64,000 nucleotides of DNA, taken from the NCBI RefSeq assembly GCF_000760695.4, contig NZ_JHEG04000001.1, forward strand, positions 5,212,194-5,276,193. The letters are read 5' to 3'. This DNA is from Tolypothrix bouteillei VB521301. Its GTDB lineage: Bacteria > Cyanobacteriota > Cyanobacteriia > Cyanobacteriales > Nostocaceae. The position numbers and the translations under genes were made by a program. The first letter of the stretch is position 1; every line of letters begins with the position of its first letter. This document shows positions 1-64,000 of the stretch, in pieces. The notes under the pieces are model-generated. The model did no database searches and was not told the DNA's origin. It was given only the letters and a program-made list of their open reading frames with translations.

Positions 1-1141
1 TGTTGCTCTTTTTAATTTTGAGAAAGGCACAAGCGATATTCTTGCTGGCATCATCTTACGTCAAGACTTAGAACCTTTCAATTGCGCTCCATTGCCCCTC
101 GCTGACTTTGGTTACGAACCGAGCTTTTACCAGAATCCTAACTCTATTAAAAATTTAGTTGCCCATCAATCTTGTGATTCTATTTTAGCACACTTGCCTC
201 TTGGGGGAATTCACAGTTGTCTTCGCATTCCCCTATTTGTTAAAGAAACATTGCTGGGGGAACTTAACCTTGCAGCAACTCAAACCAACGCTTTTGATGA
301 CGAAGCCCGAGAAATTGGGGGTGAAGTAGCAGCCCAGTTAGCTATTGCCATCCAACAATCCCTGTTACGCGACCAACTTCAACGCTATGCCTTAAAGTTA
401 GAAGAGCGAGTGACCGAACGTACCACAGAGCTACAAGAAACCAACCAAGAACTCGAATCATTCACCTACTCAGTTTCTCACGATTTGCGATCGCCACTGC
501 GTACAATGCAAGGTTTTGCTCAGGCATTACAAGAAGATTATGGCGACCAAATAGATTCAATGGGACAAGAATATATCCAGTTTATTACTGATGGTGCCAT
601 ACATATGGACACCTTAATTTCCGATCTCCTGGCATACAGCCGCCTCAGTCGCGCCCAGATCCAACTTCAGCCTGTCGAGTTAAATAATGTTATTGAAGAA
701 GCACAAAAACAGATCGCTACGCAAATGGCAGAAAAGAAAGCTGAAATTACAATTAATACTTCTCTCCCGTCAGTTATAGCTCATCGTTCTACACTCATTC
801 AAGTCGTGACAAATTTACTCAGTAATGCTATCAAATTTGTAAAGCCAGGAGTACAGCCAAAAATTCAGATTTCGGCTCAAGAAAAACAAAATTTTGTAGA
901 ACTATCATTTGCAGACAACGGTATTGGTATTGCACCTGAGTATCAGGAGCGCGTTTTTCGGGTGTTTGAAAGGCTACACAGTACTGAAGAGTATCCGGGT
1001 ACGGGTATTGGTTTGGCAATTGTCCGTAAAGGAATAGAGCGCATGGGCGGTCAAGTTGTTCTAGAATCAAAAGTTGGAGCAGGCAGCCGTTTCATTATAA
1101 CTCTGCCTAAATCAGTAACCAGCGATCGGCGAGCGGTGTAA
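1..1141 (+). CDS. Sensor histidine kinase, 3' part (GAF-HisKA-HATPase)
   Basis: The reading frame is open from the first bases of the window (frame of base 2), so the gene begins upstream and only its C-terminal ~379 codons are seen; the first possible internal start, a TTG at 92, is probably not the true start. Order: end of a GAF domain (to about base 370), a coiled-coil linker, a HisKA dimerisation domain with the H-box SVSHDLRSPLR (His codon 479-481), then an HATPase_c domain with N-box NLLSNAIKF, G1 DNGIGI and G2 GTGIGLAI. It should autophosphorylate on His and pass the phosphate to a receiver protein. No receiver domain follows; the next gene starts 4 bp downstream, so the two are probably co-transcribed. 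The input signal cannot be told because the N-terminus is outside the window; a phytochrome-like protein is possible. Confidence 0.9.
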   Translation, partial: VALFNFEKGTSDILAGIILRQDLEPFNCAPLPLADFGYEPSFYQNPNSIKNLVAHQSCDSILAHLPLGGIHSCLRIPLFVKETLLGELNLAATQTNAFDDEAREIGGEVAAQLAIAIQQSLLRDQLQRYALKLEERVTERTTELQETNQELESFTYSVSHDLRSPLRTMQGFAQALQEDYGDQIDSMGQEYIQFITDGAIHMDTLISDLLAYSRLSRAQIQLQPVELNNVIEEAQKQIATQMAEKKAEITINTSLPSVIAHRSTLIQVVTNLLSNAIKFVKPGVQPKIQISAQEKQNFVELSFADNGIGIAPEYQERVFRVFERLHSTEEYPGTGIGLAIVRKGIERMGGQVVLESKVGAGSRFIITLPKSVTSDRRAV

Positions 1142-1145
1142 AAAA

Positions 1146-2336
1146 ATGAAAACTTACGATTGGATTGTTGTTGGTGCTGGTATTGCGGGTGCTGCACTTG
1201 CTTATGAACTTGTTAAAAAGGGCTACGCAGTGCTGTTGTTGGAACAACAGGCAATTCCACAAAATGCAACAAGGTATAGTTATGGTGGAATCGCTTTTTG
1301 GGCTGGTACAACTCCTCTAACCAAACAATTATGTGCTGAAGGTATTGCACTCCATCAAAATCTATCACAAGAATTAGACTTTGATACTGAATTTCGAGAA
1401 TTAGATTTACTTTTAACAATTCCTGCTGACACCAATCCACAAGAGGTTGCAGTATCTTACACTCGGTTTGACATTCCTCCAACGTTACTCAGCGTTAAAG
1501 AAGCTTGTGAATTAGAACCTTTATTGAACCCAAATGCGATCGCAGGTGCTTTAACTGTCAAACACGGTCACATTCACCCAGAAAAAACAGCCCAAGCTTA
1601 CACAACAGCTTTTTTGCGTGCTGGGGGTGAAATGAAGATCGAACAAGTTATAAACCTCTACCCCCATTCGCTAACTCCCCCACCCTCTGATTTCTTAAGA
1701 TTTACGGAAGTACAGACCACTACAGAAACGTACTATAGTGCTAACACTGTTGTTTGTGCGGGTGGTCTCAGCCGACAATTATTTCAGGCATCTAACGTTT
1801 CCATTAAGCTGTATTTCACTCATGCGGAAATGCTTGAAACTCCACCTATTGATAGTATCCAACTGCGGACTTTAGTTATGCCCGCAAATTTCAACCGATT
1901 TCAGTTGGAGACTGAATCTTCTAAAAATGATAGTGTGTGGACACAACCCGATTCTGAAGTTGTACCGCCTATTCTCGATACAGGGGCTATTCAATTTAAA
2001 GATGGGAGCTTCCGATTTGGTCAGATCAGTCGCGCATTAACAAACCCCTTCGCTCAGATTGATTCGACAGAAAGCGAAGCAACGATACGACAGGGGTTGA
2101 AAGAAATATTGCCAATTTTGGGGGACTTACCAGGAACTTGGCATCGCTGTTTGGTGTCATTCAGTCATGATGCACTTCCTGTAGTCGGTCGTATTTCAGG
2201 GCACGAAGGGATTTACGCTTTTTCTGGCTTCAGCAATCCCCTCGCGATCGTACCGACTTTAGCTCGGCGTTTTGCTAATTGGGTATCTGGAGAAAAAGAC
2301 GAAATCATTCTTAAATTGTGTCCCCAACGCTTGTAA
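1146..2336 (+). CDS. FAD-dependent oxidoreductase, DAO (glycine/D-amino acid oxidase-like) family
   Basis: A 396-residue protein starting with a dinucleotide-binding fold: beta strand DWIVVGAGIAG (GxGxxG near residues 9-14) and an acidic residue after the second strand (LLLEQ). The C-terminus has a DAO-type ending, with a VSFSHDALPVVGR segment followed by GIYAFSGFSN, where the FAD-binding loop normally lies. The family oxidises amines or amino acids with FAD, reducing O2 or a quinone; the substrate cannot be inferred here. ATG at 1146 is only 4 bp after the stop of the histidine kinase, so translation of the two may be linked. No signal peptide is seen, so a cytosolic location is expected. 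Alternatives are a sarcosine oxidase- or thiO-like protein; thiO normally sits near thiamine genes, and none is present. Confidence 0.85.
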   Translation: MKTYDWIVVGAGIAGAALAYELVKKGYAVLLLEQQAIPQNATRYSYGGIAFWAGTTPLTKQLCAEGIALHQNLSQELDFDTEFRELDLLLTIPADTNPQEVAVSYTRFDIPPTLLSVKEACELEPLLNPNAIAGALTVKHGHIHPEKTAQAYTTAFLRAGGEMKIEQVINLYPHSLTPPPSDFLRFTEVQTTTETYYSANTVVCAGGLSRQLFQASNVSIKLYFTHAEMLETPPIDSIQLRTLVMPANFNRFQLETESSKNDSVWTQPDSEVVPPILDTGAIQFKDGSFRFGQISRALTNPFAQIDSTESEATIRQGLKEILPILGDLPGTWHRCLVSFSHDALPVVGRISGHEGIYAFSGFSNPLAIVPTLARRFANWVSGEKDEIILKLCPQRL

Positions 2337-2414
2337 AATTATTGCAAATGACAGCTATAATAAAAACTAATACATCACTTGCATAATAGTATCAAGCTTT
2401 ACAGATAGTATATT

Positions 2415-2831
2415 CTAGCATTCATGGCTGTGAATGTAAACCCTATTTACACCATTAGCTGGCACAATTTCTTGTTCTTCCAAAACGGCTTTAACGGCAT
2501 CAGATGCAGCGAGAGCTTTAACTCCTGCTGCAGATATTTCGATAGGAATGGAACCCAATGCATCGGGTCTTTCTGCTAATTCCTTACCGCCAAAATCTTG
2601 GATAATTTTCTTAATGTAACTTAGCGCTTGAGCCGCTGAGTTACGAATTCCTTCTATTGTGGCTCGCCGTTCGGCTCTAGTTAAGCGCGAGTTAACTGGG
2701 TTGTCACAACGATCGTCCAGTTTTAAAAAAACTATCACGCTTACCTTTTGCTGGGGGGCTAGGTGACCCAGCCGACAGGCAAACTCAGAACTGATTTTAT
2801 TTTTCTTTAAAGTTGTGTTGTTTGAGTACAT
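2415..2831 (-). CDS. Stand-alone subtilisin-propeptide-like (I9-type) protein
   Basis: A 138-residue protein with no signal peptide. Its middle and end resemble a subtilase propeptide/inhibitor I9 fold: a first strand VSVIVFLKL (about 31-39), a helix with AQALSYIKKIIQDFGG, then LGSIPIEISAAGVKALAASD and a final strand AVKAVLEEQEI. The last part parallels the propeptide of the protease encoded just upstream (VATVEVTPKTLEALVEQP, then VVAILPNQKI). It starts 21 bp after the protease stop, preceded by AGGA 9 nt before the ATG, so both are on one leftward transcript. I infer a chaperone or inhibitor of that protease, as known for free I9 proteins such as the yeast proteinase B inhibitor. The assignment rests on pattern similarity only. 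Confidence 0.7.
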   Translation of the reverse strand: MYSNNTTLKKNKISSEFACRLGHLAPQQKVSVIVFLKLDDRCDNPVNSRLTRAERRATIEGIRNSAAQALSYIKKIIQDFGGKELAERPDALGSIPIEISAAGVKALAASDAVKAVLEEQEIVPANGVNRVYIHSHEC

Positions 2832-2852
2832 GATGCACTTTCCTGGAGACCA

Positions 2853-4205
2853 TCAACTAAGAGCGTTTAATGCTTCCACGGGCTGCACAACTCCCCATCC
2901 CCAACGATTGTCGGGACGGCGATCGTTTCCGCCTGGGTGTTGTGCTGTCTCCTTCAGTGCAGTCATAATATCCGTGACAGGTGCCGTTGGCTTAGCTGCC
3001 ATTAACAACGCTGCCGCACCCGCAATATGTGGGGTTGCCATAGAAGTGCCATCCATATAGTTATACTCGTAGGTTCCGTTTGGTGTTTTCGTCGGTGGTA
3101 TGCAAGAGTAGACTTGAGCACCTGGTGCAACAACGTCTGGCTTTGTTACCAAACCATTTGATTCATCTCCAGGAAACACAAGGCTTGCTCCGCTACTAAA
3201 GAAAGCGACATCAACCCTGTCGTTTGGCAGTTTTTCTATTGCACCCACACTGAAGGCATTGTATGCATTACCAGGTGAGCTAGTATTACCGTGGTTTTCG
3301 TTGCCGATCGCTACTACTGGTAAAATACCATACTGATTCACAAGGATGTCAAGTACCTCAGCGAAGAGAGGTTCGTAATAGCTAAGACCTAAAGACATAT
3401 TTATAATATCAGCCCCTCTTTCGATAGCCCAAGAAATACCTTCCAATAAAGTTCTCAAAGTGGTATCCCCAATTAGCACACCAGCCACCAATAAATTCGC
3501 TTGTGGTGCAACGCCAATAGATAAACCTCTAGCAGTTTGTCCGCCTGCGATCGTTCCACAAACATGAGTTCCATGCTGTCCGCAATCAAAAGCTGGGGAT
3601 GCATTAATTCGCCTCCCAAGGGGATCGATGACAACAAATTCTTTGACTCGTTTCTGGAGTGCTGGGTGAGCTGCATAAACGCCCGTATCTAAAACAGCGA
3701 CGTTAATGTTTTCACCAGTCGTCTTTTCCCATAACCTGGGAATATCCAATTGTCTGAGACCCCAGGTGAAGTTTTCTTTACTCTCCTCAGCGAATAACTC
3801 AGAATATTCAATTTTTCGGGGCTGAATCAGGTGAATTTTTTGATTTGGCAAAATAGCAACAACATTAGGTTGTTCTACCAAAGCCTCCAACGTTTTGGGA
3901 GTCACTTCAACCGTTGCGACTGGCAATGCACCAGAACCAATGGTAGAAAACGCTAGAGGTTCGTCGTGATACCCTTTATCAAAAGTAGCTTCTTGGTAAT
4001 CATCAAAGATTTCCGCCGCTACTTGAATGGTTGCTTGCTGTTGAACCTGAACCAACCGCTTTTTTAGTTCGCGCAAACGCCCTCTTGGTGGTAAGCCTTC
4101 ACTGGGTGGCGCTTCGTAGATTACAATTGCATCCCGTTTGTCATCTTCTCCCATTTCAGCAAGAAAAGGTTCAAAAGCTGGTGAAATTTTGTTTTCTGGA
4201 TTCAT
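2853..4205 (-). CDS. Subtilisin-like serine protease (peptidase S8)
   Basis: A 450-residue subtilase. Residues ~25-125 form an I9-like propeptide (IVIYEAPP strand; VATVEVTPKTLEALVEQP). The catalytic domain runs from ~145 to the end with Asp173 (VAVLDTGVY), His211 (GQHGTHVCG), oxyanion Asn302 (VAIGNENHG) and Ser388 (DGTSMATPHIAG), so the triad is complete. No Sec signal peptide is seen at the N-terminus (MNPENKISPAFEPF), which suggests an intracellular subtilase, or one exported by another route. The next gene downstream, 21 bp away, looks like a second, free propeptide. The family cleaves peptide bonds with broad specificity, and the propeptide usually inhibits until autoprocessing. It reads away from the FAD oxidoreductase, which is convergent with this pair. 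Confidence 0.92.
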   Translation of the reverse strand: MNPENKISPAFEPFLAEMGEDDKRDAIVIYEAPPSEGLPPRGRLRELKKRLVQVQQQATIQVAAEIFDDYQEATFDKGYHDEPLAFSTIGSGALPVATVEVTPKTLEALVEQPNVVAILPNQKIHLIQPRKIEYSELFAEESKENFTWGLRQLDIPRLWEKTTGENINVAVLDTGVYAAHPALQKRVKEFVVIDPLGRRINASPAFDCGQHGTHVCGTIAGGQTARGLSIGVAPQANLLVAGVLIGDTTLRTLLEGISWAIERGADIINMSLGLSYYEPLFAEVLDILVNQYGILPVVAIGNENHGNTSSPGNAYNAFSVGAIEKLPNDRVDVAFFSSGASLVFPGDESNGLVTKPDVVAPGAQVYSCIPPTKTPNGTYEYNYMDGTSMATPHIAGAAALLMAAKPTAPVTDIMTALKETAQHPGGNDRRPDNRWGWGVVQPVEALNALS

Positions 4206-4795
4206 TGCGATCTACCTCTTACTCAATTAAGTGTTGTTAGCTTAGTGGTTGTCTATAGTAAAACTGCGGATTTTTTACTCGTCTTCAGTATTAATTGACG
4301 GCAAATCAATTAACCTTATTTGAAATCCTGCTAAAGTAATGATATTTATGTTTTTGTTTGGTAGAGCAATTGCCAAGCAACGGATAGGTACCTCGATCGA
4401 GGGACGAATTTATCGTTATAAAAGTCCCCACACGCTTTTAAAAATAGCAAAATTTTAACTTACTATAAACTTTTTACGTACTGTTTGACGTTCTTCTAAA
4501 AAGTATGGTAAGTAATTTTGCCCAAGAACCTGAAATAGGAAAATAATTTATTATATAATTCTACCTTATATCATTTTTAATTAATAGACCAATAGAATTA
4601 TGTATTGTTCAAATCCTCAAGATACTACTGTTGGGGAAAATATACTTTACATATACTTCATATATTATTCGTTAAAAATACACATTAATCTTAAGTCTTT
4701 GTAAAGATGGGAACTTTTTAAATTATAGATTTTATATTCTAGATTTTGGATTGGGAATAAGTTTTTCTTCCCAGTTCTCCCAAGTTCTGCAGTTC
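4206..4795. other. Intergenic region without recognisable gene
   Basis: About 590 bp of AT-rich DNA between the S8 protease start and the next leftward gene. It should hold the promoter of the protease. No tRNA-like fold, ORF with coding character or large inverted repeat was found. The last ~60 bp (4740-4800) are low-complexity alternating T-rich and CCCAATTC/CCCAGTTC text of the kind seen between many cyanobacterial genes. Confidence 0.5.
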
Positions 4796-5374
4796 CTAAT
4801 CCCCAATTCCCATTTTTACAATTTCTGCAATTTCCCGTAAAAGATTGTTCTGTTCTTGTTGAATTTCCTCTAAGCGAATAGAAATATCTGTCAATCTTTG
4901 CTGCTTATCCTTAGGAATGAGTTGAGTCTGATGCGGTAGTAAAGATTGTATATTCGCATCACTCATTTGAGTACTTGTAACTTGTTTTGCACCGGAATCA
5001 ACAATTTTACCAAATGATTGAAGACCCATTTTGACAAGAAATTGAAGCCCTCTTAATGGAAGTTGTAAAAGTGACAGACTTGCTGCTTCAATAAATCGGC
5101 TTATGGCTTTTACAGAACTACTGAGGATAGAAAAAGTGAAAAGCAGGATAACTACACTAATAATTGGGTGATGAGCCCCAGCATCGAGAAGTTTTACCAG
5201 CCTGAAAAGTATGGGGTGTTGCTCAAACCAATGATTTAGGGATGAAGAGAGAGCAGTTTGAACTGTTTGCGAGGTTGTATTCTTTATTTGCTCTGCAGAC
5301 TGTAGAGTCTGTTCTAAATTGAAAGTTGGTAATGGGGGAAAGGACATGGAAGACATGGGGGATGAGGGAGACAA
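4796..5374 (-). CDS. Conserved-type hypothetical protein with one membrane segment and C-terminal coiled coil
   Basis: Up to 192 residues; the most upstream start is a TTG at 5374, and ATG codons follow at residues 7 and 10 (5356 and 5347). The first ~10 residues are encoded by C/T-rich low-complexity DNA, so the ATG at 5347 may be the true start. A hydrophobic helix (PIISVVILLFTFSILSSSV, about 69-87) is followed by amphipathic helices, and the last ~35 residues (ISIRLEEIQQEQNNLLREI) look like a coiled coil. I do not recognise a family. It may be an inner-membrane anchored small protein. It lies alone, downstream of nothing on its strand for 1 kb. Confidence 0.6.
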   Translation of the reverse strand: MSPSSPMSSMSFPPLPTFNLEQTLQSAEQIKNTTSQTVQTALSSSLNHWFEQHPILFRLVKLLDAGAHHPIISVVILLFTFSILSSSVKAISRFIEAASLSLLQLPLRGLQFLVKMGLQSFGKIVDSGAKQVTSTQMSDANIQSLLPHQTQLIPKDKQQRLTDISIRLEEIQQEQNNLLREIAEIVKMGIGD

Positions 5375-5427
5375 GGGGGATGCTCGATGGCGATCGCCTC
5401 TACAAGCATGGTGAAAAACCCGCTTGA

Positions 5428-5664
5428 TGGAAACCGTCAGGTCAAAGGGTAAAGCGCGGATTGTACAAAAGTCGTGATAGTCACATCATTAATGCAGATT
5501 GCAATGGTAGTGCTAACATCATGAGAAAAGTAGCCTCACAGCTAGGACTGAACCTAGCCAAGGTGGGTAGGGGAGCCTTGACACTCCCAAGACGAGTTGA
5601 TTTGTTTAACGGATTAAGTAAATCATATCGTAAACGTTGTGTAGCACGGCTTCAGCCTGGGTAA
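5428..5664 (+). pseudogene. TnpB C-terminal relic (IS200/IS605 family)
   Basis: Only the last ~79 codons of a TnpB transposon-encoded nuclease remain: PSGQRVKRGLYKSRDSH followed by INADCNGSANIMRKV, the C-terminal RuvC III region with the catalytic Asp of the N-A-D motif. A TGA at 5425 closes the frame upstream and the rest of the gene and any tnpA are absent. Downstream, 5690-5711 carries a CCCT...AGGGG hairpin followed by GATGTCAA, as at the right end of such elements. It differs from the two complete TnpB copies elsewhere in the window and so derives from another, older element. Confidence 0.75.
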
Positions 5665-5711
5665 CTACATCAGTTTAGAATTCCCTGTGTTTCAACTAGG
5701 GGAGATGTCAA

Positions 5712-6388
5712 CCTATGCCAAGAATCCCTAACATGAAATGTTACAGACAGATAATGAATTCGCATGAATTTTCGGACTGATGTATGATGAGTGTGTAAGG
5801 TTTTTATAAAAGCAATACTCCGGGGGTCAGTTAAGTTACTGCAAAGCTATGGCTCAAGTACTAATGAGTACACTGCACAGCAGTCACTGTACTGTGATTT
5901 AAGTCACAACTAACTCATACTTATGACGTCGATCGTAATGGCTCTTAGGTAGGAGGAATTGGGTTTGCTTAAATTGTTACAAATAAAACGAGTTCGAGCC
6001 AAATCTGGCATTGAGCCACCTATAAGATAAGTGCCTTCTCTCCACCCATTATGAAGCAGGCATAAACGCAGAGTGCATCTACCTTTACCTTTTGGTAAAG
6101 CCTAATTCTCATGGGAGGTTAAATTTAAGAAAATGTTTTGTAAAAAAACTAACCAATATCGCCGCTCTGTGCTGACACCGAACCTAAAGCACAAATTTGT
6201 AGAAACTTTATTTGACAGATTGCTAAATCCCTGTTAGTAAAGCACTTTACTTTAAACTCGATTATAGATACTAAGATGCTGGCCTGCTTTTTGTCAAGTC
6301 AAAAACAGGATCGAACTTAGATTTAATTAGATAGTAGGGGAAAGTAAATTCCCTGACAACAGGCGTCTACCAACTCGCCCCAGTCTGT
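5712..6388. other. Intergenic region, probable upstream region of an exported protein gene
   Basis: About 680 bp with no convincing coding frame and no tRNA fold. A near-palindromic stretch with repeated GTAC/AGTACA (5855-5900) and a TAAAGCACTTTA motif near 6238 are visible but do not match anything I know. It most likely includes the promoter and 5' leader of the gene at 6413. Confidence 0.4.
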
Positions 6389-7207
6389 TTGCACAATAAA
6401 AATGTAAGTCTTATGAATACGCTCGCTCATTTATTAAGTCTATGTGCTCTTTCCGTGTCTGCGTTAACTGCTATGTCTGCTGTCAGTATTGCACAGACTG
6501 CACCAACACCTAGCACCGAGACACAGCCAACTAATACAAATACTACACCAACACCTAACACCCAAACAAAACCAACCAATACAAATACTACACCAATACC
6601 TAGCACCGAGACACAGCCAACTAATACAAATACTACACCAACACCTAACACCCAAATAAAACCAACCAATACAAATACTACAAACGCACAACAGATTTGC
6701 TCGTATAACACTGTTGAAGGTTTGTTACCTCCACCATCCAATCAGCAGCAAAATTCTTCGCTGTCCTATCTAGCAGAGCAAGGTTTTGTGCAAAATGCTG
6801 AGGGTGCTTGGGTGTGTTATGCCAATGACGAACAAAAACCAGGGCGCTACTACACACTTTTTAAAGTACAACAAATCAACGGAGCGCTGATCGCTACGTC
6901 TTTTCTAGACCAAGGGACTCCGATCCAAGAACAAGGAGATCGTACCGTTGAATTGTTTATGAAGCTCATTCAAAATCATACAAAAGCCAATACACAAAAC
7001 CAGCAAAGTATACAAAGATACTTGTCATCCTTCGTCTCCTTAGTTGAGCAAGGTAAAGTACAACCTTCACGGCGAGGTTATCTCTTTGACCAACCCAGTC
7101 GCGGACTTGTTTTATACCATCCTGTAACGGGAGGAGATCTCCAAGGTACGGGAATCACCATAAATATTAACTCTCCCCAGAACTTAGTTGCTTCTCCTGC
7201 GTCATAA
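6389..7207 (+). CDS. Exported protein with Thr/Pro/Asn-rich 15-residue repeats
   Basis: The frame opens with a TTG at 6389; an ATG at 6413 (residue 9) followed by NTLAHLLSLCALSVSALTAM gives a normal Sec signal peptide ending near AQT and is the better start. Next come four 15-residue repeats of the type TPTPSTETQPTNTNT alternating with TPTPNTQTKPTNTNT, a flexible linker, then a ~175-residue globular domain (from about residue 97) containing two Cys (QQICSYN and WVCYAND). I do not recognise this domain. The neighbour 75 bp downstream is also exported and also has 45-bp repeats, which suggests that the two act together at the cell surface. No operon is proven, but orientation and spacing allow it. 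Confidence 0.7.
   Translation: MHNKNVSLMNTLAHLLSLCALSVSALTAMSAVSIAQTAPTPSTETQPTNTNTTPTPNTQTKPTNTNTTPIPSTETQPTNTNTTPTPNTQIKPTNTNTTNAQQICSYNTVEGLLPPPSNQQQNSSLSYLAEQGFVQNAEGAWVCYANDEQKPGRYYTLFKVQQINGALIATSFLDQGTPIQEQGDRTVELFMKLIQNHTKANTQNQQSIQRYLSSFVSLVEQGKVQPSRRGYLFDQPSRGLVLYHPVTGGDLQGTGITININSPQNLVASPAS
6500..6679 (+). repeat. Four in-frame 45-bp tandem repeats
   Basis: Four 45-bp units in alternating A-B-A-B order encode the TPTP(S/N)T linker of the exported protein. Units A and B differ in their centre (STETQ against NTQTK), so the present state looks like duplication of a 90-bp A-B pair. Confidence 0.9.
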
Positions 7208-7282
7208 CACTTACGCACTGAGTTTTTTTATTAAAACCGTATCAAGACCACAGACCATACCAAGCGAGAATGGAGGTTAGGC

Positions 7283-8761
7283 TTGTTTAAATCCCGTATC
7301 GTAAAAACCGCAATTGCATTCACATCCTATCTAGCAGCGACCGTCACTGCTCCACACCAAGCATTAGCGCAGCTGAATGTAGGGCGTTATGGAATCCAAC
7401 CAGGGCTAGAGCCAAATTATCTTCAATACCAATTGTCCGGGCGGGATTTGACCCAACTGCGCGGTATCCCCGCTTGTCATGTAGGCTTTGGTGCGGGCTG
7501 TGATAAGTCTGCAGCAATACTCCAACAAATAGTAGAATCCAACAACGGGCCAACATACCAAGAGTTAATTATCCGCGCTGCTGGGGGGCAAGCAAACTTC
7601 CAAAATTTTGCCTCCTATTACGGCAACAATCCCAATCTCTCATTAGTACCTTTGTCCTCATTCTGGGCTAATGATGACCCACATATTCTAGATGGATATA
7701 GATATACCCTTGGACAGCCAGTTAATAGAACACCCGTACAAGGTTTGGGGGAAGTAACGAAAAACTTCTACTGGTCGCCAGAGAGAAGTGGAACCTCCGA
7801 AAGCTTGCGCGACGGATTGCTGGATTTGAAATACTCCTACGGACGTTTGCTTTTAGAAGAAGTCGCGAAAATTCCTAATGCCCAGCAACAAATCCAGGCT
7901 TTAAATCTCCCATCAGATGTTAAACAATTTTATACACGTCAACTTACTCAAGGGGTAAGTTCATTAAGGAGTGGAAATCAGGCACAACTTCAAAACAACC
8001 TTCTTGAAGTACTGTCAATGCCATTCAATCACAGTAACGCAGAGTACAATCGTCCTCCGCTTGGTATTCCTGAAGAGTATGCTTCACTTACTGGGATCGC
8101 TCTACCAGGGGAGTCTTTTATTGCTGTCGGACCAACAGATTTACCAGTTGGAGAAGTTGCTGAGCTAGGTTCTCCTTTTTTGGTTGAAGGAAACGTTGTA
8201 TCGCAAGTCCCCAGTGGTCAACGTGCTAGTGGGTTCCCCTTCTGGGTACTTGGTGCCATACCCCTAGCCCTGTTACCTTTTGCCTTTGGTGGCGGTGGTG
8301 GAGATGATGACTCAAATACAGAAAATGTACCACCTTCAGTGACACCTCCAGTTGGAGAACAGCCTCCTAGCGAACAACCGCCTGTGACACCTCCAGTTGG
8401 AGAACAGCCTCCCGGAGAACAACCGCCTGTGACACCTCCAGTTGGAGAACAACCTCCCGGAGAACAACCACCTGTGACGCCTCCAGTTGGAGAACAGCCT
8501 CCCGGAGAACAACCGCCTGTGACACCTCCAGTTGGAGAACAACCTCCCGGAGAACAACCACCTGTGACGCCTCCCGGAGAACAACCACCCGGAGAACAAC
8601 CACCTGTGACGCCTCCAGTTGGAGAACAGCCTCCCGGAGAACAACCACCTGTGACGCCTCCAGTCAAGATACCCGAGTCCTCAACATTGACACCCCTGTT
8701 GGTACTCACACTGGTAATGTCTTTATTTGGTTATAAAAAGTGGTATGTACGCAGAGGATAA
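7283..8761 (+). CDS. Exported repeat protein with PEP-CTERM-like C-terminus
   Basis: A 492-residue protein starting at a TTG (7283); GGAGG lies 6 nt upstream and supports this start. It has a signal peptide (about residues 1-29, ending at ALA), a ~290-residue domain of unknown family (two Cys in PACHVGFGAGCDK), a hydrophobic helix FPFWVLGAIPLALLPFAF (~315-332) followed by a Gly/Asp run, and a VTPPVGEQPPGEQPP repeat region (~353-461). The last 30 residues, IPESSTLTP then LLVLTLVMSLFGY and a basic tail KKWYVRRG, have the PEP-CTERM layout of a Pro-Glu motif, a membrane helix and a positive tail. PEP-CTERM proteins are cut by an exosortase and linked to the surface or to exopolysaccharide. The motif here is PESS rather than PEPS, so the match is imperfect. 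Confidence 0.75.
   Translation: MFKSRIVKTAIAFTSYLAATVTAPHQALAQLNVGRYGIQPGLEPNYLQYQLSGRDLTQLRGIPACHVGFGAGCDKSAAILQQIVESNNGPTYQELIIRAAGGQANFQNFASYYGNNPNLSLVPLSSFWANDDPHILDGYRYTLGQPVNRTPVQGLGEVTKNFYWSPERSGTSESLRDGLLDLKYSYGRLLLEEVAKIPNAQQQIQALNLPSDVKQFYTRQLTQGVSSLRSGNQAQLQNNLLEVLSMPFNHSNAEYNRPPLGIPEEYASLTGIALPGESFIAVGPTDLPVGEVAELGSPFLVEGNVVSQVPSGQRASGFPFWVLGAIPLALLPFAFGGGGGDDDSNTENVPPSVTPPVGEQPPSEQPPVTPPVGEQPPGEQPPVTPPVGEQPPGEQPPVTPPVGEQPPGEQPPVTPPVGEQPPGEQPPVTPPGEQPPGEQPPVTPPVGEQPPGEQPPVTPPVKIPESSTLTPLLVLTLVMSLFGYKKWYVRRG
8339..8665 (+). repeat. 45-bp tandem repeats encoding a Pro/Glu/Gln-rich stalk
   Basis: Five full 45-bp units, one of 42 bp with a changed order, one more full unit and a 15-bp partial unit encode VTPPVGEQPPGEQPP. 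The units differ mostly at third positions (GTGACA against GTGACG, CCGCCT against CCACCT), so the protein repeat is under some constraint. Copy number is likely to vary between strains. Confidence 0.9.
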
Positions 8762-8859
8762 ACTACCTTAAATAATTTCGTTTCAGCGAACTAACAGCTT
8801 TCAATTCCAGGATGGACACTGCTTGGCAAAAACACCAAATTCCTCTTTCGATCGGCTCC

Positions 8860-9091
8860 GGTGGTGTACACATCTTTAGAGAGCTCCCTAAAACACCCGA
8901 TAAATTAGGGGACTTGAAAATTTTCCCCCCCTTTTTAAGCTAAGGTGGTGTACACATCTTTAGAGAGCTCCTTAAAACTCCCAATAAATTGGGAGACTTG
9001 AAAAATTTTCCCCCTTTTTAAGGGGGGAACTTCATTCCAATTCTCCCTTTTCACGATGTTTCATCTCTTTTCTAGAGATCTGTACACCACC
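8860..9091. mobile_element. MITE-like element with tandem internal repeat
   Basis: The ends are inverted repeats: GGTGGTGTACACATCTTTAG at 8860 and its complement-like partner ending TGTACACCACC at 9091, matching over about 20 of 23 positions. Inside, an ~84-bp unit is repeated in tandem (8860-8943 and 8944-9030) with GAGCTCC, AAATT and a poly-C/poly-T core. No ORF is present, so any movement would need a transposase supplied in trans. The rest of this gap (8762-8859 and 9092-9226) holds nothing recognisable. Confidence 0.55.
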
Positions 9092-9226
9092 GTAGCTGGG
9101 GTTGGGGGAGATGGGGGAATCTGTAAAACTTTAATCCATCACTAAAAACTTTTCAGATATCCCCAAGATTGCGATATCTATCCTAAAGACAAGATGCTTG
9201 CATTTCAATAAATGTTGAATCCTTTT

Positions 9227-10105
9227 TTATTTTAAATATTGATTGTTACAGTATTCTTGAGTAGGTGTTACAGAAACCACTTCTACTTCTACTGACTTTC
9301 CCGAATCTGGGTTAATAAGAAATTCACTAGCTCCCACATGGGGTTTTTGAGGATTTCCCCAATCATAGGTGTAACCCAAACCCGTCCAAGGGTAATGTTC
9401 GCCATTACCTTCATAGGAACTTTTGTAGATCTTTTGCAAAACAGAATTACTATCAGGTACGGGGACAGGTAATACCTTACAGGTGGAGTCACCGATTTCT
9501 GGATCGATACAGGGTCTGCTTAAATCTTCAGCCTTGACCCACATTTCTACAAAATGTGTTTTATTAGCGTATTTATTTAAAACCAAGCCTAAATATTGCT
9601 GCAATCTTAGCGAAAGCATGATGTTTCCTGGAATATTTATACCTAAACCTTTACAGGTATGGCAAAATTCTTTGACTTGATTGGCTGCTGTTAACCAAGT
9701 CTGATTGTCAATTTGTTTTAAACCGGGCTTCCAATCTGCGTTAGGGTTTTGTAGATATTTCCAACTCACCATTAGAAATTCTGTTGTGCCATTATTTATT
9801 CTTGTCTTGATTTTAGAATTACTGGTTGTCAATCCCCAAAGATTATCTACCACTTTTTCTTGGCTTGGTCTTTTTGCATCTTCAATAGAGTCATCTAATT
9901 TCTTTTTAAGGAACTTATAGCTTTCTGGCTTATTTTTTTTTAAATACTCGCTGACATCAAGGTTACTGTTTGATTGCGCTAATAATCCCCTAACTAAGAT
10001 GGATTTGTCTCCTTGAGAAGTATCTTTAGCTAATAAATTAGAAGCACTCAATACCAAACAAGCTCCTATTAAGGCTACTAAAAATTGACTGTTTCGTGGT
10101 CTCAT
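9227..10105 (-). CDS. Hypothetical exported protein
   Basis: A 292-residue protein with an N-terminal signal peptide (LVALIGACLVLSASNLLA, cut near residue 26). The mature part is rich in Lys and Asn and has a CxxC pair (EFCHTCKG, near 148-151) and two further Cys flanking DPEIGDST, plus a Tyr/Trp-rich segment YPWTGLGYTYDW. I recognise no family. No gene on the same strand is close enough for an operon; the MITE-like element lies just downstream of its stop. Confidence 0.6.
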   Translation of the reverse strand: MRPRNSQFLVALIGACLVLSASNLLAKDTSQGDKSILVRGLLAQSNSNLDVSEYLKKNKPESYKFLKKKLDDSIEDAKRPSQEKVVDNLWGLTTSNSKIKTRINNGTTEFLMVSWKYLQNPNADWKPGLKQIDNQTWLTAANQVKEFCHTCKGLGINIPGNIMLSLRLQQYLGLVLNKYANKTHFVEMWVKAEDLSRPCIDPEIGDSTCKVLPVPVPDSNSVLQKIYKSSYEGNGEHYPWTGLGYTYDWGNPQKPHVGASEFLINPDSGKSVEVEVVSVTPTQEYCNNQYLK

Positions 10106-10383
10106 TGCTATATTAATAATTGTGTCAAAAACTTGCAGACTCAGTTGCGTCGCGATCGCATCTTAGCTGAGAGCGTGTATGAGACTTCTAAAATATTTAT
10201 AAAAATTTTAAGTCCTGTAGTATTGTCAAGTCAGCCTTGACCTATCAGCCTAAGATTTTCCGATGTGGTCATCCTATTTGAGATCCAAACAAGGGGGAGC
10301 GGGGAGACAAGGAAGAGGTGTTTGTAACTCTTACACGGAGTGCTATATCAAGTTCGTAGTAGCAATGCATGGGAAGATAGTTT

Positions 10384-11112
10384 CTACGTTTCCCCAAATT
10401 CACTAGTTATTTCTTGCAAAATTGCATCAATATCTGTTTTTTTCAACAAGACTCCATCTACTTCTTCAAAGATTCTAATAGCTTCTTGAAATGAATCTTC
10501 AGAATCATATTGATCCTCAAAATATTCTCCATTTTTATAACCGTAAATAATTAAATTAGAATCTATTTTTTTTATAAAGTTTTGAGGATAAATAATATCT
10601 TTTACACTTTCAAAGTAACCCTTAAGATATTCATAAAAATAATTTAAAAAGCAATTGATTTCTTGACGGGAAAATTCAAATTCAAAAGGCTCTCGCAATC
10701 TTTGAGTCTCGTAACCATATATACTATTTTCTATAATTCTATAAAGACTAAAATAAACAGATCCTCTACGGTCATAAATACTCATTAAGTAATACAAACG
10801 CCCTATCTGTTTCTTGACTACCAGTAATATAGGAAAACAAAAAGATCCTTTCCAATCATCAAATAAATTACTACTCTCTCCAAAAATCCATTCTAAAATG
10901 ATAAATGTTTCTGCTAAATTTAGCCTGTCTTCCCTAGTGCGATCGCTAAGATAAAGCTCGAGATAAAAGCGAAAATCATCGGCTATTGGGAGACTATTTT
11001 CTCTTAATTTTTCATACTCTGACTTATCTAACCTCCAAAGCTGATACTTAATACCAGCATGCTGTAGATCGAGCTTGCATCTCTTTTTAACTTGCTTAAT
11101 GACTTGCCTCAT
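10384..11112 (-). CDS. Hypothetical protein
   Basis: A 242-residue soluble protein of unknown family, AT-rich and rich in Tyr, Phe, Ile and Glu. No signal peptide or membrane helix. The C-terminal ~35 residues are acidic (EDQYDSEDSFQEAIRIFEE) and probably helical. The ATG at 11112 has no strong Shine-Dalgarno; GATATTGGGAG lies nearby. Its base composition is lower in GC than that of neighbouring core genes, consistent with recent acquisition, though this cannot be proved from the window alone. Confidence 0.6.
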   Translation of the reverse strand: MRQVIKQVKKRCKLDLQHAGIKYQLWRLDKSEYEKLRENSLPIADDFRFYLELYLSDRTREDRLNLAETFIILEWIFGESSNLFDDWKGSFCFPILLVVKKQIGRLYYLMSIYDRRGSVYFSLYRIIENSIYGYETQRLREPFEFEFSRQEINCFLNYFYEYLKGYFESVKDIIYPQNFIKKIDSNLIIYGYKNGEYFEDQYDSEDSFQEAIRIFEEVDGVLLKKTDIDAILQEITSEFGET

Positions 11113-11170
11113 AAGTTATCCTGATATTGGGAGCGACCTTTCGGTCATAATTGAAGAAAGCAGAAGTACG

Positions 11171-11336
11171 AAGGCAGAGGGCAGAAGGTTCCATTTAGAA
11201 GGGGATTCAGACCCCTCCTAAATGGTAGCGACTGAACGGAGTTCAGTCTGGGTCTTAAACCCTTGTTCCCTTTGGTCACTCGCAGAGAGCGGAGCCAGTA
11301 TTCTCGAATGCCTCCTGCAAAGCTGCCCTCTGCCTT
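11171..11336. repeat. Inverted-repeat block in intergenic region 11113-11497
   Basis: AAGGCAGAGGGCAG at 11171-11184 is exactly complementary to 11323-11336, framing ~140 bp. Just inside the left arm is a second hairpin, CCATTTAG-AAGGGG against CCCCTC-CTAAATGG (11191-11225). The enclosed text looks like dispersed non-coding repeat rather than a gene. The rest of the 385-bp gap holds an AT-rich stretch with no feature I can name. Confidence 0.5.
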
Positions 11337-11497
11337 TCTTGATAAAATTTGCGACTGCACAAGTAAAACCTATTTAGGTGGATTTGAAAATTTCCAACCG
11401 TTATTTTTCCCTTCTTTTATAGTATATTGGTACTAGAAAAGAAAACAATACACCAGACATTTTTTATAGGTAGACAGCAGAATATATATCCCACCCA

Positions 11498-12331
11498 TTG
11501 GTTCACCGAGACGAGACGAGCGTTTGTGTGGTAGCAAATTTTATTCGCCCAAAATTTATGCTCCGACAAAAGAAACAGCTTACTCTTGAAGAACAAGCCT
11601 TAATGCCAGTTATCCGAAATGAATGGATAAGAATCGCTTTGGATACTTCACCTACAAATAAACAACAAGCGGAAACTGCGATCGCATTAGCTTATGAATC
11701 TGTAGAACTAGAACCGCCCCAATAAATTCTATGGTTTGATAACCCAGTGGTAGCAGTTTCTTGGATAGCTTTAAATAAAAATTTCGTAGGGCGTTTCGTT
11801 GACTATCTCGCCCTGAAGTTTCAGCAAGCTTTAAACCTTGCCATTGAGCAACTGATTGCTCCCGTTCTTTTAGAAGAGTTAAGACTTGGATATTTTCACA
11901 AGCTCGACGAACAATTAACAGGCATCGTTGATATCTTATATACGACGCAAGAAATTGTTGGGGAAGCCCTGTTGGATCGTTTTGGTGACGATTGCGATAC
12001 GCTTTGGACACGCTATATTGAAGATGCAACTGAGTGTTATGCTCGGGGGGTTGACTTTGCTAGCTGTGCTTACTACTCTTACCTAGATGCTATTGGCATT
12101 AACTACCCCATGCTCGCTTGGTGGTTAACTGCCAAACATTGTGGCTTTTGGTGGGCTTTTAAAGATGTTGCTGTTATCACTCCCAAACCTTCAGCTATTT
12201 ATCTAAATACAGAAGGCAGATTATGTGCTAAAGGAATGCCTGCTGTTGTTTATTGCGGATTTAGAATATACAGCGATGGGGGGATAAACCATTGGGAAAT
12301 CGATCCCGAAGGCTTTGACCTGCAAAGCTAA
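11498..12331 (+). pseudogene. DUF6745-like gene interrupted by one in-frame stop
   Basis: Two frames, 11498-11725 and 11747-12331, lie in the same phase and are separated only by TAA at 11723-11725. Reading through gives EPPQ-stop-ILWFDNPVVAVSW, which continues smoothly. The better start is ATG at 11558 (MLRQKKQLTLEEQALMPVIR). From memory the N-terminus (LTxEQEALxPVxRxEW), the middle (Trp-rich CGFWWAFKDVAVI) and the end (EGRLCAKGMPAVVY) follow the cyanobacterial DUF6745 pattern, a family of unknown function in which a variable Gln/Leu-rich repeat often sits in the middle; here that middle is short. A C-to-T or A-to-T change creating the stop is the simplest explanation. A second start (GTG 11747) could still give the C-terminal part. 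Confidence 0.6.
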
Positions 12332-12461
12332 CCTTACCAATGCAAAAGCAGCCCAACCAACACAAAGCTTTGACGTTTGGGCTGAAATTGCTGCCTTGGG
12401 TTGAAGTTAATAGTTAGTAGTTAGCTGTTCCACTAACGACTAACAACTAACAACTAACAAT

Positions 12462-14027
12462 CTAGGAAGCTGATTCTCTGGTTGCTGCGCTAGAACCTAA
12501 TTTCTTTGGCAACCCGGAGGATTCACCACGATTGGAAGACTCGCGACGTCCGCCACCTGTCCGCAGTTTGGGCTTGGGAGTCCGTTTGTCTCCTTCTTGG
12601 TTACCACCTTCTCCCCAGGACGAGCGATGTCGGTCGCGATCGCCGCCACCTTCTCCACGACGGTTTGACCGCAGTCTGGGTTTGGGGGTTGGAGGTACGA
12701 GATCTTCTTCTGGAATATCTTCTGTTTGCAACCAAGCAGGACGAGTTTGGTCGTAGGTAATTTGCAACGCTGCTGCTGCGATCGCTTGAGGATCGTATTT
12801 TTCGCTCAGCTCGTTAACAATTGGTAAGAATGAAGCCAACCGTTCGCCAGCGAGTGCTTCACGCACTTGAACTTGTAGCTTGTCTAACTGTTTTGCTTCA
12901 ATTTGCGCCCTTGTGGGGATTGACAAAACTTGCCAATTTTGCTTAATGTGACGTTCAAAGAGTTGCTGTTTGCGACGTTCAAAAGGCTGTACTAAAGTAA
13001 TCGCTGTTCCTTCTTTTCCTGCGCGTCCTGTACGACCAATTCTATGAACGTAAGTTTCTACGCTATCAGGTAAGTCGAAGTTGATCACGTGAGACAACTG
13101 GTCAACATCCAAACCTCGTGCTGCAATATCTGTTGCTACCACCCACCGGACTTGGCGATTGCGGAATCTAGTTAACAACCGTTCCCGCGCCTGCTGTGAC
13201 AAGTCGCCATGATATTCATCTACACTGTGACCGGCTGACTGAAGTTGGTTGGTGAGTTCAGCCGCAGTCCGTCTGGTGCGGACGAAGATCAAAGCTGTTT
13301 CTGGATCTTCCATTTCCAGGATTGGCTGTAAAGCTTTTGCTTTTGTCCAATGACGGGGAACAACATAAGCCACCTGATTAATTTTATTAGGCGCAGCTTT
13401 CGGTTGCTCAACAGTTATTGTCACTGGAGAATTCAAAAATCTGTTCACCAACTGACGGATCGATGGTGGCATTGTTGCTGAGAACAAAGCTGTTTGACGT
13501 TCTTCTGGCGCTTGCGACAGAATTTTCTCAACATCATCAATAAAGCCCATGCTCAACATTTCATCGGCTTCATCCAATACCATCCACTTGACTCGATCCA
13601 GTTTTAGACTGCCTCTGTCAAGCAAATCTATGACTCGACCTGGGGTACCCACAACAATATGAACACCACGCTTGAGTTGTAAAATTTGACGGTCAATAGA
13701 TTGACCCCCATAGATAGCTAGAGCTTTCAGTCCTTGGGTGCCAATAAATTCACTGATAGCATCGTGAACTTGAATGGCCAATTCACGTGTTGGCGTCAAT
13801 ACCAGAGCCTGCACCGCTTTTTGATTGATATCAATTCTTTCTAGAATTGGTAGTGAAAATGCAGCCGTTTTTCCCGTACCTGTTTGAGATTGACCGACAA
13901 CATCACGACCTGACAAAAGATGTGGAATTGCTTGTGATTGAATGTTAGTTGGTGCGCTAAAACCCAATTTTTCTAACTGCTCAATGCGTTCGGTGGAAAG
14001 CCCTAAATCTAGAAACGAAAGGTTCAT
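12462..14027 (-). CDS. DEAD-box ATP-dependent RNA helicase
   Basis: A 521-residue DEAD-box helicase. Visible motifs: Q motif GFSAPTNIQSQAI (22-34), Walker A SQTGTGKT (47-54), PTREL, GG, TPGR (128-131), DEAD (152-155), SAT (183-185) and, in the second RecA lobe, ARGLD and HRIGRTGRAG near 330. After ~440 the tail is basic and rich in Arg, Gly and Ser (RGEGGGDRDRHRSSWGEGG), an RNA-binding extension. It unwinds short RNA duplexes with ATP; cyanobacterial members of this size include cold- and redox-responsive CrhR, and this is a likely orthologue by architecture. The start ATG at 14027 is preceded by GGAG. It lies downstream of rimO on the same strand with ~105 bp of heptad repeats between. Confidence 0.93.
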   Translation of the reverse strand: MNLSFLDLGLSTERIEQLEKLGFSAPTNIQSQAIPHLLSGRDVVGQSQTGTGKTAAFSLPILERIDINQKAVQALVLTPTRELAIQVHDAISEFIGTQGLKALAIYGGQSIDRQILQLKRGVHIVVGTPGRVIDLLDRGSLKLDRVKWMVLDEADEMLSMGFIDDVEKILSQAPEERQTALFSATMPPSIRQLVNRFLNSPVTITVEQPKAAPNKINQVAYVVPRHWTKAKALQPILEMEDPETALIFVRTRRTAAELTNQLQSAGHSVDEYHGDLSQQARERLLTRFRNRQVRWVVATDIAARGLDVDQLSHVINFDLPDSVETYVHRIGRTGRAGKEGTAITLVQPFERRKQQLFERHIKQNWQVLSIPTRAQIEAKQLDKLQVQVREALAGERLASFLPIVNELSEKYDPQAIAAAALQITYDQTRPAWLQTEDIPEEDLVPPTPKPRLRSNRRGEGGGDRDRHRSSWGEGGNQEGDKRTPKPKLRTGGGRRESSNRGESSGLPKKLGSSAATRESAS

Positions 14028-14040
14028 TAATTCTCCTATT

Positions 14041-14135
14041 AAATTGATTGGTGCTAATTGCTAAGTGCTAATTGCTAATAGTTAATAGTGAATGCTCTTT
14101 ACCATTAGCTATTAGCTATTAGTTATTAGCTATTA
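14041..14135. repeat. Heptanucleotide repeat array (TAGCTAT/TAATTGC type)
   Basis: Tandem variants of GCTAATT, then of TAGCTAT/TAGTTAT fill the rimO-helicase gap and run over the rimO stop codon. Such short tandemly repeated heptamers are typical of heterocystous cyanobacteria. A similar array (GTTAGTA/CTAACAA) sits at 12402-12460, just after the helicase stop. Confidence 0.85.
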
Positions 14136-15452
14136 GTTATTGACAATGTGACCGTAAAGGTCATAAGCATCAGCATTTTGGATAGTAACTGGTACGATAG
14201 ACCCTAACCGGGCATTTCCTTTAACAAACACCTGCCCATCGACTTCCGGTGCAAATCTACCAGAACGACCCGCTAATTCTCCTGTTTGAGGATGTTCTTG
14301 CTCAATCAGAACATCCACAACCTTGCCAATTTCCTGCTGATTTTTCTTGAGAGAAATTGGCTGTTGAAGTTCCATCACCGCGTTTCGTCGCTCATCCATG
14401 ATTTCTTGAGAAATCTGATTTGGTAAGTTGTAGGCGGGTGTTCCTTCTTCTGGCGAAAAAGTAAAGACCCCTACATGATCGAATTCATGGCGTTTAACGA
14501 ATTGCAACAGATGCTCAAAATGCTCATCACTTTCACCTGGAAACCCAACGATAAACGTTGTTCGCAGCACAGCTTCCGGTAGTTCATCCTTGATACGTTC
14601 AATAATCGCATCATTTACTCTTCCTTGCCAAGGACGATTCATGGCGCGGAGAATTTCTGGATGGGAGTGTTGTAAAGGTAAATCCAGGTAGGGTAAGACA
14701 TTATTGTTTTGTTTAATTACCGCTATCACATCGGGAGTCAGACCTGTGGGATAAGCATAGTGCATGCGTATCCACGGAACATTAACCTTCCCCAAAGCTC
14801 GAAGTAGTTCAGCTAACTTCGGCTTGCCATAAATATCTGTACCGTAATTGGTGGTAATTTGGGAAATCAGAATAATTTCCTGTACCCCTTGACTGGCTAA
14901 CTGCTCAGCCTCGGTAACTATTGATTCTATAGAACGAGAACGTTGGTTTCCGCGTAGATGAGGAATAATGCAAAACGCGCAGCGATAATCACACCCTTCC
15001 GCAACTCGTAGATAAGCTACGCCCTCGGTTGTGGTACGGTAACGGGGTGTTGTTTCATCAGCAATATAGGTCGGTTGTTCGCTAACGAACTTAACCCGAT
15101 GACCTTGTTCTACTTTCTGAATCACATCGACTATCTTATGATAATCTCCCGTTCCCACCACTGCTACGGCTTCTGGCAACTCTTCCAATAACTGTTCTTG
15201 AAAGTGCTGCGCCATACAGCCTGTGATAACGATTTTTTTATCTGCTTCTGCCAATTCTACTAGAGTTCTGACAGATTCTTCTCGTGCTGCTTCAATAAAA
15301 CTACACGTATTAACTATAACGTATTCTGCTAACTCTTCATTAGTATCTACGCTGTATCCTGCTTCAACAAGCAGTCCTAACATATGCTCTGTATCAATTC
15401 TGTTTTTCTCGCATCCTAGGTGAGAAATTGCTATTGTTGGCTTGTCACCCAT
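14133..15452 (-). CDS. rimO: Ribosomal protein uS12 methylthiotransferase RimO
   Basis: A 439-residue radical-SAM enzyme that adds a methylthio group to the conserved Asp of ribosomal protein S12. The UPF0004 domain carries Cys14 ([10 protein letters not shown]), Cys50 (NTCSFI) and Cys79 (TGCMAQ), which bind the second 4Fe-4S cluster; the radical-SAM loop is CDYRCAFC (Cys154, 158, 161); a TRAM domain closes the protein (from ~375). [10 protein letters not shown] at the N-terminus separates RimO from MiaB. Length is normal for the family. All six cluster ligands are present, so the enzyme should be active. The stop codon lies inside a heptad repeat. Confidence 0.95.
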
Positions 15453-16359
15453 ATCATAAAAGAGCCTTGAGGTTTTCCTTTTATATCGTTAGTTTTTTGT
15501 CAAGCGCTAGTTTCTGACTGCCTCGCACTTGCCTTTGTGTCAAGTCATTACACACACTAGATCCTTTGATCATACCTACCGAACAGCAGCAATGACCCTA
15601 AAATCTGGAGTTCATGCTATGATATCTTCAACAAACTGTTTTCCGGAGAAAAATAAACAGTCTTTAGAAAATTTTGACAATATCGCTCAATCTTTCTTAA
15701 CAAATGCCCTCTGGTATTTTACATTACCGCAACGCGCCTATAATTTAGTTTACCTGTTGGGGAGCCGCCCCCTACTTTAATCTTGGTGAGAACGACAACC
15801 AATCTGCTCGATCTCGCCGCAACCAAGTATGTGTGGCTTGTTTCGAGAAGTCGCTACCCAAAGGAAAACAGCGCGTAACTACGCCATTATAACGGTAATG
15901 CGACCTCATGTGTTGAGGTTAAGCCTGCAATTTTAACAAGCAGACAGTTTTCCCTAAGGGAAGCTACCTCGCCTTTGATGAGTGGCAAACTCCTCTGTAT
16001 ACAGCTATTATCTTAACATATCTTAGAGAACGTTTAACGCTAAGTTACATCTTGGGACAGAAGAAATATTATTTTTTTTTAAGGGAGTGAGTGGGAACAG
16101 CAGCCGGGGAGCCGTACAGGGCGAAACGGGCTATATCCTTTTCTAGACTCTTTTAGGTATATTGACATAAAATTGGCATGACGCCCAATCAGTGTGGCGT
16201 AGAAATGCTCGGATAGAAGAAATCTATCACAGACGTACTACAAAGCGATCGCAAAAACTTTTCAGATGATTTGCTGGAAAATACACCGCAGAGTTCCCCT
16301 TATCCAAGGTTATCCATTTATGGGTAGAGTGGGGAAAGTTTTTAGGAGCGGTTAAGAAC
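15453..16359. other. 907-bp intergenic region, no certain gene
   Basis: An 83-codon frame (15529-15780, inner ATG codons at 15592 and 15619) ends in a strong-looking segment LPQRAYNLVYLLGSRPLL, and the +1 frame directly after it reads LGENDNQSARSRRNQ then VCVACFEKSLPKGKQ to a stop near 15890. This could be a small frameshifted gene, but I find no family or ribosome site that supports it. No tRNA or known sRNA fold was found. A run of nine T/A bases near 16070 and the AGGAG at 16344 belong to the btpA leader. Confidence 0.35.
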
Positions 16360-17202
16360 GTGGACTTATATCAGCTATTTAAAACCCGAACACCGATTAT
16401 TGGCGTAGTTCACCTACTACCGTTACCTACTTCACCCCGTTGGGGAGGTAGCCTCAAAGCAGTGATTGACCGTGCCGAACAAGAAGCAACAGCTCTTGCT
16501 AGTGGAGGAGTTGACGGTATCATTGTGGAAAACTTTTTTGATGCCCCTTTTACAAAACATCAAGTCGATCCGGCTGTTGTCAGCGCCATGAGTGTGGTGA
16601 CACAACGAGTACAAAGTTTGGTAACGGTACCTGTGGGCATTAATGTTTTGCGGAATGACGGCAGAAGTGCAATGGCGATCGCCACTTGTGTAAAAGCGCA
16701 GTTTATCCGGGTGAACGTGCTAACAGGTGTGATGGCAACCGATCAAGGTATTATTGAGGGAGATGCTTACCAACTCCTACGTTATCGACGGGAGTTGGGT
16801 AGCGATGTCAAAATTTTCGCCGATGTACTAGTTAAACATGCCCATCCGTTAAGTTCGGTGAATCTCACAGTTGCTGTTGAGGATACTATTGAACGCGGTT
16901 TGGCAGATGCTGTCATTTTGTCTGGTTGGTCTACGGGTAGCCCGACCAACTTAAAAGATTTGGAATTAGCCAGTGCTGTTGCCAATGGAACGCCCGTATT
17001 CATAGGCAGTGGAGCATCCTGGGAAAATATTGCTACACTGTTACAGGCAGCAGATGGTGTCATTGTTTCCAGTTCTCTCAAACGCCACGGTCGCCGCGAA
17101 CAACCAATAGACCCGAATCGGGTAAGTCAGTTTGTGGAGGCTGCTCGCAAAGGCTGGAACTCCAAAGGAGAATCTCAATCTATTTCCTCAGTTAGTCGTT
17201 AG
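16360..17202 (+). CDS. btpA: BtpA family photosystem I biogenesis protein
   Basis: A 280-residue TIM-barrel-type protein (PIIGVVHLLPLPTSPRWGG near the N-terminus; IVENFFDAPF; VPVGINVLRND; FADVLVKHAHPL; ILSGWSTG; VFIGSGASW; VSSSLKRHG). This string of motifs is diagnostic for BtpA. In Synechocystis BtpA is a thylakoid-associated protein needed to accumulate photosystem I reaction-centre proteins; its biochemical action is unknown. The start is a GTG at 16360, with AGGAG 11 nt upstream. The last ~10 residues run into a repeat-rich intergenic region. It probably forms its own transcript. Confidence 0.93.
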   Translation: MDLYQLFKTRTPIIGVVHLLPLPTSPRWGGSLKAVIDRAEQEATALASGGVDGIIVENFFDAPFTKHQVDPAVVSAMSVVTQRVQSLVTVPVGINVLRNDGRSAMAIATCVKAQFIRVNVLTGVMATDQGIIEGDAYQLLRYRRELGSDVKIFADVLVKHAHPLSSVNLTVAVEDTIERGLADAVILSGWSTGSPTNLKDLELASAVANGTPVFIGSGASWENIATLLQAADGVIVSSSLKRHGRREQPIDPNRVSQFVEAARKGWNSKGESQSISSVSR

Positions 17203-17679
17203 TAGTTAGTGGTGAGTTCAGTCCTACAGGCGAGTTTCTCGCGTCTTTGGATCTGGCGAAACCTAAGGGTTAGTGGCTCTATTAACTACTAACCGCTAAC
17301 CCTTCGGTTTCACCAATCGCTAGGGCGTGGGAAACCCCTCCCTTGTATCTTCTTACGGAGACGCTACACGTTGCGAAGCTATGCCTGCACGGCTATACGC
17401 CCTTCAGGTATCTCAGGAGCACAGACACTATATGCAAGGCACACGCTCCGCGATGCCGTAGGCTATGCCCGTAAGGGCTATACGCGATGCGAAGCTATGC
17501 CCGCAACGGCTTACGCCAGTTCCGGTGGTCGCGGGAAACCAGCCTAAAGGGCTGGACTCACCAGTTGCCATAGGCGGGAAACCCGCCTGTGGCAATGAGC
17601 GTACCACGCACAAGGGAACGCACTGGTCTCACCACCTTCAGCGCTGGTCTCAGCACCAACCATTAACCACTTACGTTTT
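17203..17679. repeat. Dispersed GC-rich palindromic repeat block, copy 1
   Basis: The gap between btpA and the VKOR gene starts with TAGT-type heptads (17195-17215, 17270-17300) and then carries a ~290-bp block (about 17335-17625) of short palindromes: CGGGAAACCCGCC, CTATGCCCGTAAGGGCTAT, GATGCGAAGCTATGC, and ends GGGCTGGACTCACC. Related blocks are at 25820-25955, 28358-28540 and 52255-52330. The 72-codon frame that crosses this block is a by-product of the repeat. Confidence 0.75.
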
Positions 17680-18651
17680 ATGAATCGCCGCCGTTCTACT
17701 CCCTGGATTCACAGATGGTCGCGTGTACTAATAGGAGCGATCGCAATTCTTGGTGCAATCACAACAGCTTATTTAACTGTCGTAAAATTTACACAAGGAA
17801 GTACTGCCTGTCCCACCAAAAGTTGTGATTTAGTTCTCTCAAGCGAGTATGCTACAGTTTTTGGTCTACCCTTAGCCTTGTTTGGTTTTATTGCTTATGC
17901 TGGTATGACAACTTTTGCCCTAGCACCACTTGCATTCGACCCAGTACAAAAGAAAGACATCCGCACTAAGTTAGAAAATACAACTTGGTTGTTATTATTA
18001 GCAGGTGCGATCGCAATGTCTGTGTTCAGTGGCTACTTGATGTACCTGCTGTTTTTCAAAATCCAAGCAGTTTGCATTTACTGCCTCGGATCGGCATTGT
18101 TTTCTATTAGTATGTTAATCCTGACCATCATTGGTCGTAATTGGGAAGATCTCGGTCAAATTTTCTTCACAGCCATTGTCGTTGGCATGGTCACCTTAAT
18201 TGGAACTTTAGGCATTTATGCTAATGTCAATAATCCTGTGGCAAATGCCAATTCAAATACTCCCACGTTATCACCAACAGGTCAACCCAAACTTGGCGTT
18301 GGTTGGGAAATTACCACGACTTCTGGTGAAGCAGAAATTCAGTTAGCACGTCACCTGACTAAAATAGGAACTAAGGAATTCGTGGCTTGGTGGTGTCCCC
18401 ACTGTCACGAACAAAAGCAACTCTTTGGTAAAGAGGCGTACAAAGAAATTAGTAGAGTAGAGTGCGATCCCCAAGGTCAAACAGATCCCCGTCCAGATCT
18501 GTGTCAAGCTGCAGGGATTCAAGGTTATCCTACTTGGCAAATCAATGGGAAGCTTTATCCCAACGTACAATCATTAGAGAAATTAGCTCAAATTTCTGGA
18601 TACCAAGGTCCTCGAAATTTTAAAAACTTTCCCCAAGCTTTTCAGAAGTAG
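17680..18651 (+). CDS. VKOR-thioredoxin fusion, thiol oxidoreductase for disulfide formation
   Basis: A 323-residue membrane protein. Residues ~12-185 form a vitamin K epoxide reductase domain with four or five helices, the loop Cys pair Cys44/Cys49 (ACPTKSCDL) and the active CxxC Cys132/Cys135 (VCIYC). A linker follows, then a periplasm- or lumen-side thioredoxin-like domain with CPHC (Cys239/Cys242), a further Cys pair (VECDPQ, DLCQAA) and a cis-Pro loop GYPTW. The same fusion is known from Synechococcus (crystal structure of the homologue) and from plant LTO1, which oxidises lumenal photosystem II proteins such as PsbO. All redox cysteines are present. The ATG at 17680 lies right after a repeat block, with no clear Shine-Dalgarno. 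Confidence 0.95.
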   Translation: MNRRRSTPWIHRWSRVLIGAIAILGAITTAYLTVVKFTQGSTACPTKSCDLVLSSEYATVFGLPLALFGFIAYAGMTTFALAPLAFDPVQKKDIRTKLENTTWLLLLAGAIAMSVFSGYLMYLLFFKIQAVCIYCLGSALFSISMLILTIIGRNWEDLGQIFFTAIVVGMVTLIGTLGIYANVNNPVANANSNTPTLSPTGQPKLGVGWEITTTSGEAEIQLARHLTKIGTKEFVAWWCPHCHEQKQLFGKEAYKEISRVECDPQGQTDPRPDLCQAAGIQGYPTWQINGKLYPNVQSLEKLAQISGYQGPRNFKNFPQAFQK

Positions 18652-18757
18652 CTGAATGAAGGCTAAAGTATCAGGGATAAGGTGTTAAGGATGAAGGAAT
18701 TTCAGTAAGACTGAAGGATCGACTTTTTTACACTTCATCCTTATTTTGGTAATAGTA

Positions 18758-20962
18758 ATGGATAAGCAGGTAAGCGAGCGTCTGTTCGGGTCTTTGTTAG
18801 CCGTGGAACAAAGACTTTATAGGGTAGGAAAGAAATCACTGACAGCTCTTAGCGTGACAGCATTTCTCTTATTGCTACGCTCTGTTGGATTCTTACAATC
18901 CTCAGAGTGGACAGCATTGGACTATTTTTTTCAAATGCGTCCGCCAGAATCATTACCAGAACGCATTACTATTGTAGAGATCGACGAACCTTCTCTGAGA
19001 TCCATTAAGTCGTGGCCAATTCCAGATAAAGATATAGCCCAACTCATACAGAAGATACAACGTCACCGACCTCGGGCTATTGGCTTGGATGTCTACCGCG
19101 ATTTCCCTGTGGAACCGGGTCATCAAGAATTAGTAAATACGTTTAAATCAGTACCAAATTTAGTCGGTATTGAACTCTTGTCAAACGATGACAAAAAGAA
19201 CGGAGTTGCACCCCCCCCAACACTCAATAAGTACAACCAAGTCGGTTTTAACAATGTTCTGTTTGATGCTGATGGAAAAGTTCGTCGCAACATTTTATAC
19301 TGGCACGTTAACAATAAGCCACACCTAAGTTTTTCCCTAAAATTGGCTTTACTTTACTTAAGGCAAGAAGGTATTACTCCCAAAGAAGCAAAAATTAACC
19401 CTCAGTATTTACAATTGGGCCATGCAACATTCAAACGTTTCCGATCTAATGACGGTGGCTACGTAAAAGCAGACGATCGCGGCTACCAAATTATATCAAA
19501 CTTTCCCAAAACTAAATGCAAAAATTCTCGAAAAAATGATTGTCATTTTCCTACAGTATCAATGCTTGATGTCTTAGCCGATCGAGCGCCAGGAAGCTTG
19601 TTCAGAGACCGCATTGTACTGATTGGTACAACAGCAGCCAGTATCTCTGATTCAGCTTTAATTCCGTATTCTAGCCGTTTAATAGGTACAGTAAAGCCCG
19701 TCGCTGGTGTAGAACTACAAGCTTATTTTATCAGCGAGTTACTTTCGGCAACACAAGATAGCAGACCTTTACTCAAAGTGTGGTCTGATTTTGTCGAATA
19801 CACATGGATTTTCGCTTGGGCTTACGTTGGCTTTATCATTAAATTGCGAATACAACGTACAAGCATAAGCTTCTTAACTATCCTATTTTCAGCAGTTGCA
19901 CTTACAGGCACTGCTTATCTTGCTTTGTTCTTTGGTTGGTGGATACCATTAGTACCTGGATTGTTTGCTTTATGTGGTTCAGCGATCGCCATTACTTACC
20001 AGATGGCGCATCGTCAAGAAGAGTTAAAACGTTCTAAAGAGTTTTTGCATCAAGTCATCAACGCAATACCAGACCCTATCTTCGTCAAAAATGAAAAATA
20101 CCAGTGGATTGTCCTAAACGAAGCATACTGTGAATTTATTGGTTATCCCAAAGAGGCATTATTAGAAAAGTCTGACTACGACTTTTTCCCCAAACATGAA
20201 GCTGATGTTTTTCGAGCCTGTGATGATTTAATCTTTCACAACCATCAGCCTCAAGAGAGCGAAGAAGAATTTACAGATGCTGGTGGGAATACCCACACGA
20301 TCGCCACCAAGCGCTCTCTTCACAAAGATGCTGCTGGCAATTTCTTTTTAGTGGGAGTGATTCGAGACATTACCAAGCGCAAGCTCATTGAAGAAGAACT
20401 GCGACGGTCGGCTACAGAATTATTCCGTATTAACCAAGAATTAAAAGTAAAACAAGACCATTTGCGTTACATGGCCTATCATGACCCTCTGACAGGTCTG
20501 CCAAATCGCAAGTTTTTTCTCGAACAGCTTCACGAGTCTTTGGAGTGGGCGCAAAACAACAACTTACTGCTGGGGTTACTCTTTATCGATCTAGATGGTT
20601 TCAAGCACATCAATGACACCTTAGGGCATGAAATGGGAGATCGAGTTTTAGTGACTGTAGCCCAAAGGTTAAATAACTCCCTACGCAGTGGCGATACTGT
20701 AGCCCGTTTGGGAGGAGACGAATTCATCATCATTGTCAGAGCAATTCCAAAAGTTCAGGCTGCAGAGAGAGTTGCTGAAAAGATCTTGACCACTCTGACC
20801 GAACCAATTGTTTTAGAAGGCAACATAACACATATTTCTGCCAGTATAGGTATCAGCATTTACCCAAGAGACAGCTACGATAGCGAAACATTGATCGGAC
20901 AAGCAGACACCGCCATGTATCGTGCCAAGCTTCTCGGAAAAAATCGCTATGAATTTGTGTAG
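18758..20962 (+). CDS. CHASE2-PAS-GGDEF diguanylate cyclase
   Basis: About 734 residues from ATG 18758 (a TTG four codons earlier, at 18746, is less likely). Order: short N-terminal helix and membrane segment, extracytoplasmic CHASE2 domain (~45-340), a cluster of three membrane helices (~350-425), a PAS domain (VINAIPDPIFVKNEKYQW, ~430-550) with PAC segment, a coiled-coil linker and a GGDEF domain (~570-734). The signature is GGDEF (near 655), with an inhibitory site RSGD exactly five residues upstream, so it should make c-di-GMP and be product-inhibited. No EAL domain follows. CHASE2 would sense an unknown small molecule outside the membrane. It follows the VKOR gene by ~100 bp with an inverted repeat (AAGGATGAAG / CTTCATCCTT) between them, probably a terminator. 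Confidence 0.93.
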   Translation: MDKQVSERLFGSLLAVEQRLYRVGKKSLTALSVTAFLLLLRSVGFLQSSEWTALDYFFQMRPPESLPERITIVEIDEPSLRSIKSWPIPDKDIAQLIQKIQRHRPRAIGLDVYRDFPVEPGHQELVNTFKSVPNLVGIELLSNDDKKNGVAPPPTLNKYNQVGFNNVLFDADGKVRRNILYWHVNNKPHLSFSLKLALLYLRQEGITPKEAKINPQYLQLGHATFKRFRSNDGGYVKADDRGYQIISNFPKTKCKNSRKNDCHFPTVSMLDVLADRAPGSLFRDRIVLIGTTAASISDSALIPYSSRLIGTVKPVAGVELQAYFISELLSATQDSRPLLKVWSDFVEYTWIFAWAYVGFIIKLRIQRTSISFLTILFSAVALTGTAYLALFFGWWIPLVPGLFALCGSAIAITYQMAHRQEELKRSKEFLHQVINAIPDPIFVKNEKYQWIVLNEAYCEFIGYPKEALLEKSDYDFFPKHEADVFRACDDLIFHNHQPQESEEEFTDAGGNTHTIATKRSLHKDAAGNFFLVGVIRDITKRKLIEEELRRSATELFRINQELKVKQDHLRYMAYHDPLTGLPNRKFFLEQLHESLEWAQNNNLLLGLLFIDLDGFKHINDTLGHEMGDRVLVTVAQRLNNSLRSGDTVARLGGDEFIIIVRAIPKVQAAERVAEKILTTLTEPIVLEGNITHISASIGISIYPRDSYDSETLIGQADTAMYRAKLLGKNRYEFV

Positions 20963-21423
20963 ATACACTGAATCCAGAGTAAAAATATAAGCAACAATCT
21001 AGGCTAACTTTAGCAGCGTAAGCTAGGCATCAAACTTGGGAATGTTTTTGCAGTTGTACTTCTAAGTTATAACTCACCCTTTAGGGGGATGTAAATAAGT
21101 GTACTTAAGTAATAGAAATTAATTGAGAAACATAAAAATAAAAATTACCTCATTACTCAAGTGCGAGCTGTAAGCACCAGTCAATGGGTTAAGTGTTTCC
21201 AAGCACAGAGTTTCCTAAATTCGTAGCATTGAGCTTCGCAGTTTCACTTTAGCGATAGATTGCAACTGCGAAAGGTTAAGGTTATTTCTAATTTGTTACG
21301 AACTTGTGCGATCCTAATACTAAGTACAAAAAGTTAACTTTTCATAAAGTTGGAGATTTGAGTCTAATTGAGAGTATCAATTAAGGCTAGAGCGATTATA
21401 AAACGAGGGATATACGGAGACTT
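20963..21423. other. Intergenic region upstream of a small exported protein gene
   Basis: 461 bp with no convincing ORF, tRNA or large repeat. The 3' end (GGGATATACGGAGACTT) supplies the ribosome site of the next gene; the long leader may hold its promoter and regulatory sites. Confidence 0.4.
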
Positions 21424-21687
21424 ATGAGAACTAGCTTAAGATTCGCAAGCATTATTATGCTTCTTATCGGAGCGCATTTGACAATTCCTAAAATTGTTCA
21501 AACAGCAGGAGCATTTAATACACCCTCAATTCCGGGCTCTCACAAGGTAGATAGCGATTACTTTATGGACATCGCTTCAGAAGCTCGTGTTTCACAAGAT
21601 GCTATATACAAATCCGTATCAGACAACAGTTACGAACCACCAAATTATGGAGGTCCGGACAGCGAGCACGGTAGCGGAACTAGATAG
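21424..21687 (+). CDS. Small exported protein with C-terminal PPNxGGPxS..GSGTR motif
   Basis: An 87-residue protein: signal peptide to about residue 30 (FASIIMLLIGAHLTIP...AGA), a short spacer, and a C-terminal tail PPNYGGPDSEHGSGTR. From memory, tails of the type PPNxGxPxxxxGxGTR close many short cyanobacterial exported proteins, alone or in DUF928-type proteins, with unknown role. GGAG 7 nt before the ATG supports the start. Its last 8 bp overlap the end of nadB, which is convergent. Confidence 0.7.
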   Translation: MRTSLRFASIIMLLIGAHLTIPKIVQTAGAFNTPSIPGSHKVDSDYFMDIASEARVSQDAIYKSVSDNSYEPPNYGGPDSEHGSGTR

Positions 21688-23365
21688 AGGATTTCCACAA
21701 TCTATTAGACTGTAAAAGCGTGTGTACCTGCCAATTGGGGTCTGAGTGGGGATAATCGCAACGGTAATGTCCTCCGCGACTTTCAGTTCTAAAGGCAGCA
21801 CTTTTAAGAATTAGATAAGCAATATCAAGCAGGTTGTTAGTTTCTGCCCACAATCTAATTTGCCGTTCGACATCAGGTAGATTTAATGTAGCTGATTGTG
21901 TCGGCTGTAAAGATTTTAAGAATTGAGAGATCGACAACGTAGCAATTTCCCTTTGCCAAGATTCAACAGTGGCGATCGCAGCTTCCATCCCAGACTGTTC
22001 CCGACATATACCAGCATTCTCCCATACCAAACGCGGTATTTTTTGTCGCAGTTCTTCCAAATATTCTTGCTGAGAAGCCCATTCGCTTTGTGAAAGGGTA
22101 AAAGATAAAGGCTGAGGAATCGAATGAGTTTCTTGAAGTGCATCCTTGACCCTTTTGACTTCATCCTTCAAATCACCCATTTGGGCTCCAAAAACTATAC
22201 ATTCCAAAAGGGAATTACTAGCAAGACGATTTGCTCCATGTACGCCCGTGCTTGCTGTTTCTCCCACTGCATACAAACCCGGAATATTGGTTCGGTTTGC
22301 CAGATCCGTAACAATACCACCCATCCAATAATGAGCCGCAGGAGCAACCGGTACGGGTTCCGAGAAAACATCAATACCCCAATGCTTGCAAACTTTGATG
22401 ATATTGGGGAAACGATGGCGAATCTTTTCAGCAGGAATTGGGCGCATATCCAACCACACACTAGCCGTTGCTAAATCAGCTGAAGTGCGTTGCAAGTGAG
22501 TAAAAATTGCACGACTGACAACATCTCTGGGAGCGAGTTCACCCGATGGGTGATACTCAAATGCAAAACGGTGTCCTTCACCGTCAATTAGATGTGCTCC
22601 TTCACCACGCACGGCTTCGCTAATAAGAAAGCGTCCGGGTTTGGTAAGGGCTGTGGGATGAAACTGAACAAACTCTAAATCTCGAAGAATAGCCCCAACT
22701 CGCCACGCCATTGCTACCCCATCTCCCGTGCTAACAGCGGGATTTGTGGTTTGAGCAAAAACTTGACCACCACCACCTGTGGCTAAAACCACAGCAGATG
22801 CTTTCACCCAGGTGACTGTACCTTGATAAAAAAGACTAATTCCCTGACACCGTTTTGTTTCAGGGTTCAGCCATAAATGCAAAGCCAAAGCTTGTTGAAT
22901 AACCTGAATGTTATCTCGTTGTAGAACTTGATTTGTCAGAGTTGTAATGACTTCCCTACCTGTGGTATCTGCGGAATGGAGAACGCGATTGCGGGAATGA
23001 GCAGCTTCCAAAGTTAAAGCGAGTTCGTTACCATGACGATCGAACGCAACACCCAATTCGATCAGCGATTGAATGCAGCTAGGAGCTTTGTTAGCAAGAA
23101 ATTCCACAGCTTCTAAATCGCACAAACCCACACCCGCCCGTATGGTATCTTCAACATGAAAAGAAGGAGAATCTTGGGGTGCGATCGCAGCAGCAATACC
23201 TCCTTGCGCCCAATCACTCGCAGACAGAGAGAGTGTTTCTTTAGTAATTAAACCTATTTTCAAATCGGCGGGTATACAAAGTGCTGTATACAATCCAGCA
23301 GCACCAGCACCGACTACTATGACATCAAATTCGCTCTTTAAGTTGGTCGTCACAAATAAAGTCAT
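21680..23365 (-). CDS. nadB: L-aspartate oxidase
   Basis: A 561-residue flavoprotein that oxidises L-aspartate to iminoaspartate, the first step of de novo NAD synthesis. FAD-binding motif VIVVGAGAAGLYTAL (residues ~15-29); ASDWAQGGIAAAI; active-site region FHPTAL with HxxT; RGEGAHLIDGEGHRF; RDVVSRAIF; HYWMGGIVTD; and GLYAVGETASTGVHGANRLASNS, all typical of NadB rather than of succinate dehydrogenase. The C-terminal helical domain is present, so the length is normal. The ATG at 23365 is preceded by a TAATTAAT tract with no strong Shine-Dalgarno. nadA and nadC are not in the window. Confidence 0.95.
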   Translation of the reverse strand: MTLFVTTNLKSEFDVIVVGAGAAGLYTALCIPADLKIGLITKETLSLSASDWAQGGIAAAIAPQDSPSFHVEDTIRAGVGLCDLEAVEFLANKAPSCIQSLIELGVAFDRHGNELALTLEAAHSRNRVLHSADTTGREVITTLTNQVLQRDNIQVIQQALALHLWLNPETKRCQGISLFYQGTVTWVKASAVVLATGGGGQVFAQTTNPAVSTGDGVAMAWRVGAILRDLEFVQFHPTALTKPGRFLISEAVRGEGAHLIDGEGHRFAFEYHPSGELAPRDVVSRAIFTHLQRTSADLATASVWLDMRPIPAEKIRHRFPNIIKVCKHWGIDVFSEPVPVAPAAHYWMGGIVTDLANRTNIPGLYAVGETASTGVHGANRLASNSLLECIVFGAQMGDLKDEVKRVKDALQETHSIPQPLSFTLSQSEWASQQEYLEELRQKIPRLVWENAGICREQSGMEAAIATVESWQREIATLSISQFLKSLQPTQSATLNLPDVERQIRLWAETNNLLDIAYLILKSAAFRTESRGGHYRCDYPHSDPNWQVHTLLQSNRLWKSSI

Positions 23366-23523
23366 TAATTAAAAGATAGTCACCAATGACTGGTGAGTGG
23401 GTTCCAGTCAGGGAGGAGTAGAAGAACGGGGAGTTGAGAGAAAGTTGGGTGGGTTTAGATCCCCGTTCAATGTTCGCGGTTCGTACCCACCCAACTGAGT
23501 TCTCAGTTCCCAGTTCCTATGTT

Positions 23524-23985
23524 TTATCTGTAGATACCGTTGTTATAACGGTCATCTCCCTCTGTGAATACAGCCTCCGTCTCAGTCACAGTGAAATTAT
23601 CAAAGTTAGCCTGTAGGATTTGTTTTTGACGTTCGCTCAATCCCTCAATACTCAAGATATCCTCTACCTTTTGATAAGGAGCATTTTTGATAATTTTCCT
23701 TGCAAGGGTAGGATATAAACCTGGATACTTTTGGAAAGCTCGCACGTTGGTATTATTCAGATCGATTTTTTTACCATACACATCTGCCAACTTTGCATCT
23801 GCGCGGTTGCGTAAACTCTGAGCCCCCTCAACTGCAAAAACTGGAGCGGAATGAAAAGCAAGACCGTTAAAACTAGCGGCTTGGGCTATTTTTGGCATTC
23901 CCAACCATCCCCAGCATCCCAATAACAAGCTAAAAACAGTTAATAAACGCACCAATCCTTTCACGATTTTTTTACCTCTTTCCAT
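23524..23985 (-). CDS. psbU: Photosystem II 12 kDa extrinsic protein PsbU
   Basis: A 153-residue precursor: Sec signal peptide to about residue 36 ([16 protein letters not shown]), then mature PsbU with helix-hairpin-helix-like folds ([38 protein letters not shown]). PsbU binds the lumenal face of photosystem II with PsbV and PsbO, stabilising the Mn cluster and its Cl/Ca requirement. The start ATG at 23985 ([10 protein letters not shown]) follows a TTGGATGGAAAGAGG stretch; the ATG used follows GGATGG. A single-gene transcript is likely. Confidence 0.96.
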
Positions 23986-24175
23986 CCAATGACATAAAAG
24001 CTTTAAGCAAGTAGCATTTCATTTTTCATTTGTCAATAGCCATTCGCCTCAAATGAGAGCGCAAAGGACTAAGAATAAAAACTGATTGCTAATGGCTTAA
24101 TCAACACAGCACTATCAGAAACTAATATACAGCTCATTAACACCCACAATACTTGTGGCTACTAGTACTTAACCT

Positions 24176-24210
24176 CAGATCCCCGACTTCTTGAAGAAGT
24201 CGGGGATCTG
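24176..24210. repeat. Perfect 35-bp palindrome (dispersed repeat or terminator)
   Basis: The arm CAGATCCCCGACTTCTT is followed by one G and its exact complement, a 17-bp stem. It lies between the start of psbU and the end of the DUF3120-like gene, so it could terminate that leftward transcript, but the perfect symmetry and the wording (GATCCCCGACTTC) match a palindrome I know to recur between genes of many cyanobacteria. The rest of the gap 23986-24273 is unremarkable. Confidence 0.8.
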
Positions 24211-24273
24211 GACTCAATTTTCCCAAAAATTTTTTATTGTATGCAAAGTTAGTATTGGTGACCGATTCAGCTC

Positions 24274-25011
24274 TCATGCAAGAACAGCCGCAACCAGAAA
24301 CAAGCAATCTACCAAGATAGTACTTAATACGGCTCCGCTAAAAGCGTACCAATGCCTTTGCTTTTGAGGTAAAGGCAAAATACCAACTGATAGCAGCACT
24401 AAAGCCAGAGCAATTGCCCATACTTGTCCCCAAGGAGTTTTAACCTGGGCTAGAGCACTCTGTAGAATTGGCGACACATCCGCAGGTTCTACCTGCATAA
24501 TTTGACGCCAAAAAGGTATTAAGTCTACCAAATAAAAGTATATATCTGTTAAGACCGTACCGAATAGAGAACCTAAGTAAAAAAAGTTTCCTACTTTACC
24601 CCAATTCCGACTCAAACACCATATTGCGAAGGGCAAACCGATAGACTCTACAGGCAAATGCCACAGGGGTTCCCAACGCAACCAACCCCAGTAGATTGAG
24701 CCTGCTAACCAGCTCCAACTAAACCCTAATAAAAGATCGCCCCAAACATATGTTGCGGGACGTGACATTAATTTAAGACTCAGCCAAACCCAACCGCCCG
24801 TTAAAGCAAAGCTCAGCCAAGGTAGCATTCGTACTAATGGTGCTTCGATAAAAACTGGCACAGACACTAAGAAGACTGCAGCCACAAAGACTAAGGGTGC
24901 TGGTTGTGTGACAACTTTCCACAATAACGGAATATCAGCGTTTGTATTTTGCTGGGCGGCTTGAACTGAGGCAGTAGAAGCAGCGTAGGATGACAAAGTA
25001 TTATTAACCAA
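24274..25011 (-). CDS. DUF3120 family membrane protein
   Basis: A 245-residue integral membrane protein with about six hydrophobic helices (PLVFVAAVFLVSVPVFI; LPWLSFALTGGWVWLSL; LLLGFSWSWLAGSIYWG; FYLGSLFGTVLTDIYFY; VWAIALALVLLSVGILPL; AVLSTILVDCLFLVAAV). The start of the membrane part (LVSVPVFIEAPLVRMLPWLS) and the length fit the cyanobacterial DUF3120 family, recognised from memory. Function unknown. It diverges from the CRR6-type gene to its right; ~250 bp lie between the two starts and should hold both promoters. Confidence 0.8.
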   Translation of the reverse strand: MVNNTLSSYAASTASVQAAQQNTNADIPLLWKVVTQPAPLVFVAAVFLVSVPVFIEAPLVRMLPWLSFALTGGWVWLSLKLMSRPATYVWGDLLLGFSWSWLAGSIYWGWLRWEPLWHLPVESIGLPFAIWCLSRNWGKVGNFFYLGSLFGTVLTDIYFYLVDLIPFWRQIMQVEPADVSPILQSALAQVKTPWGQVWAIALALVLLSVGILPLPQKQRHWYAFSGAVLSTILVDCLFLVAAVLA

Positions 25012-25263
25012 TGTTTTTAATAATTTTTACTTAACTTTATTTTACTTAAGATACCACAACATTTTATCCCCCCTAGGGGCATTCAAATTGTAACTTATAG
25101 GAAAGATGAAATGTAGATGACAAAGAATGAATGTGAACTTAATCAAGCGTGAGGTTGGCAAAGCCCAGCCAAAACACTGACCAGTGATTGGTCAGTGTTA
25201 ACTAAAGGTGATACGCTGGATTATCGGATATACTCTTGAGTTTCATTCTGTAGCTGCTGCCTA

Positions 25264-25737
25264 ATGACAATCACGATTGCACTCAATACCGAGCACATTA
25301 ACTCCTTAGATCTCTCCCCCGCCGTGTCAGTCATTGAGAAACTAGTGCAAGAGGGAGCGATCGCTCCTCAAGAGCAGCAGTTGTGCTTTGAGATTGACTA
25401 CCCACTAGAACAAGGAGATCCAAGGGAACTGTCTGAGATTCCCGAACTTCGTTTGTGGTTTATCCGATTGGATGCTCGCTATCCTTGGTTACCGTTTTTA
25501 CTAGATTGGAAAGCCGGAGAATTAGTGCGTTACACCGCTATGCTCGTACCGCATCAATTTAGTCGCAGAGAAGGTATTCAATATAATCCTGAAGCATTAG
25601 AAATTTTTCTCATGCACAAACTGTTTTTTTTAACTGATTGGTTGAGACAACAAGGGATTCCCAGTAAAGCCCGTTTGCAGTCTATGGCTCAACTCTTGGG
25701 TTATGAGCTAGACGATGCTTTATTTGAATTGTTTTAA
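25264..25737 (+). CDS. crr6: CRR6-like NDH-1 assembly factor (DUF1817)
   Basis: A 157-residue soluble protein with the diagnostic block LWFIRLDARYPWLPFLLDWK, then AGELVRYTAMLVPHQFSR and a C-terminal helix set. In plants CRR6, and in Synechocystis its homologue, is needed for assembly of the NdhI-containing hydrophilic arm of the NDH-1 complex. Length and motifs are complete. It starts with ATG at 25264; no strong Shine-Dalgarno is seen. It stands alone and is followed by heptad repeats. Confidence 0.9.
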   Translation: MTITIALNTEHINSLDLSPAVSVIEKLVQEGAIAPQEQQLCFEIDYPLEQGDPRELSEIPELRLWFIRLDARYPWLPFLLDWKAGELVRYTAMLVPHQFSRREGIQYNPEALEIFLMHKLFFLTDWLRQQGIPSKARLQSMAQLLGYELDDALFELF

Positions 25738-25974
25738 AATGCTAATGGCTAATGGCTAATAGCTAATAGCTAATAGCTAATTGCTAATTGCTAATGGTAG
25801 GAGCACAATTAGCCATTAATCCTCGCTTGTATCTCAGGAGCACAGACGCTATATGCAAGGCACACGTTCCGCATTGCCTTCTGCTATGCCCGTAAGGGCT
25901 ATACGCTAGTCCCAATGGTTGGGAAACCCGCGCCCTACGGGCTGGACTCACCATCAGCCGTTAACCATTAGCCA
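25738..25974. repeat. Heptad array plus dispersed GC-rich block, copy 2
   Basis: TAATGGC/TAATAGC heptamers (25740-25798) are followed by a ~130-bp GC-rich block starting TATCTCAGGAGCACAGACGC and ending GGGCTGGACTCACC, then by inverted TAGCCAT heptamers (25960-25986). The heptads on either side are complementary, so the block could fold as the loop of a long stem. The same composite occurs at 28300-28580. Confidence 0.8.
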
Positions 25975-26727
25975 TTAGCCATTAGCATACCCAATCAAAG
26001 TCAATGCTTTATGAAAAGCATATTCAACAGCTTTAGATTGGCTGGGTAATGCTGACTGCCAAATTCTATAGTCGTTGTATTCTAGAATCAAATTTGCCAT
26101 ATCATCGCTCTTTATCTTGGTTAATACCTCGTATTGAGCTAACTCAAAATCCCGCAGAGTACCACCTTGTTCTAAGATTTTTTTTGCTGCTTCAATAAAG
26201 CCGTTTAACACAGCTTTCATGTACTCCATACCTGTATGTTCTGCAAAAACTGATGACAACTGGAACGCCTTCTGCTCTTCTAAGAGAAGATTGGCGATCG
26301 CTTTACCTTCAGGAGTCTTCCACTGTTTAGGTAATTGTATCTCCAAATATTCGTCTTGAAGGGAATGGTATTTAAGATACTCGTCAATATCAACAGTTTC
26401 TTGAACCAGTTTTTGTCCTGTCAAGAGTTGTAACACAGGTGTTGCACTTGTACTGATAGAGAGATCGAGAAAAGCCCGTTCTTCATCTTCGGGACATTCA
26501 TAGACAAGATAAGTCCAAATTCCCGAATCAGCAAATTCAGCCGCTTTAGCGGCTTGATAGAAAGTTATTGTTCCGTCTTCCTCAGACTCGAAACACACAT
26601 TTTTTATATCTTGGGTATTTTCTAAATGCATGAGTCTTCTAAACACACCAGTGATATGTGATGGTTGGCTCTCTACTTGGATGTAACGCTTACCACTACT
26701 GATGTAGCTATGTAACCGAATCGCCAT
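25975..26727 (-). CDS. Hypothetical protein
   Basis: 250 residues from ATG 26727, chosen because AAAGGAAAAACAAA precedes it; the open frame extends 20 codons further (to 26787) but without a ribosome site. No signal peptide or membrane helix. The protein looks alpha/beta in its first half and helical in the second (AAKKILEQGGTLRDFELAQYE). I do not recognise the family. Its C-terminus is encoded at the edge of a heptad array. Codon use resembles that of its neighbours. Confidence 0.6.
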   Translation of the reverse strand: MAIRLHSYISSGKRYIQVESQPSHITGVFRRLMHLENTQDIKNVCFESEEDGTITFYQAAKAAEFADSGIWTYLVYECPEDEERAFLDLSISTSATPVLQLLTGQKLVQETVDIDEYLKYHSLQDEYLEIQLPKQWKTPEGKAIANLLLEEQKAFQLSSVFAEHTGMEYMKAVLNGFIEAAKKILEQGGTLRDFELAQYEVLTKIKSDDMANLILEYNDYRIWQSALPSQSKAVEYAFHKALTLIGYANG

Positions 26728-27217
26728 TTTGTTTTTCCTTTGAAAATTTTCCTCGCATTCTGTTTCGATGCACCACCCTGAAAGCAAGAGGTAAGTTTAG
26801 GAACACACATCTGTAGCGTACTTAAGATTGAGGGCGCAAAATCTTTGCTAAGAAGCCGAGATTCCCCAAAGCATATCTGAAAAGTCTTTGGGGATCGTAT
26901 CAATTCACCTTCAAACAGCAATCTGTATTTAATTATACTGTCTTTTTTCTGCCATCAGCCTCTTGCCTCCTGCTTTTCTTCTTAAACTAAGAGTTACCAT
27001 TAGCTATTCGGCTTTAAAAATAGTTAGCCAGGAAAATTTACAGCTAAAGACTCGTGTAGAGAAGCTGAGATAAATGTTTTCTAGCTTACATATATGAATA
27101 GCTGCTCTAAATAAATTTACCGAAAATTTTTCACTTCAGCCAACTTTTTACCAAAAATATTTTTCTATAGAAGCTTAATACTATACGGCTTCCGTACCTT
27201 TTTGTAAAATAAAACAA
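26728..27217. other. Intergenic region
   Basis: About 490 bp between the hypothetical gene and the terminator of the glycosyltransferase gene. A leftward frame at 26673-26921 lacks coding character. AT-rich, no RNA fold or further repeat found. Confidence 0.4.
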
Positions 27218-27248
27218 TAAAATCCGCTCTAACTAAAGGCGGATTTTA
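27218..27248 (-). terminator. Rho-independent-type terminator for the GT9 gene
   Basis: A perfect 10-bp stem TAAAATCCGC / GCGGATTTTA with an 11-nt loop lies 38 bp after the stop of the leftward glycosyltransferase gene. On that strand it is followed by TTGTTTTATTTT, a U-rich tract. Confidence 0.75.
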
Positions 27249-27286
27249 GATAACAAAAAATATCAAGCTTTACGGGTAGCCGAGCC

Positions 27287-28246
27287 TCAACCGCCCCAAA
27301 TTTTCTCTAACACCACTGAGGGAGAAATATCCTCCATTTTCCCGGTTGGAGATTTAATGGCAAGGAACTTTTCACTCTTAGGCAGTAGCTTAGAAGGATC
27401 TGTGGAACCAAATAAGGCAATGGTATAAGTTTGAACAGCTACACTTAAGTGCATTGGCGCACTATCAGTACACAGCATTAAATTCGATCCAGCAATCATA
27501 GCGGCTAGCTTGCCAACGTCGTCAGGAGAACTGATTTTAATGTCAGGTGCGGACTCTTTCAGACGGCGCACAAACTGTTCGTCTTCCGGACCTCGGATAA
27601 CAACCACAGGCATATTGGGTTGCTTTTGTTGGAAATCCCGAACAATTTTCTGCCAGTTCTCAACAGGGTAAATTTTATCAAAACCTTTGACTTGAGATAA
27701 TTCGCTTGCACCTCCATGAATCAAAACGTAGCCAGTGTCCTTGACTCCGAGCCGTTGTTGTTCTGCATTAGCCCAATCAATATCTTGTTTTGGGACATTA
27801 ACTGACAATTCCGGGCATGGAGTTTTAATGTTTAAGCCTTGTAACAAATCATGGTACATACAAGCGGCATACTGCCCTGTTTTGAGAGTCACTGGATTGG
27901 TGAGAAAAGCAGACCCTTTGCCGTGATAACCAACACGGGTAGGAATTCCAGTCAACCAAAGCAAAAGACCCACCAACCAGCTTTGCCCGAGAGCAATAGC
28001 GACATCGTATTCGCGATCGCGAATAGTACCAACCAAGTTACCCCAATCTGCCAGACTGTTACGGTCCTTGAAATCAAAAGCCAGGACATCATTAACTGAT
28101 TTACTGACTCGGTAAGCAGTCTTTGACCGAGGTTCGACGACGACATCTATCTGAGCTTTTGGCAAATTCCGCTTTAGATCGTCTAAAGTCGGAAAGAAGA
28201 GAATTTGATCGCCAATTCCGCCAGGAACAAGGGCTACTATTTGCAT
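27287..28246 (-). CDS. Glycosyltransferase family 9 (heptosyltransferase-like)
   Basis: A 319-residue GT-B-fold enzyme. The N-terminal domain starts MQIVALVPGGIGDQILFFP, the typical GT9 opening with the GGIGD loop; the middle has GIPTRVGYHGKGSAF; the C-terminal nucleotide-sugar domain has VLIHGGAS, VVIRGPEDEQF and the region LAAMIAGSNLMLCTDSAPMHLSVAV. GT9 enzymes add heptose or related sugars to lipopolysaccharide or glycoproteins at the inner face of the cytoplasmic membrane. The acceptor cannot be inferred. It diverges from ispD, with a repeat-rich ~350-bp gap between. Confidence 0.9.
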   Translation of the reverse strand: MQIVALVPGGIGDQILFFPTLDDLKRNLPKAQIDVVVEPRSKTAYRVSKSVNDVLAFDFKDRNSLADWGNLVGTIRDREYDVAIALGQSWLVGLLLWLTGIPTRVGYHGKGSAFLTNPVTLKTGQYAACMYHDLLQGLNIKTPCPELSVNVPKQDIDWANAEQQRLGVKDTGYVLIHGGASELSQVKGFDKIYPVENWQKIVRDFQQKQPNMPVVVIRGPEDEQFVRRLKESAPDIKISSPDDVGKLAAMIAGSNLMLCTDSAPMHLSVAVQTYTIALFGSTDPSKLLPKSEKFLAIKSPTGKMEDISPSVVLEKIWGG

Positions 28247-28598
28247 AATATATTTTGACGCTCATTCGCTCCTTATTTTAGGAGAATATAGGGATTTAGG
28301 ATTGCTAATAGCTAATGGCTAACTGCTAATTGTTTTATAAGCTATTAGCCATCAGCCCTCCCTTGTATCTCAGGAGCACAGACGCTATGTGCCTTGCACA
28401 CTCCGCGATGCCTTTGGGCTATGCCCGTAAGGGCTATACGCGATGCGAAGCTATGCCCGCAGGGCTATACGGGGTCGCCCTCCCTTGTTCGCCAGTCGCC
28501 AGGGCGTGGGAAACCCGCCTGAGCGGGCTAGTCTCACCATTAGCCATTAGCCATTAGCCATTAGCTATTAGCATTAGCCAGTATAAACGAGGAATCTT
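28247..28598. repeat. Heptad arrays flanking dispersed GC-rich block, copy 3
   Basis: GCTAATA/GCTAATG heptads (28300-28350), then the GC-rich block with TATCTCAGGAGCACAGACGC, GGGCTATGCCCGTAAGGGCT and CGGGAAACCCGCC..GGGC (28365-28540), then complementary TAGCCAT heptads (28538-28580). GAGGAA near 28589 is the ribosome site of ispD. Almost the same composite is at 25738-25986. Confidence 0.8.
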
Positions 28599-29288
28599 GT
28601 GCATTTATTAATTCCATCTGCGGGTTCGGGAAAAAGAATGGGGAGTCACCGTAACAAACTCCTTCTGATGGTGCAGTCACATCCTATAATTGCTTGGACT
28701 CTCCTAGCGGCAGAGGCTGCAGAGAAAATTGAGTGGATGGGAATTATCTCCCAGCCCAATGATTGGCAAGACTTTAAAACGATTATTGCCAACTTAAAGC
28801 TGACTAAACCAGTGGAACTGATTCAAGGAGGTACCACCCGTCAAGAATCAGTTCACAATGGGTTACTGGCGTTGCCAAGCTCTGCAAAACAAGTTTTGAT
28901 TCACGATGGAGCTAGATGTCTTGCAACGCCAGACCTATTTAATAGGTGTGCTGAAGCAATCCGCCATTGCCCTGGTTTGATTGCTGCTGTACCAGTTAAA
29001 GACACCATTAAGGTTGTTGCGACCAATGGCATAATTCAAAGCACTCCTAACCGCGAGCAACTGTGGGCAGCACAAACTCCCCAAGGTTTTGATGTTAATT
29101 TATTAAAACAGTGTCATGCTGAAGGTGTACGTCAAGGTTGGGAGGTCACTGACGATGCTGCTTTGTTTGAGAAGTGTGGCATGGAAGTCAGGATTGTTCA
29201 AGGAGAAGAAACCAATTTGAAACTGACAACTCCACAGGATTTGGCAATTGCGGAATTCATTCTTAAAACTAGGCAGCAGGAGAGCTGA
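28599..29288 (+). CDS. ispD: 2-C-methyl-D-erythritol 4-phosphate cytidylyltransferase
   Basis: A 229-residue cytidylyltransferase of the MEP isoprenoid pathway. It joins CTP and 2-C-methylerythritol 4-phosphate to give CDP-ME. The nucleotide loop is IPSAGSGKRMGSHRNKLLL (residues 4-22), with Lys in RNK in place of the bacterial PKQ, as in cyanobacteria generally. Later motifs: VLIHDGARCLATP, AAVPVKDTIK, LWAAQTPQGF and VTDDAALFE. The start is a GTG at 28599 with GAGGAA 6-9 nt upstream. ispG of the same pathway is 10 kb downstream but separate. Confidence 0.94.
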   Translation: MHLLIPSAGSGKRMGSHRNKLLLMVQSHPIIAWTLLAAEAAEKIEWMGIISQPNDWQDFKTIIANLKLTKPVELIQGGTTRQESVHNGLLALPSSAKQVLIHDGARCLATPDLFNRCAEAIRHCPGLIAAVPVKDTIKVVATNGIIQSTPNREQLWAAQTPQGFDVNLLKQCHAEGVRQGWEVTDDAALFEKCGMEVRIVQGEETNLKLTTPQDLAIAEFILKTRQQES

Positions 29289-29438
29289 AGTAGGTTATAA
29301 CAATATTTTGGGTAAACTGAGATACAATATTTCGGGCTTAGTGAAAAAGTCTTGACTTGTGCTAAATATTATGGTAATTTCCCAAACACTTGTTGTTCGT
29401 CACGTGTACTTTGTCATTTGTCACTTGTCCGATGTAAA

Positions 29439-29481
29439 TGACTGATGACCAATGACCAATGACCAATGACTAATGACTAAC
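29439..29481. repeat. TGACCAA heptad array upstream of scpB
   Basis: Six tandem heptamers (TGACTGA, TGACCAA three times, TGACTAA twice) end 13 bp before the scpB ATG and so occupy the position of its leader. No clear Shine-Dalgarno remains between array and start. Confidence 0.85.
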
Positions 29482-29493
29482 AAATATTGACCG

Positions 29494-30015
29494 ATGAATG
29501 CAGCGACGAAAATAGAAGCAATTCTCTATTTAAAGGGTAAGCCCCTCTCTATCAGCGAACTTGCCGAGTATGCCGCCTGCGATCGCGCTACAGTAGAAGA
29601 AGGCATAATCGATCTCATTGACGAATATGCCCGACGAGATAGCGCCCTAGAAATCGTAGAAAGCCCAGATGGTTATAGTTTGCAACTGCGATCTGATTTT
29701 CACGATTTGGTGCAAACTCTCATTCCCGTAGAATTGGGAGTAGGGGCATTGCGGACTTTAGCGGCAATAGCCTTACACAGCCCAATCCTTCAAAGTGACT
29801 TGATAAATTTACGGGGTTCGGGCGCATATCAACAAGTTCAAGAACTGGTTGAACTCGGTTTTGTGAAAAAACGCCGAGATAGCGAGTCGCGCTCTTACTC
29901 CTTACAAGTGACTTCAAAATTTCACCAGTATTTTCAAATTGAGCAACTTCCCCAACCATTCTCTAACGGTCAAGAGCAAAGACAACTAGAGCTAGAACTG
30001 CAAGCAGAACCTTAA
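29494..30015 (+). CDS. scpB: Segregation and condensation protein B
   Basis: A 173-residue ScpB with two winged-helix domains: the first begins ATKIEAILYLKGKPLSISEL, the second contains ELGVGALRTLAAIALHSPI and IKxLRGSG-like INLRGSGAYQQVQELVELG. ScpB dimers bind ScpA in the SMC condensin complex, which organises the chromosome. The length is normal. Its start is ATG 29494 directly after a heptad array. No scpA or smc gene is nearby, as is usual in cyanobacteria. Confidence 0.92.
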   Translation: MNAATKIEAILYLKGKPLSISELAEYAACDRATVEEGIIDLIDEYARRDSALEIVESPDGYSLQLRSDFHDLVQTLIPVELGVGALRTLAAIALHSPILQSDLINLRGSGAYQQVQELVELGFVKKRRDSESRSYSLQVTSKFHQYFQIEQLPQPFSNGQEQRQLELELQAEP

Positions 30016-30122
30016 ATAAATGGAGTTCTAACCTCAGAATGAATGCTAGTACTCCTGACAGAGGGCTGTCCTTTCTAGTATGGTTTAGAGTAGAATAAGC
30101 AACTCAGCTAAAAAATTTGCCA

Positions 30123-30470
30123 ATGGTGTTTGATCCAAACTTTTTGAATGACTACCCTGAGGAACACCCCAGCCAACTTCTGAATGAGGGCTTAGAGGAT
30201 AATCCCAATAAGTTGCTCAAGTATTTGCAGCATCAGCCGCCTGAAGTTTTAGCACGTGTCGCCCAGTCGGTCAGTCCTGAAATTAAACAAATCATTTCAC
30301 AAAACGTCCAAGGGCTCGTTGGGATGTTACCATCCGAAAATTTCAACGTGCAAATTACAACAGACAGGGACAATCTGGCTGGGCTGTTAGCATCTGCGAT
30401 GATGACTGGATATTTCCTCCGTCAAATGGAACAGAGGATGCAATTAGATCATTTATCGAACGGTCATTAG
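30123..30470 (+). CDS. DUF760 family protein
   Basis: 115 residues from ATG 30123 (a TTG two codons earlier is possible). The core LLKYLQHQPPEVLARVAQSV, then ISPEIKQII-like text and NVQGLVGMLPSENFNVQITT with a final helix LAGLLASAMMTGYFLRQMEQ, is the DUF760 signature of cyanobacteria and chloroplasts. Chloroplast DUF760 members have been linked to protein turnover; the cyanobacterial role is not known. It follows scpB by ~105 bp in the same direction. Confidence 0.88.
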   Translation: MVFDPNFLNDYPEEHPSQLLNEGLEDNPNKLLKYLQHQPPEVLARVAQSVSPEIKQIISQNVQGLVGMLPSENFNVQITTDRDNLAGLLASAMMTGYFLRQMEQRMQLDHLSNGH

Positions 30471-30511
30471 TCAGGTGGTTCGGTAACCCCTTGACCGATG
30501 ACCGATAACTG

Positions 30512-31714
30512 CTAACGGGGATAAGTACCCAATTGTACTTTCAGAGTTTGATTCTTAGAGTCGCGGTTGACCTCTATTTCTAAAATGTCGCCGACAGCGC
30601 TCGATTCTACCTGTCTCTGTAACTGAGCGGCTGTTTTGACTGATTTGCCGTTGATCTTTTGAATCATATCCCCAGGGCGAAGCCCTCCCTTTTGTGCTGG
30701 AGAGTTTTCTACAATGCCCTTAATTGCAACACCGACGTTTTGTTTAATGTTTAAGTTGTACTCTTGATTGAGCTGCTGTTGTTTGGCGGGAGTTAAATCC
30801 ACCATTTCAATTCCCAAGAAAGGATGTTGCACTCGTCCTTTTGTAAAAAGTTCATTCGCAATGCGAGCAGCAGTTTCGATGGGAATGGCAAAACCCAATC
30901 CTTGAGCGTCGGCGCGAATAGCAGTATTTACACCGATGACTTCCCCTTGAGAATTTAATAGAGGTCCACCTGAATTACCTGGGTTAATCGCCGCATCAGT
31001 TTGGATGAAGCTTACTCGCTTGTCAGGAACACCAACTTGAGCGCTGGTACGATCTGTGGCACTGATAATGCCAATGGTAACTGTATTATCTAACCCTAGA
31101 GGATTGCCAATAGCGATCGCCCATTGCCCTGGTATTAAATTTTGTGAATGACCTAATGTCACTGTGGGTAGCTCGTTTGCCGAAATTTTGACAACAGCTA
31201 CATCTGTCACGCTATCAACGCCAATCACCTTCCCTTCATAAGTTCGACCGTCCTTGAGAGTGACTTGTACGGTATCTGTGTCTGAGACTACGTGAGCATT
31301 CGTTAGAATTCGTCCGTTCTTGCTCAAGATAAATCCAGACCCGGTACCCCGTTCTATTCGCTGGCTGGGGAATGGTTGTTCTTCCTCTCCAAAAAATCGC
31401 CGCAGGAGAGGATTTTTTAAAGCGTTTGAGATGGGGTTAGCAACTTTGCGAGTTGCATTAATTCGCACCACCGCAGGTCCAGTTCTTTGAACGGCAGATG
31501 CAATAAAATTCACGTTATCACCATTAGGAATCCCAACTTGTGTTCCAATAGGATTTGAAACAGAGGTCTCTGAGGGCAGAGAAACTGTAACATTTCTTAA
31601 CTCACGAAATAAGCGATTTTGTGATGGGAGGTATAGACTACCTAGTAAGCCCGCAGCACCGCCAATACATAGTAGAGATAAATAAATAGTCAGTTGCTTT
31701 AAGGATAATTTCAT
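30512..31714 (-). CDS. HtrA/Deg-type serine protease with PDZ domain
   Basis: A 400-residue protein of the HhoA/HhoB/HtrA group: an N-terminal membrane anchor or uncleaved signal (LTIYLSLLCIGGAAGLLGSLY), a trypsin-like domain with His141 (LTNAHVVSD), Asp171 (TDVAVVKI) and Ser248 (NPGNSGGPLL), and one PDZ domain (~300-395, VGVAIKGIVENSPAQKGGLR). The triad is complete. Such proteases degrade or refold damaged proteins in the periplasm or thylakoid lumen. Which of the three cyanobacterial paralogues this is cannot be decided. It converges with the DUF760 gene; heptads (TTAGTGG) fill its upstream region at 31712-31795. Confidence 0.93.
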   Translation of the reverse strand: MKLSLKQLTIYLSLLCIGGAAGLLGSLYLPSQNRLFRELRNVTVSLPSETSVSNPIGTQVGIPNGDNVNFIASAVQRTGPAVVRINATRKVANPISNALKNPLLRRFFGEEEQPFPSQRIERGTGSGFILSKNGRILTNAHVVSDTDTVQVTLKDGRTYEGKVIGVDSVTDVAVVKISANELPTVTLGHSQNLIPGQWAIAIGNPLGLDNTVTIGIISATDRTSAQVGVPDKRVSFIQTDAAINPGNSGGPLLNSQGEVIGVNTAIRADAQGLGFAIPIETAARIANELFTKGRVQHPFLGIEMVDLTPAKQQQLNQEYNLNIKQNVGVAIKGIVENSPAQKGGLRPGDMIQKINGKSVKTAAQLQRQVESSAVGDILEIEVNRDSKNQTLKVQLGTYPR

Positions 31715-31795
31715 AAATAGTTAGTAGTTAGTGGTTAGTGGTTGGGAATTCGTGGTTGGGAGTTAGTGGTTAGTGGTTGGAGGTGACTTACGAAC
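31712..31795. repeat. TTAGTGG/TTGGGAA heptad array
   Basis: Tandem heptamers (AGTTAGT, GGTTAGT, GGTTGGG) occupy the gap between the divergent starts of the Deg protease and the M23 peptidase, where both promoters must lie. Confidence 0.8.
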
Positions 31796-31872
31796 AACTA
31801 ACCCTAACCAACAACAACCTTTCACAAACTTTTGCCGTCTAAAATCTAGAGTTGAGTGCCTCCTTTATATAC

Positions 31873-32751
31873 ATGAATTTTCCTTATCGTCTACTGTTTT
31901 TCAGTACAATAATCGCTAACATTTTTGGAGCAGTGTATACACACTCAAACCCCTTGCTAGCTCAAACACAAGGGACAGGTTGCCAAACTCCAGCATTAGA
32001 ACGCTTTAGACGGCACACCGTTGCTGTAGGTGAAACTTTGGCAAGTATAGCTCAACGCTACAATCTCACCCCAACAACTATTATTGCCATGAATCCTGCT
32101 CTACAAAACAGCAAGTTGACTGTTGGAAGTGAAATTCAAATTCCTCCCTATAACGGAATTGTAGTTGAAGTCCCTCGCGGGCAAACTTGGAGACAAATCG
32201 CACTCAAATATAAAATTCGTCCGGACGCACTTTTTGAGGTGAACGGTTGTCAGAAAAATCCCAAAGTTGTGTTTGTACCAGAGAAGCGATCGCCAGGTTC
32301 GGTTGTAACGGATAGTCCCAATTCCACTGCAACTCCAACTAAATTAGTTGGTTATCCACTACCAGCAGCTGCTAAAGTGCTAGTTTCTTATGGTTGGCAA
32401 ACAAATCCTACCAATGGTGAAGTGTTCTTTCATAGTGGTATAGATTTGTCAGCAGAAACAGGAACTCCCGTACAAGCGATCGGTGATGGAACTGTTGCTT
32501 TTGCCAAAGAACAAGGTACTTATGGAAATTTGGTCATTATCAATCATGGTGGTGGGTTGCAAAGCCGTTACGCCCATCTTGATAGCATTAAGGTTTCTGT
32601 CGGTCAGCCCGTGAAAAAAGGAGATTTAGTGGGGACTGTAGGTACAACTGGAACGCCCACCATCAACCAATCTCACCTTCATTTTGAAGTCCGTTCCAGT
32701 TCTTCTTTGGGTTGGACGGCTCAAGATCCACGGGGGTATTTACAGCAATAA
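31873..32751 (+). CDS. LysM-M23 family metallopeptidase
   Basis: About 292 residues from ATG 31873 (a TTG 7 codons earlier, 31852, is possible). A signal peptide (LLFFSTIIANIFGAVY) is followed by two LysM-like domains (HTVAVGETLASIAQRYNL...; VPRGQTWRQIALKYKI...) that bind peptidoglycan, a Pro/Thr linker, and an M23 domain with FHSGIDLSAETGTPV (HxxxD zinc ligands) and SHLHFEVR (HxH). Zinc ligands are complete, so it can be an active peptidoglycan endopeptidase or a NlpD/EnvC-like amidase activator. It diverges from the Deg protease. Confidence 0.93.
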   Translation: MNFPYRLLFFSTIIANIFGAVYTHSNPLLAQTQGTGCQTPALERFRRHTVAVGETLASIAQRYNLTPTTIIAMNPALQNSKLTVGSEIQIPPYNGIVVEVPRGQTWRQIALKYKIRPDALFEVNGCQKNPKVVFVPEKRSPGSVVTDSPNSTATPTKLVGYPLPAAAKVLVSYGWQTNPTNGEVFFHSGIDLSAETGTPVQAIGDGTVAFAKEQGTYGNLVIINHGGGLQSRYAHLDSIKVSVGQPVKKGDLVGTVGTTGTPTINQSHLHFEVRSSSSLGWTAQDPRGYLQQ

Positions 32752-32874
32752 AAGCAGAAAGCCCACACGCTTCAGTAGTGGGATGAATGCGTAGCACCTT
32801 GTCTTTGTTCCCAGGCTTAGCTTGGGAATGTCTTCCTACACCTAAGTGCTTGAAGGTCAGGTATTTCAACCAAA

Positions 32875-33900
32875 TTAAAAAGTAGCATCAGTTGATTTAA
32901 TGCGATGCATTCCAGCAGCAGCAAATCGTTCAAATGCTGCGTCGGCTGCTTCGGTATAATCTACTATATTAGGAACGACAACAGGGGAAGTACAATCTTC
33001 CAGCAAGTAAACTTTTTTCGCTAGACTAGAATCTATTTGCTGAATTTCTGTTAATAAATCCGCAATCGTCCAAGCAACACAATGACTTTTAGCTTGACCG
33101 GCAATAACGATCGCATCAAATTTTAACAATTGCTGAACTAGGCGAGTATTTTTTTGAGCAATAGGACGTTTGTCAAAACCGTCTAAAACTTCCGGGCTTA
33201 AAACTGAGTAATTTTCTGTTAAAGGATTATTGCCTTTTAGTTCAAACTGGGTTTGGCTGTTACGAGCAATACAGTGGAAAAAAATTGCCTCTTCTACAGA
33301 TGAAACTAAAGCATGACCGATACCACCTAACATGGAGTGATAAGACCAAACTGTTAGTGGATATTTACCACCTTGGCTTAACTGTTGAACGTAGTGATAG
33401 GCGTGTTTTTCCAGTAACTCATATTCGTATCCAAGGCTGTAAGCAACACTAGGGTTGACTTTCCAATTCCCTTTTTCTATATCGGCTGGAGTGATACTAG
33501 TAGCAGTGGGGATGGGATGTTCACCTGCTTGGTTAACCCAGAAAATGGGATGGAAAATTTGCATTGCTGTATGAGTATCTATAGTAGGTGCAATTGTTGC
33601 GATCGCACCTAAATTTCGATAAATAAACTCACACAAACGGATATTATCATCAATAGCTCCTCTACCGGATTTGCCTCCTACAAATAATTCAAAATCAGGC
33701 AGGCAAAAAGTATTTTGTACATCTATTAATAGTAGGCAAACACGATTTTTGTCTTCAGAAGCTGGTTGGATATTATGTTTTTTTGCCCAATCTCTAGCTT
33801 CTTCAGCACGTTGTTGGTAGGGAACTCGCCAAACTTCACCAACTTTTTGGGGATTAAAGTGAGATGGAATTGGAAATTGGGTTGATGTTGAGGTGCTCAT
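32875..33900 (-). CDS. Isochorismatase-like cysteine hydrolase
   Basis: 341 residues from ATG 33900 ([12 protein letters not shown]); the frame extends 14 codons upstream to 33942. The fold is of the isochorismatase/nicotinamidase type: strand [13 protein letters not shown] with the catalytic Asp, and [19 protein letters not shown] with the nucleophilic Cys; [13 protein letters not shown] and the insertion around [15 protein letters not shown] resemble the metal/substrate region of nicotinamidases. At ~340 residues it is longer than PncA (~210), owing to an N-terminal extension and inserted loops. Likely hydrolysis of an amide or similar bond; substrate unknown. It converges with the M23 gene. 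Confidence 0.82.
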
Positions 33901-34314
33901 GATAAATTTAGATTTTTGTTTTTTTATCACCTGAATTGTCAAGCTATTTTATAATGCGTGCTAAATACAACTACACTCCTTTAACTTAGTTCTTTACTCT
34001 TTTACATGAGACTGAAACACAGATTAACTGAAAAATTTATTATTACGGATTTTACTAACTATATCTCTAAAAAATGCTTACTTAATAAAGCTCAATACTA
34101 ACGCAGTGACAACGCAGGTGTCGAGAAGCTATACTCACAAAGTCTCGTATCATAATTTTACTATTAAATCAATATACAGAATTGTAAAAAAACAAAATAT
34201 AGATTCAGTTGTAGAAATTAAACTGAAATGGATGAAGTACGCTAGATTTCCAACTTCTTAAAGCAGTCAGAGATCTCAGCAAACTTAATTTTTCTTAAAA
34301 AATCAATTTGTATT
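33901..34314. other. Intergenic region between divergent genes
   Basis: About 410 bp, very AT-rich, between the hydrolase start and the giant kinase start. It should contain both promoters. No ORF, tRNA or repeat array was found. Confidence 0.4.
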
Positions 34315-37300
34315 ATGGTTAAACTACCAGGGTTTCAAGTGTTAGCCCAAATATATGAAAGTAGTAATTCTCTAGTTTACCGTGGTATCCGAGAAGCAGA
34401 TCGTCAACCTGCGATCTTAAAACTGCTGAAAGAAGACTATCCAACCCCTGCAGAACTGGTGCGCTACCGACAGGAATATGAAATCACTCGCTATTTGAAT
34501 TTAGAGGGAGTGATTAAGTCTTACGACTTACAAAAGTATCAAAACACCTTAATCATATTATTAGAAGATTTTGGTGGTGACTCTTTAGATAAACTATTAG
34601 GAAAAAGCTTACTAACTGTCGAGGAATTTCTCAAATTAAGTATAAGAATTAGTGAAATTTTGGAGAAAATTCATCAAAGCAATATTATTCACAAAGATAT
34701 TAATCCATCGAATATTGTTTTTAATTTTAAAACAGGAGAATTAAAAATAATAGATTTTGGCTTGTCTACTATCTTAACACGTGATAGCGCTGATATTCAA
34801 AATACCAATGCTTTAGAAGGAACCTTAGCTTATATTTCTCCCGAACAAACAGGTAGAATGAATCGTGCAATTGATTACCGAAGCGATTTTTATTCCTTAG
34901 GTGCTACCTTTTATGAAATGCTAACCAATCAATTGCCTTTTCCAACTGAGGATGCAATGGAATTGGTACATTGCCATATTGCCAAACAACCAGTACCAGT
35001 CCATGTTGTAAATCCACAAGTTCCTGTTGTAGTCTCAAACATTATTATGAGGCTCATGGCAAAAACAGCAGAAGAAAGATACCAAAGTGCTTATGGTATT
35101 CAAGCTGATTTAGAAGTTTGCCTCCATCAATTACAACATCAACAGAATATAATTGATTTTGATTTATGCAGTCAGGATATTTCCGATAAATTTCAAATCT
35201 CCCAAAAATTATATGGGAGAGAAGAACAAATCAAGACTTTATTAACCGCTTTTGAGCGAGTTAGCCTGGGGCAAAAAGAATTTATGCTAGTTTCCGGTTA
35301 CTCTGGGATTGGAAAATCAGCATTAGTACAAGAAATTTACAAACCAATAACTAAGTATAAAGGTTATTTTATTTCTGGAAAATTTGACCAACTTCATGGC
35401 AATATTCCTTATAGTTCTGTGGTTAATGCATTCACTCAATTAGTCAGAAAATTGCTTGCAGAAACTGAGACCCAATTACAACAGTGGCGAGATAAACTCC
35501 TTAGAAGTCTGGGGAGTAATGCACGGGTCATTGTTGATGTGATTCCGGAAATTGAACTCATTATTGGTGAACAACCTGCATTGCCAGAATTAGCTCCTAC
35601 AGAAGCTCAAAACCGCTTTCATTTGGTTTTTCAAAATTTTTTAGGAGTGTTTTGTCAAAAAGAACATCCCTTGGTAATTTTTTTAGATGATTTACAGTGG
35701 GCAGATTTAGCTACTTTAAAATTAATCCAGTCAATGATGACAGATAAAGAGAATAAATATCTGTTTTTAATTGGAGCGTATCGGGACAATGAAGTCAGTA
35801 CAACTCATCCTTTAATAAGGACTTTATCAGAAATACAAACCGCTGAAGTCTGTGTAAGTTCTGTCTTTTTGTCACCTTTAGATTTAAATCATATCAATCA
35901 ATTAATTGCTGAAACGCTCAACATGGCTTGTGAGAAGACAAAGCCCTTAGCAGAATTAGTACTGGAAAAAACTCAAGGTAATCCTTTCTTTCTAAATGAG
36001 TTTCTCAAATCTCTATACACAGAAGGGCTGTTATATTTTAATTTTTCAGTACGGAAGTGGCAATGGGATATTCAGCAAATTCGAGCGAGAGATATTACTG
36101 GTAATGTCGTGGAACTGATGGCTAACAAAATTCAAAAACTACCAGAAAACACACAAAAAATTTTAAAATTAGCTGCTTGTATTGGCAACTATTTCGATTT
36201 AAATACTTTGTCAATAGCAGATAAAAATTTAACAAAAGAAACGGGGCAACATCTACGATCGGCGATAGAAGATGGTTTAGTTATACCCCTGAATTATGAT
36301 TATAAATTTCTGCAAATAGACTGTAGCTTAGATAACTTAAGCATTGCTTGCAGATTTGTACACGATCGCGTCCAACAAGCTGCCTATTCTCTCATTTCAG
36401 ATAATGATAAGCCATACATTCATCTACAAATCGGGCAAGTGCTACTTAATAATACACCATTAAAACAGCAAGAAGAGAAAATTTTTGATATTGTGAATCA
36501 ATTGAATTTAGGTAGCAAGTTGTTAGATAATCAAGAACAACGAGATGAATTAGCAAAATTCAATTTAATAGCCGGTCAGAAAGCAAAAGCATCAGCTGCT
36601 TTTCAGGCTGCGTTTACTTATTTGACATATGGCTTAGAACTATTAGCACCAGATAGATGGCAAAAACAGTACAAAATGACATTAGATTTGTACGCAGAAG
36701 CCGCAGAAACTGCTTACTTAAGCGGTCATTTTGAGGAAATGGAAGAATTAAGTGCTACCGTGCTGCAATATGCTGAAGTTTTATTGGATAAAGTCAAAGC
36801 TTATGAAGTTAAAATCGCCGCTTACACAGCACAAGGGAAGCTAATAGAAGCGATCGATATTGGTATAACTATTCTCAACCTCCTAGGAATGCGCTTACCA
36901 AGAAAAGCTACTCAAGTTCATATTATGTTTTCTTTATTGGAAACAAAATTTGTTTTGCTGGGTAAACGAGTAGAGGATTTAATTGATTTGCCACCCATGA
37001 CGGCTTCTGACAAGAAAGCTGCTATTTCTATTTTTTGCAAACTTTTTGCTACTGCTTATATTGCAGCCTCAAATTTATTAATAATTTTTATTTTAAAAGC
37101 AATTATTTTATTAGTAAAATATGGCAATGTTGAAATATCCGCTTATATATATGCTTGTTACGGTACCATTCTATGTGGAGCTTTAGGAGACATTGATACA
37201 GGGTATCGTTTTGGTGAATTATCTTTAAAATTGTTGGATTTATATAATGCCCGTCAGGTTAAATCGAGTGTATTCTTATCTGTTTATAGTTTTATTAAAC

Positions 37301-39369
37301 CTTGGCGAGAACACGGTAAGCGTTCATTAGAACCTTTAAAGGAGGGCTATATTAGCGGGATAGAGAATGGAAATTTTGAATATGCTGCTTATTGCGCTAA
37401 AATGTACTCCAATTATTGCTGTTTTCTCGGTCAAGAATTAGCTGTCACTGAACGAGAAATTTACTACTATACTAATGCTATTAAAAAATACAAGCAAGAA
37501 CGGAGCGTTGATAATATCAATATTCAACGACAAATGGCTTTAAATCTACTAGGTCAGTCTGAAAATCCCTGCTATTTAATCGGTGAAAGTTACAATGAAT
37601 TAGAAAGTCTGGCTTTAGCTATTGAAGCAAGAGACTATAGCAAAGCCTTTGATGTCTTTAGCCATAAGTTAGTATTGAATTACTTGTTCGGAGAATACGA
37701 ACAAGCTATAAACAGTGCCATGATGGCAGAAAAATATTTAGAGGGAGGATTGGGAGCACTAGCTGTTCCTACAATCTATTTTTATGATTCTTTAGCTCGA
37801 TTGGCTGTTTATCCTTATAGGGATAAAAAACAAAAACATCTTTTGCATCAAAGGATCAAAGCCAATTATAAAAAATTGCAAAAATGGGCGAAATATGCGC
37901 CAATGAATATTTTACATAAGTTATCTTTACTAGAAGCAGAATGGCACAGAGTGCAAGGTCAAGACTGCAAGGCAATGAACTCTTACGAACAAGCTATTAC
38001 CTTAGCTAGAAAAAATGAATATCTTAATGAAGAAGCACTTTGTTATGAATTAGCAGCTAAGTTTTACCTTACACAAGGCAAAGAAAAAATCGCTCAAGTT
38101 TATATGCAGGATGCTCGTTACTGCTATTTATGCTGGGGTGCATTGGCAAAAGTTCAAGATTTAGATAACCACTATTTAGATTTATTGAAAAAACCGTTTT
38201 GGGACAGGCGATCGCAAAGCTATGAACTGAGAGTATCTACACCACGAGCCATTTCAGAAAGAAATCATTCCTCCAGCCTGGATTTGGCTACAATTATGAA
38301 AGCATCTCAAACTCTTTCTGAAGAAATTGTTTTGGAGAAATTATTGGCTAAGTTGATGCAGACTGTCATCAAAAATGCCGGAGCGCAAAAAGGATTGTTA
38401 ATTTTGGAAAATCAAGTTCATTGGCTAGTTCAAGTTGTAGAGAACTTAGATTGCACTCCAGTTGTCTTGCAGTCAATTGCACTAGAAAATTGCGGAATCA
38501 TTCCTCTATCTATTATTAATTATGTCAATCGTACTAAAGAAAATATAGTTTTACACGACGCAACTTGTGAAGGTCAATTTACTTCAGATCCTTATATAAA
38601 TAACTATAAACCGCAATCCGTTTTATGTGCTCCACTCATTCATCAAGGCAGACTGACGAGTATAGTTTATTTGGAAAATAATCTCACCCCTGGTGCTTTT
38701 ACTTCCGAACGATTGGAAATTGTTAAATTGCTCTGTTCCCAAGCCGCTATTTCTATCGAAAATGCCCAACTCTATGCAGAAAAAGAGAAATACGCATATA
38801 CCCTAGAACACAAAGTGGCAGAACGGACACGTGAATTGGAAAAAGCCAATCAAGAGTTGCAGCGCCTCGCTTTATTAGATGGTTTAACTCAAGTTGCTAA
38901 CCGCCGCCGCTTTAATGAATGCTTATCTCAAGAATGGAATCGCCTGTCAAGGGAAAAACAACCTTTGTCTTTGATTTTGTGCGATGTAGATTACTTCAAA
39001 CGTTATAACGATTTCTACGGACATCAAAAAGGCGATGAATGTTTGCAACAAGTGGCAAAAGCTATGACTTATGCTGTCAGGCGTCCCGCCGATCTCGTAG
39101 CGCGTTACGGTGGGGAAGAGTTTGCAGTCATTCTTCCCAACACCGATCTTGAGGGTGCTCTCAAAGTTGCTGAAGCGCTAAGGATAGAAATTCAAAATCT
39201 CAAAATACCTCACGCCCAGTCAGAAGTAAGCCCTTGCGTTAGTTTAAGCCTGGGAGTCACCTGCATGATTCCAGCACCGACATTTTCTCTAGAAGAATTG
39301 ATAGCTAAAGCTGATGAAGCCCTTTATGCTGCTAAACAGCGAGGAAGAAATTGTGCTTGTGCGAAATAG
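34315..39369 (+). CDS. Multidomain Ser/Thr kinase-AAA ATPase-GAF-GGDEF signalling protein
   Basis: A 1684-residue cytoplasmic protein. Residues 7-265: Hanks-type kinase with Lys36 (AILKLL), His126-Lys-Asp128 (HKD in place of HRD) and Asp147-Phe-Gly. Residues ~295-560: AAA/STAND-type ATPase with Walker [10 protein letters not shown] (~328-336) and Walker [13 protein letters not shown] (~451-462). Residues ~600-1320: long helical, TPR-like region. ~1320-1490: GAF domain. A coiled coil leads to a GGDEF domain (~1520-1684) with GGEEF near 1597 and an inhibitory site RPAD five residues before it. This architecture is common in cyanobacteria with a histidine kinase as output; here the output is a diguanylate cyclase. 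The kinase keeps its key residues. No neighbour is an obvious partner. Confidence 0.93.
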
Positions 39370-39531
39370 CGCCTCCAAGAAACTGGATTTTTTAAGAGCT
39401 TGGGGGACTCAAGAACCCCAAGAAATTTTTTCTCCAAATCCATCACAAAATTTGCCCCTCCTATGGCAATCTGAGAAGCAGAGTCTTTTTAAATTTGATA
39501 CCCTCGCTACAAAAATCACTTCTATTAACTT

Positions 39532-40758
39532 ATGCAAACCTTGCCAATACTTACAGAGTCCAACACAGTTCCGAGTCAACCCACCTTTGATACCACGATA
39601 AAACGGCGCAAAACCCGCCCTGTAAAAGTTGGCAATGTCACCATTGGCGGTGGTCACCCAGTTGTCGTGCAGTCAATGATTAACGAAGATACTCTAGATA
39701 TAGATGGTTCTGTGGCTGCGATTCGTCGCCTGCATGAAATTGGCTGTGAAATCGTGCGCGTAACTGTCCCGAGCATAGCTCACGCTAAAGCGCTGTCTGA
39801 GATTAAACAAAAGTTAATCAAAACATACCAAGATGTACCGATTGTTGCGGACGTACATCATAATGGGATGAAGATTGCCCTGGAAGTTGCCCAACATATA
39901 GAGAAGGTACGCATTAATCCAGGTTTGTATGTTTTTGAAAAACCAAACCCCAACAGAACCGAGTACACCCCTACGGAATTTGACGAAATCGGAGAAAAAA
40001 TCCGTGAAACTCTAGCACCACTGGTAATTTCTCTCCGCGATCAAAACAAAGCCATGAGAATTGGGGTGAATCACGGTTCTTTGGCTGAGAGAATGTTGTT
40101 TACCTATGGCGATACTCCTGAAGGTATGGTGCAATCAGCCATAGAATTTATACGCATTTGTGAATCTTTAGATTTTCATAACATTGTTATTTCCATGAAA
40201 GCCTCACGCGTACCAGTCATGGTAGCCGCTTACCGTCTCATGGCAAAGCGGATGGATGAACTGGGTATGGATTACCCCCTTCATTTAGGTGTCACGGAAG
40301 CAGGAGATGGGGAATACGGACGCATTAAATCGACAGCTGGCATTGCGACACTTTTAGCTGATGGTATTGGCGATACAATTCGTGTATCCCTCACAGAAGC
40401 ACCAGAAAAAGAAATTCCTGTCTGCTATAGTATTTTGCAAGCTCTGGGATTGCGGAAGACTATGGTGGAGTACGTCGCTTGTCCTTCTTGCGGGCGTACA
40501 CTGTTTAATTTGGAAGAAGTGCTCCATCAAGTGCGGGAAGCAACCAAACATCTCACCGGGTTAGACATAGCAGTTATGGGCTGTATTGTCAATGGACCCG
40601 GAGAAATGGCTGATGCTGACTACGGTTATGTCGGTAAAACACCCGGTTATATTTCTCTCTATAGAGGGAGAGAAGAAATCAAGAAAGTTCCTGAAGATAA
40701 AGGAGTAGAAGAATTGATTAACTTAATAAAGGCTGATGGACGCTGGGTAGATCCTTAA
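39532..40758 (+). CDS. ispG: 4-hydroxy-3-methylbut-2-en-1-yl diphosphate synthase
   Basis: A 408-residue iron-sulfur enzyme of the MEP pathway that reduces ME-cPP to HMBPP. Motifs: [20 protein letters not shown] at the N-terminus of the TIM barrel, VADVHHN, RINPGLY, GVNHGSL, and the cluster domain with CPSCGRTLF and [10 protein letters not shown], giving the three Cys ligands. In cyanobacteria this enzyme takes electrons from ferredoxin. The start ATG at 39532 overlaps nothing; a frame crossing from the preceding kinase gene is spurious. The gap to the kinase stop is 160 bp. Confidence 0.96.
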
Positions 40759-40915
40759 AGTTTTCAACAATTTTTGTACTGGCGATCGCCTCGGTCGCCG
40801 GATTGCAAAGGATTTTTCTGAAATAAACAATTATGTTCACTCTGTACAGAGGAACCCTGTGTTAGATTGAGCATACTGAAATATACAAAATTTTCCGTCT
40901 GGCGCAGCTGTCATT

Positions 40916-42199
40916 ATGGTGATTACAAGAAGTGGGCTTGTTTTGGGAGCTACGGCGGTGACATTAGCTACAATCGCAGTCACTAGCCTCGGCATTCACT
41001 CGCAGGGACAGGCTTTATTTAAAGAAAGTCCAAAAGAATTAGTAGATGAAGTTTGGCAAATTATTCAACGCCAATATGTAGACGGTACGTTCAATCAGGT
41101 AGATTGGCAAGCTGTTCGTAAGGAGTACTTAAACAAGTCATATACCAATAAGCAAGAAGCTTACAAGTCCATCCGGGAAATGCTCAAGAAGCTCGACGAT
41201 CCATACACCCGGTTTATGGACCCAGAGGAATTCAAAAATATGCAGGTGGATACCTCTGGAGAACTGACAGGTATTGGTATCCAAATTGGTATGGATGAGA
41301 AAACCAAAAAACTGACTGTCATTGCTCCAATTGAAGATACACCAGCAGCTAAAGCAGGTATCTTAGCAAAAGACATTATTACCAAAATTAACGGCAAAAG
41401 TACAGAGGGCATGGATACCAATGAAGCCGTATCCTTGATCCGAGGCGAACCGGGAACAGCCGTCAATCTAACAGTTCTGCGGAATAACCAGCCAAAAGAG
41501 TTTAAAATTACACGGGCGAAAATTGAAATCCATCCTGTAGAAGCGAGTACTAAACAAACACCAGTGGGTAATGTTGGTTATATCCGTCTGAAGCAGTTCA
41601 GCGCCAACGCCGCTAAAGAAATGCAACAAGCAATCAGGACTTTAGAAAACAAACAAGTCGCTGGATATATTCTAGATTTGCGGAATAATCCTGGTGGTTT
41701 GCTCTTCTCAAGCGTAGAAATTGCTCGCATGTGGTTGAATAATGGCACAATCGTCTCTACTAAAGACCGCTATGCAGAAGTAGAACGAGAAACGGCTAAC
41801 GGACGTGCTTTAACTAACAAACCATTGGTGATTTTGGTAGACAAAGGTTCAGCGAGTGCAAGTGAAATTCTTTCAGGCGCTTTGCAAGATAACAAGCGTG
41901 CTGTACTAGTTGGTAGTCAAACCTTTGGTAAAGGCTTGGTACAATCCGTTCGTCCTCTTGATGATGGCTCGGGAATTGCTGTCACGATCGCCAAGTATTT
42001 TACCCCCAGTGGAAAGGATATTAATAAGGCGGGGATTCATCCAGACGTAGTCGTGGATTTAAATGATAAACAGCGACAGGACTTGTGGCTTGGCGAACGT
42101 GAAAAAGTAGCAACTCTACAAGACCCTCAGTTTGCTAAAGCTGTGGAAGTGTTAGGTAAAGAAATTGCTCAGAAAGGGAATCCTCGAGCAGGAACGTGA
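40916..42199 (+). CDS. C-terminal processing protease (S41, CtpA-like)
   Basis: A 427-residue protease: N-terminal signal or membrane anchor (LVLGATAVTLATIAVTSLG), an N-terminal helical domain (LVDEVWQIIQRQYVDG), a PDZ domain (~105-190) and the S41 catalytic domain with the serine in GSASASEI (the middle Ser of SASAS) and the lysine in TFGKGLVQ, 25 residues later, as in the family dyad. Such proteases trim C-termini in the lumen or periplasm; CtpA matures the D1 protein of photosystem II. Cyanobacteria have three paralogues (CtpA, B, C) and I cannot assign this one. Start GTG/ATG at 40913-40916 (ATG chosen). Followed by a strong inverted heptad repeat. Confidence 0.93.
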   Translation: MVITRSGLVLGATAVTLATIAVTSLGIHSQGQALFKESPKELVDEVWQIIQRQYVDGTFNQVDWQAVRKEYLNKSYTNKQEAYKSIREMLKKLDDPYTRFMDPEEFKNMQVDTSGELTGIGIQIGMDEKTKKLTVIAPIEDTPAAKAGILAKDIITKINGKSTEGMDTNEAVSLIRGEPGTAVNLTVLRNNQPKEFKITRAKIEIHPVEASTKQTPVGNVGYIRLKQFSANAAKEMQQAIRTLENKQVAGYILDLRNNPGGLLFSSVEIARMWLNNGTIVSTKDRYAEVERETANGRALTNKPLVILVDKGSASASEILSGALQDNKRAVLVGSQTFGKGLVQSVRPLDDGSGIAVTIAKYFTPSGKDINKAGIHPDVVVDLNDKQRQDLWLGEREKVATLQDPQFAKAVEVLGKEIAQKGNPRAGT

Positions 42200-42262
42200 G
42201 AATTATGAATTATGAATTATGAATTATGAAGTTTTCTCATTCATAATTCATAATTCATAATT
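42200..42262. repeat. Inverted heptad repeat, likely bidirectional terminator
   Basis: Tandem GAATTAT heptamers (42200-42230) face their complement TTCATAA (42240-42262); 23 bp can pair around a 9-nt loop. It separates the convergent ends of the Ctp protease and the 63-residue protein gene, the position of a terminator for both. Confidence 0.8.
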
Positions 42263-42263
42263 T

Positions 42264-42455
42264 CTAGACTGGTTGACATTTCCCCGCTCGAATAAGTCCT
42301 ACGCGACGAGCGATCGCTTCTCCTTGAGATTCAAACGGTCCCCATCGTTCGATAATTTCTAACTTGTTTTCTTCATTGGCTTGGCTACTGGGGAGTATTT
42401 CGCAATGACCCTCAGTACGCTTGACTATATACCAAGTCTGTGTATCTTGACTCAT
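42264..42455 (-). CDS. Small conserved-type cyanobacterial protein
   Basis: A 63-residue soluble protein: TWYIVKRTEGHCEILPSS, an acidic spacer, IIERWGPFESQGEAIARRVG and LIRAGKCQPV. I remember proteins of this size and pattern (WYIVK...GHCEI, WGPF.S..EAIARRVGLIRAGKC) as widespread in cyanobacteria, with unknown function. Two Cys (in GHCEI and GKCQP). The start is ATG 42455. Its stop touches the inverted heptad repeat. Strong third-position bias and conservation in memory make it real despite its size. Confidence 0.75.
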   Translation of the reverse strand: MSQDTQTWYIVKRTEGHCEILPSSQANEENKLEIIERWGPFESQGEAIARRVGLIRAGKCQPV

Positions 42456-42623
42456 ACTGGCTGGGAAAATTAGGTCAAATGAAAAATTATCCGGTCATTT
42501 TGTTCTTGCTTAAATTATCCCATCTTGTGGTTCTTTGCATCGTATCCGCAGATAAAACAAGGATGGGCAGTATACAAAGTACCACAAGAAGTCAATTTTG
42601 AGACATTTTTATTGGGAAGTCTT

Positions 42624-44627
42624 CTATTGCTGGTTGTGAGCTAACGGGAGCTTAATGATGAAAGTTGCTCCTTGTCCAATACCGGGACTCGAGACTTGTA
42701 TTGTTCCATTGTGTAACTCTATTAAATGACGGGCGATCGCTAACCCCAACCCCAAACCATCTCTGTAACGAGCGCCTTTGGCTTGTTGGTAGCGCTCGAA
42801 CACGTAAGGGAGAAAATCCTCACTAATACCGCAACCCGTATCGCTTATTGTAATATGAGCGAAACTATCAACCCGCTCCAATTGCATTTTTATTCTGCCT
42901 CCATTAGGAGTAAATTTAATAGCATTAGAAAGTAAATTGCCTAAAACTTGCTGTAAGCGCTTGGGATCGCCTGAAATAGTCTCAATGGAATTGTCAAGTA
43001 TTGATTCCAAACATAAAGTTTTATCGTAAGCGAGGGGGTAAGCAGTTTCCAGGGCGGCTTGAATGACATCCACCAAATTGACTTCACTCACTTGAAGTTT
43101 CAATTGCCCTTGAATAATACGCGTGATATCCTGCAAATCTTCGAGCAATTTTTCTTGAAACTTAGCACTCTGCTCGATAGATTCCAACCCACGCGCAAAC
43201 GCAGCTTCATCTAACTTCAGATTACGCAACAGATGAGTCCAACCCAAAATGCCATTTAAGGGAGTTCGTAAGTCGTGCGTTACCATTGCCACAAACTCAT
43301 CTTTTGCACGGTTAGCGGCTTCAGCCTGCTCGAGAAGTGTCGCTTGTTGGATAGCAATTCCTACCTGAGTTGCCAATTGCTTTAGTAAATCAATTTCAAA
43401 TTGATGCCACTGTCGGGGCGCTTCACAGTGATGGGCAATCAGCAACCCCCACAATTGCTCTTTTTGAAGCACGGGAACGACCAAGTTAGCCCTAACTTGA
43501 AACCGCGCTAGTAGCTCTACATGACACGGGTCAATTCCTGAGTTATAGATATCCGTTTTTGCAACCACCAGTCCCAGACGATAGGGTTCGACCCAGCTAT
43601 CTCGAAAACAGGGATCGAAAATGTTAGTTGATACAATTGAAGGCCAGTTGGAACTGACAGATTCCATAACTACAGTACCACTACCGTCAGGTTCCAAACG
43701 AAAAAGAAGCACGCGATCGGTTTGAAGAAACTGGCGCACTTCATCGACAGTTGTCTTGAAAATTTCTTCAAGCTTGAGAGATTGGCGAATGTGTTGGGCA
43801 ATCTTTGTGACGAGTTGTTCCCTTAACAACTGCTGTTTCAGCGCAACTTCTGCCCGTTTGTGTCTGGTAATATCAAGTGCTGTACCTAAAATCTGCTGCA
43901 CCGAACCTTGAGAATTCCTTTTAAATACAGTTTCTTGACTGCAAAACCATCGCCATTCCCCGTTGGCATGGCGCATTCGATACTCAAATTCTACAATCTT
44001 GCCATCTTCAACTAAGTCAAAATCTTGAAAGTGTTTGGAGACTCGAAGCAAATCCTCAGGGTGCATCAACTCCTCAAGCACTCTGGCTCCCATGGCTTGA
44101 AGTTGTTGGGGCGTGTAACCAAGAACTTCAGTCGTTTGACGATTGATATAAATATTGTTCTGTTCCACAATATCTTGAATATATAAAATACCAGGAGTTG
44201 TATTCGTAATCTCTTGAAGCAACTTCTGGCTTTCCCGTAACCGGGTATATTCCATAGCATCATTTAAGGCAAACAGTAAATCCTTCGCAGTCATTTGCTC
44301 CTTTACCAAATAATTCCACACACCCCTGTTCATCGCTTGAATAACAATCGATGCATTTCCCCGTCCAGCAAGCACGATCGCTGGTGGAACGTTTCCTTGT
44401 GTCTGTTGTTTGAGTTGTGCTAAAAATTCCAGCCCGTTCATGTCAGGCAACATATAGTTGACTAAGATGGTATCGGGATTGAACTGCTGACACAACATCA
44501 ATCCTCCTGTTCCTGATTCTTCTTCCAAAATCTTGTAGCCGCAATCACGGTCTTGTAGCAAATAACGACGATAAACCTCCCTATCTTCCGCACAATCATC
44601 AATAATCAAAACTGTTCTTTGTTCCAT
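42624..44627 (-). CDS. Receiver-PAS-GAF-histidine kinase, GAF of DXCF cyanobacteriochrome type
   Basis: A 667-residue soluble hybrid kinase. Residues 5-125: receiver domain with acidic pair Asp10-Asp11 and Lys109, but Asn57 in VNYMLPDMNG where the phosphoacceptor Asp belongs. ~135-260: PAS/PAC. ~280-430: GAF domain with FDPCF (Cys340) and DPCHVELL (Cys368-His369), then FQVRANLVVP and LWGLLIAHH. These are the DXCF and canonical bilin-binding cysteines of cyanobacteriochromes; their spacing of 28 equals that of TePixJ (Cys494/Cys522). ~438-660: HisKA with THDLRTPLN (His451) and HATPase (NLLSNAIKF, DTGCGI, GLGLGLAI). I infer a bilin-binding blue/green-type photosensor kinase with a non-phosphorylatable receiver. 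It is a single gene; its partner regulator is not nearby. Confidence 0.92.
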   Translation of the reverse strand: MEQRTVLIIDDCAEDREVYRRYLLQDRDCGYKILEEESGTGGLMLCQQFNPDTILVNYMLPDMNGLEFLAQLKQQTQGNVPPAIVLAGRGNASIVIQAMNRGVWNYLVKEQMTAKDLLFALNDAMEYTRLRESQKLLQEITNTTPGILYIQDIVEQNNIYINRQTTEVLGYTPQQLQAMGARVLEELMHPEDLLRVSKHFQDFDLVEDGKIVEFEYRMRHANGEWRWFCSQETVFKRNSQGSVQQILGTALDITRHKRAEVALKQQLLREQLVTKIAQHIRQSLKLEEIFKTTVDEVRQFLQTDRVLLFRLEPDGSGTVVMESVSSNWPSIVSTNIFDPCFRDSWVEPYRLGLVVAKTDIYNSGIDPCHVELLARFQVRANLVVPVLQKEQLWGLLIAHHCEAPRQWHQFEIDLLKQLATQVGIAIQQATLLEQAEAANRAKDEFVAMVTHDLRTPLNGILGWTHLLRNLKLDEAAFARGLESIEQSAKFQEKLLEDLQDITRIIQGQLKLQVSEVNLVDVIQAALETAYPLAYDKTLCLESILDNSIETISGDPKRLQQVLGNLLSNAIKFTPNGGRIKMQLERVDSFAHITISDTGCGISEDFLPYVFERYQQAKGARYRDGLGLGLAIARHLIELHNGTIQVSSPGIGQGATFIIKLPLAHNQQ

Positions 44628-44708
44628 AATTGTAGTTTTTGTTACTTTCTTACCTAATTACGCAAATGGAACGCTGCTATAATTACTACCATAAAGTACT
44701 CTACAGAT

Positions 44709-44974
44709 TTAAGCACCAGAAATTGTTTGTTTTCCAATCCTTTCCCCAAACTTTCTGAATGTTAAACTTTTACCAATAATTTTACTTTCTTCAACAAACT
44801 GGCAAATAACTTCAAAAGCTGACAAATTAGGAAAATTTTGCCATGAGCCAAACGAGAAGCTCCATGTTCGTCAGGTTCTTCTAGAATTGCCTCAAACTGT
44901 TGCCAGTTCATATTATGAAATAGCATTCTCTTTTCTGGCAGAACACTTAATTGTCGTAATTGAAGCGTTACCAT
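44709..44974 (-). pseudogene. Uma2 (DUF820) family remnant with internal deletion
   Basis: The first ~45 codons (LFHNMNWQQFEAILEEPDEH, then GASRLAHGK) match the N-terminus of Uma2-type proteins (typically xxLPNVSWQTFEALLAELGE..RASRLAY). After that, a shifted frame reads NLSAFEVICQFVEESKIIG and KSLTFRKFGERIG, the usual C-terminus. The ~130 codons between, with the nuclease core, are missing, and the phase changes at the junction (near 44835). The 70-codon frame starting at 44974 is therefore not a working gene. Confidence 0.65.
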
Positions 44975-45318
44975 TAATACACTGTAAAATTTAAGATTAA
45001 AGTTAGGATCGGCTAGTACAAGCTTATCTTAGCAGTTAAAAAAGGTTCTGCTATATACTGAAATAGGTTATAACAATAGTTATTCTTTATGAGAGTAACA
45101 GGGATCTTTCAAAAGCCGTATGTGGAGATGGAGAGAAAATGGCGACTAGATTAAAGAAAGCCCAGTATCTCTAGACTTGGTCGTTTATGCTCTTTTAAAT
45201 GAAACCTCACCTGAAGGTTATAGTTCAAAGCTTTCCAGTTTTTACACCGAATTATCCGCGCCGAGGTAGCCCCTAAATTCTATTTATGGGGGCTAGGCGC
45301 GGGCGACTTTAGTCGCAG

Positions 45319-45717
45319 TCAAGTTTCTTTTTGGTTTTGAATATACATTTTGATACTGTCTAAAGTCGCACCTCCTACAGTGGATACAAAGTACGAATTA
45401 GTCCATAACGAGGGCAGTCGGCTTTTTAATTCTGGAAATTCCAAACGCAAATATCTAGATGTTGCCCCTTTAAATCTCTTCACTACTCGGTGTACTCCAA
45501 ACTGAGGGTCAACATCTATCAATAAATGCACATGGTCGGGCATTATCTCCATTTCTAATATTTCAACTTTAATGTCAATAGCTATTTGAGCGAGTAATTC
45601 TTTAAGTCTGGATGCAACAGCATTAACCAGCACTTTCCGCCTGTACTTGGGGCAGAAAATCACATGATATTTGCACGAGTAAACAATATTATTGCTTGAT
45701 TTAAATTTTTCAGTCAT
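45319..45717 (-). CDS. tnpA: TnpA, IS200/IS605 Y1 transposase (copy 1)
   Basis: A 132-residue HUH/Y1 transposase. The metal-binding pair is His62/His64 (MPDHVHLLIDV) and the nucleophile is Tyr125 (SIKMYIQNQ). It cuts and joins single-stranded DNA at the hairpin ends and inserts 3' to a short target. Length and residues are complete, so it should be active. It shares an 83-bp divergent intergenic region with tnpB. The protein is identical to that of copy 2. Confidence 0.95.
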   Translation of the reverse strand: MTEKFKSSNNIVYSCKYHVIFCPKYRRKVLVNAVASRLKELLAQIAIDIKVEILEMEIMPDHVHLLIDVDPQFGVHRVVKRFKGATSRYLRLEFPELKSRLPSLWTNSYFVSTVGGATLDSIKMYIQNQKET

Positions 45718-45800
45718 TTTCCGAAATAGTAGTTTACTATATTGTATCTATATGATAGAGTAAAGATAACTAATAAACAACGCTCGGGAGGTGATTTAAT

Positions 45801-47294
45801 TTGGCAGTAAGAACATCTAGTTTCGTTACAGAAATACCATTGATAACGACATCTAAAGACTTGAGCGTTCTCGCAGCCAGATTAGAGGCAGGGCGACAGT
45901 TGTATAATGCTGTTTTATCTGAAGGTTTAGCCAGACTAGAATTAGTACGTAATTCTGAAATATATCAACAAGCTAAACTCATCCCAAAATCCAACAAAAA
46001 AGAACGTTCCACAGCGTTTCAAAAAGCTCGTGAAGCTTACAGGTTTAGCGATTACGATTTACAAGCTTTCGCTAATAAAACAGCCATTGCAAGTATTTGG
46101 ATTAAATCGCACCTTGATGCTAATACTATTCAGAAGATAGCTACCAGAGCATTTAAGGCTGTAGAGCGAATGATGTACGGGTTAGCTAAAAAGGTTCGGT
46201 TTAAGCAGAAAGGACAGTTTGCTTCATTAGAAGGTAAAACCAATAAACAGGGTATTCGTTGGACTGGTAACGCTGTTGAATGGTCTACATTGAAGTTAAA
46301 AGCCATCATTACTAACGACCCTGTAATATTGCATGGTTTATCATCAAAGATTAAATATGTTCGCTTAGTGCGTCGCATTCTTAATCAAAAAAATTATTGG
46401 TTTGCTCAATTAGTTTGTGAGGGACTACCTTATCAAAAGCCTAAAAATATTATTAGTGATGGTACTATTGGTATTGACTTAGGCGTTTCAACTGTTGCAA
46501 TTGTTGGGGACAAAAAAACTATCTGGACTTCTTTTGCAGACGAACTAGAATCAAAGCAAAAGAAGATTAGAAAGTTACAGCGCAAAATGGATAGGCAACG
46601 CCGCGCCAATAATCCTAATAATTTCAACAGTAACGGTACTGTCAAGAAAGGTTCAAAACGTTGGCATAAATCAAACAGATATAAAAAGAAGAATAACAAA
46701 AAACGTGAAACAGAACGTAAACAAGCAGCGCATCGTCAGTCTTTACATGGTAGGTTAGTCAACCAAACTTTAGCCATCGGTAAACATATCAAAATCGAGA
46801 AGGTATCCGTCAAGGCATGGCAGAAAAATTATGGTAAATCCATAGGGTTTAAATCCCCATCAAGCTTTCAATCAGAACTAGTACGCAAAGCTGAGAATGC
46901 TGGTGGAACAGTTCTAATGTTTTCGACAAGGTATACCGCACTTTCTCAAACTTGTTTGTGTGGTAACAAACAGAAAAAATCATTATCGCAACGTGTTCAT
47001 CATTGCTCAGTCTGTGGGTTAACGATGCAACGTGATATTTTATCTGCTTACCTGAGTCGTCACGTTGACCCAAAAACAGAAACTTTGTCAATCCAATCAG
47101 CCAGAGATAGCTGGCTAGGGATGGAGAAATCCCTACTGGACGGTTGGCAAGATGGGTCAAATCAACGTGCGAGAACTGCGACTAGTTCAAAGTCACCTAT
47201 TAGCAATAATGGGTCAGAGCGCGTGTTCAGTAACCTAATAGCTTGCGAGGAGTCGGAACCTTTGAGGGTAAACGAAACTCGCGTAGTGAGTTAG
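45801..47294 (+). CDS. tnpB: TnpB RNA-guided nuclease (copy 1)
   Basis: A 497-residue TnpB. The start is a TTG at 45801 with GGGAGGTGA 6 nt upstream. RuvC residues Asp226 (GTIGIDLGVST), Glu333 (KIEKVSVKAW) and Asp412 (MQRDILSAY) are all present, with a zinc ribbon Cys385/387/402/405 between the last two. TnpB proteins are guided by an RNA from the right end of the element and cut DNA next to the target motif, which keeps copies in the population. A basic region (~252-305, KKIRKLQRKMDRQRR) probably binds RNA. Its ~75-residue tail after Asp412 is longer than in minimal TnpBs. It is identical to copy 2. Confidence 0.93.
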   Translation: MAVRTSSFVTEIPLITTSKDLSVLAARLEAGRQLYNAVLSEGLARLELVRNSEIYQQAKLIPKSNKKERSTAFQKAREAYRFSDYDLQAFANKTAIASIWIKSHLDANTIQKIATRAFKAVERMMYGLAKKVRFKQKGQFASLEGKTNKQGIRWTGNAVEWSTLKLKAIITNDPVILHGLSSKIKYVRLVRRILNQKNYWFAQLVCEGLPYQKPKNIISDGTIGIDLGVSTVAIVGDKKTIWTSFADELESKQKKIRKLQRKMDRQRRANNPNNFNSNGTVKKGSKRWHKSNRYKKKNNKKRETERKQAAHRQSLHGRLVNQTLAIGKHIKIEKVSVKAWQKNYGKSIGFKSPSSFQSELVRKAENAGGTVLMFSTRYTALSQTCLCGNKQKKSLSQRVHHCSVCGLTMQRDILSAYLSRHVDPKTETLSIQSARDSWLGMEKSLLDGWQDGSNQRARTATSSKSPISNNGSERVFSNLIACEESEPLRVNETRVVS

Positions 47295-47295
47295 A

Positions 47296-47319
47296 ACCCC
47301 CTGCATTTATGCATGGGGT
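47296..47319 (+). ncRNA. Right-end hairpin, 3' end of predicted TnpB guide (omega) RNA scaffold
   Basis: The stem ACCCC-TGCAT / ATGCA-GGGGT with one mismatch lies just after the tnpB stop and 7 bp before the element's right edge. In the family the guide RNA scaffold overlaps the tnpB 3' end and continues into flanking DNA as guide. Copy 2 differs from copy 1 here by a single C-to-T (47299/56853), which keeps a G-U pair. Confidence 0.45.
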
Positions 47320-47326
47320 ATCTCAG

Positions 47327-47690
47327 GAACGCGGACTTAATAAAAAGTCCACGTAGGTGGACTTTGTTTGTATAGCCCCAGAATTCTATTCTGAGGGCAT
47401 TTTGCCAAAACGAGATGCTCTCCTTCAAATTTATCAATAACGAAGTTTTTTATCGGAAGTGTCTTGACATAAATGCAATACTGTTCAATGAATTGGAGAA
47501 AATAATCTTTAGATTTATTAGATATATTAAAGACGCGCCATGGCGCGTCTCTATAAAAGCTGTTACCAGGCACTTTTGTCCTCTTCAAAGAGCGTTGCCT
47601 GTTTATTGACTAATCTTTGAAAAAAATAAGGAGACGCAGAAATTTTTCTATTCTATCTGCGTCCATTTGCATGAAGGGTGCGGTCAGATA
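47327..47690. repeat. Intergenic region with dispersed palindromes
   Basis: AAAGTCCACGTAGGTGGACTTT (two complementary arms at 47343-47364) followed by GTTTGTATAGCCCCAGAAT and GAGGGCATTT forms one block; in reverse complement it resembles the core of the MITE-like element at 62941-63053. A second palindrome, AGACGCGCCATGGCGCGTCT, is at 47531-47550. Both are of kinds that recur between cyanobacterial genes. No gene is supported here. Confidence 0.7.
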
Positions 47691-49736
47691 TTATTTACCA
47701 TTTCCTCCATGACCATTACTATTTGTAAGAATGCGCTCGGCTAACTTATCAGGAACCTCCTGAAGATGGTCAAACTCCCAATGAAAAGAACCAACACCAA
47801 GAGTCAGCGATCGCAATTCCACAATAAAGTTTTGCATCTCAGCCTGCGGTAAGTATGCCACCACACTATCCCAACCGTGCCAATTGCTAATCCCCTCATA
47901 GCCCAAAATCTGACCCCGTCTACCAGTCACGAGTTGCAAGACTTTAGCAGTAAATTCATTAGGAGTCTTAACCTCCACACGAACAATAGGTTCTAAGAGA
48001 GTCGGTTCGCACTTAGGTATTCCTGTTTGCATAGCAAGACGAGCCGCTTGCTTAAACGCTTGTTCGGAACTATCAACAGTATGATAAGAACCATTTGTCA
48101 AAGTCACTGATACATCCACCATAGGGAAACCCAAAGGACCGTGTGATAAAAACTCACGTACCCCAATTTCCACGCCAGGGATATATTGTTTGGGAACAAC
48201 ACCACCAACAATGGTTTCCTTAAAGTTAAAACCTTCGCCCCGTGCTAGTGGTTGGATATCCAGATAAACATCCCCAAACTGTCCGTGACCGCCACTTTGG
48301 TGTTTGTAGCGACCGTGTACCGATGTAGCAGGTTTGCGGATTGTTTCTTTGTAAGGCACTTGCGGTAAGTGCGTGGTCATCGGTAAATTATACTTACGGC
48401 GCAACCGATCTAAGGCAACTTGCAAATGAATTTCGCCTTGACCCCAAAGAATAACTTCATGGGTATCGCCATGCTGTTCCCAAGCTAGAGAACAATCTTC
48501 TTCTAAAAGTTTAGTAATTGCACTGCTCAGCTTTACTTCATCATTGCGCTTTTCAGGAGTAATAGCGAGGGCATAAACTGGTTCGAGGAGATCGGCTCTA
48601 GGTAATGCTGTTACGGATTGCGATTCGCAAGAAATAGTATCGCCCGTCTTAATACCCTCCAAACGGCTGATAGCTATAATCTCACCTGCACTAGCTTCAT
48701 TTACCTGCACCTGCTGTTGTCCCATAAGGCGATAAAGACCACCAGCACGAACGCCATTCAGTACGATTCCGTCAGTTAATTTACCCTGCCAAACCCGTGT
48801 TAAGGATATTTTACCGCCTTGGGGAGTGTAGTAAGTTTTGAGAACCTGCGCTATGGGAGACTGACTCGATTGACCCTTTAAGCGACGTTCTGCTGTAACT
48901 TCCGGTTCGGGGGCTTCCTTAACTAAAGCTTGTAAAAGCGGGCGCACGCCATAATCTTGTTCTGCAACGCCAAAGAAAACGGGAACGACTAAATCTGCTC
49001 CTAATTCCAGTTTTAGGTCTTTGAGTATTTCTTCTTGAGGCGGTTCGATGTCTTCTAAAAGTTCTTCTAGTAAATGGTCATCAAAATTGGCTAGGGCTTC
49101 GAGCATTTCTGCTCGTGCAATATGTTCTTCCTCTTTCAGTTCTTCCGGGAATGGAATGGGGTCTGCTGGAGCACCGGGATGGTATTTGTACGCTTCTTCA
49201 CTTACTAAATCAATAAAGCCAATCAGTTCTTCCCCCTGCATGATGGGATATTGATGTGCTACTAGGGGACGACTGGAAACGGCTTTAAGAGAGTGTAGCG
49301 TGTCTAGAACGTTAATATTTGCCCGATCCATTTTGTTAACAAAGACGATATGGGGAATTTCCCAATCGTCAAGAAATTTAAACAGTGGTGCAAGAGTTAA
49401 GACTCGGTCTGTGATGGGTTCGCAAACAACAATTGCTGCATCTACTCCCATTAAAGCGTTGTAAGTTTCTTGAGCAAATTCTACACTTCCAGGACAGTCT
49501 ACAAATGTGAAACGAATATCGCTATACTCAGTGCAAGCAGTGCTAACTTCCACACTCATTTGCCGATCGCGTGATTCAGCAGCACTATCTCCTACAGTGT
49601 TGCCATCCTTAACGCTGCCCTTGCGCGAAATTGCCCCTGTCACAAACAACAAACTTTCCAGCAACGTAGTTTTTCCACTTAAATATGGACCAACAATTGC
49701 CACATTCCGCGAACCCGATTTGACTTTTTCGTTCAT
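47691..49736 (-). CDS. Elongation factor G-like GTPase (EF-G2/FusA2 type)
   Basis: A 681-residue translational-GTPase-like protein. G1 is GPYLSGKT (16-23), G3 is DCPGS (80-84) and G4 NKMD (134-137); domains II-V of EF-G follow (VFFGVAEQDYGVRPLL; domain IV around HGRYKHQSGGHGQFGDVYL; domain V ending near 660). Canonical EF-G has the switch-I motif RGITI and a catalytic His in DTPGH; here these are RQMSV (58-62) and Ser84. The protein thus belongs to the non-canonical EF-G2 branch and may bind the ribosome but hydrolyse GTP poorly. It is smaller than EF-G (~695). It is a single gene flanked by IS copy 1 downstream. Confidence 0.9.
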   Translation of the reverse strand: MNEKVKSGSRNVAIVGPYLSGKTTLLESLLFVTGAISRKGSVKDGNTVGDSAAESRDRQMSVEVSTACTEYSDIRFTFVDCPGSVEFAQETYNALMGVDAAIVVCEPITDRVLTLAPLFKFLDDWEIPHIVFVNKMDRANINVLDTLHSLKAVSSRPLVAHQYPIMQGEELIGFIDLVSEEAYKYHPGAPADPIPFPEELKEEEHIARAEMLEALANFDDHLLEELLEDIEPPQEEILKDLKLELGADLVVPVFFGVAEQDYGVRPLLQALVKEAPEPEVTAERRLKGQSSQSPIAQVLKTYYTPQGGKISLTRVWQGKLTDGIVLNGVRAGGLYRLMGQQQVQVNEASAGEIIAISRLEGIKTGDTISCESQSVTALPRADLLEPVYALAITPEKRNDEVKLSSAITKLLEEDCSLAWEQHGDTHEVILWGQGEIHLQVALDRLRRKYNLPMTTHLPQVPYKETIRKPATSVHGRYKHQSGGHGQFGDVYLDIQPLARGEGFNFKETIVGGVVPKQYIPGVEIGVREFLSHGPLGFPMVDVSVTLTNGSYHTVDSSEQAFKQAARLAMQTGIPKCEPTLLEPIVRVEVKTPNEFTAKVLQLVTGRRGQILGYEGISNWHGWDSVVAYLPQAEMQNFIVELRSLTLGVGSFHWEFDHLQEVPDKLAERILTNSNGHGGNGK

Positions 49737-50012
49737 AAATCCTCCCTAGCAGCTAATGGTTTCTAGCCGCGTTATTCTAAGTAATTAAGGGTTCAAAAGT
49801 CGTTTCTTCAAAAGATTATGCGGTCTTTAATTTGAGATTATCTCCTCTTTAAGAGGCTTGGATTAAAATCGTATTCTCTTGTAATCTTTTACAGAATAAA
49901 AGTTAAGTGTTACAAACAATAATGTATTAAATTAAACTTATATGAATCAAGCTGTTTGAAGACCAAAAATTGTAAAGTAAATGTAACAAAAGTGTTGAGA
50001 AAAAGAAACATT

Positions 50013-50969
50013 ATGTGGGTATTATTCTATAGATATCGTCTTCCTGCGCTAGTAAGTTTTATGCTAGTCGTTGAAAGCCTTGTCTCCCCCTCTCCTTCCC
50101 GCTCCATCCCCCCATCCCCCCATCCCCCTCTCCCCCTACTCGCACAATACGTTGACAGTGGTGCTACAGAGTATTTAGACCAAGGATTGCAGGCGATAAA
50201 AGTGGGGAGAGTTGCAGATGCGATCGCATTATTTCGCAAAGCCACCGAACTCGATCCTAATTTAGCTCCAGCACACTACAACTTGGGGCTAGCACTGCGA
50301 CAAGTAGGACAATTACAACCTGCAGCAGATTCATTTTACAAAGCCACACAAGCAGACCCCAAATTTGCTTTAGCTTACGCCAACTTAGGTGGATCGCTTT
50401 TAGAAGGATACAATCTGCAACAAGCAGGAGATTACTTGCGACGGGCTATAGAAATCGATCCCAAACTGGGGATAGCACACTACAACTTAGGATTGGTGTA
50501 CGAGCAACAGAGAAATTGGGAAAAAGCCATACCATCCTTTAGAAAAGCAATGGAATATAGTCCCAATGCACCCGAACCAGCTTACCATTTAGGGCTGTGC
50601 TACTTACAACAAGGTAAAACAGATAAGGCAAAAGAAGTGTTTCGCAAAGCAGTTAAAATTAACCCCAAATATTCAGAAGCTCATTACAATCTTGGAACGA
50701 TTTTATTTAGTCAAAGTAAGTTTAAAGATGCATTAGAAGCATTTAGAAAAGCAGCTGAAGGAAACTCAAACTATGCAAATGCTTATTATGGAGCGGGGTT
50801 AGCCTTTATACAATTAAGACAATACCCCGATGCAGTCAAAGTCTTGCAATATGCCAGAGATTTATACAAGTCTCAAGGAAATTCACAGTGGGCAAACCAA
50901 ACATCACAATTGTTGCAACAAACACAAAATTTAAACAATCCGCAAAATTTTAATTATCAACCGCGCTAA
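50013..50969 (+). CDS. TPR-repeat exported or membrane-anchored protein
   Basis: About 318 residues from ATG 50013 (MWVLFYRYRLPALV); a TTG 19 codons earlier opens the frame. A hydrophobic N-terminal segment (ALVSFMLVVESLV) is followed by a Pro/Ser-rich stretch (SPSPSRSIPPSPHPPLPLL) and then six or seven TPR units (GLQAIKVGRVADAIALFRKA, AHYNLGLALRQVGQ, and so on) to ~295. The tail is Gln/Asn-rich. TPRs bind partner proteins; no partner is evident. The Pro/Ser stretch is encoded by a CCCCCATCC low-complexity run of the type usually found between genes. Confidence 0.88.
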   Translation: MWVLFYRYRLPALVSFMLVVESLVSPSPSRSIPPSPHPPLPLLAQYVDSGATEYLDQGLQAIKVGRVADAIALFRKATELDPNLAPAHYNLGLALRQVGQLQPAADSFYKATQADPKFALAYANLGGSLLEGYNLQQAGDYLRRAIEIDPKLGIAHYNLGLVYEQQRNWEKAIPSFRKAMEYSPNAPEPAYHLGLCYLQQGKTDKAKEVFRKAVKINPKYSEAHYNLGTILFSQSKFKDALEAFRKAAEGNSNYANAYYGAGLAFIQLRQYPDAVKVLQYARDLYKSQGNSQWANQTSQLLQQTQNLNNPQNFNYQPR

Positions 50970-51269
50970 GTGGAAAGAATAAAGTGTAAAGTATAAAGGA
51001 TGAAGTAAAGTTCTCAAAGTAGAGATTTGGGAACAGCAACAATTATGGATCGCTACAAATGCTGTCTCATCAAAAGTGTAGATTTTAGATTTTGAGTTGG
51101 GAAAATCTTGTTCGGGCTTAACATCAACTAAAAATCAGTCTAATTTTCGTTTCCAATTTGTATCGTTCAAGAACAAAATCAGGGGCTTATATCCGTAAAG
51201 ATGAAGAATGAAGGAGAAATTTTTCATCCTTTGTTTTTCATCCTTTATCCTTTCTCCAAGTAGTATGTC
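50970..51269. other. Intergenic region with AAGGATGAAG-type repeats
   Basis: 300 bp. Short tandem-like text TAAAGTGTAAAGTATAAAGG follows the TPR gene, and AATGAAGGAG (51210) faces TCATCCTTTG/TCATCCTTTATCC (51225-51255), so a hairpin can form just before the PsiE-like gene. No gene seen. Confidence 0.5.
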
Positions 51270-51815
51270 ATGCTCATGAAAAAGCGCCTCAAGAGCCAGT
51301 TCTTATTCTCCAATCGCTGGATTGACCGACAGTGGATAGTTCGCAATATGGAAGCTTTCCAAGATCTAATTGTGATTGTCCTGTGTTTGGGTTTATTTGC
51401 CGTTATGCTCGTTCAGTTATGGGGAATAGCGATCGCCCTCACGCAGTCAATTGATTATAAACACGTAACAGCCAAAATACTGTTCATCTTGATTTTGGTT
51501 GAGTTGTTCCGATTGCTCATGGTTTATTTGCAAGAGCATAGTATTTCAGTTGGAGTTGCAGTAGAAGTTACAATCGTGTCTTTACTGCGAGAAGTTGTCG
51601 TTCATGGTGCATTGGAAATTTCTTGGATTCAAGCTGCAGCTATTTGTTGTTTATTGCTAATTTTAGGCGGACTTTTGGTAGTGTGCGCTAAAACACCGCA
51701 TATGGATTGCATGAGTGCTAACACTAAGGTGTGTCCTATTAAACATTACGAGGATAAGCACCACGACGGTGAATTTCATTCACGACGGTATGAGGAAATT
51801 GCTAAAATTCAGTAA
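51270..51815 (+). CDS. PsiE family (phosphate-starvation-inducible E-like) membrane protein
   Basis: A 181-residue membrane protein with four predicted helices (LIVIVLCLGLFAVMLVQLWG; AKILFILILVELFRLLMVYL; VGVAVEVTIVSLLREVVVHG; QAAAICCLLLILGGLLVVCA). The conserved block EHSISVGVAVEVTIVSLLRE is typical of PsiE-like proteins. The function is unknown; in enterobacteria psiE is a phosphate-starvation gene. The C-terminus (HYEDKHHDGEFHSRRYEEI) is His/Asp/Glu-rich and could bind metal. No Pho box was recognised upstream. Confidence 0.85.
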   Translation: MLMKKRLKSQFLFSNRWIDRQWIVRNMEAFQDLIVIVLCLGLFAVMLVQLWGIAIALTQSIDYKHVTAKILFILILVELFRLLMVYLQEHSISVGVAVEVTIVSLLREVVVHGALEISWIQAAAICCLLLILGGLLVVCAKTPHMDCMSANTKVCPIKHYEDKHHDGEFHSRRYEEIAKIQ

Positions 51816-51948
51816 CCAGTAGTTAGTGACCAGCCATTGGTCACTCTTCACTTGGTCACTCTTCACTAATAGGTATTCTTGTAGACAGATGAAGACCTTC
51901 CTTGAGGCAAGTAGAAGGGAAGAAGAAACCGAAAGGAGGGCAAATCTC

Positions 51949-52197
51949 ATGGTTCAAACAGCAGGAAACAATAGTCAAACCCAGAGTCCCGTAAGCAACC
52001 TAGAATACGACTTTCTCACCGTTTTGCAAAACAAAGCCGAAGCCATCAAGGCTTATGATGCTTACATTAACGATGCAAAGCAAGCAGGTTCTCAGCCTTG
52101 TGTAGAACTATTCCAGAAGTTGCGTCAGGCTGATGTCGAGCACGCACAAGAAATCCGCCATCACCTTCAGCAAGTGATGCAGAACGGTAAGATGTAA
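51949..52197 (+). CDS. Small conserved-type helical protein
   Basis: 82 residues from ATG 51949, fixed by the excellent ribosome site AAAGGAGG 8 nt upstream; the longer frame (from 51826) runs through repeat-like text and is not used. The sequence LEYDFLTVLQNKAEAIKAYD, then CVELFQKLRQADVEHAQEIR is helical, with a His-rich end (HHLQQVMQ). I recall similar small proteins in many cyanobacteria, function unknown. It follows the PsiE-like gene by ~130 bp and may be co-transcribed. Confidence 0.75.
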   Translation: MVQTAGNNSQTQSPVSNLEYDFLTVLQNKAEAIKAYDAYINDAKQAGSQPCVELFQKLRQADVEHAQEIRHHLQQVMQNGKM

Positions 52198-53118
52198 TAC
52201 CAAATCCGCTTCTCTAACCCCTTTTAGCCCTAGCGATGTTCGTAATCGCGACTATACAAACGAAGTCCCTCCGGGTTCGCCAGTCGCCTACGGCGGGAAA
52301 CCCGCCTGCAGCGCTGGACTCACCGCCTACGCGGACTAAATCATAAGAGGGGTTTAAAACGCGGATTTAGTATAAGCTATTGCGCTCTGAATTTACACAG
52401 TAGGGTGGGCGAGGACGCCTACCTCATCAAATAGAAAATGTTCTGAGTGTGTACTTGATTGATGGGTTATGCATCACAAATTTTGCCCATAAAAGCAACC
52501 CACTCGCAGCTTTTGCAATCTCGTTCCCAGGCTCCGCCTGGGAATGCATTTTTAGAGGCTTCGCCTCAATACTGCTCGGTTTAGCGTGGAAATACGAAAA
52601 TAGGTAGGTTGGGGAGCCACTCACGTGCGGAGAGAAGTTGCGGCTTGGGGGTTTCCCCCAATAGCAAACTTCGGAGGGTTCCCCCCGTTGAGTGACGTGG
52701 CGTTTGAGGAACGAAACCCAACATTTACAGGCATTTGTTGAGTTTCTCGACGGCGATCCAAAGCCAGAAAAATTCTCAGCCCTTGTAGTATTGGGCTCCG
52801 CCTCATTGATATCTTTAGTAGAGATATCAAGTGTCACAGCAATTTTCTTTGAGCTTGTAGAAATAAATTTTACTTAAAGAGACGCAGAGGATGCAGAGGG
52901 AGAAGTGTTTCTAGAATTGCCATAAGTAGGTCAGTATTAAAAATTATCGTCATGACAAGGCAGATGGCAGAGGGCAGATGGCAGAAGGGAAGAGGTTTTT
53001 AGGCAACTTTACTTTTCGTTACATACTTCGGTTTTTTTGCGCCTTTCTACTTATCCTCAAATTAGTGATAGTATTTTTGTTCTATTTTGTTTTTTATAGT
53101 GTTATCAATTTGTACCTT
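52198..53118. repeat. Repeat-dense intergenic region (dispersed block copy 4 and others)
   Basis: 52255-52330 carries CGCCAGTCGCCTACGGCGGG then AAACCCGCCTGCAGCGCTGGA and CTCACC, related to the GC-rich blocks near 17.4, 25.9 and 28.4 kb. TCCCAGGCTCCGCCTGGGA (52527-52545) and TTAGAGGCTTCGCCTC are short palindromes. GTAGGTTGGGG (52604) pairs with CGAAACCCAACAT (52714), framing ~110 bp with GGGGGTTTCCCCC inside. The frames of 60-136 codons that cross it have no coding character. From ~52860 the DNA turns AT-rich and leads to the next gene. Confidence 0.7.
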
Positions 53119-53751
53119 ATGCTTCAAACAATTCAAGCTAGAAACGTTACTCTGCACGATTTAACAACCAAGTTTAGACTTCAGCTAGTTAAAGACGAGC
53201 AATTGTTCCGGGAATGGCAAGATAATTTGCCAGAAATTACCGAACTAGAAAAGCAGCGACTTGATGGAGTTAGAGAGAGTTATTCCAATTTGCTTGAATA
53301 CCCTCCCATGCTTGAAAATACAGTGAAAATGGTGGCGTTATCTCCTCTGTTAGAATTAGCAGGCTTTTATTTACCTCCCTTTCATATCAGGTCGGAAAAA
53401 TCTATAGAAATTTCTGCTGAAGATGAAGGCGTCATTGTTAAAGGAGACATTGATGTATTAGTTCTATTTGAACAAATATGGGTAGCTGCAATTGAGTCCA
53501 AGCAGGCGCATTTCTCTCTAGATGCAGCCAGAGCACAGCTACTAGCTTATATGCTGGCTGAGTTGCAACCAGATAAACCAACGTTTGGATTAATTACAAA
53601 TGGTGCTAATTTTCGATTTATTAAATTAGTAAAGGGAATAAACCCTCAATACGCTTTATCCAAACTTTTTGATATTTTTAATCCAGGAAATAATTTATAT
53701 CAAGTTTTGAGCGTGTTGAAAAGTTTGGGACAATTTTACAGGAAGCAGTAA
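53119..53751 (+). CDS. PD-(D/E)XK nuclease-like protein (type I restriction R N-domain type)
   Basis: About 211 residues from ATG 53119 (MLQTIQARNVTLHDL); the frame is open further upstream (to 52978) but that part encodes an odd hydrophobic run and overlaps repeat-like DNA, so the inner start is preferred. The core has helix and strand order of a restriction-type fold: VKMVALSPLLELAGFY, then KGDIDVLVL (Asp) and WVAAIESKQA (Glu-x-Lys), followed by AQLLAYMLAEL and FGLITNGANFRFI. This is the D...ExK signature of N-terminal domains of type I restriction subunits, common as stand-alone genes in cyanobacteria. No methylase or specificity gene is close, so a role in restriction is not shown. Confidence 0.75.
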   Translation: MLQTIQARNVTLHDLTTKFRLQLVKDEQLFREWQDNLPEITELEKQRLDGVRESYSNLLEYPPMLENTVKMVALSPLLELAGFYLPPFHIRSEKSIEISAEDEGVIVKGDIDVLVLFEQIWVAAIESKQAHFSLDAARAQLLAYMLAELQPDKPTFGLITNGANFRFIKLVKGINPQYALSKLFDIFNPGNNLYQVLSVLKSLGQFYRKQ

Positions 53752-53791
53752 CCAAGGTCATGAAAAGTGACATAAAGATAAAGCTATAGTT

Positions 53792-54670
53792 TTATCCACT
53801 CATTTCAGCTGAGTCCTTCAATGGCTCAATTTCTTGCTTTGCTAATACAGAAATTTCTCTGCTAATAATTTGGTTACATATATCCACACACTCATTACAA
53901 ATACAAATAGTAACATCTCCTAGTGGTGGACCTGCAATGAGAAGATTAACCTGTTCTCTACTTTTCTTACAAAATGAACAGCAAAGTTCTGACTTGATTT
54001 GAGCACTGGTGTTATCGGTCATTATCTTAGACTCCTTAAATGAAATAGATTGGATTTGCCCTTGAAGAGGTAGCAATCGTTCTCTAAGTTGATGGCGAGC
54101 TTTGTGCAAACGCCCCTTAACTGCATTGACTGAAATATTTAAGCGCACTGCTACTTCTTGCAGGCTCAGTTGTTCGTGATAAAACAGCAAAGTTGCTTGA
54201 CGATTACTGTGAGACAGAGTATCGATGGCTTCTAGTAACGCAATGCGGAGTTCTTTATGTTCCGCAACTTGTTCGGGAGCAGCTTTCTCATCAATCAAAA
54301 ATGGTGCATCAGCTAAATCTCCCACCATTGCTTCTAGAGAAAACACGATTACCTTTCGACGGCGCAATTCGTTGCGGCAAATATTCAGCACAATGCCATA
54401 CAGCCAACTTTTAAAACGCTTTGGCTGATGCAGTTTCTTCAAGGAAAGATAAGCTTGCAGCATGGCTTCTTGCACGAGATCGCTAGCCAAATCCTTATTG
54501 CCAAGCATTTGCTCCGCAATGCGTTGTGCCATCGGCTGATAACGCAACACAAGCCGACCAAATGCAGCTTTATCTCCCTGTCGTGCTAAAAAAATTAATT
54601 CTGGATCGCTTTGCTCTGACACGCCTGCTTGCTCAACAACTCTACTTAATAGTGGCAAAGTCAACAGCAA
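53792..54670 (-). CDS. ECF sigma factor with C-terminal ClpX-type zinc finger
   Basis: A 292-residue protein. Residues ~22-95 are sigma region 2 ([40 protein letters not shown]), ~145-197 region 4 ([20 protein letters not shown]). Residues 231-265 are a four-Cys zinc-binding domain as at the N-terminus of ClpX: Cys231-x2-Cys234, then Cys258-x2-Cys261 ([26 protein letters not shown]). Met217 within the frame (54022) has AAGGAG 9 nt upstream, so a free 76-residue zinc-finger protein may also be made. ECF factors direct RNA polymerase to stress promoters and are usually held by an anti-sigma factor; the zinc finger is a candidate for that or for redox sensing. IS copy 2 starts ~130 bp upstream of its start codon. 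Confidence 0.9.
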
Positions 54671-54872
54671 AGGTTACTTGTTACAACATTCCATATTGCC
54701 AGTAATTTTGTACTATTTAATTCTTTAATTGCCCACTTAACAATGTGTGACTCTACAGGATGCAGAATATGAGAATAATTTTATGTTATTTCCGAACACA
54801 CCGAATTATCCGCGCCGAGGTAGCCCCTAAATTCTATTTATGGGGGCTAGGCGCGGGCGACTTTAGTCGCAG

Positions 54873-55271
54873 TCAAGTTTCTTTTTGGTTTTGAATATAC
54901 ATTTTGATACTGTCTAAAGTCGCACCTCCTACAGTGGATACAAAGTACGAATTAGTCCATAACGAGGGCAGTCGGCTTTTTAATTCTGGAAATTCCAAAC
55001 GCAAATATCTAGATGTTGCCCCTTTAAATCTCTTCACTACTCGGTGTACTCCAAACTGAGGGTCAACATCTATCAATAAATGCACATGGTCGGGCATTAT
55101 CTCCATTTCTAATATTTCAACTTTAATGTCAATAGCTATTTGAGCGAGTAATTCTTTAAGTCTGGATGCAACAGCATTAACCAGCACTTTCCGCCTGTAC
55201 TTGGGGCAGAAAATCACATGATATTTGCACGAGTAAACAATATTATTGCTTGATTTAAATTTTTCAGTCAT
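54873..55271 (-). CDS. tnpA: TnpA, IS200/IS605 Y1 transposase (copy 2)
   Basis: The 132-residue protein is identical to TnpA of copy 1 (His62/His64, Tyr125). With an intact frame and ends, this copy is a candidate for the mobile source or recent product. Its promoter region is shared with the divergent tnpB. Confidence 0.95.
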   Translation of the reverse strand: MTEKFKSSNNIVYSCKYHVIFCPKYRRKVLVNAVASRLKELLAQIAIDIKVEILEMEIMPDHVHLLIDVDPQFGVHRVVKRFKGATSRYLRLEFPELKSRLPSLWTNSYFVSTVGGATLDSIKMYIQNQKET

Positions 55272-55354
55272 TTTCCGAAATAGTAGTTTACTATATTGTA
55301 TCTATATGATAGAGTAAAGATAACTAATAAACAACGCTCGGGAGGTGATTTAAT

Positions 55355-56848
55355 TTGGCAGTAAGAACATCTAGTTTCGTTACAGAAATACCATTGATAA
55401 CGACATCTAAAGACTTGAGCGTTCTCGCAGCCAGATTAGAGGCAGGGCGACAGTTGTATAATGCTGTTTTATCTGAAGGTTTAGCCAGACTAGAATTAGT
55501 ACGTAATTCTGAAATATATCAACAAGCTAAACTCATCCCAAAATCCAACAAAAAAGAACGTTCCACAGCGTTTCAAAAAGCTCGTGAAGCTTACAGGTTT
55601 AGCGATTACGATTTACAAGCTTTCGCTAATAAAACAGCCATTGCAAGTATTTGGATTAAATCGCACCTTGATGCTAATACTATTCAGAAGATAGCTACCA
55701 GAGCATTTAAGGCTGTAGAGCGAATGATGTACGGGTTAGCTAAAAAGGTTCGGTTTAAGCAGAAAGGACAGTTTGCTTCATTAGAAGGTAAAACCAATAA
55801 ACAGGGTATTCGTTGGACTGGTAACGCTGTTGAATGGTCTACATTGAAGTTAAAAGCCATCATTACTAACGACCCTGTAATATTGCATGGTTTATCATCA
55901 AAGATTAAATATGTTCGCTTAGTGCGTCGCATTCTTAATCAAAAAAATTATTGGTTTGCTCAATTAGTTTGTGAGGGACTACCTTATCAAAAGCCTAAAA
56001 ATATTATTAGTGATGGTACTATTGGTATTGACTTAGGCGTTTCAACTGTTGCAATTGTTGGGGACAAAAAAACTATCTGGACTTCTTTTGCAGACGAACT
56101 AGAATCAAAGCAAAAGAAGATTAGAAAGTTACAGCGCAAAATGGATAGGCAACGCCGCGCCAATAATCCTAATAATTTCAACAGTAACGGTACTGTCAAG
56201 AAAGGTTCAAAACGTTGGCATAAATCAAACAGATATAAAAAGAAGAATAACAAAAAACGTGAAACAGAACGTAAACAAGCAGCGCATCGTCAGTCTTTAC
56301 ATGGTAGGTTAGTCAACCAAACTTTAGCCATCGGTAAACATATCAAAATCGAGAAGGTATCCGTCAAGGCATGGCAGAAAAATTATGGTAAATCCATAGG
56401 GTTTAAATCCCCATCAAGCTTTCAATCAGAACTAGTACGCAAAGCTGAGAATGCTGGTGGAACAGTTCTAATGTTTTCGACAAGGTATACCGCACTTTCT
56501 CAAACTTGTTTGTGTGGTAACAAACAGAAAAAATCATTATCGCAACGTGTTCATCATTGCTCAGTCTGTGGGTTAACGATGCAACGTGATATTTTATCTG
56601 CTTACCTGAGTCGTCACGTTGACCCAAAAACAGAAACTTTGTCAATCCAATCAGCCAGAGATAGCTGGCTAGGGATGGAGAAATCCCTACTGGACGGTTG
56701 GCAAGATGGGTCAAATCAACGTGCGAGAACTGCGACTAGTTCAAAGTCACCTATTAGCAATAATGGGTCAGAGCGCGTGTTCAGTAACCTAATAGCTTGC
56801 GAGGAGTCGGAACCTTTGAGGGTAAACGAAACTCGCGTAGTGAGTTAG
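55355..56848 (+). CDS. tnpB: TnpB RNA-guided nuclease (copy 2)
   Basis: The 497-residue protein is identical to TnpB of copy 1, with the RuvC triad Asp226/Glu333/Asp412 and the four-Cys zinc ribbon. TTG start with GGGAGGTGA before it. The guide RNA from this copy would carry the flanking sequence ACCTGCATTAAATAC as guide, which is part of the nnr-derived repeat and close to, but not identical with, the intact nnr 3' end. Confidence 0.93.
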   Translation: MAVRTSSFVTEIPLITTSKDLSVLAARLEAGRQLYNAVLSEGLARLELVRNSEIYQQAKLIPKSNKKERSTAFQKAREAYRFSDYDLQAFANKTAIASIWIKSHLDANTIQKIATRAFKAVERMMYGLAKKVRFKQKGQFASLEGKTNKQGIRWTGNAVEWSTLKLKAIITNDPVILHGLSSKIKYVRLVRRILNQKNYWFAQLVCEGLPYQKPKNIISDGTIGIDLGVSTVAIVGDKKTIWTSFADELESKQKKIRKLQRKMDRQRRANNPNNFNSNGTVKKGSKRWHKSNRYKKKNNKKRETERKQAAHRQSLHGRLVNQTLAIGKHIKIEKVSVKAWQKNYGKSIGFKSPSSFQSELVRKAENAGGTVLMFSTRYTALSQTCLCGNKQKKSLSQRVHHCSVCGLTMQRDILSAYLSRHVDPKTETLSIQSARDSWLGMEKSLLDGWQDGSNQRARTATSSKSPISNNGSERVFSNLIACEESEPLRVNETRVVS

Positions 56849-56880
56849 AACCTCCTGCATTTATGCATGGGGTATCTCAG

Positions 56881-57129
56881 ACCTGCATTAAATACTGTGT
56901 CAGTGTATGAGCATCTACGCCTAACTCTGTTCGCTCTTGTGCTGCTAGAATCCCTGCTTGAGCATGCCACCAAGCCGCAGTTGCAGTAATATCCTCCACG
57001 GGAATATTTTTAGAAGAAGCTTGAGCTAGCAATCCACTCAGTAACCCGGTGAGTACATCTCTCCTCTTGCTAAAGCAGGGGTGCTTTCGGGATTGAGCCA
57101 AACTGTACCTTGGGGATTGGCGATCGCAG
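56881..57129 (-). pseudogene. Duplicated 3' fragment of nnr
   Basis: 56887-57129 aligns with 58131-58380, the last third of the ADP-dependent dehydratase domain of nnr, at roughly 90% or better identity. A 7-bp deletion near 57060 (the GGSGD motif) shifts the frame. The reading TGLLSGLLAQASSKNIPVED and HAQAGILAAQERTELGVDAH is shared with intact nnr. The IS copy 2 right end forms its left boundary; at 57130 homology stops abruptly. It is not a working gene. Confidence 0.85.
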
Positions 57130-57193
57130 CCTTGGCAAAAATTCTTCATCATCCATAATTCAACCCTCGATTGATTGGGAGATTAAAATAGAA

Positions 57194-58036
57194 ATGATAG
57201 CAAGCAACATCTTGCATTACCTTGATTACTTACATGATGTAGATTATTTAGCTGCAATTGTTAACTCGGTATCTGACACAGAACTATCCAATATCATCAA
57301 TAAACTTTTGCAATCAGGGGATAATGAAATTGTTAGTTCGACTTGTCTCTTCATTCAAGATTTGCTGCTTTTTGGTTCTCGACATCCTAATTGTCAGAAG
57401 TTTGTAAAAGGTTATCCAGAGTCTTCAATTGTTAAAACTCTTGAACAGCTTCTTTTTTCTCCAAACCATTTTATTCGTCAGCGAGCAGTGTATACGTTAG
57501 GTAAGACTTGCAGCCATAGCAGTATCGCGGCGTTAAATCAAGCTTTCAGCGTATTTCGAGACATCGATCCAATCCTGTTACCTAGACTAATCGGTGAAAT
57601 GGGTTGGCTCGGAACCGAAAATTTCTGGGCACTTCTTGACTCGATGATGAGTAGCCAAATTTACATGACTCGATGGGCCGTTATCGATGTGCTATCTGAA
57701 TTTGTTGGTGATGATGCACGCGTACAGGATGAACTATTTCAATGCAAATTAAGGTATATTGAGCAATTACGACAAGATTCAAATATTCTCATTCAGTCAG
57801 AGGCGGAGTATGAGTATCAATTGTTAAAGTTTCGTAGCTCGACATACGATTTACCGAGAGCAGAGCGCAAAAAGAAACGGAAAGACTTAGAACGGCAGTA
57901 TAAACCAGCATTTTTTTTTACTAGTATATCGAATGCGTTCACAAATCACTTGTGTGCCAAGGGGTTAACGCAATATTCTATAGCTGAACTTGAAGCATTT
58001 ATTTTGGATATGACTCAAGCATTTTCAGTATCGTAA
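57194..58036 (+). CDS. HEAT-repeat-like hypothetical protein
   Basis: About 280 residues from ATG 57194 (MIASNILHYLDYL); the frame opens at 57110 in the nnr-derived fragment and the earlier part is not likely to be used. GGGAGA precedes at moderate distance. Helix pairs such as NHFIRQRAVYTLGKTCSHSS, IDPILLPRLIGEMGWLG and TRWAVIDVLSEFVGDDARVQ look like HEAT/armadillo repeats; the C-terminus is basic (AERKKKRKDLERQYK). Function unknown. The gene lies between the duplicated fragment and the intact nnr, convergent with nnr, so it probably arrived with the event that duplicated the nnr end. Confidence 0.65.
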   Translation: MIASNILHYLDYLHDVDYLAAIVNSVSDTELSNIINKLLQSGDNEIVSSTCLFIQDLLLFGSRHPNCQKFVKGYPESSIVKTLEQLLFSPNHFIRQRAVYTLGKTCSHSSIAALNQAFSVFRDIDPILLPRLIGEMGWLGTENFWALLDSMMSSQIYMTRWAVIDVLSEFVGDDARVQDELFQCKLRYIEQLRQDSNILIQSEAEYEYQLLKFRSSTYDLPRAERKKKRKDLERQYKPAFFFTSISNAFTNHLCAKGLTQYSIAELEAFILDMTQAFSVS

Positions 58037-58078
58037 GGTTGTGTAGATCGAATTGGGTGTCTGCCTGGGGCAAACGTA

Positions 58079-59677
58079 TTAAAATGAGTATTTATCGGAA
58101 GTTGATATGACCTCTAAAAGCAACACTTGTATTAAATACTGTGTCAGTGTGTGAGCATCTACACCTAACTCTGTTCGCTCTTGTGCTGCTAGAATTCCTG
58201 CTTGAGCATGCCACCAAGCCGCAGTTGCAGTAATATCTTCTACGGGAATATTTTTAGAAGAAGCTTGAGCTAGCAATCCACCGAGTAACCCGGTTAATAC
58301 ATCCCCACTCCCTCCTCTTGCTAAAGCAGGGGTACTTTCGGGATTGAGCCAAACTGTACCTTGGGGATTGGCGATCGCAGTTCTCGCTCCTTTTAACAAC
58401 ACGACTGCATGACTTTGCGCGGCTGCTTCTCTGACTGCCTTCACTCTATCTTGATTGGCATCGGAAAGATCGGGAAATAACCGCTTAAATTCACCAGCAT
58501 GGGGAGTGAGTACTGTAGGTGCTTGCCGTTTTTGTAATGTAGGAATGGTTCCCATATCGGCTAAGATATTTAAGCCATCGGCATCCAGAACCAGAGGGAC
58601 TGTGCTCTCCAACACTTGTTGTAAAATTGGGTTGGCATCTCGTGTTAAACCGGGACCGCAAGCAATAGCATTAAATTTACTGAGGTCAGTATTTTCTGGT
58701 AGCTGAAGTTGCGCTATCGCTCCCGACTCAGTTTCCGGACATCCAATAATCAGTGCTTCTGGTAACTGTGCCACCATTATAGACTTGAGAGATTCCGGTA
58801 CCGCAATGGAAAGCATCCCCACACCACTTGCTCTTCCTCCTAACCCCGTGAGTAATGCTCCTCCAGAATAGCGACGCGAACCGCAAATCAGGAGTAAATG
58901 TCCTTCCTTGTACTTATGGGTAACTGGTGGACGGGGTAAAGGGAGAGTGGAAAGCGCGGTTGTTTTTACAATCCGTTTTATACCTAACGATTTGCCTAAT
59001 ATGGCGTGTATGTCAGCCAACGGAATATCAAAATCTATTAATTCTGCTTTGCCAACACAGTCTAAAGCTTGATCTTGCAATAAACCAAGTTTCCATAAAC
59101 CCAAACACAGTGTATGGGTTGCACGTACCGCCGTTCCCAACACTTCCCCAGTATCTGTATGCAAGCCGGAAGGGAGATCGATCGCGATAACGGGTTTGTG
59201 CCATTCATTGAGCTGGTTGATAGCTGTAGCAATGGGATCGGAGATTGCTCTTTCCAAGCCAAATCCAAATAATCCATCAATAAATAGGTGACAATCTGCC
59301 AGTAGCTCAATTGATTCGTAGCAAATAATACCTATACTTTGAGCGTACTGCAAGTGTTGTGAAGTTAATTCTTTCCGTTTGGAGAAAGGACAATAAATGC
59401 CAACTTCATAACCGCGAAAATACAACTCGCGAGCAACAACTAGAGCATCACCGCCGTTATGACCGGGACCGACGAGAATTCCAATGCGGAATGAGGGGGA
59501 GTGGGGGAAATAGGTGGTATCTTCTGCCAATTTTGTTTGGATGCGATCGGCAATTAATCCCGCCACTTTTTCCATCAAAGCGGCTACAGGCATTCCCCCA
59601 GCAAAGATACGGTTTTCGATATCCCGCATTTGTTGTGCGGTAACGACTACCTGTGAAATGAGTTCTTGTCTGCCCAT
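58079..59677 (-). CDS. nnr: Bifunctional NAD(P)H-hydrate epimerase / ADP-dependent dehydratase
   Basis: A 532-residue fusion that repairs damaged NAD(P)H hydrates. The N-terminal domain (~10-220) is the YjeF_N epimerase, with VGPGHNGGDALVVAREL and VIAIDLPSGLHTDTGEVLG; the C-terminal domain (~245-520) is the ribokinase-like dehydratase, with GGALLTGLGGRASGVGML, LDADGLNIL, TPHAGEFKRLF, VVLLKGART and GGSGDVLTGLLGG. Both active domains are complete. ATG at 59677. Its 3' end is duplicated as a decayed fragment 1 kb away; the HEAT-like gene converges on it with 42 bp between stops. Confidence 0.94.
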   Translation of the reverse strand: MGRQELISQVVVTAQQMRDIENRIFAGGMPVAALMEKVAGLIADRIQTKLAEDTTYFPHSPSFRIGILVGPGHNGGDALVVARELYFRGYEVGIYCPFSKRKELTSQHLQYAQSIGIICYESIELLADCHLFIDGLFGFGLERAISDPIATAINQLNEWHKPVIAIDLPSGLHTDTGEVLGTAVRATHTLCLGLWKLGLLQDQALDCVGKAELIDFDIPLADIHAILGKSLGIKRIVKTTALSTLPLPRPPVTHKYKEGHLLLICGSRRYSGGALLTGLGGRASGVGMLSIAVPESLKSIMVAQLPEALIIGCPETESGAIAQLQLPENTDLSKFNAIACGPGLTRDANPILQQVLESTVPLVLDADGLNILADMGTIPTLQKRQAPTVLTPHAGEFKRLFPDLSDANQDRVKAVREAAAQSHAVVLLKGARTAIANPQGTVWLNPESTPALARGGSGDVLTGLLGGLLAQASSKNIPVEDITATAAWWHAQAGILAAQERTELGVDAHTLTQYLIQVLLLEVISTSDKYSF

Positions 59678-59679
59678 GA

Positions 59680-59748
59680 ATTTTGGATTTTAGATTCTAG
59701 ATTTTAGATTAATCCAAAATCCAAAATCCAAAATCCAAAATCCAAAAT
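59680..59748. repeat. TCCAAAA heptad array
   Basis: TTTTGGATTTTAGATTCTAG faces five tandem CCAAAAT heptamers (59714-59748), able to pair, between the exported SPOR-like gene and nnr. It is a candidate terminator for the former and overlaps the leader of nnr. Confidence 0.75.
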
Positions 59749-59750
59749 TG

Positions 59751-60443
59751 TTACTTGCCATAATAAACTCTGGTATTAGAAAAATCTCGAATTCGCTGAC
59801 CTCGCAGATATTTGTTTAAATCTTCCGCTTCTGCACGTTGCTCAAACGGTCCAACTCTTACATGGGGTCCGCGTGGCTCATTTCTAGCTTCAACACATTC
59901 CCCATACTTAACTGTTCTTTTCACTTGTCTTTCCAACTCAGGTAGGTTAGAAGAAAGGGCAGGCACTACTACATAGTAAGATTTATCAACATAACCCCTA
60001 CATCTACCTGGGTAGGGTCTATCTGGGTAAGGTCTGTCACCAACAGTCTGTCCGTTGGAAAGGTCGATAGCCACAACACCACTTAAACCATAGGATACTA
60101 GCCTGTTAGTTAGCCTTCGCATACGAGATTCGCCACACTCATACCCTGCTTGAATGGCATTCCCATAATAGAAAGCATCGCTGACGACTTGCCGAACTCG
60201 ACTGAGCCCGTTCCTTCTATCCACCAATATACGATAGCACCCTCTATTATCTGGATACCTCCGATCTTGTTCCTGAGGTGCGTTGTATTCTTGATAGTTC
60301 CCAGGAGGTGGGGGAGGTAGTTCTTCAAACTGAGCTTTTGCAGAAGTCAATGGTAACAGCACTGCTACCCACCCTCCCAAAAGCAAAGACAGACAATGAA
60401 TGCTGAAAAAGGTTATGCCCCTATTTGGTATTGGTTTTGACAT
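59751..60443 (-). CDS. Exported SPOR-like protein
   Basis: A 230-residue exported protein: signal peptide (IHCLSLLLGGWVAVLLPLTSAKA) to ~36, a Pro-rich segment PPPPPG, then two alpha/beta units. The last 40 residues (HVRVGPFEQRAEAEDLNKYL then RIRDFSNTRVYYG) match the second half of a SPOR domain, which binds denuded glycan strands. The earlier part (CYRILVDRRNGLSRVRQVVS) looks like another, divergent unit of the same kind. Two Cys in the first unit and one in each of the rest. No clear partner among neighbours. Heptads lie on its 3' side. Confidence 0.75.
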   Translation of the reverse strand: MSKPIPNRGITFFSIHCLSLLLGGWVAVLLPLTSAKAQFEELPPPPPGNYQEYNAPQEQDRRYPDNRGCYRILVDRRNGLSRVRQVVSDAFYYGNAIQAGYECGESRMRRLTNRLVSYGLSGVVAIDLSNGQTVGDRPYPDRPYPGRCRGYVDKSYYVVVPALSSNLPELERQVKRTVKYGECVEARNEPRGPHVRVGPFEQRAEAEDLNKYLRGQRIRDFSNTRVYYGK

Positions 60444-60779
60444 ACTTATTGGTAAGTAATCCAGAAAAAGTATAAAGTTATGAAGAATAAAGTATCAAAA
60501 ATAAAGCGTTTTTAGGTACGCATACTGTCTTTTGCAAGCGAAAACAACTGAGACAGTAGAAATTTTAAGTGTTATATCCCTATTATCGGTAAAATACTTC
60601 ACATTTTATCCTTTATCCTTCATACTTTATCCTTTCAACAGGTGGGCGAGAGAGCGTCAAATTTGGTACGCTGGAGTTACCGCTTTGCATATCGTGAGTC
60701 AGCTGTCAAAAGTTTGACACAAGGTGCAAAACTCTATCTATTTGGAAGCGGTCAATAGCGATCGCAATGTATAACGGAG
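60444..60779. other. Intergenic region upstream of mnmA
   Basis: 336 bp between the divergent starts of the SPOR-like gene and mnmA, with TATCCTTTATCC-type repeated text (60605-60635). TCAAAAGTTTGACA (60707-60720) is a short inverted repeat. Both promoters should lie here. No RNA gene found. Confidence 0.4.
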
Positions 60780-61835
60780 ATGAACAAAGTCGTAGTAGGT
60801 CTTTCAGGCGGAGTTGATAGTTCCACCGCCGCAGCCATTCTGCACGCTCGGGGCTATGAAGTGATTGGTCTGACCCTTTGGTTAATGAAAGGGAAAGGTC
60901 AATGTTGCTCTGAGGGTATGATAGACGCGGCTTATATTTGCGAACAGCTAGGCGTTCCCCATCACGTTGTTGATATTCGGGATGTCTTTCAAACAAATAT
61001 TGTCGATTTCTTGGTAACCGGTTACAGCGCAGGTATTACGCCTTTACCTTGCTCGCAGTGCAATAAGACAGTGAAGTTTGGACCCATGTTGCAGTACGCT
61101 CGCGAAAATTTGGGATGCGATCGCATTGCCACAGGTCATTATGCTCGCATTCAGTACGATGAAGCAACGGGGCGTTACCAACTGTTGCGAGCGGTAGACC
61201 GCAACAAAGACCAGTCCTATTTTCTTTATGACTTGTCGCAAGATTTACTAGCAGGTTCCGTGTTTCCTCTGGGCGAAATGCTCAAAGCAGATACCCGTCG
61301 CGTTGCAGCAGACCACGGTTTGAAAACAGCAGATAAGCCAGAAAGTCAAGACCTGTGTTTGGTAGAAAGCAACGGTTCCATGCGAGCATTTCTTGACAAA
61401 TACCTTGCACCCAAGAAAGGGGATATTGTAGATACCGCAGGGAAAGTTCTGGGACAACATGAAGGTATCCATCACTACACAATCGGACAGCGAAAAGGCT
61501 TGGGGATTGCAGCCCCCGAACCACTGTATGTCATCTCTCTAGACGCAGTGAATAACCGGGTTGTTGTAGGCGATCGCACAAAAGCGACTCAGCCAGAATG
61601 TACGGTAGCTCAAGTCAATTGGGTATCCATAGCCGAACCATCCAGCCCCATTCGAGCCGAAGCACAAGTTCGCTATCGGTCAACACCCGTACCAGTTACA
61701 GTGATTCCTTTAGAAAACTCTCGTGTCCGCATAGTTTTTGATGAACCCCAGTTCAGCATTACCCCCGGACAAGCCGCTGTTTGGTATGACGGAGAAAAGG
61801 TTTTGGGTGGTGGGATTATCGAACAGTTTAACTAG
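60780..61835 (+). CDS. mnmA: tRNA-specific 2-thiouridylase MnmA
   Basis: A 351-residue enzyme that thiolates U34 of tRNA Lys, Glu and Gln. The PP-loop is SGGVDSS (9-15); the catalytic Cys94 lies in CNKTVKF and Cys193 in SQDLC, equivalent to Cys102/Cys199 of E. coli; GHYAR and [12 protein letters not shown] are also typical. The C-terminal beta-barrel domain ([31 protein letters not shown]) is complete. ATG at 60780, with CGGAG 4-8 nt upstream. A GGTTAGT heptad inverted repeat (61838-61898) follows the stop and may terminate it. Confidence 0.96.
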
Positions 61836-61978
61836 AGTGGTTAGTGGTTAGTAGGATCGCAATGCCTTGCGCCCCTATTAACCACTAACCAACCACCATG
61901 TCAAACTTAGTCAGTGGAGAAACAAATTGATTATTCTGTGTACCCATAACTGTGGAGGTGTAGGAAAAAGAGTTAAGT

Positions 61979-62494
61979 ATGCCTTTGGAAAATGAAAAAA
62001 TTCACCAAAAAATTCCAGCAAGTACTTCATTAGCGCAACAATCTTTACAAGAGAGTTTTCAAGACAATCAGCCAACAGATGTTTCAACAACGCAGGTCGA
62101 AAATGCCTATGTAGAGCGGGTCATTGCAGAGGCGGTTCAGCAGGAGCAAGAAATTGACAACCCAACACAATTTACTGTGAATCTCGGCGAATCTCAAGAG
62201 AAGATAGCTAAGGAAATTCGCCAAGCCTTAGGATTGAGTTTTGAAGTAACTTTAAACTCTGCTATCAAGTATGCTCTTTTTTATGCAAACAGTTTGGGAG
62301 TATCTATTAGCAATCTTGAAGAGTATCCTCGTAATCTAGCTGCACAGTCAATCAAAATGAAAGTGACGCCTGACACTTGGTATAAACTCAAGGCATTTAA
62401 TGCAACAGACCAAATTTCAGAATGTATTGTAATAGGTCTTCAACTATTGTATAAGCAATTAATAAATATTAAAATTAATAATGAGCATTCATGA
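61979..62494 (+). CDS. Hypothetical protein, partner of a decayed nuclease gene
   Basis: A 171-residue protein: a disordered Gln/Glu-rich N-terminal half (LAQQSLQESFQDNQPTDVST) and a helical C-terminal half (EKIAKEIRQALGLSFEVTL, NSAIKYALFYANSLG, ...). I recognise no family; the size and helical ending resemble small regulatory or antitoxin-like proteins but nothing proves this. Its TGA overlaps the ATG of the nuclease gene downstream as ATGA, so the two were translationally coupled. GGAGG at 61952 is too far to be its own ribosome site; AAAAGAG precedes more closely. Confidence 0.6.
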   Translation: MPLENEKIHQKIPASTSLAQQSLQESFQDNQPTDVSTTQVENAYVERVIAEAVQQEQEIDNPTQFTVNLGESQEKIAKEIRQALGLSFEVTLNSAIKYALFYANSLGVSISNLEEYPRNLAAQSIKMKVTPDTWYKLKAFNATDQISECIVIGLQLLYKQLINIKINNEHS

Positions 62495-62940
62495 CAGACC
62501 AGTGGGTAACGAGAAAACTAATAGAAGCAATTATTAGCCTCGATCCATCAACTAAGGGAGAACTAGGTCGGCGTGCAGCAGCTCATTTAGGACTAAAACC
62601 AGGCCCATCTGGTAAAGACGGCGGTATTGATGGGGTTGGATTTTATCAAGGATGCAAAATATATTTCCAATCTAAATTGGAAAGCCAATCTTTAGATGCA
62701 GATTATGCCGATAACTTATACGCAAAGCTTGTACGTCACTAAGCAGATGTAGGTATTGTTTTATCGGGAAGTGGTTATACAAAGGGATTTGAGCCAAGAC
62801 TGAAAGAGTTTCAGCAAATCCACTCTAACGTTTATCAAATCAAGTGGTTTAAAATACACTTGTTGGACCTAAGCGATTACTTTGATGAAACTTCAGAGTT
62901 TAATAAAGCAGCACAAGACTTACCACTATTGCGCGACTTA
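62491..62940 (+). pseudogene. Mrr-like restriction nuclease gene with premature stop
   Basis: MTDQWVTRKLIEAIISLDPS and later PGPSGKDGGIDGVGFYQGC, KIYFQSKLE give a PD-(D/E)XK pattern with Asp in GGIDG and Gln-x-Lys in QSK, as in Mrr-type nucleases. A TAA at 62740-62742 breaks the frame: LYAKLVRH-stop-ADVGIVLSGSGYTKGF; the same phase then runs on to FDETSEFNKAAQDLPLLRDL. A MITE-like element enters directly after. The truncated 83-residue product keeps the motif but loses the last third. It overlaps the upstream gene by 4 bp. Confidence 0.7.
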
Positions 62941-63053
62941 TACCAATTCTATGTGAAGTTGCACATTATTGCCCTCACATTAAAAATGTGGGGCTATACA
63001 AACAAAGCCTGCCTTCGCAGGCTAATTGTATGCATCTTCATAGAAAATTGGTA
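62941..63053. mobile_element. 113-bp MITE-like element with terminal inverted repeats
   Basis: The left end TACCAATTCTATGTGAAG and the right end CTTCATAGAAAATTGGTA are inverted repeats (about 20 of 23 match with one gap). TTA is present on both sides (62938-62940, 63054-63056) as a possible target duplication. Inside are two hairpins: CCCTCACATT/AATGTGGGG and AGCCTGCC-TTC-GCAGGCT. No coding capacity. The GGGGCTATACAAACAAAG core is shared, in reverse complement, with 47365-47388. Confidence 0.75.
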
Positions 63054-63231
63054 TTAAGTATCGAAAAGTGGATTGATTGATATCGTATCAGTTCATCAAT
63101 GTCGCCAAAAACTTATAATAAACATTCATGACAAATAAGTAGGTTCCGAGAAAACCTACAGAAGCAGCGTTCGGGTTGCGATCGCTCATGATTATATGAC
63201 AAAACAGCGTCAGAAAAAACCTTGAAAAAAT

Positions 63232-63918
63232 ATGACAAAACATACCAATCAACCCCAAGAATTTGATGCTGTGTTGGGAGGACAAGCACCACCACCGACA
63301 AGTAGTGTGATTCTGGGTGGAATAGAAGGCTTACGAAGACGTTTCGCTACTTTGACTGGGGAACAAAAAACAAGTACTCTCGCTGATGCTCTTCAGTATG
63401 GAGAAGCTGGAATCGATTTGTTAGTGGAAGCATTAAACGATGAGGCTTTCACCGTTAGAGCAACTGCTTATAAGCTTTTACATGAGTTAACATCTATAAA
63501 AGCTAAACAAGCTGTTAACAATGGCATTCTTTTAAAGAAGGGAGATAAAGTTTACTGCGTTTATTCTTCAGCAATTTCTTATGGAGACGATTGGTTTTAT
63601 ATAGGAGATTATATTACCGATTCTAATCAGGAAGAGTTAGAAACCGATGCTTACTACGAAGATGAGAAGCCTAAGCTCATCTCACGTCATCTTTTTCAAG
63701 AAGATGCTGAATTGGAGGCAAAAATATTACATCAAAGAAGAATGTTGGAAGTTGATTTTTCTACATTATATGTGAATAATTATAATTTAAATTTCAATAT
63801 TCAAAAATGGTGTGGACTAAATCAAGTATCTTTAGACAATTTTCCAGAATATGAAGAACCATGGGAATTGGAGAACCAAGTTTTAAAAATGGAGGTAAGT
63901 AAGAAATGTCACGTATAA
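63232..63918 (+). CDS. HEAT-repeat-containing hypothetical protein
   Basis: A 228-residue protein. The N-terminus TNQPQEFDAVLGGQAPPP, then SVILGGIEGLRRRFATLTGE, with DALQYGEAGIDLLVEALNDE and VRATAYKLLHELT, follows the pattern of a cyanobacterial group I remember, in which such an N-terminus with HEAT repeats precedes WD40, pentapeptide or other domains. The second half (LLKKGDKVYCVYSSAISYG... DDWFYIGDYI) is acidic and unknown. ATG at 63232; the A-rich CTTGAAAAAAT leader has no strong Shine-Dalgarno. The stop is at 63916; the last 80 bp of the window hold nothing recognisable. Confidence 0.7.
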   Translation: MTKHTNQPQEFDAVLGGQAPPPTSSVILGGIEGLRRRFATLTGEQKTSTLADALQYGEAGIDLLVEALNDEAFTVRATAYKLLHELTSIKAKQAVNNGILLKKGDKVYCVYSSAISYGDDWFYIGDYITDSNQEELETDAYYEDEKPKLISRHLFQEDAELEAKILHQRRMLEVDFSTLYVNNYNLNFNIQKWCGLNQVSLDNFPEYEEPWELENQVLKMEVSKKCHV

Positions 63919-64000
63919 AAAGTATAGGATTCCTATTTGATTTTTGAATAAGACTACGAGATAATACGGTCAAGCAATAAGTGTAAAAACAAACTATTAA

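Follow-up and report, generated by a model that had tools for sequence, protein, structure and literature searches.

A PPHK-like histidine kinase of Tolypothrix bouteillei with a predicted dual-cysteine light sensor and a pseudo-receiver

The kinase gene, its surroundings and its relatives

The window analysed here is a stretch of 64,000 nt from the genome of Tolypothrix bouteillei VB521301. On its minus strand, a single open reading frame with an ATG start occupies exactly positions 42624-44627 and encodes a protein of 667 amino acids; frame 1 of the plus strand across the same interval contains many stops. Pfam matches divide the protein into five domains in the order REC-PAS-GAF-HisKA-HATPase, and the coordinates of its features given below all refer to the minus strand. 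The N-terminal receiver (residues 6-111, positions 44295-44612) scores 59.6 bits against Response_reg (cut-off 30.2) and 125.5 bits against the receiver of the histidine kinase PPHK. It is followed by a PAS_3 domain (residues 159-250, 43878-44153), which on its own retrieved four generic PAS matches from the solved structures, and by a GAF domain (residues 286-426, 43350-43772) that Pfam, matches to the sequences of solved structures and a phylogenetic tree assign to the cyanobacteriochrome type. The HisKA domain (residues 441-506, 43110-43307) contains His451 (43275-43277), the predicted site of phosphorylation given its H-box motif VTHDLRTPLN and its near-invariance in our alignment. With the N- and G-box motifs NLLSNAIKFT, DTGCGI and GLGLGLAIA in the HATPase_c domain (residues 553-663, 42639-42971), all of the kinase boxes are present. 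No PHY domain beside the GAF was found among the nine Pfam families matched by the protein. Many NCBIfam kinase models were also matched, and none of the 25 matches listed reached its cut-off.

An AlphaFold2 model of the protein gave a mean pLDDT of 82.8 and a pTM of 0.47, and its six best Foldseek matches were six PPHK chains. Over the receiver and GAF together, the rmsd between the model and PPHK is near 27 Å, and with this value and that pTM the arrangement of the domains is not established.

Downstream, genes for an S41 peptidase and ispG/gcpE converge on the kinase gene, and they occupy the same place in a second genome (G018) that encodes an 87% relative. Upstream lies an IS200/IS605-type element. 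At this position, G018 (locus L075, 10382-12144) carries, upstream of the orthologous kinase, genes for a REC-only regulator and for a Crp-like one whose N-terminus resembles a PAS domain, as judged by eye from their domains. The element (2083 bp, with a Y1 transposase and a TnpB-like gene) occurs in the window at 45244-47326 and 54798-56880, one of these copies being the one just upstream of the kinase gene; as the two are one mismatch apart, we take them to have moved recently. It is possible that the Crp-like and REC-only pair of G018 constitutes an output unit that is missing from the window. A partner regulator next door was considered and rejected: the insertion element stands in its place, the best matches to the pair in the organism's own genome (52% and 61% identical) are located elsewhere, and no partner regulator is evident in the neighbourhood of the kinase gene. 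Two genes away, positions 34315-39369 of the plus strand encode a protein of 1684 aa that combines protein kinase, AAA, GAF and GGDEF domains.

At an E-value threshold of 1e-150, matches were obtained in 4 of 145 genomes of the family, the organism's own included; besides the 87% relative these comprise two at 48%, which keep the receiver Asp and have a C-terminal receiver. At 1e-100, 16 of 388 genomes of the order matched, again with its own counted, and a scan of named genomes gave three loci. A source name accompanies four of the seven close relatives (P0002, P0003, P0005 and P0006), in every case Scytonema, and we refer to proteins P0001-P0007 and P0074 as the Scytonema-type group. No earlier study of the T. 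bouteillei protein was recognised in the openly licensed papers searched.

Cysteines, chromophore pocket and phylogeny of the GAF domain

The initial annotation proposed a DXCF-type cyanobacteriochrome kinase from two cysteines spaced as in TePixJ, and the sequence features that it cited are borne out. Cys340 (43608-43610) lies in FDPCF (residues 337-341) and Cys368-His369 (43521-43526), the predicted canonical site of bilin attachment, in DPCHVELL (residues 366-373); together with FQVRANLVVP (residues 376-385) and LWGLLIAHH (residues 392-400), each of these segments occurs once in the protein. In phmmer alignments with 3vv4 and 4fof, Cys340 and Cys368 fall without a gap on Cys494 and Cys522 of TePixJ, both named in PMC6955287. 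The spacing of 28 residues is therefore that of TePixJ, and the DXCF motif (Asp338-Pro-Cys340-Phe341) stands at the TePixJ position. Among solved structures, the GAF region scored 195 bits against 6oap (PPHK), 147 bits against 6mgh (miRFP670nano), 141 bits against TePixJ 3vv4 and 138 bits against 8k9o (RcaE by title). Asp338, Cys340, Cys368 and His369 are kept in all eight proteins of the Scytonema-type group, and this conservation of both cysteines, with the scores against PPHK and TePixJ, places the resemblance beyond chance; in the other DXCF rows the presence of the cysteines was the sorting criterion, so that their 100% conservation is no test.

Residues 338, 340, 345, 368, 369 and 381 are identical to Asp492, Cys494, Trp499, Cys522, His523 and Asn535 of TePixJ, respectively, and TePixJ His498, Arg507 and Gln526 correspond here to Ser344, Leu353 and Leu372. 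Trp345 (43593-43595) is conserved as Trp in 8/8 Scytonema-type proteins, and this position is Tyr in 35 of the 36 other rows that, in the GAF alignment, share the pair Leu353 and Lys357 (43557-43571). This pair is the tag of what we call the GLxxxK subgroup of DXCF GAFs, whose members have DPCF, DPCL or DPCI and occur in genomes of several families; no description of the subgroup was found in the openly licensed literature searched. Three readings of these positions were abandoned. Leu353 was considered as a lost propionate clamp, but PMC6955287 assigns the hold on the B-ring propionate of TePixJ to His498 with Trp499; Arg507 makes contact only through crystal packing, from an adjacent molecule. 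A strict swap at positions 353 and 357 was dropped, as the combinations R/K, L/T and L/R are also found. An AM1_1186g2-type red/blue switch was set aside, the second Cys of that protein lying in helix alpha-3 and not in a DXCF motif according to PMC6628166.

We also rejected an apparent tie between the subgroup and an upstream receiver. In a set of 221 proteins, a REC domain precedes 36/36 GLxxxK-type DXCF GAF rows versus 13/318 other DXCF rows; this comparison is biased, because the proteins came from a query containing REC. When the GAF alone was used to search 386 genomes, 30 loci were returned, nine of them with a GLxxxK DXCF GAF, and a REC was present in three of these nine within flanks of ~1.5 kb; one lying farther away would have escaped this search.

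A tree was built from 98 GAF rows: seven of the Scytonema type (P0001 and P0003 added by hand, identical locus rows having displaced them; P0007 excluded because part of its GAF is missing), 26 other GLxxxK-type DXCF rows, 28 other DXCF rows, 14 with the canonical Cys and no DXCF Cys, eight XRG, eight non-bilin and seven references from solved structures. Random sampling reduced the larger groups from 35, 112, 65, 16 and 16 rows. A branch with support of 100/100 separates the non-bilin rows from the remaining 90. Within them the Scytonema-type group (100/99) belongs to a 34-row branch that also takes in the remaining GLxxxK rows and a single near relative; the branch support of 93/83 is not firm. 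TePixJ clusters with two PixJ-like GAFs (100/94), and PPHK falls in a four-row set with 6mgh (100/94), a structure of miRFP670nano, which we take to be derived from NpR3784; the miRFP670nano GAF shares the broad cyanobacteriochrome branch of our protein and has DRYF, with no Cys in the DXCF place. Several rows, including TePixJ and 8k9o, have long end branches. Constraining the Scytonema-type group to join the eight non-bilin GAFs was rejected (p-AU 0.0055). The domain thus lies inside the cyanobacteriochromes; a place among non-bilin GAFs, which the initial annotation had named as refuting its proposal, is not what the tree gives. A joint clade with TePixJ was not rejected for either the subgroup (p-AU 0.058) or the group (0.067), and both stand apart from TePixJ in the best tree.

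Given the replacements at the positions of His498, Arg507 and Gln526 and the separate lineage in the best tree, the photocycle need not match that of TePixJ. In DXCF photocycles as described in PMC11284453 and PMC6955287, a Cys adduct present in the dark is broken by blue light to give a longer-wave photoproduct. A kinase with the same two cysteines and another colour pair, in which phycocyanobilin is kept or the photoproduct is teal, orange or some other colour instead of green, is a possibility that we take seriously without favouring it. DXCF photoproducts are reported to span teal to orange (PMC6628166), the GLxxxK subgroup is unlike TePixJ at residues 344, 353, 357 and 372, and no characterised member of the subgroup was found; against this, typical DXCF GAFs are said in PMC11284453 to make phycoviolobilin and to be blue/green, and Trp345, His369 and Asn381 are the same as in TePixJ.

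A receiver domain without its phospho-acceptor

The receiver differs from that of PPHK at two residues for phosphotransfer: PPHK has Asp at the acceptor position and the conserved Thr, and alignment with PPHK and relatives places Asn57 (44457-44459) and Ala87 (44367-44369) there in our protein. Within the Scytonema-type group the acceptor position is Asn in 7/8 proteins, Glu in 1/8 and Asp in none, whereas it is Asp in all 38 other N-terminal RECs among the matches listed. These counts cover RECs ending before the first canonical-Cys GAF in the 120 proteins listed of 2738 protein matches, with rows gapped at the position and locus rows left aside; the locus rows agree. Of the same 38 RECs, again among the matches listed, 32 carry the conserved Thr, as does P0074, and both residues are missing in seven of the eight Scytonema-type proteins, including the one described here. 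P0074, in which the acceptor is Glu and the Thr is retained, begins within the receiver and lacks most of the PAS domain. According to PMC12632262, replacement of the acceptor by Glu and of the Thr by Ala is common in pseudo-receivers.

The domain therefore combines a clear Response_reg match with the lack of phosphotransfer residues that defines a pseudo-receiver. It does not correspond to the phosphorelay receiver of a hybrid kinase, being the only receiver of the protein, N-terminal and without the Asp, nor, with Asn57, to the phosphorylatable receiver of PPHK-type kinases. Judged from its residues, phosphorylation at the usual site of this receiver should not be possible, the acceptor having been lost. 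That another residue is phosphorylated and the light-or-phosphate gate still works is very improbable: Asp10-Asp11 and Lys109 are retained in this protein, but acceptor and Thr have both gone from 7/8 of the group and the one protein that keeps the Thr has Glu at the acceptor position.

Constraint on the domain was estimated from a single pair, the present gene and the 87% relative from G018, for which a simple counting method gave dN/dS values of 0.23 for REC, 0.15 for PAS, 0.07 for GAF, 0.05 for HisKA and 0.17 for HATPase. A value well below 1 that is nevertheless the highest of the five points to purifying selection that retains the receiver, though less strictly than the other domains. Its being the least constrained domain would also fit decay, and a decaying relic without any function is the alternative to consider here; we regard it as somewhat unlikely. 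The loss of acceptor and Thr and the erosion of the acid pair as well in P0004, P0005 and P0007 speak for a relic, but the dN/dS remains far under 1, and the receiver is full length in P0001-P0007 and is modelled with confidence by AlphaFold2. Most likely it has been retained as a structural or partner-binding module, or it may bind another ligand.

A probable light-regulated kinase and its known counterparts

The closest solved relative is PPHK of Leptolyngbya sp. JSC-1 (6OAP, 6OAQ and 6OB8), which matches in the receiver (125 bits) and the GAF (192 bits), both placed before a histidine kinase. PPHK is described as joining light and receiver phosphorylation by a light-or-phosphate logic (PMC8584932). 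It differs in retaining the receiver Asp and Thr, in having a GAF without the second Cys, and in its receiver adjoining the GAF, where our protein has a PAS in between. TePixJ (blue/green; 3VV4, 4FOF and 4GLQ) shares DPCF and Cys-His 28 residues apart and the equivalents of Trp345 and Asn381, but is listed as a chemotaxis receptor and not a kinase, differs at Ser344, Leu353, Lys357 and Leu372, and occupies a separate branch in the best tree, though not significantly. LvrB, a Rec-controlled histidine kinase, likewise places an N-terminal receiver before a HisKA-type kinase; according to PMC13269768 it is switched on by receiver phosphorylation, whereas our protein has no acceptor and carries PAS and GAF domains between receiver and kinase. 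CikA and ShkA are presented in PMC12632262 as histidine kinases with a receiver-like domain that lacks phosphotransfer residues, as in our protein; they differ in that binding of quinone or cyclic di-GMP is not known here and in that our pseudo-receiver is N-terminal.

PcyA and heme oxygenase are encoded in the same genome. PcyA (G000:C2:54340-55002, above the NCBIfam cut-off) is its only match to the bilin reductase family, and there are two heme oxygenases; the pcyA gene lies on the 455-kb second contig and not on the 9.5-Mb contig. Related GAF rows of this genome, taken from 30 of 40 matches, number 31: both cysteines are present in 12, the canonical Cys alone in another 12, and seven have no canonical Cys. 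Dual-cysteine GAFs are thus not unusual for this organism, and the one described here is the only GLxxxK type among the 31. Four loci of this genome (L089, L100, L104 and L105) encode proteins with GAFs in tandem, where an adjoining GAF has lost the second or the canonical Cys, with EPCF or PEH, for example, instead of DPCF or PCH. GAFs without the canonical Cys (7/31) therefore do exist here, but that the present domain is a relic no longer binding bilin is hardly credible, with both cysteines, Asp338 and His369 in 8/8 proteins, a GAF dN/dS of 0.07, and its placement with bilin-type GAFs by tree and AU test.

We consider it likely that the protein is a light-regulated, PPHK-like histidine kinase that has a dual-cysteine DXCF GAF and a pseudo-receiver not phosphorylatable at the usual site. 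The light-sensing kinase of the initial annotation is well supported as a prediction by both cysteines, the motif Asp, His369, Asn381 and the tree; it was incomplete in missing the kinship with PPHK and the degenerate receiver. The gene product is probably a light-switched kinase in which two cysteines hold the pigment. It resembles a dual-sensor kinase of which only the light input, perhaps with PAS input as well, is left.

In the mechanism that we propose, Cys368 would carry phycocyanobilin, probably converted to phycoviolobilin by isomerisation, and in the dark Cys340 would add to C10 to give a blue-absorbing state. Under blue light the 15,16 double bond would isomerise and the adduct with Cys340 would come apart, yielding a longer-wave state, most likely green. 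The change would run along the helix joining GAF and HisKA and set the autophosphorylation of His451, from which phosphate would pass to a separate response regulator whose gene lies elsewhere; the PAS domain may serve as a second input. By analogy with CikA and ShkA, the light-or-phosphorylation gate might even have been rewired in the Scytonema-type lineage, the pseudo-receiver sensing quinone or redox state, a second messenger or a partner and joining metabolic with dual-cysteine blue-light input, an idea we regard as speculative and unlikely.

DXCF kinases are already known in kind, and light sensing alone would make this protein one more member. Of more interest is that it is a PPHK-like kinase with a disabled phosphorylation input. 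How bacterial pseudo-receivers switch has been called a mystery (PMC12632262). A natural comparison is offered by PPHK-like kinases with the receiver Asp and the small group that has lost it, with receiver fold, GAF and kinase kept. It would reveal what a light-sensing kinase gains from an input by phosphorylation, and what role a pseudo-receiver plays in place of this.
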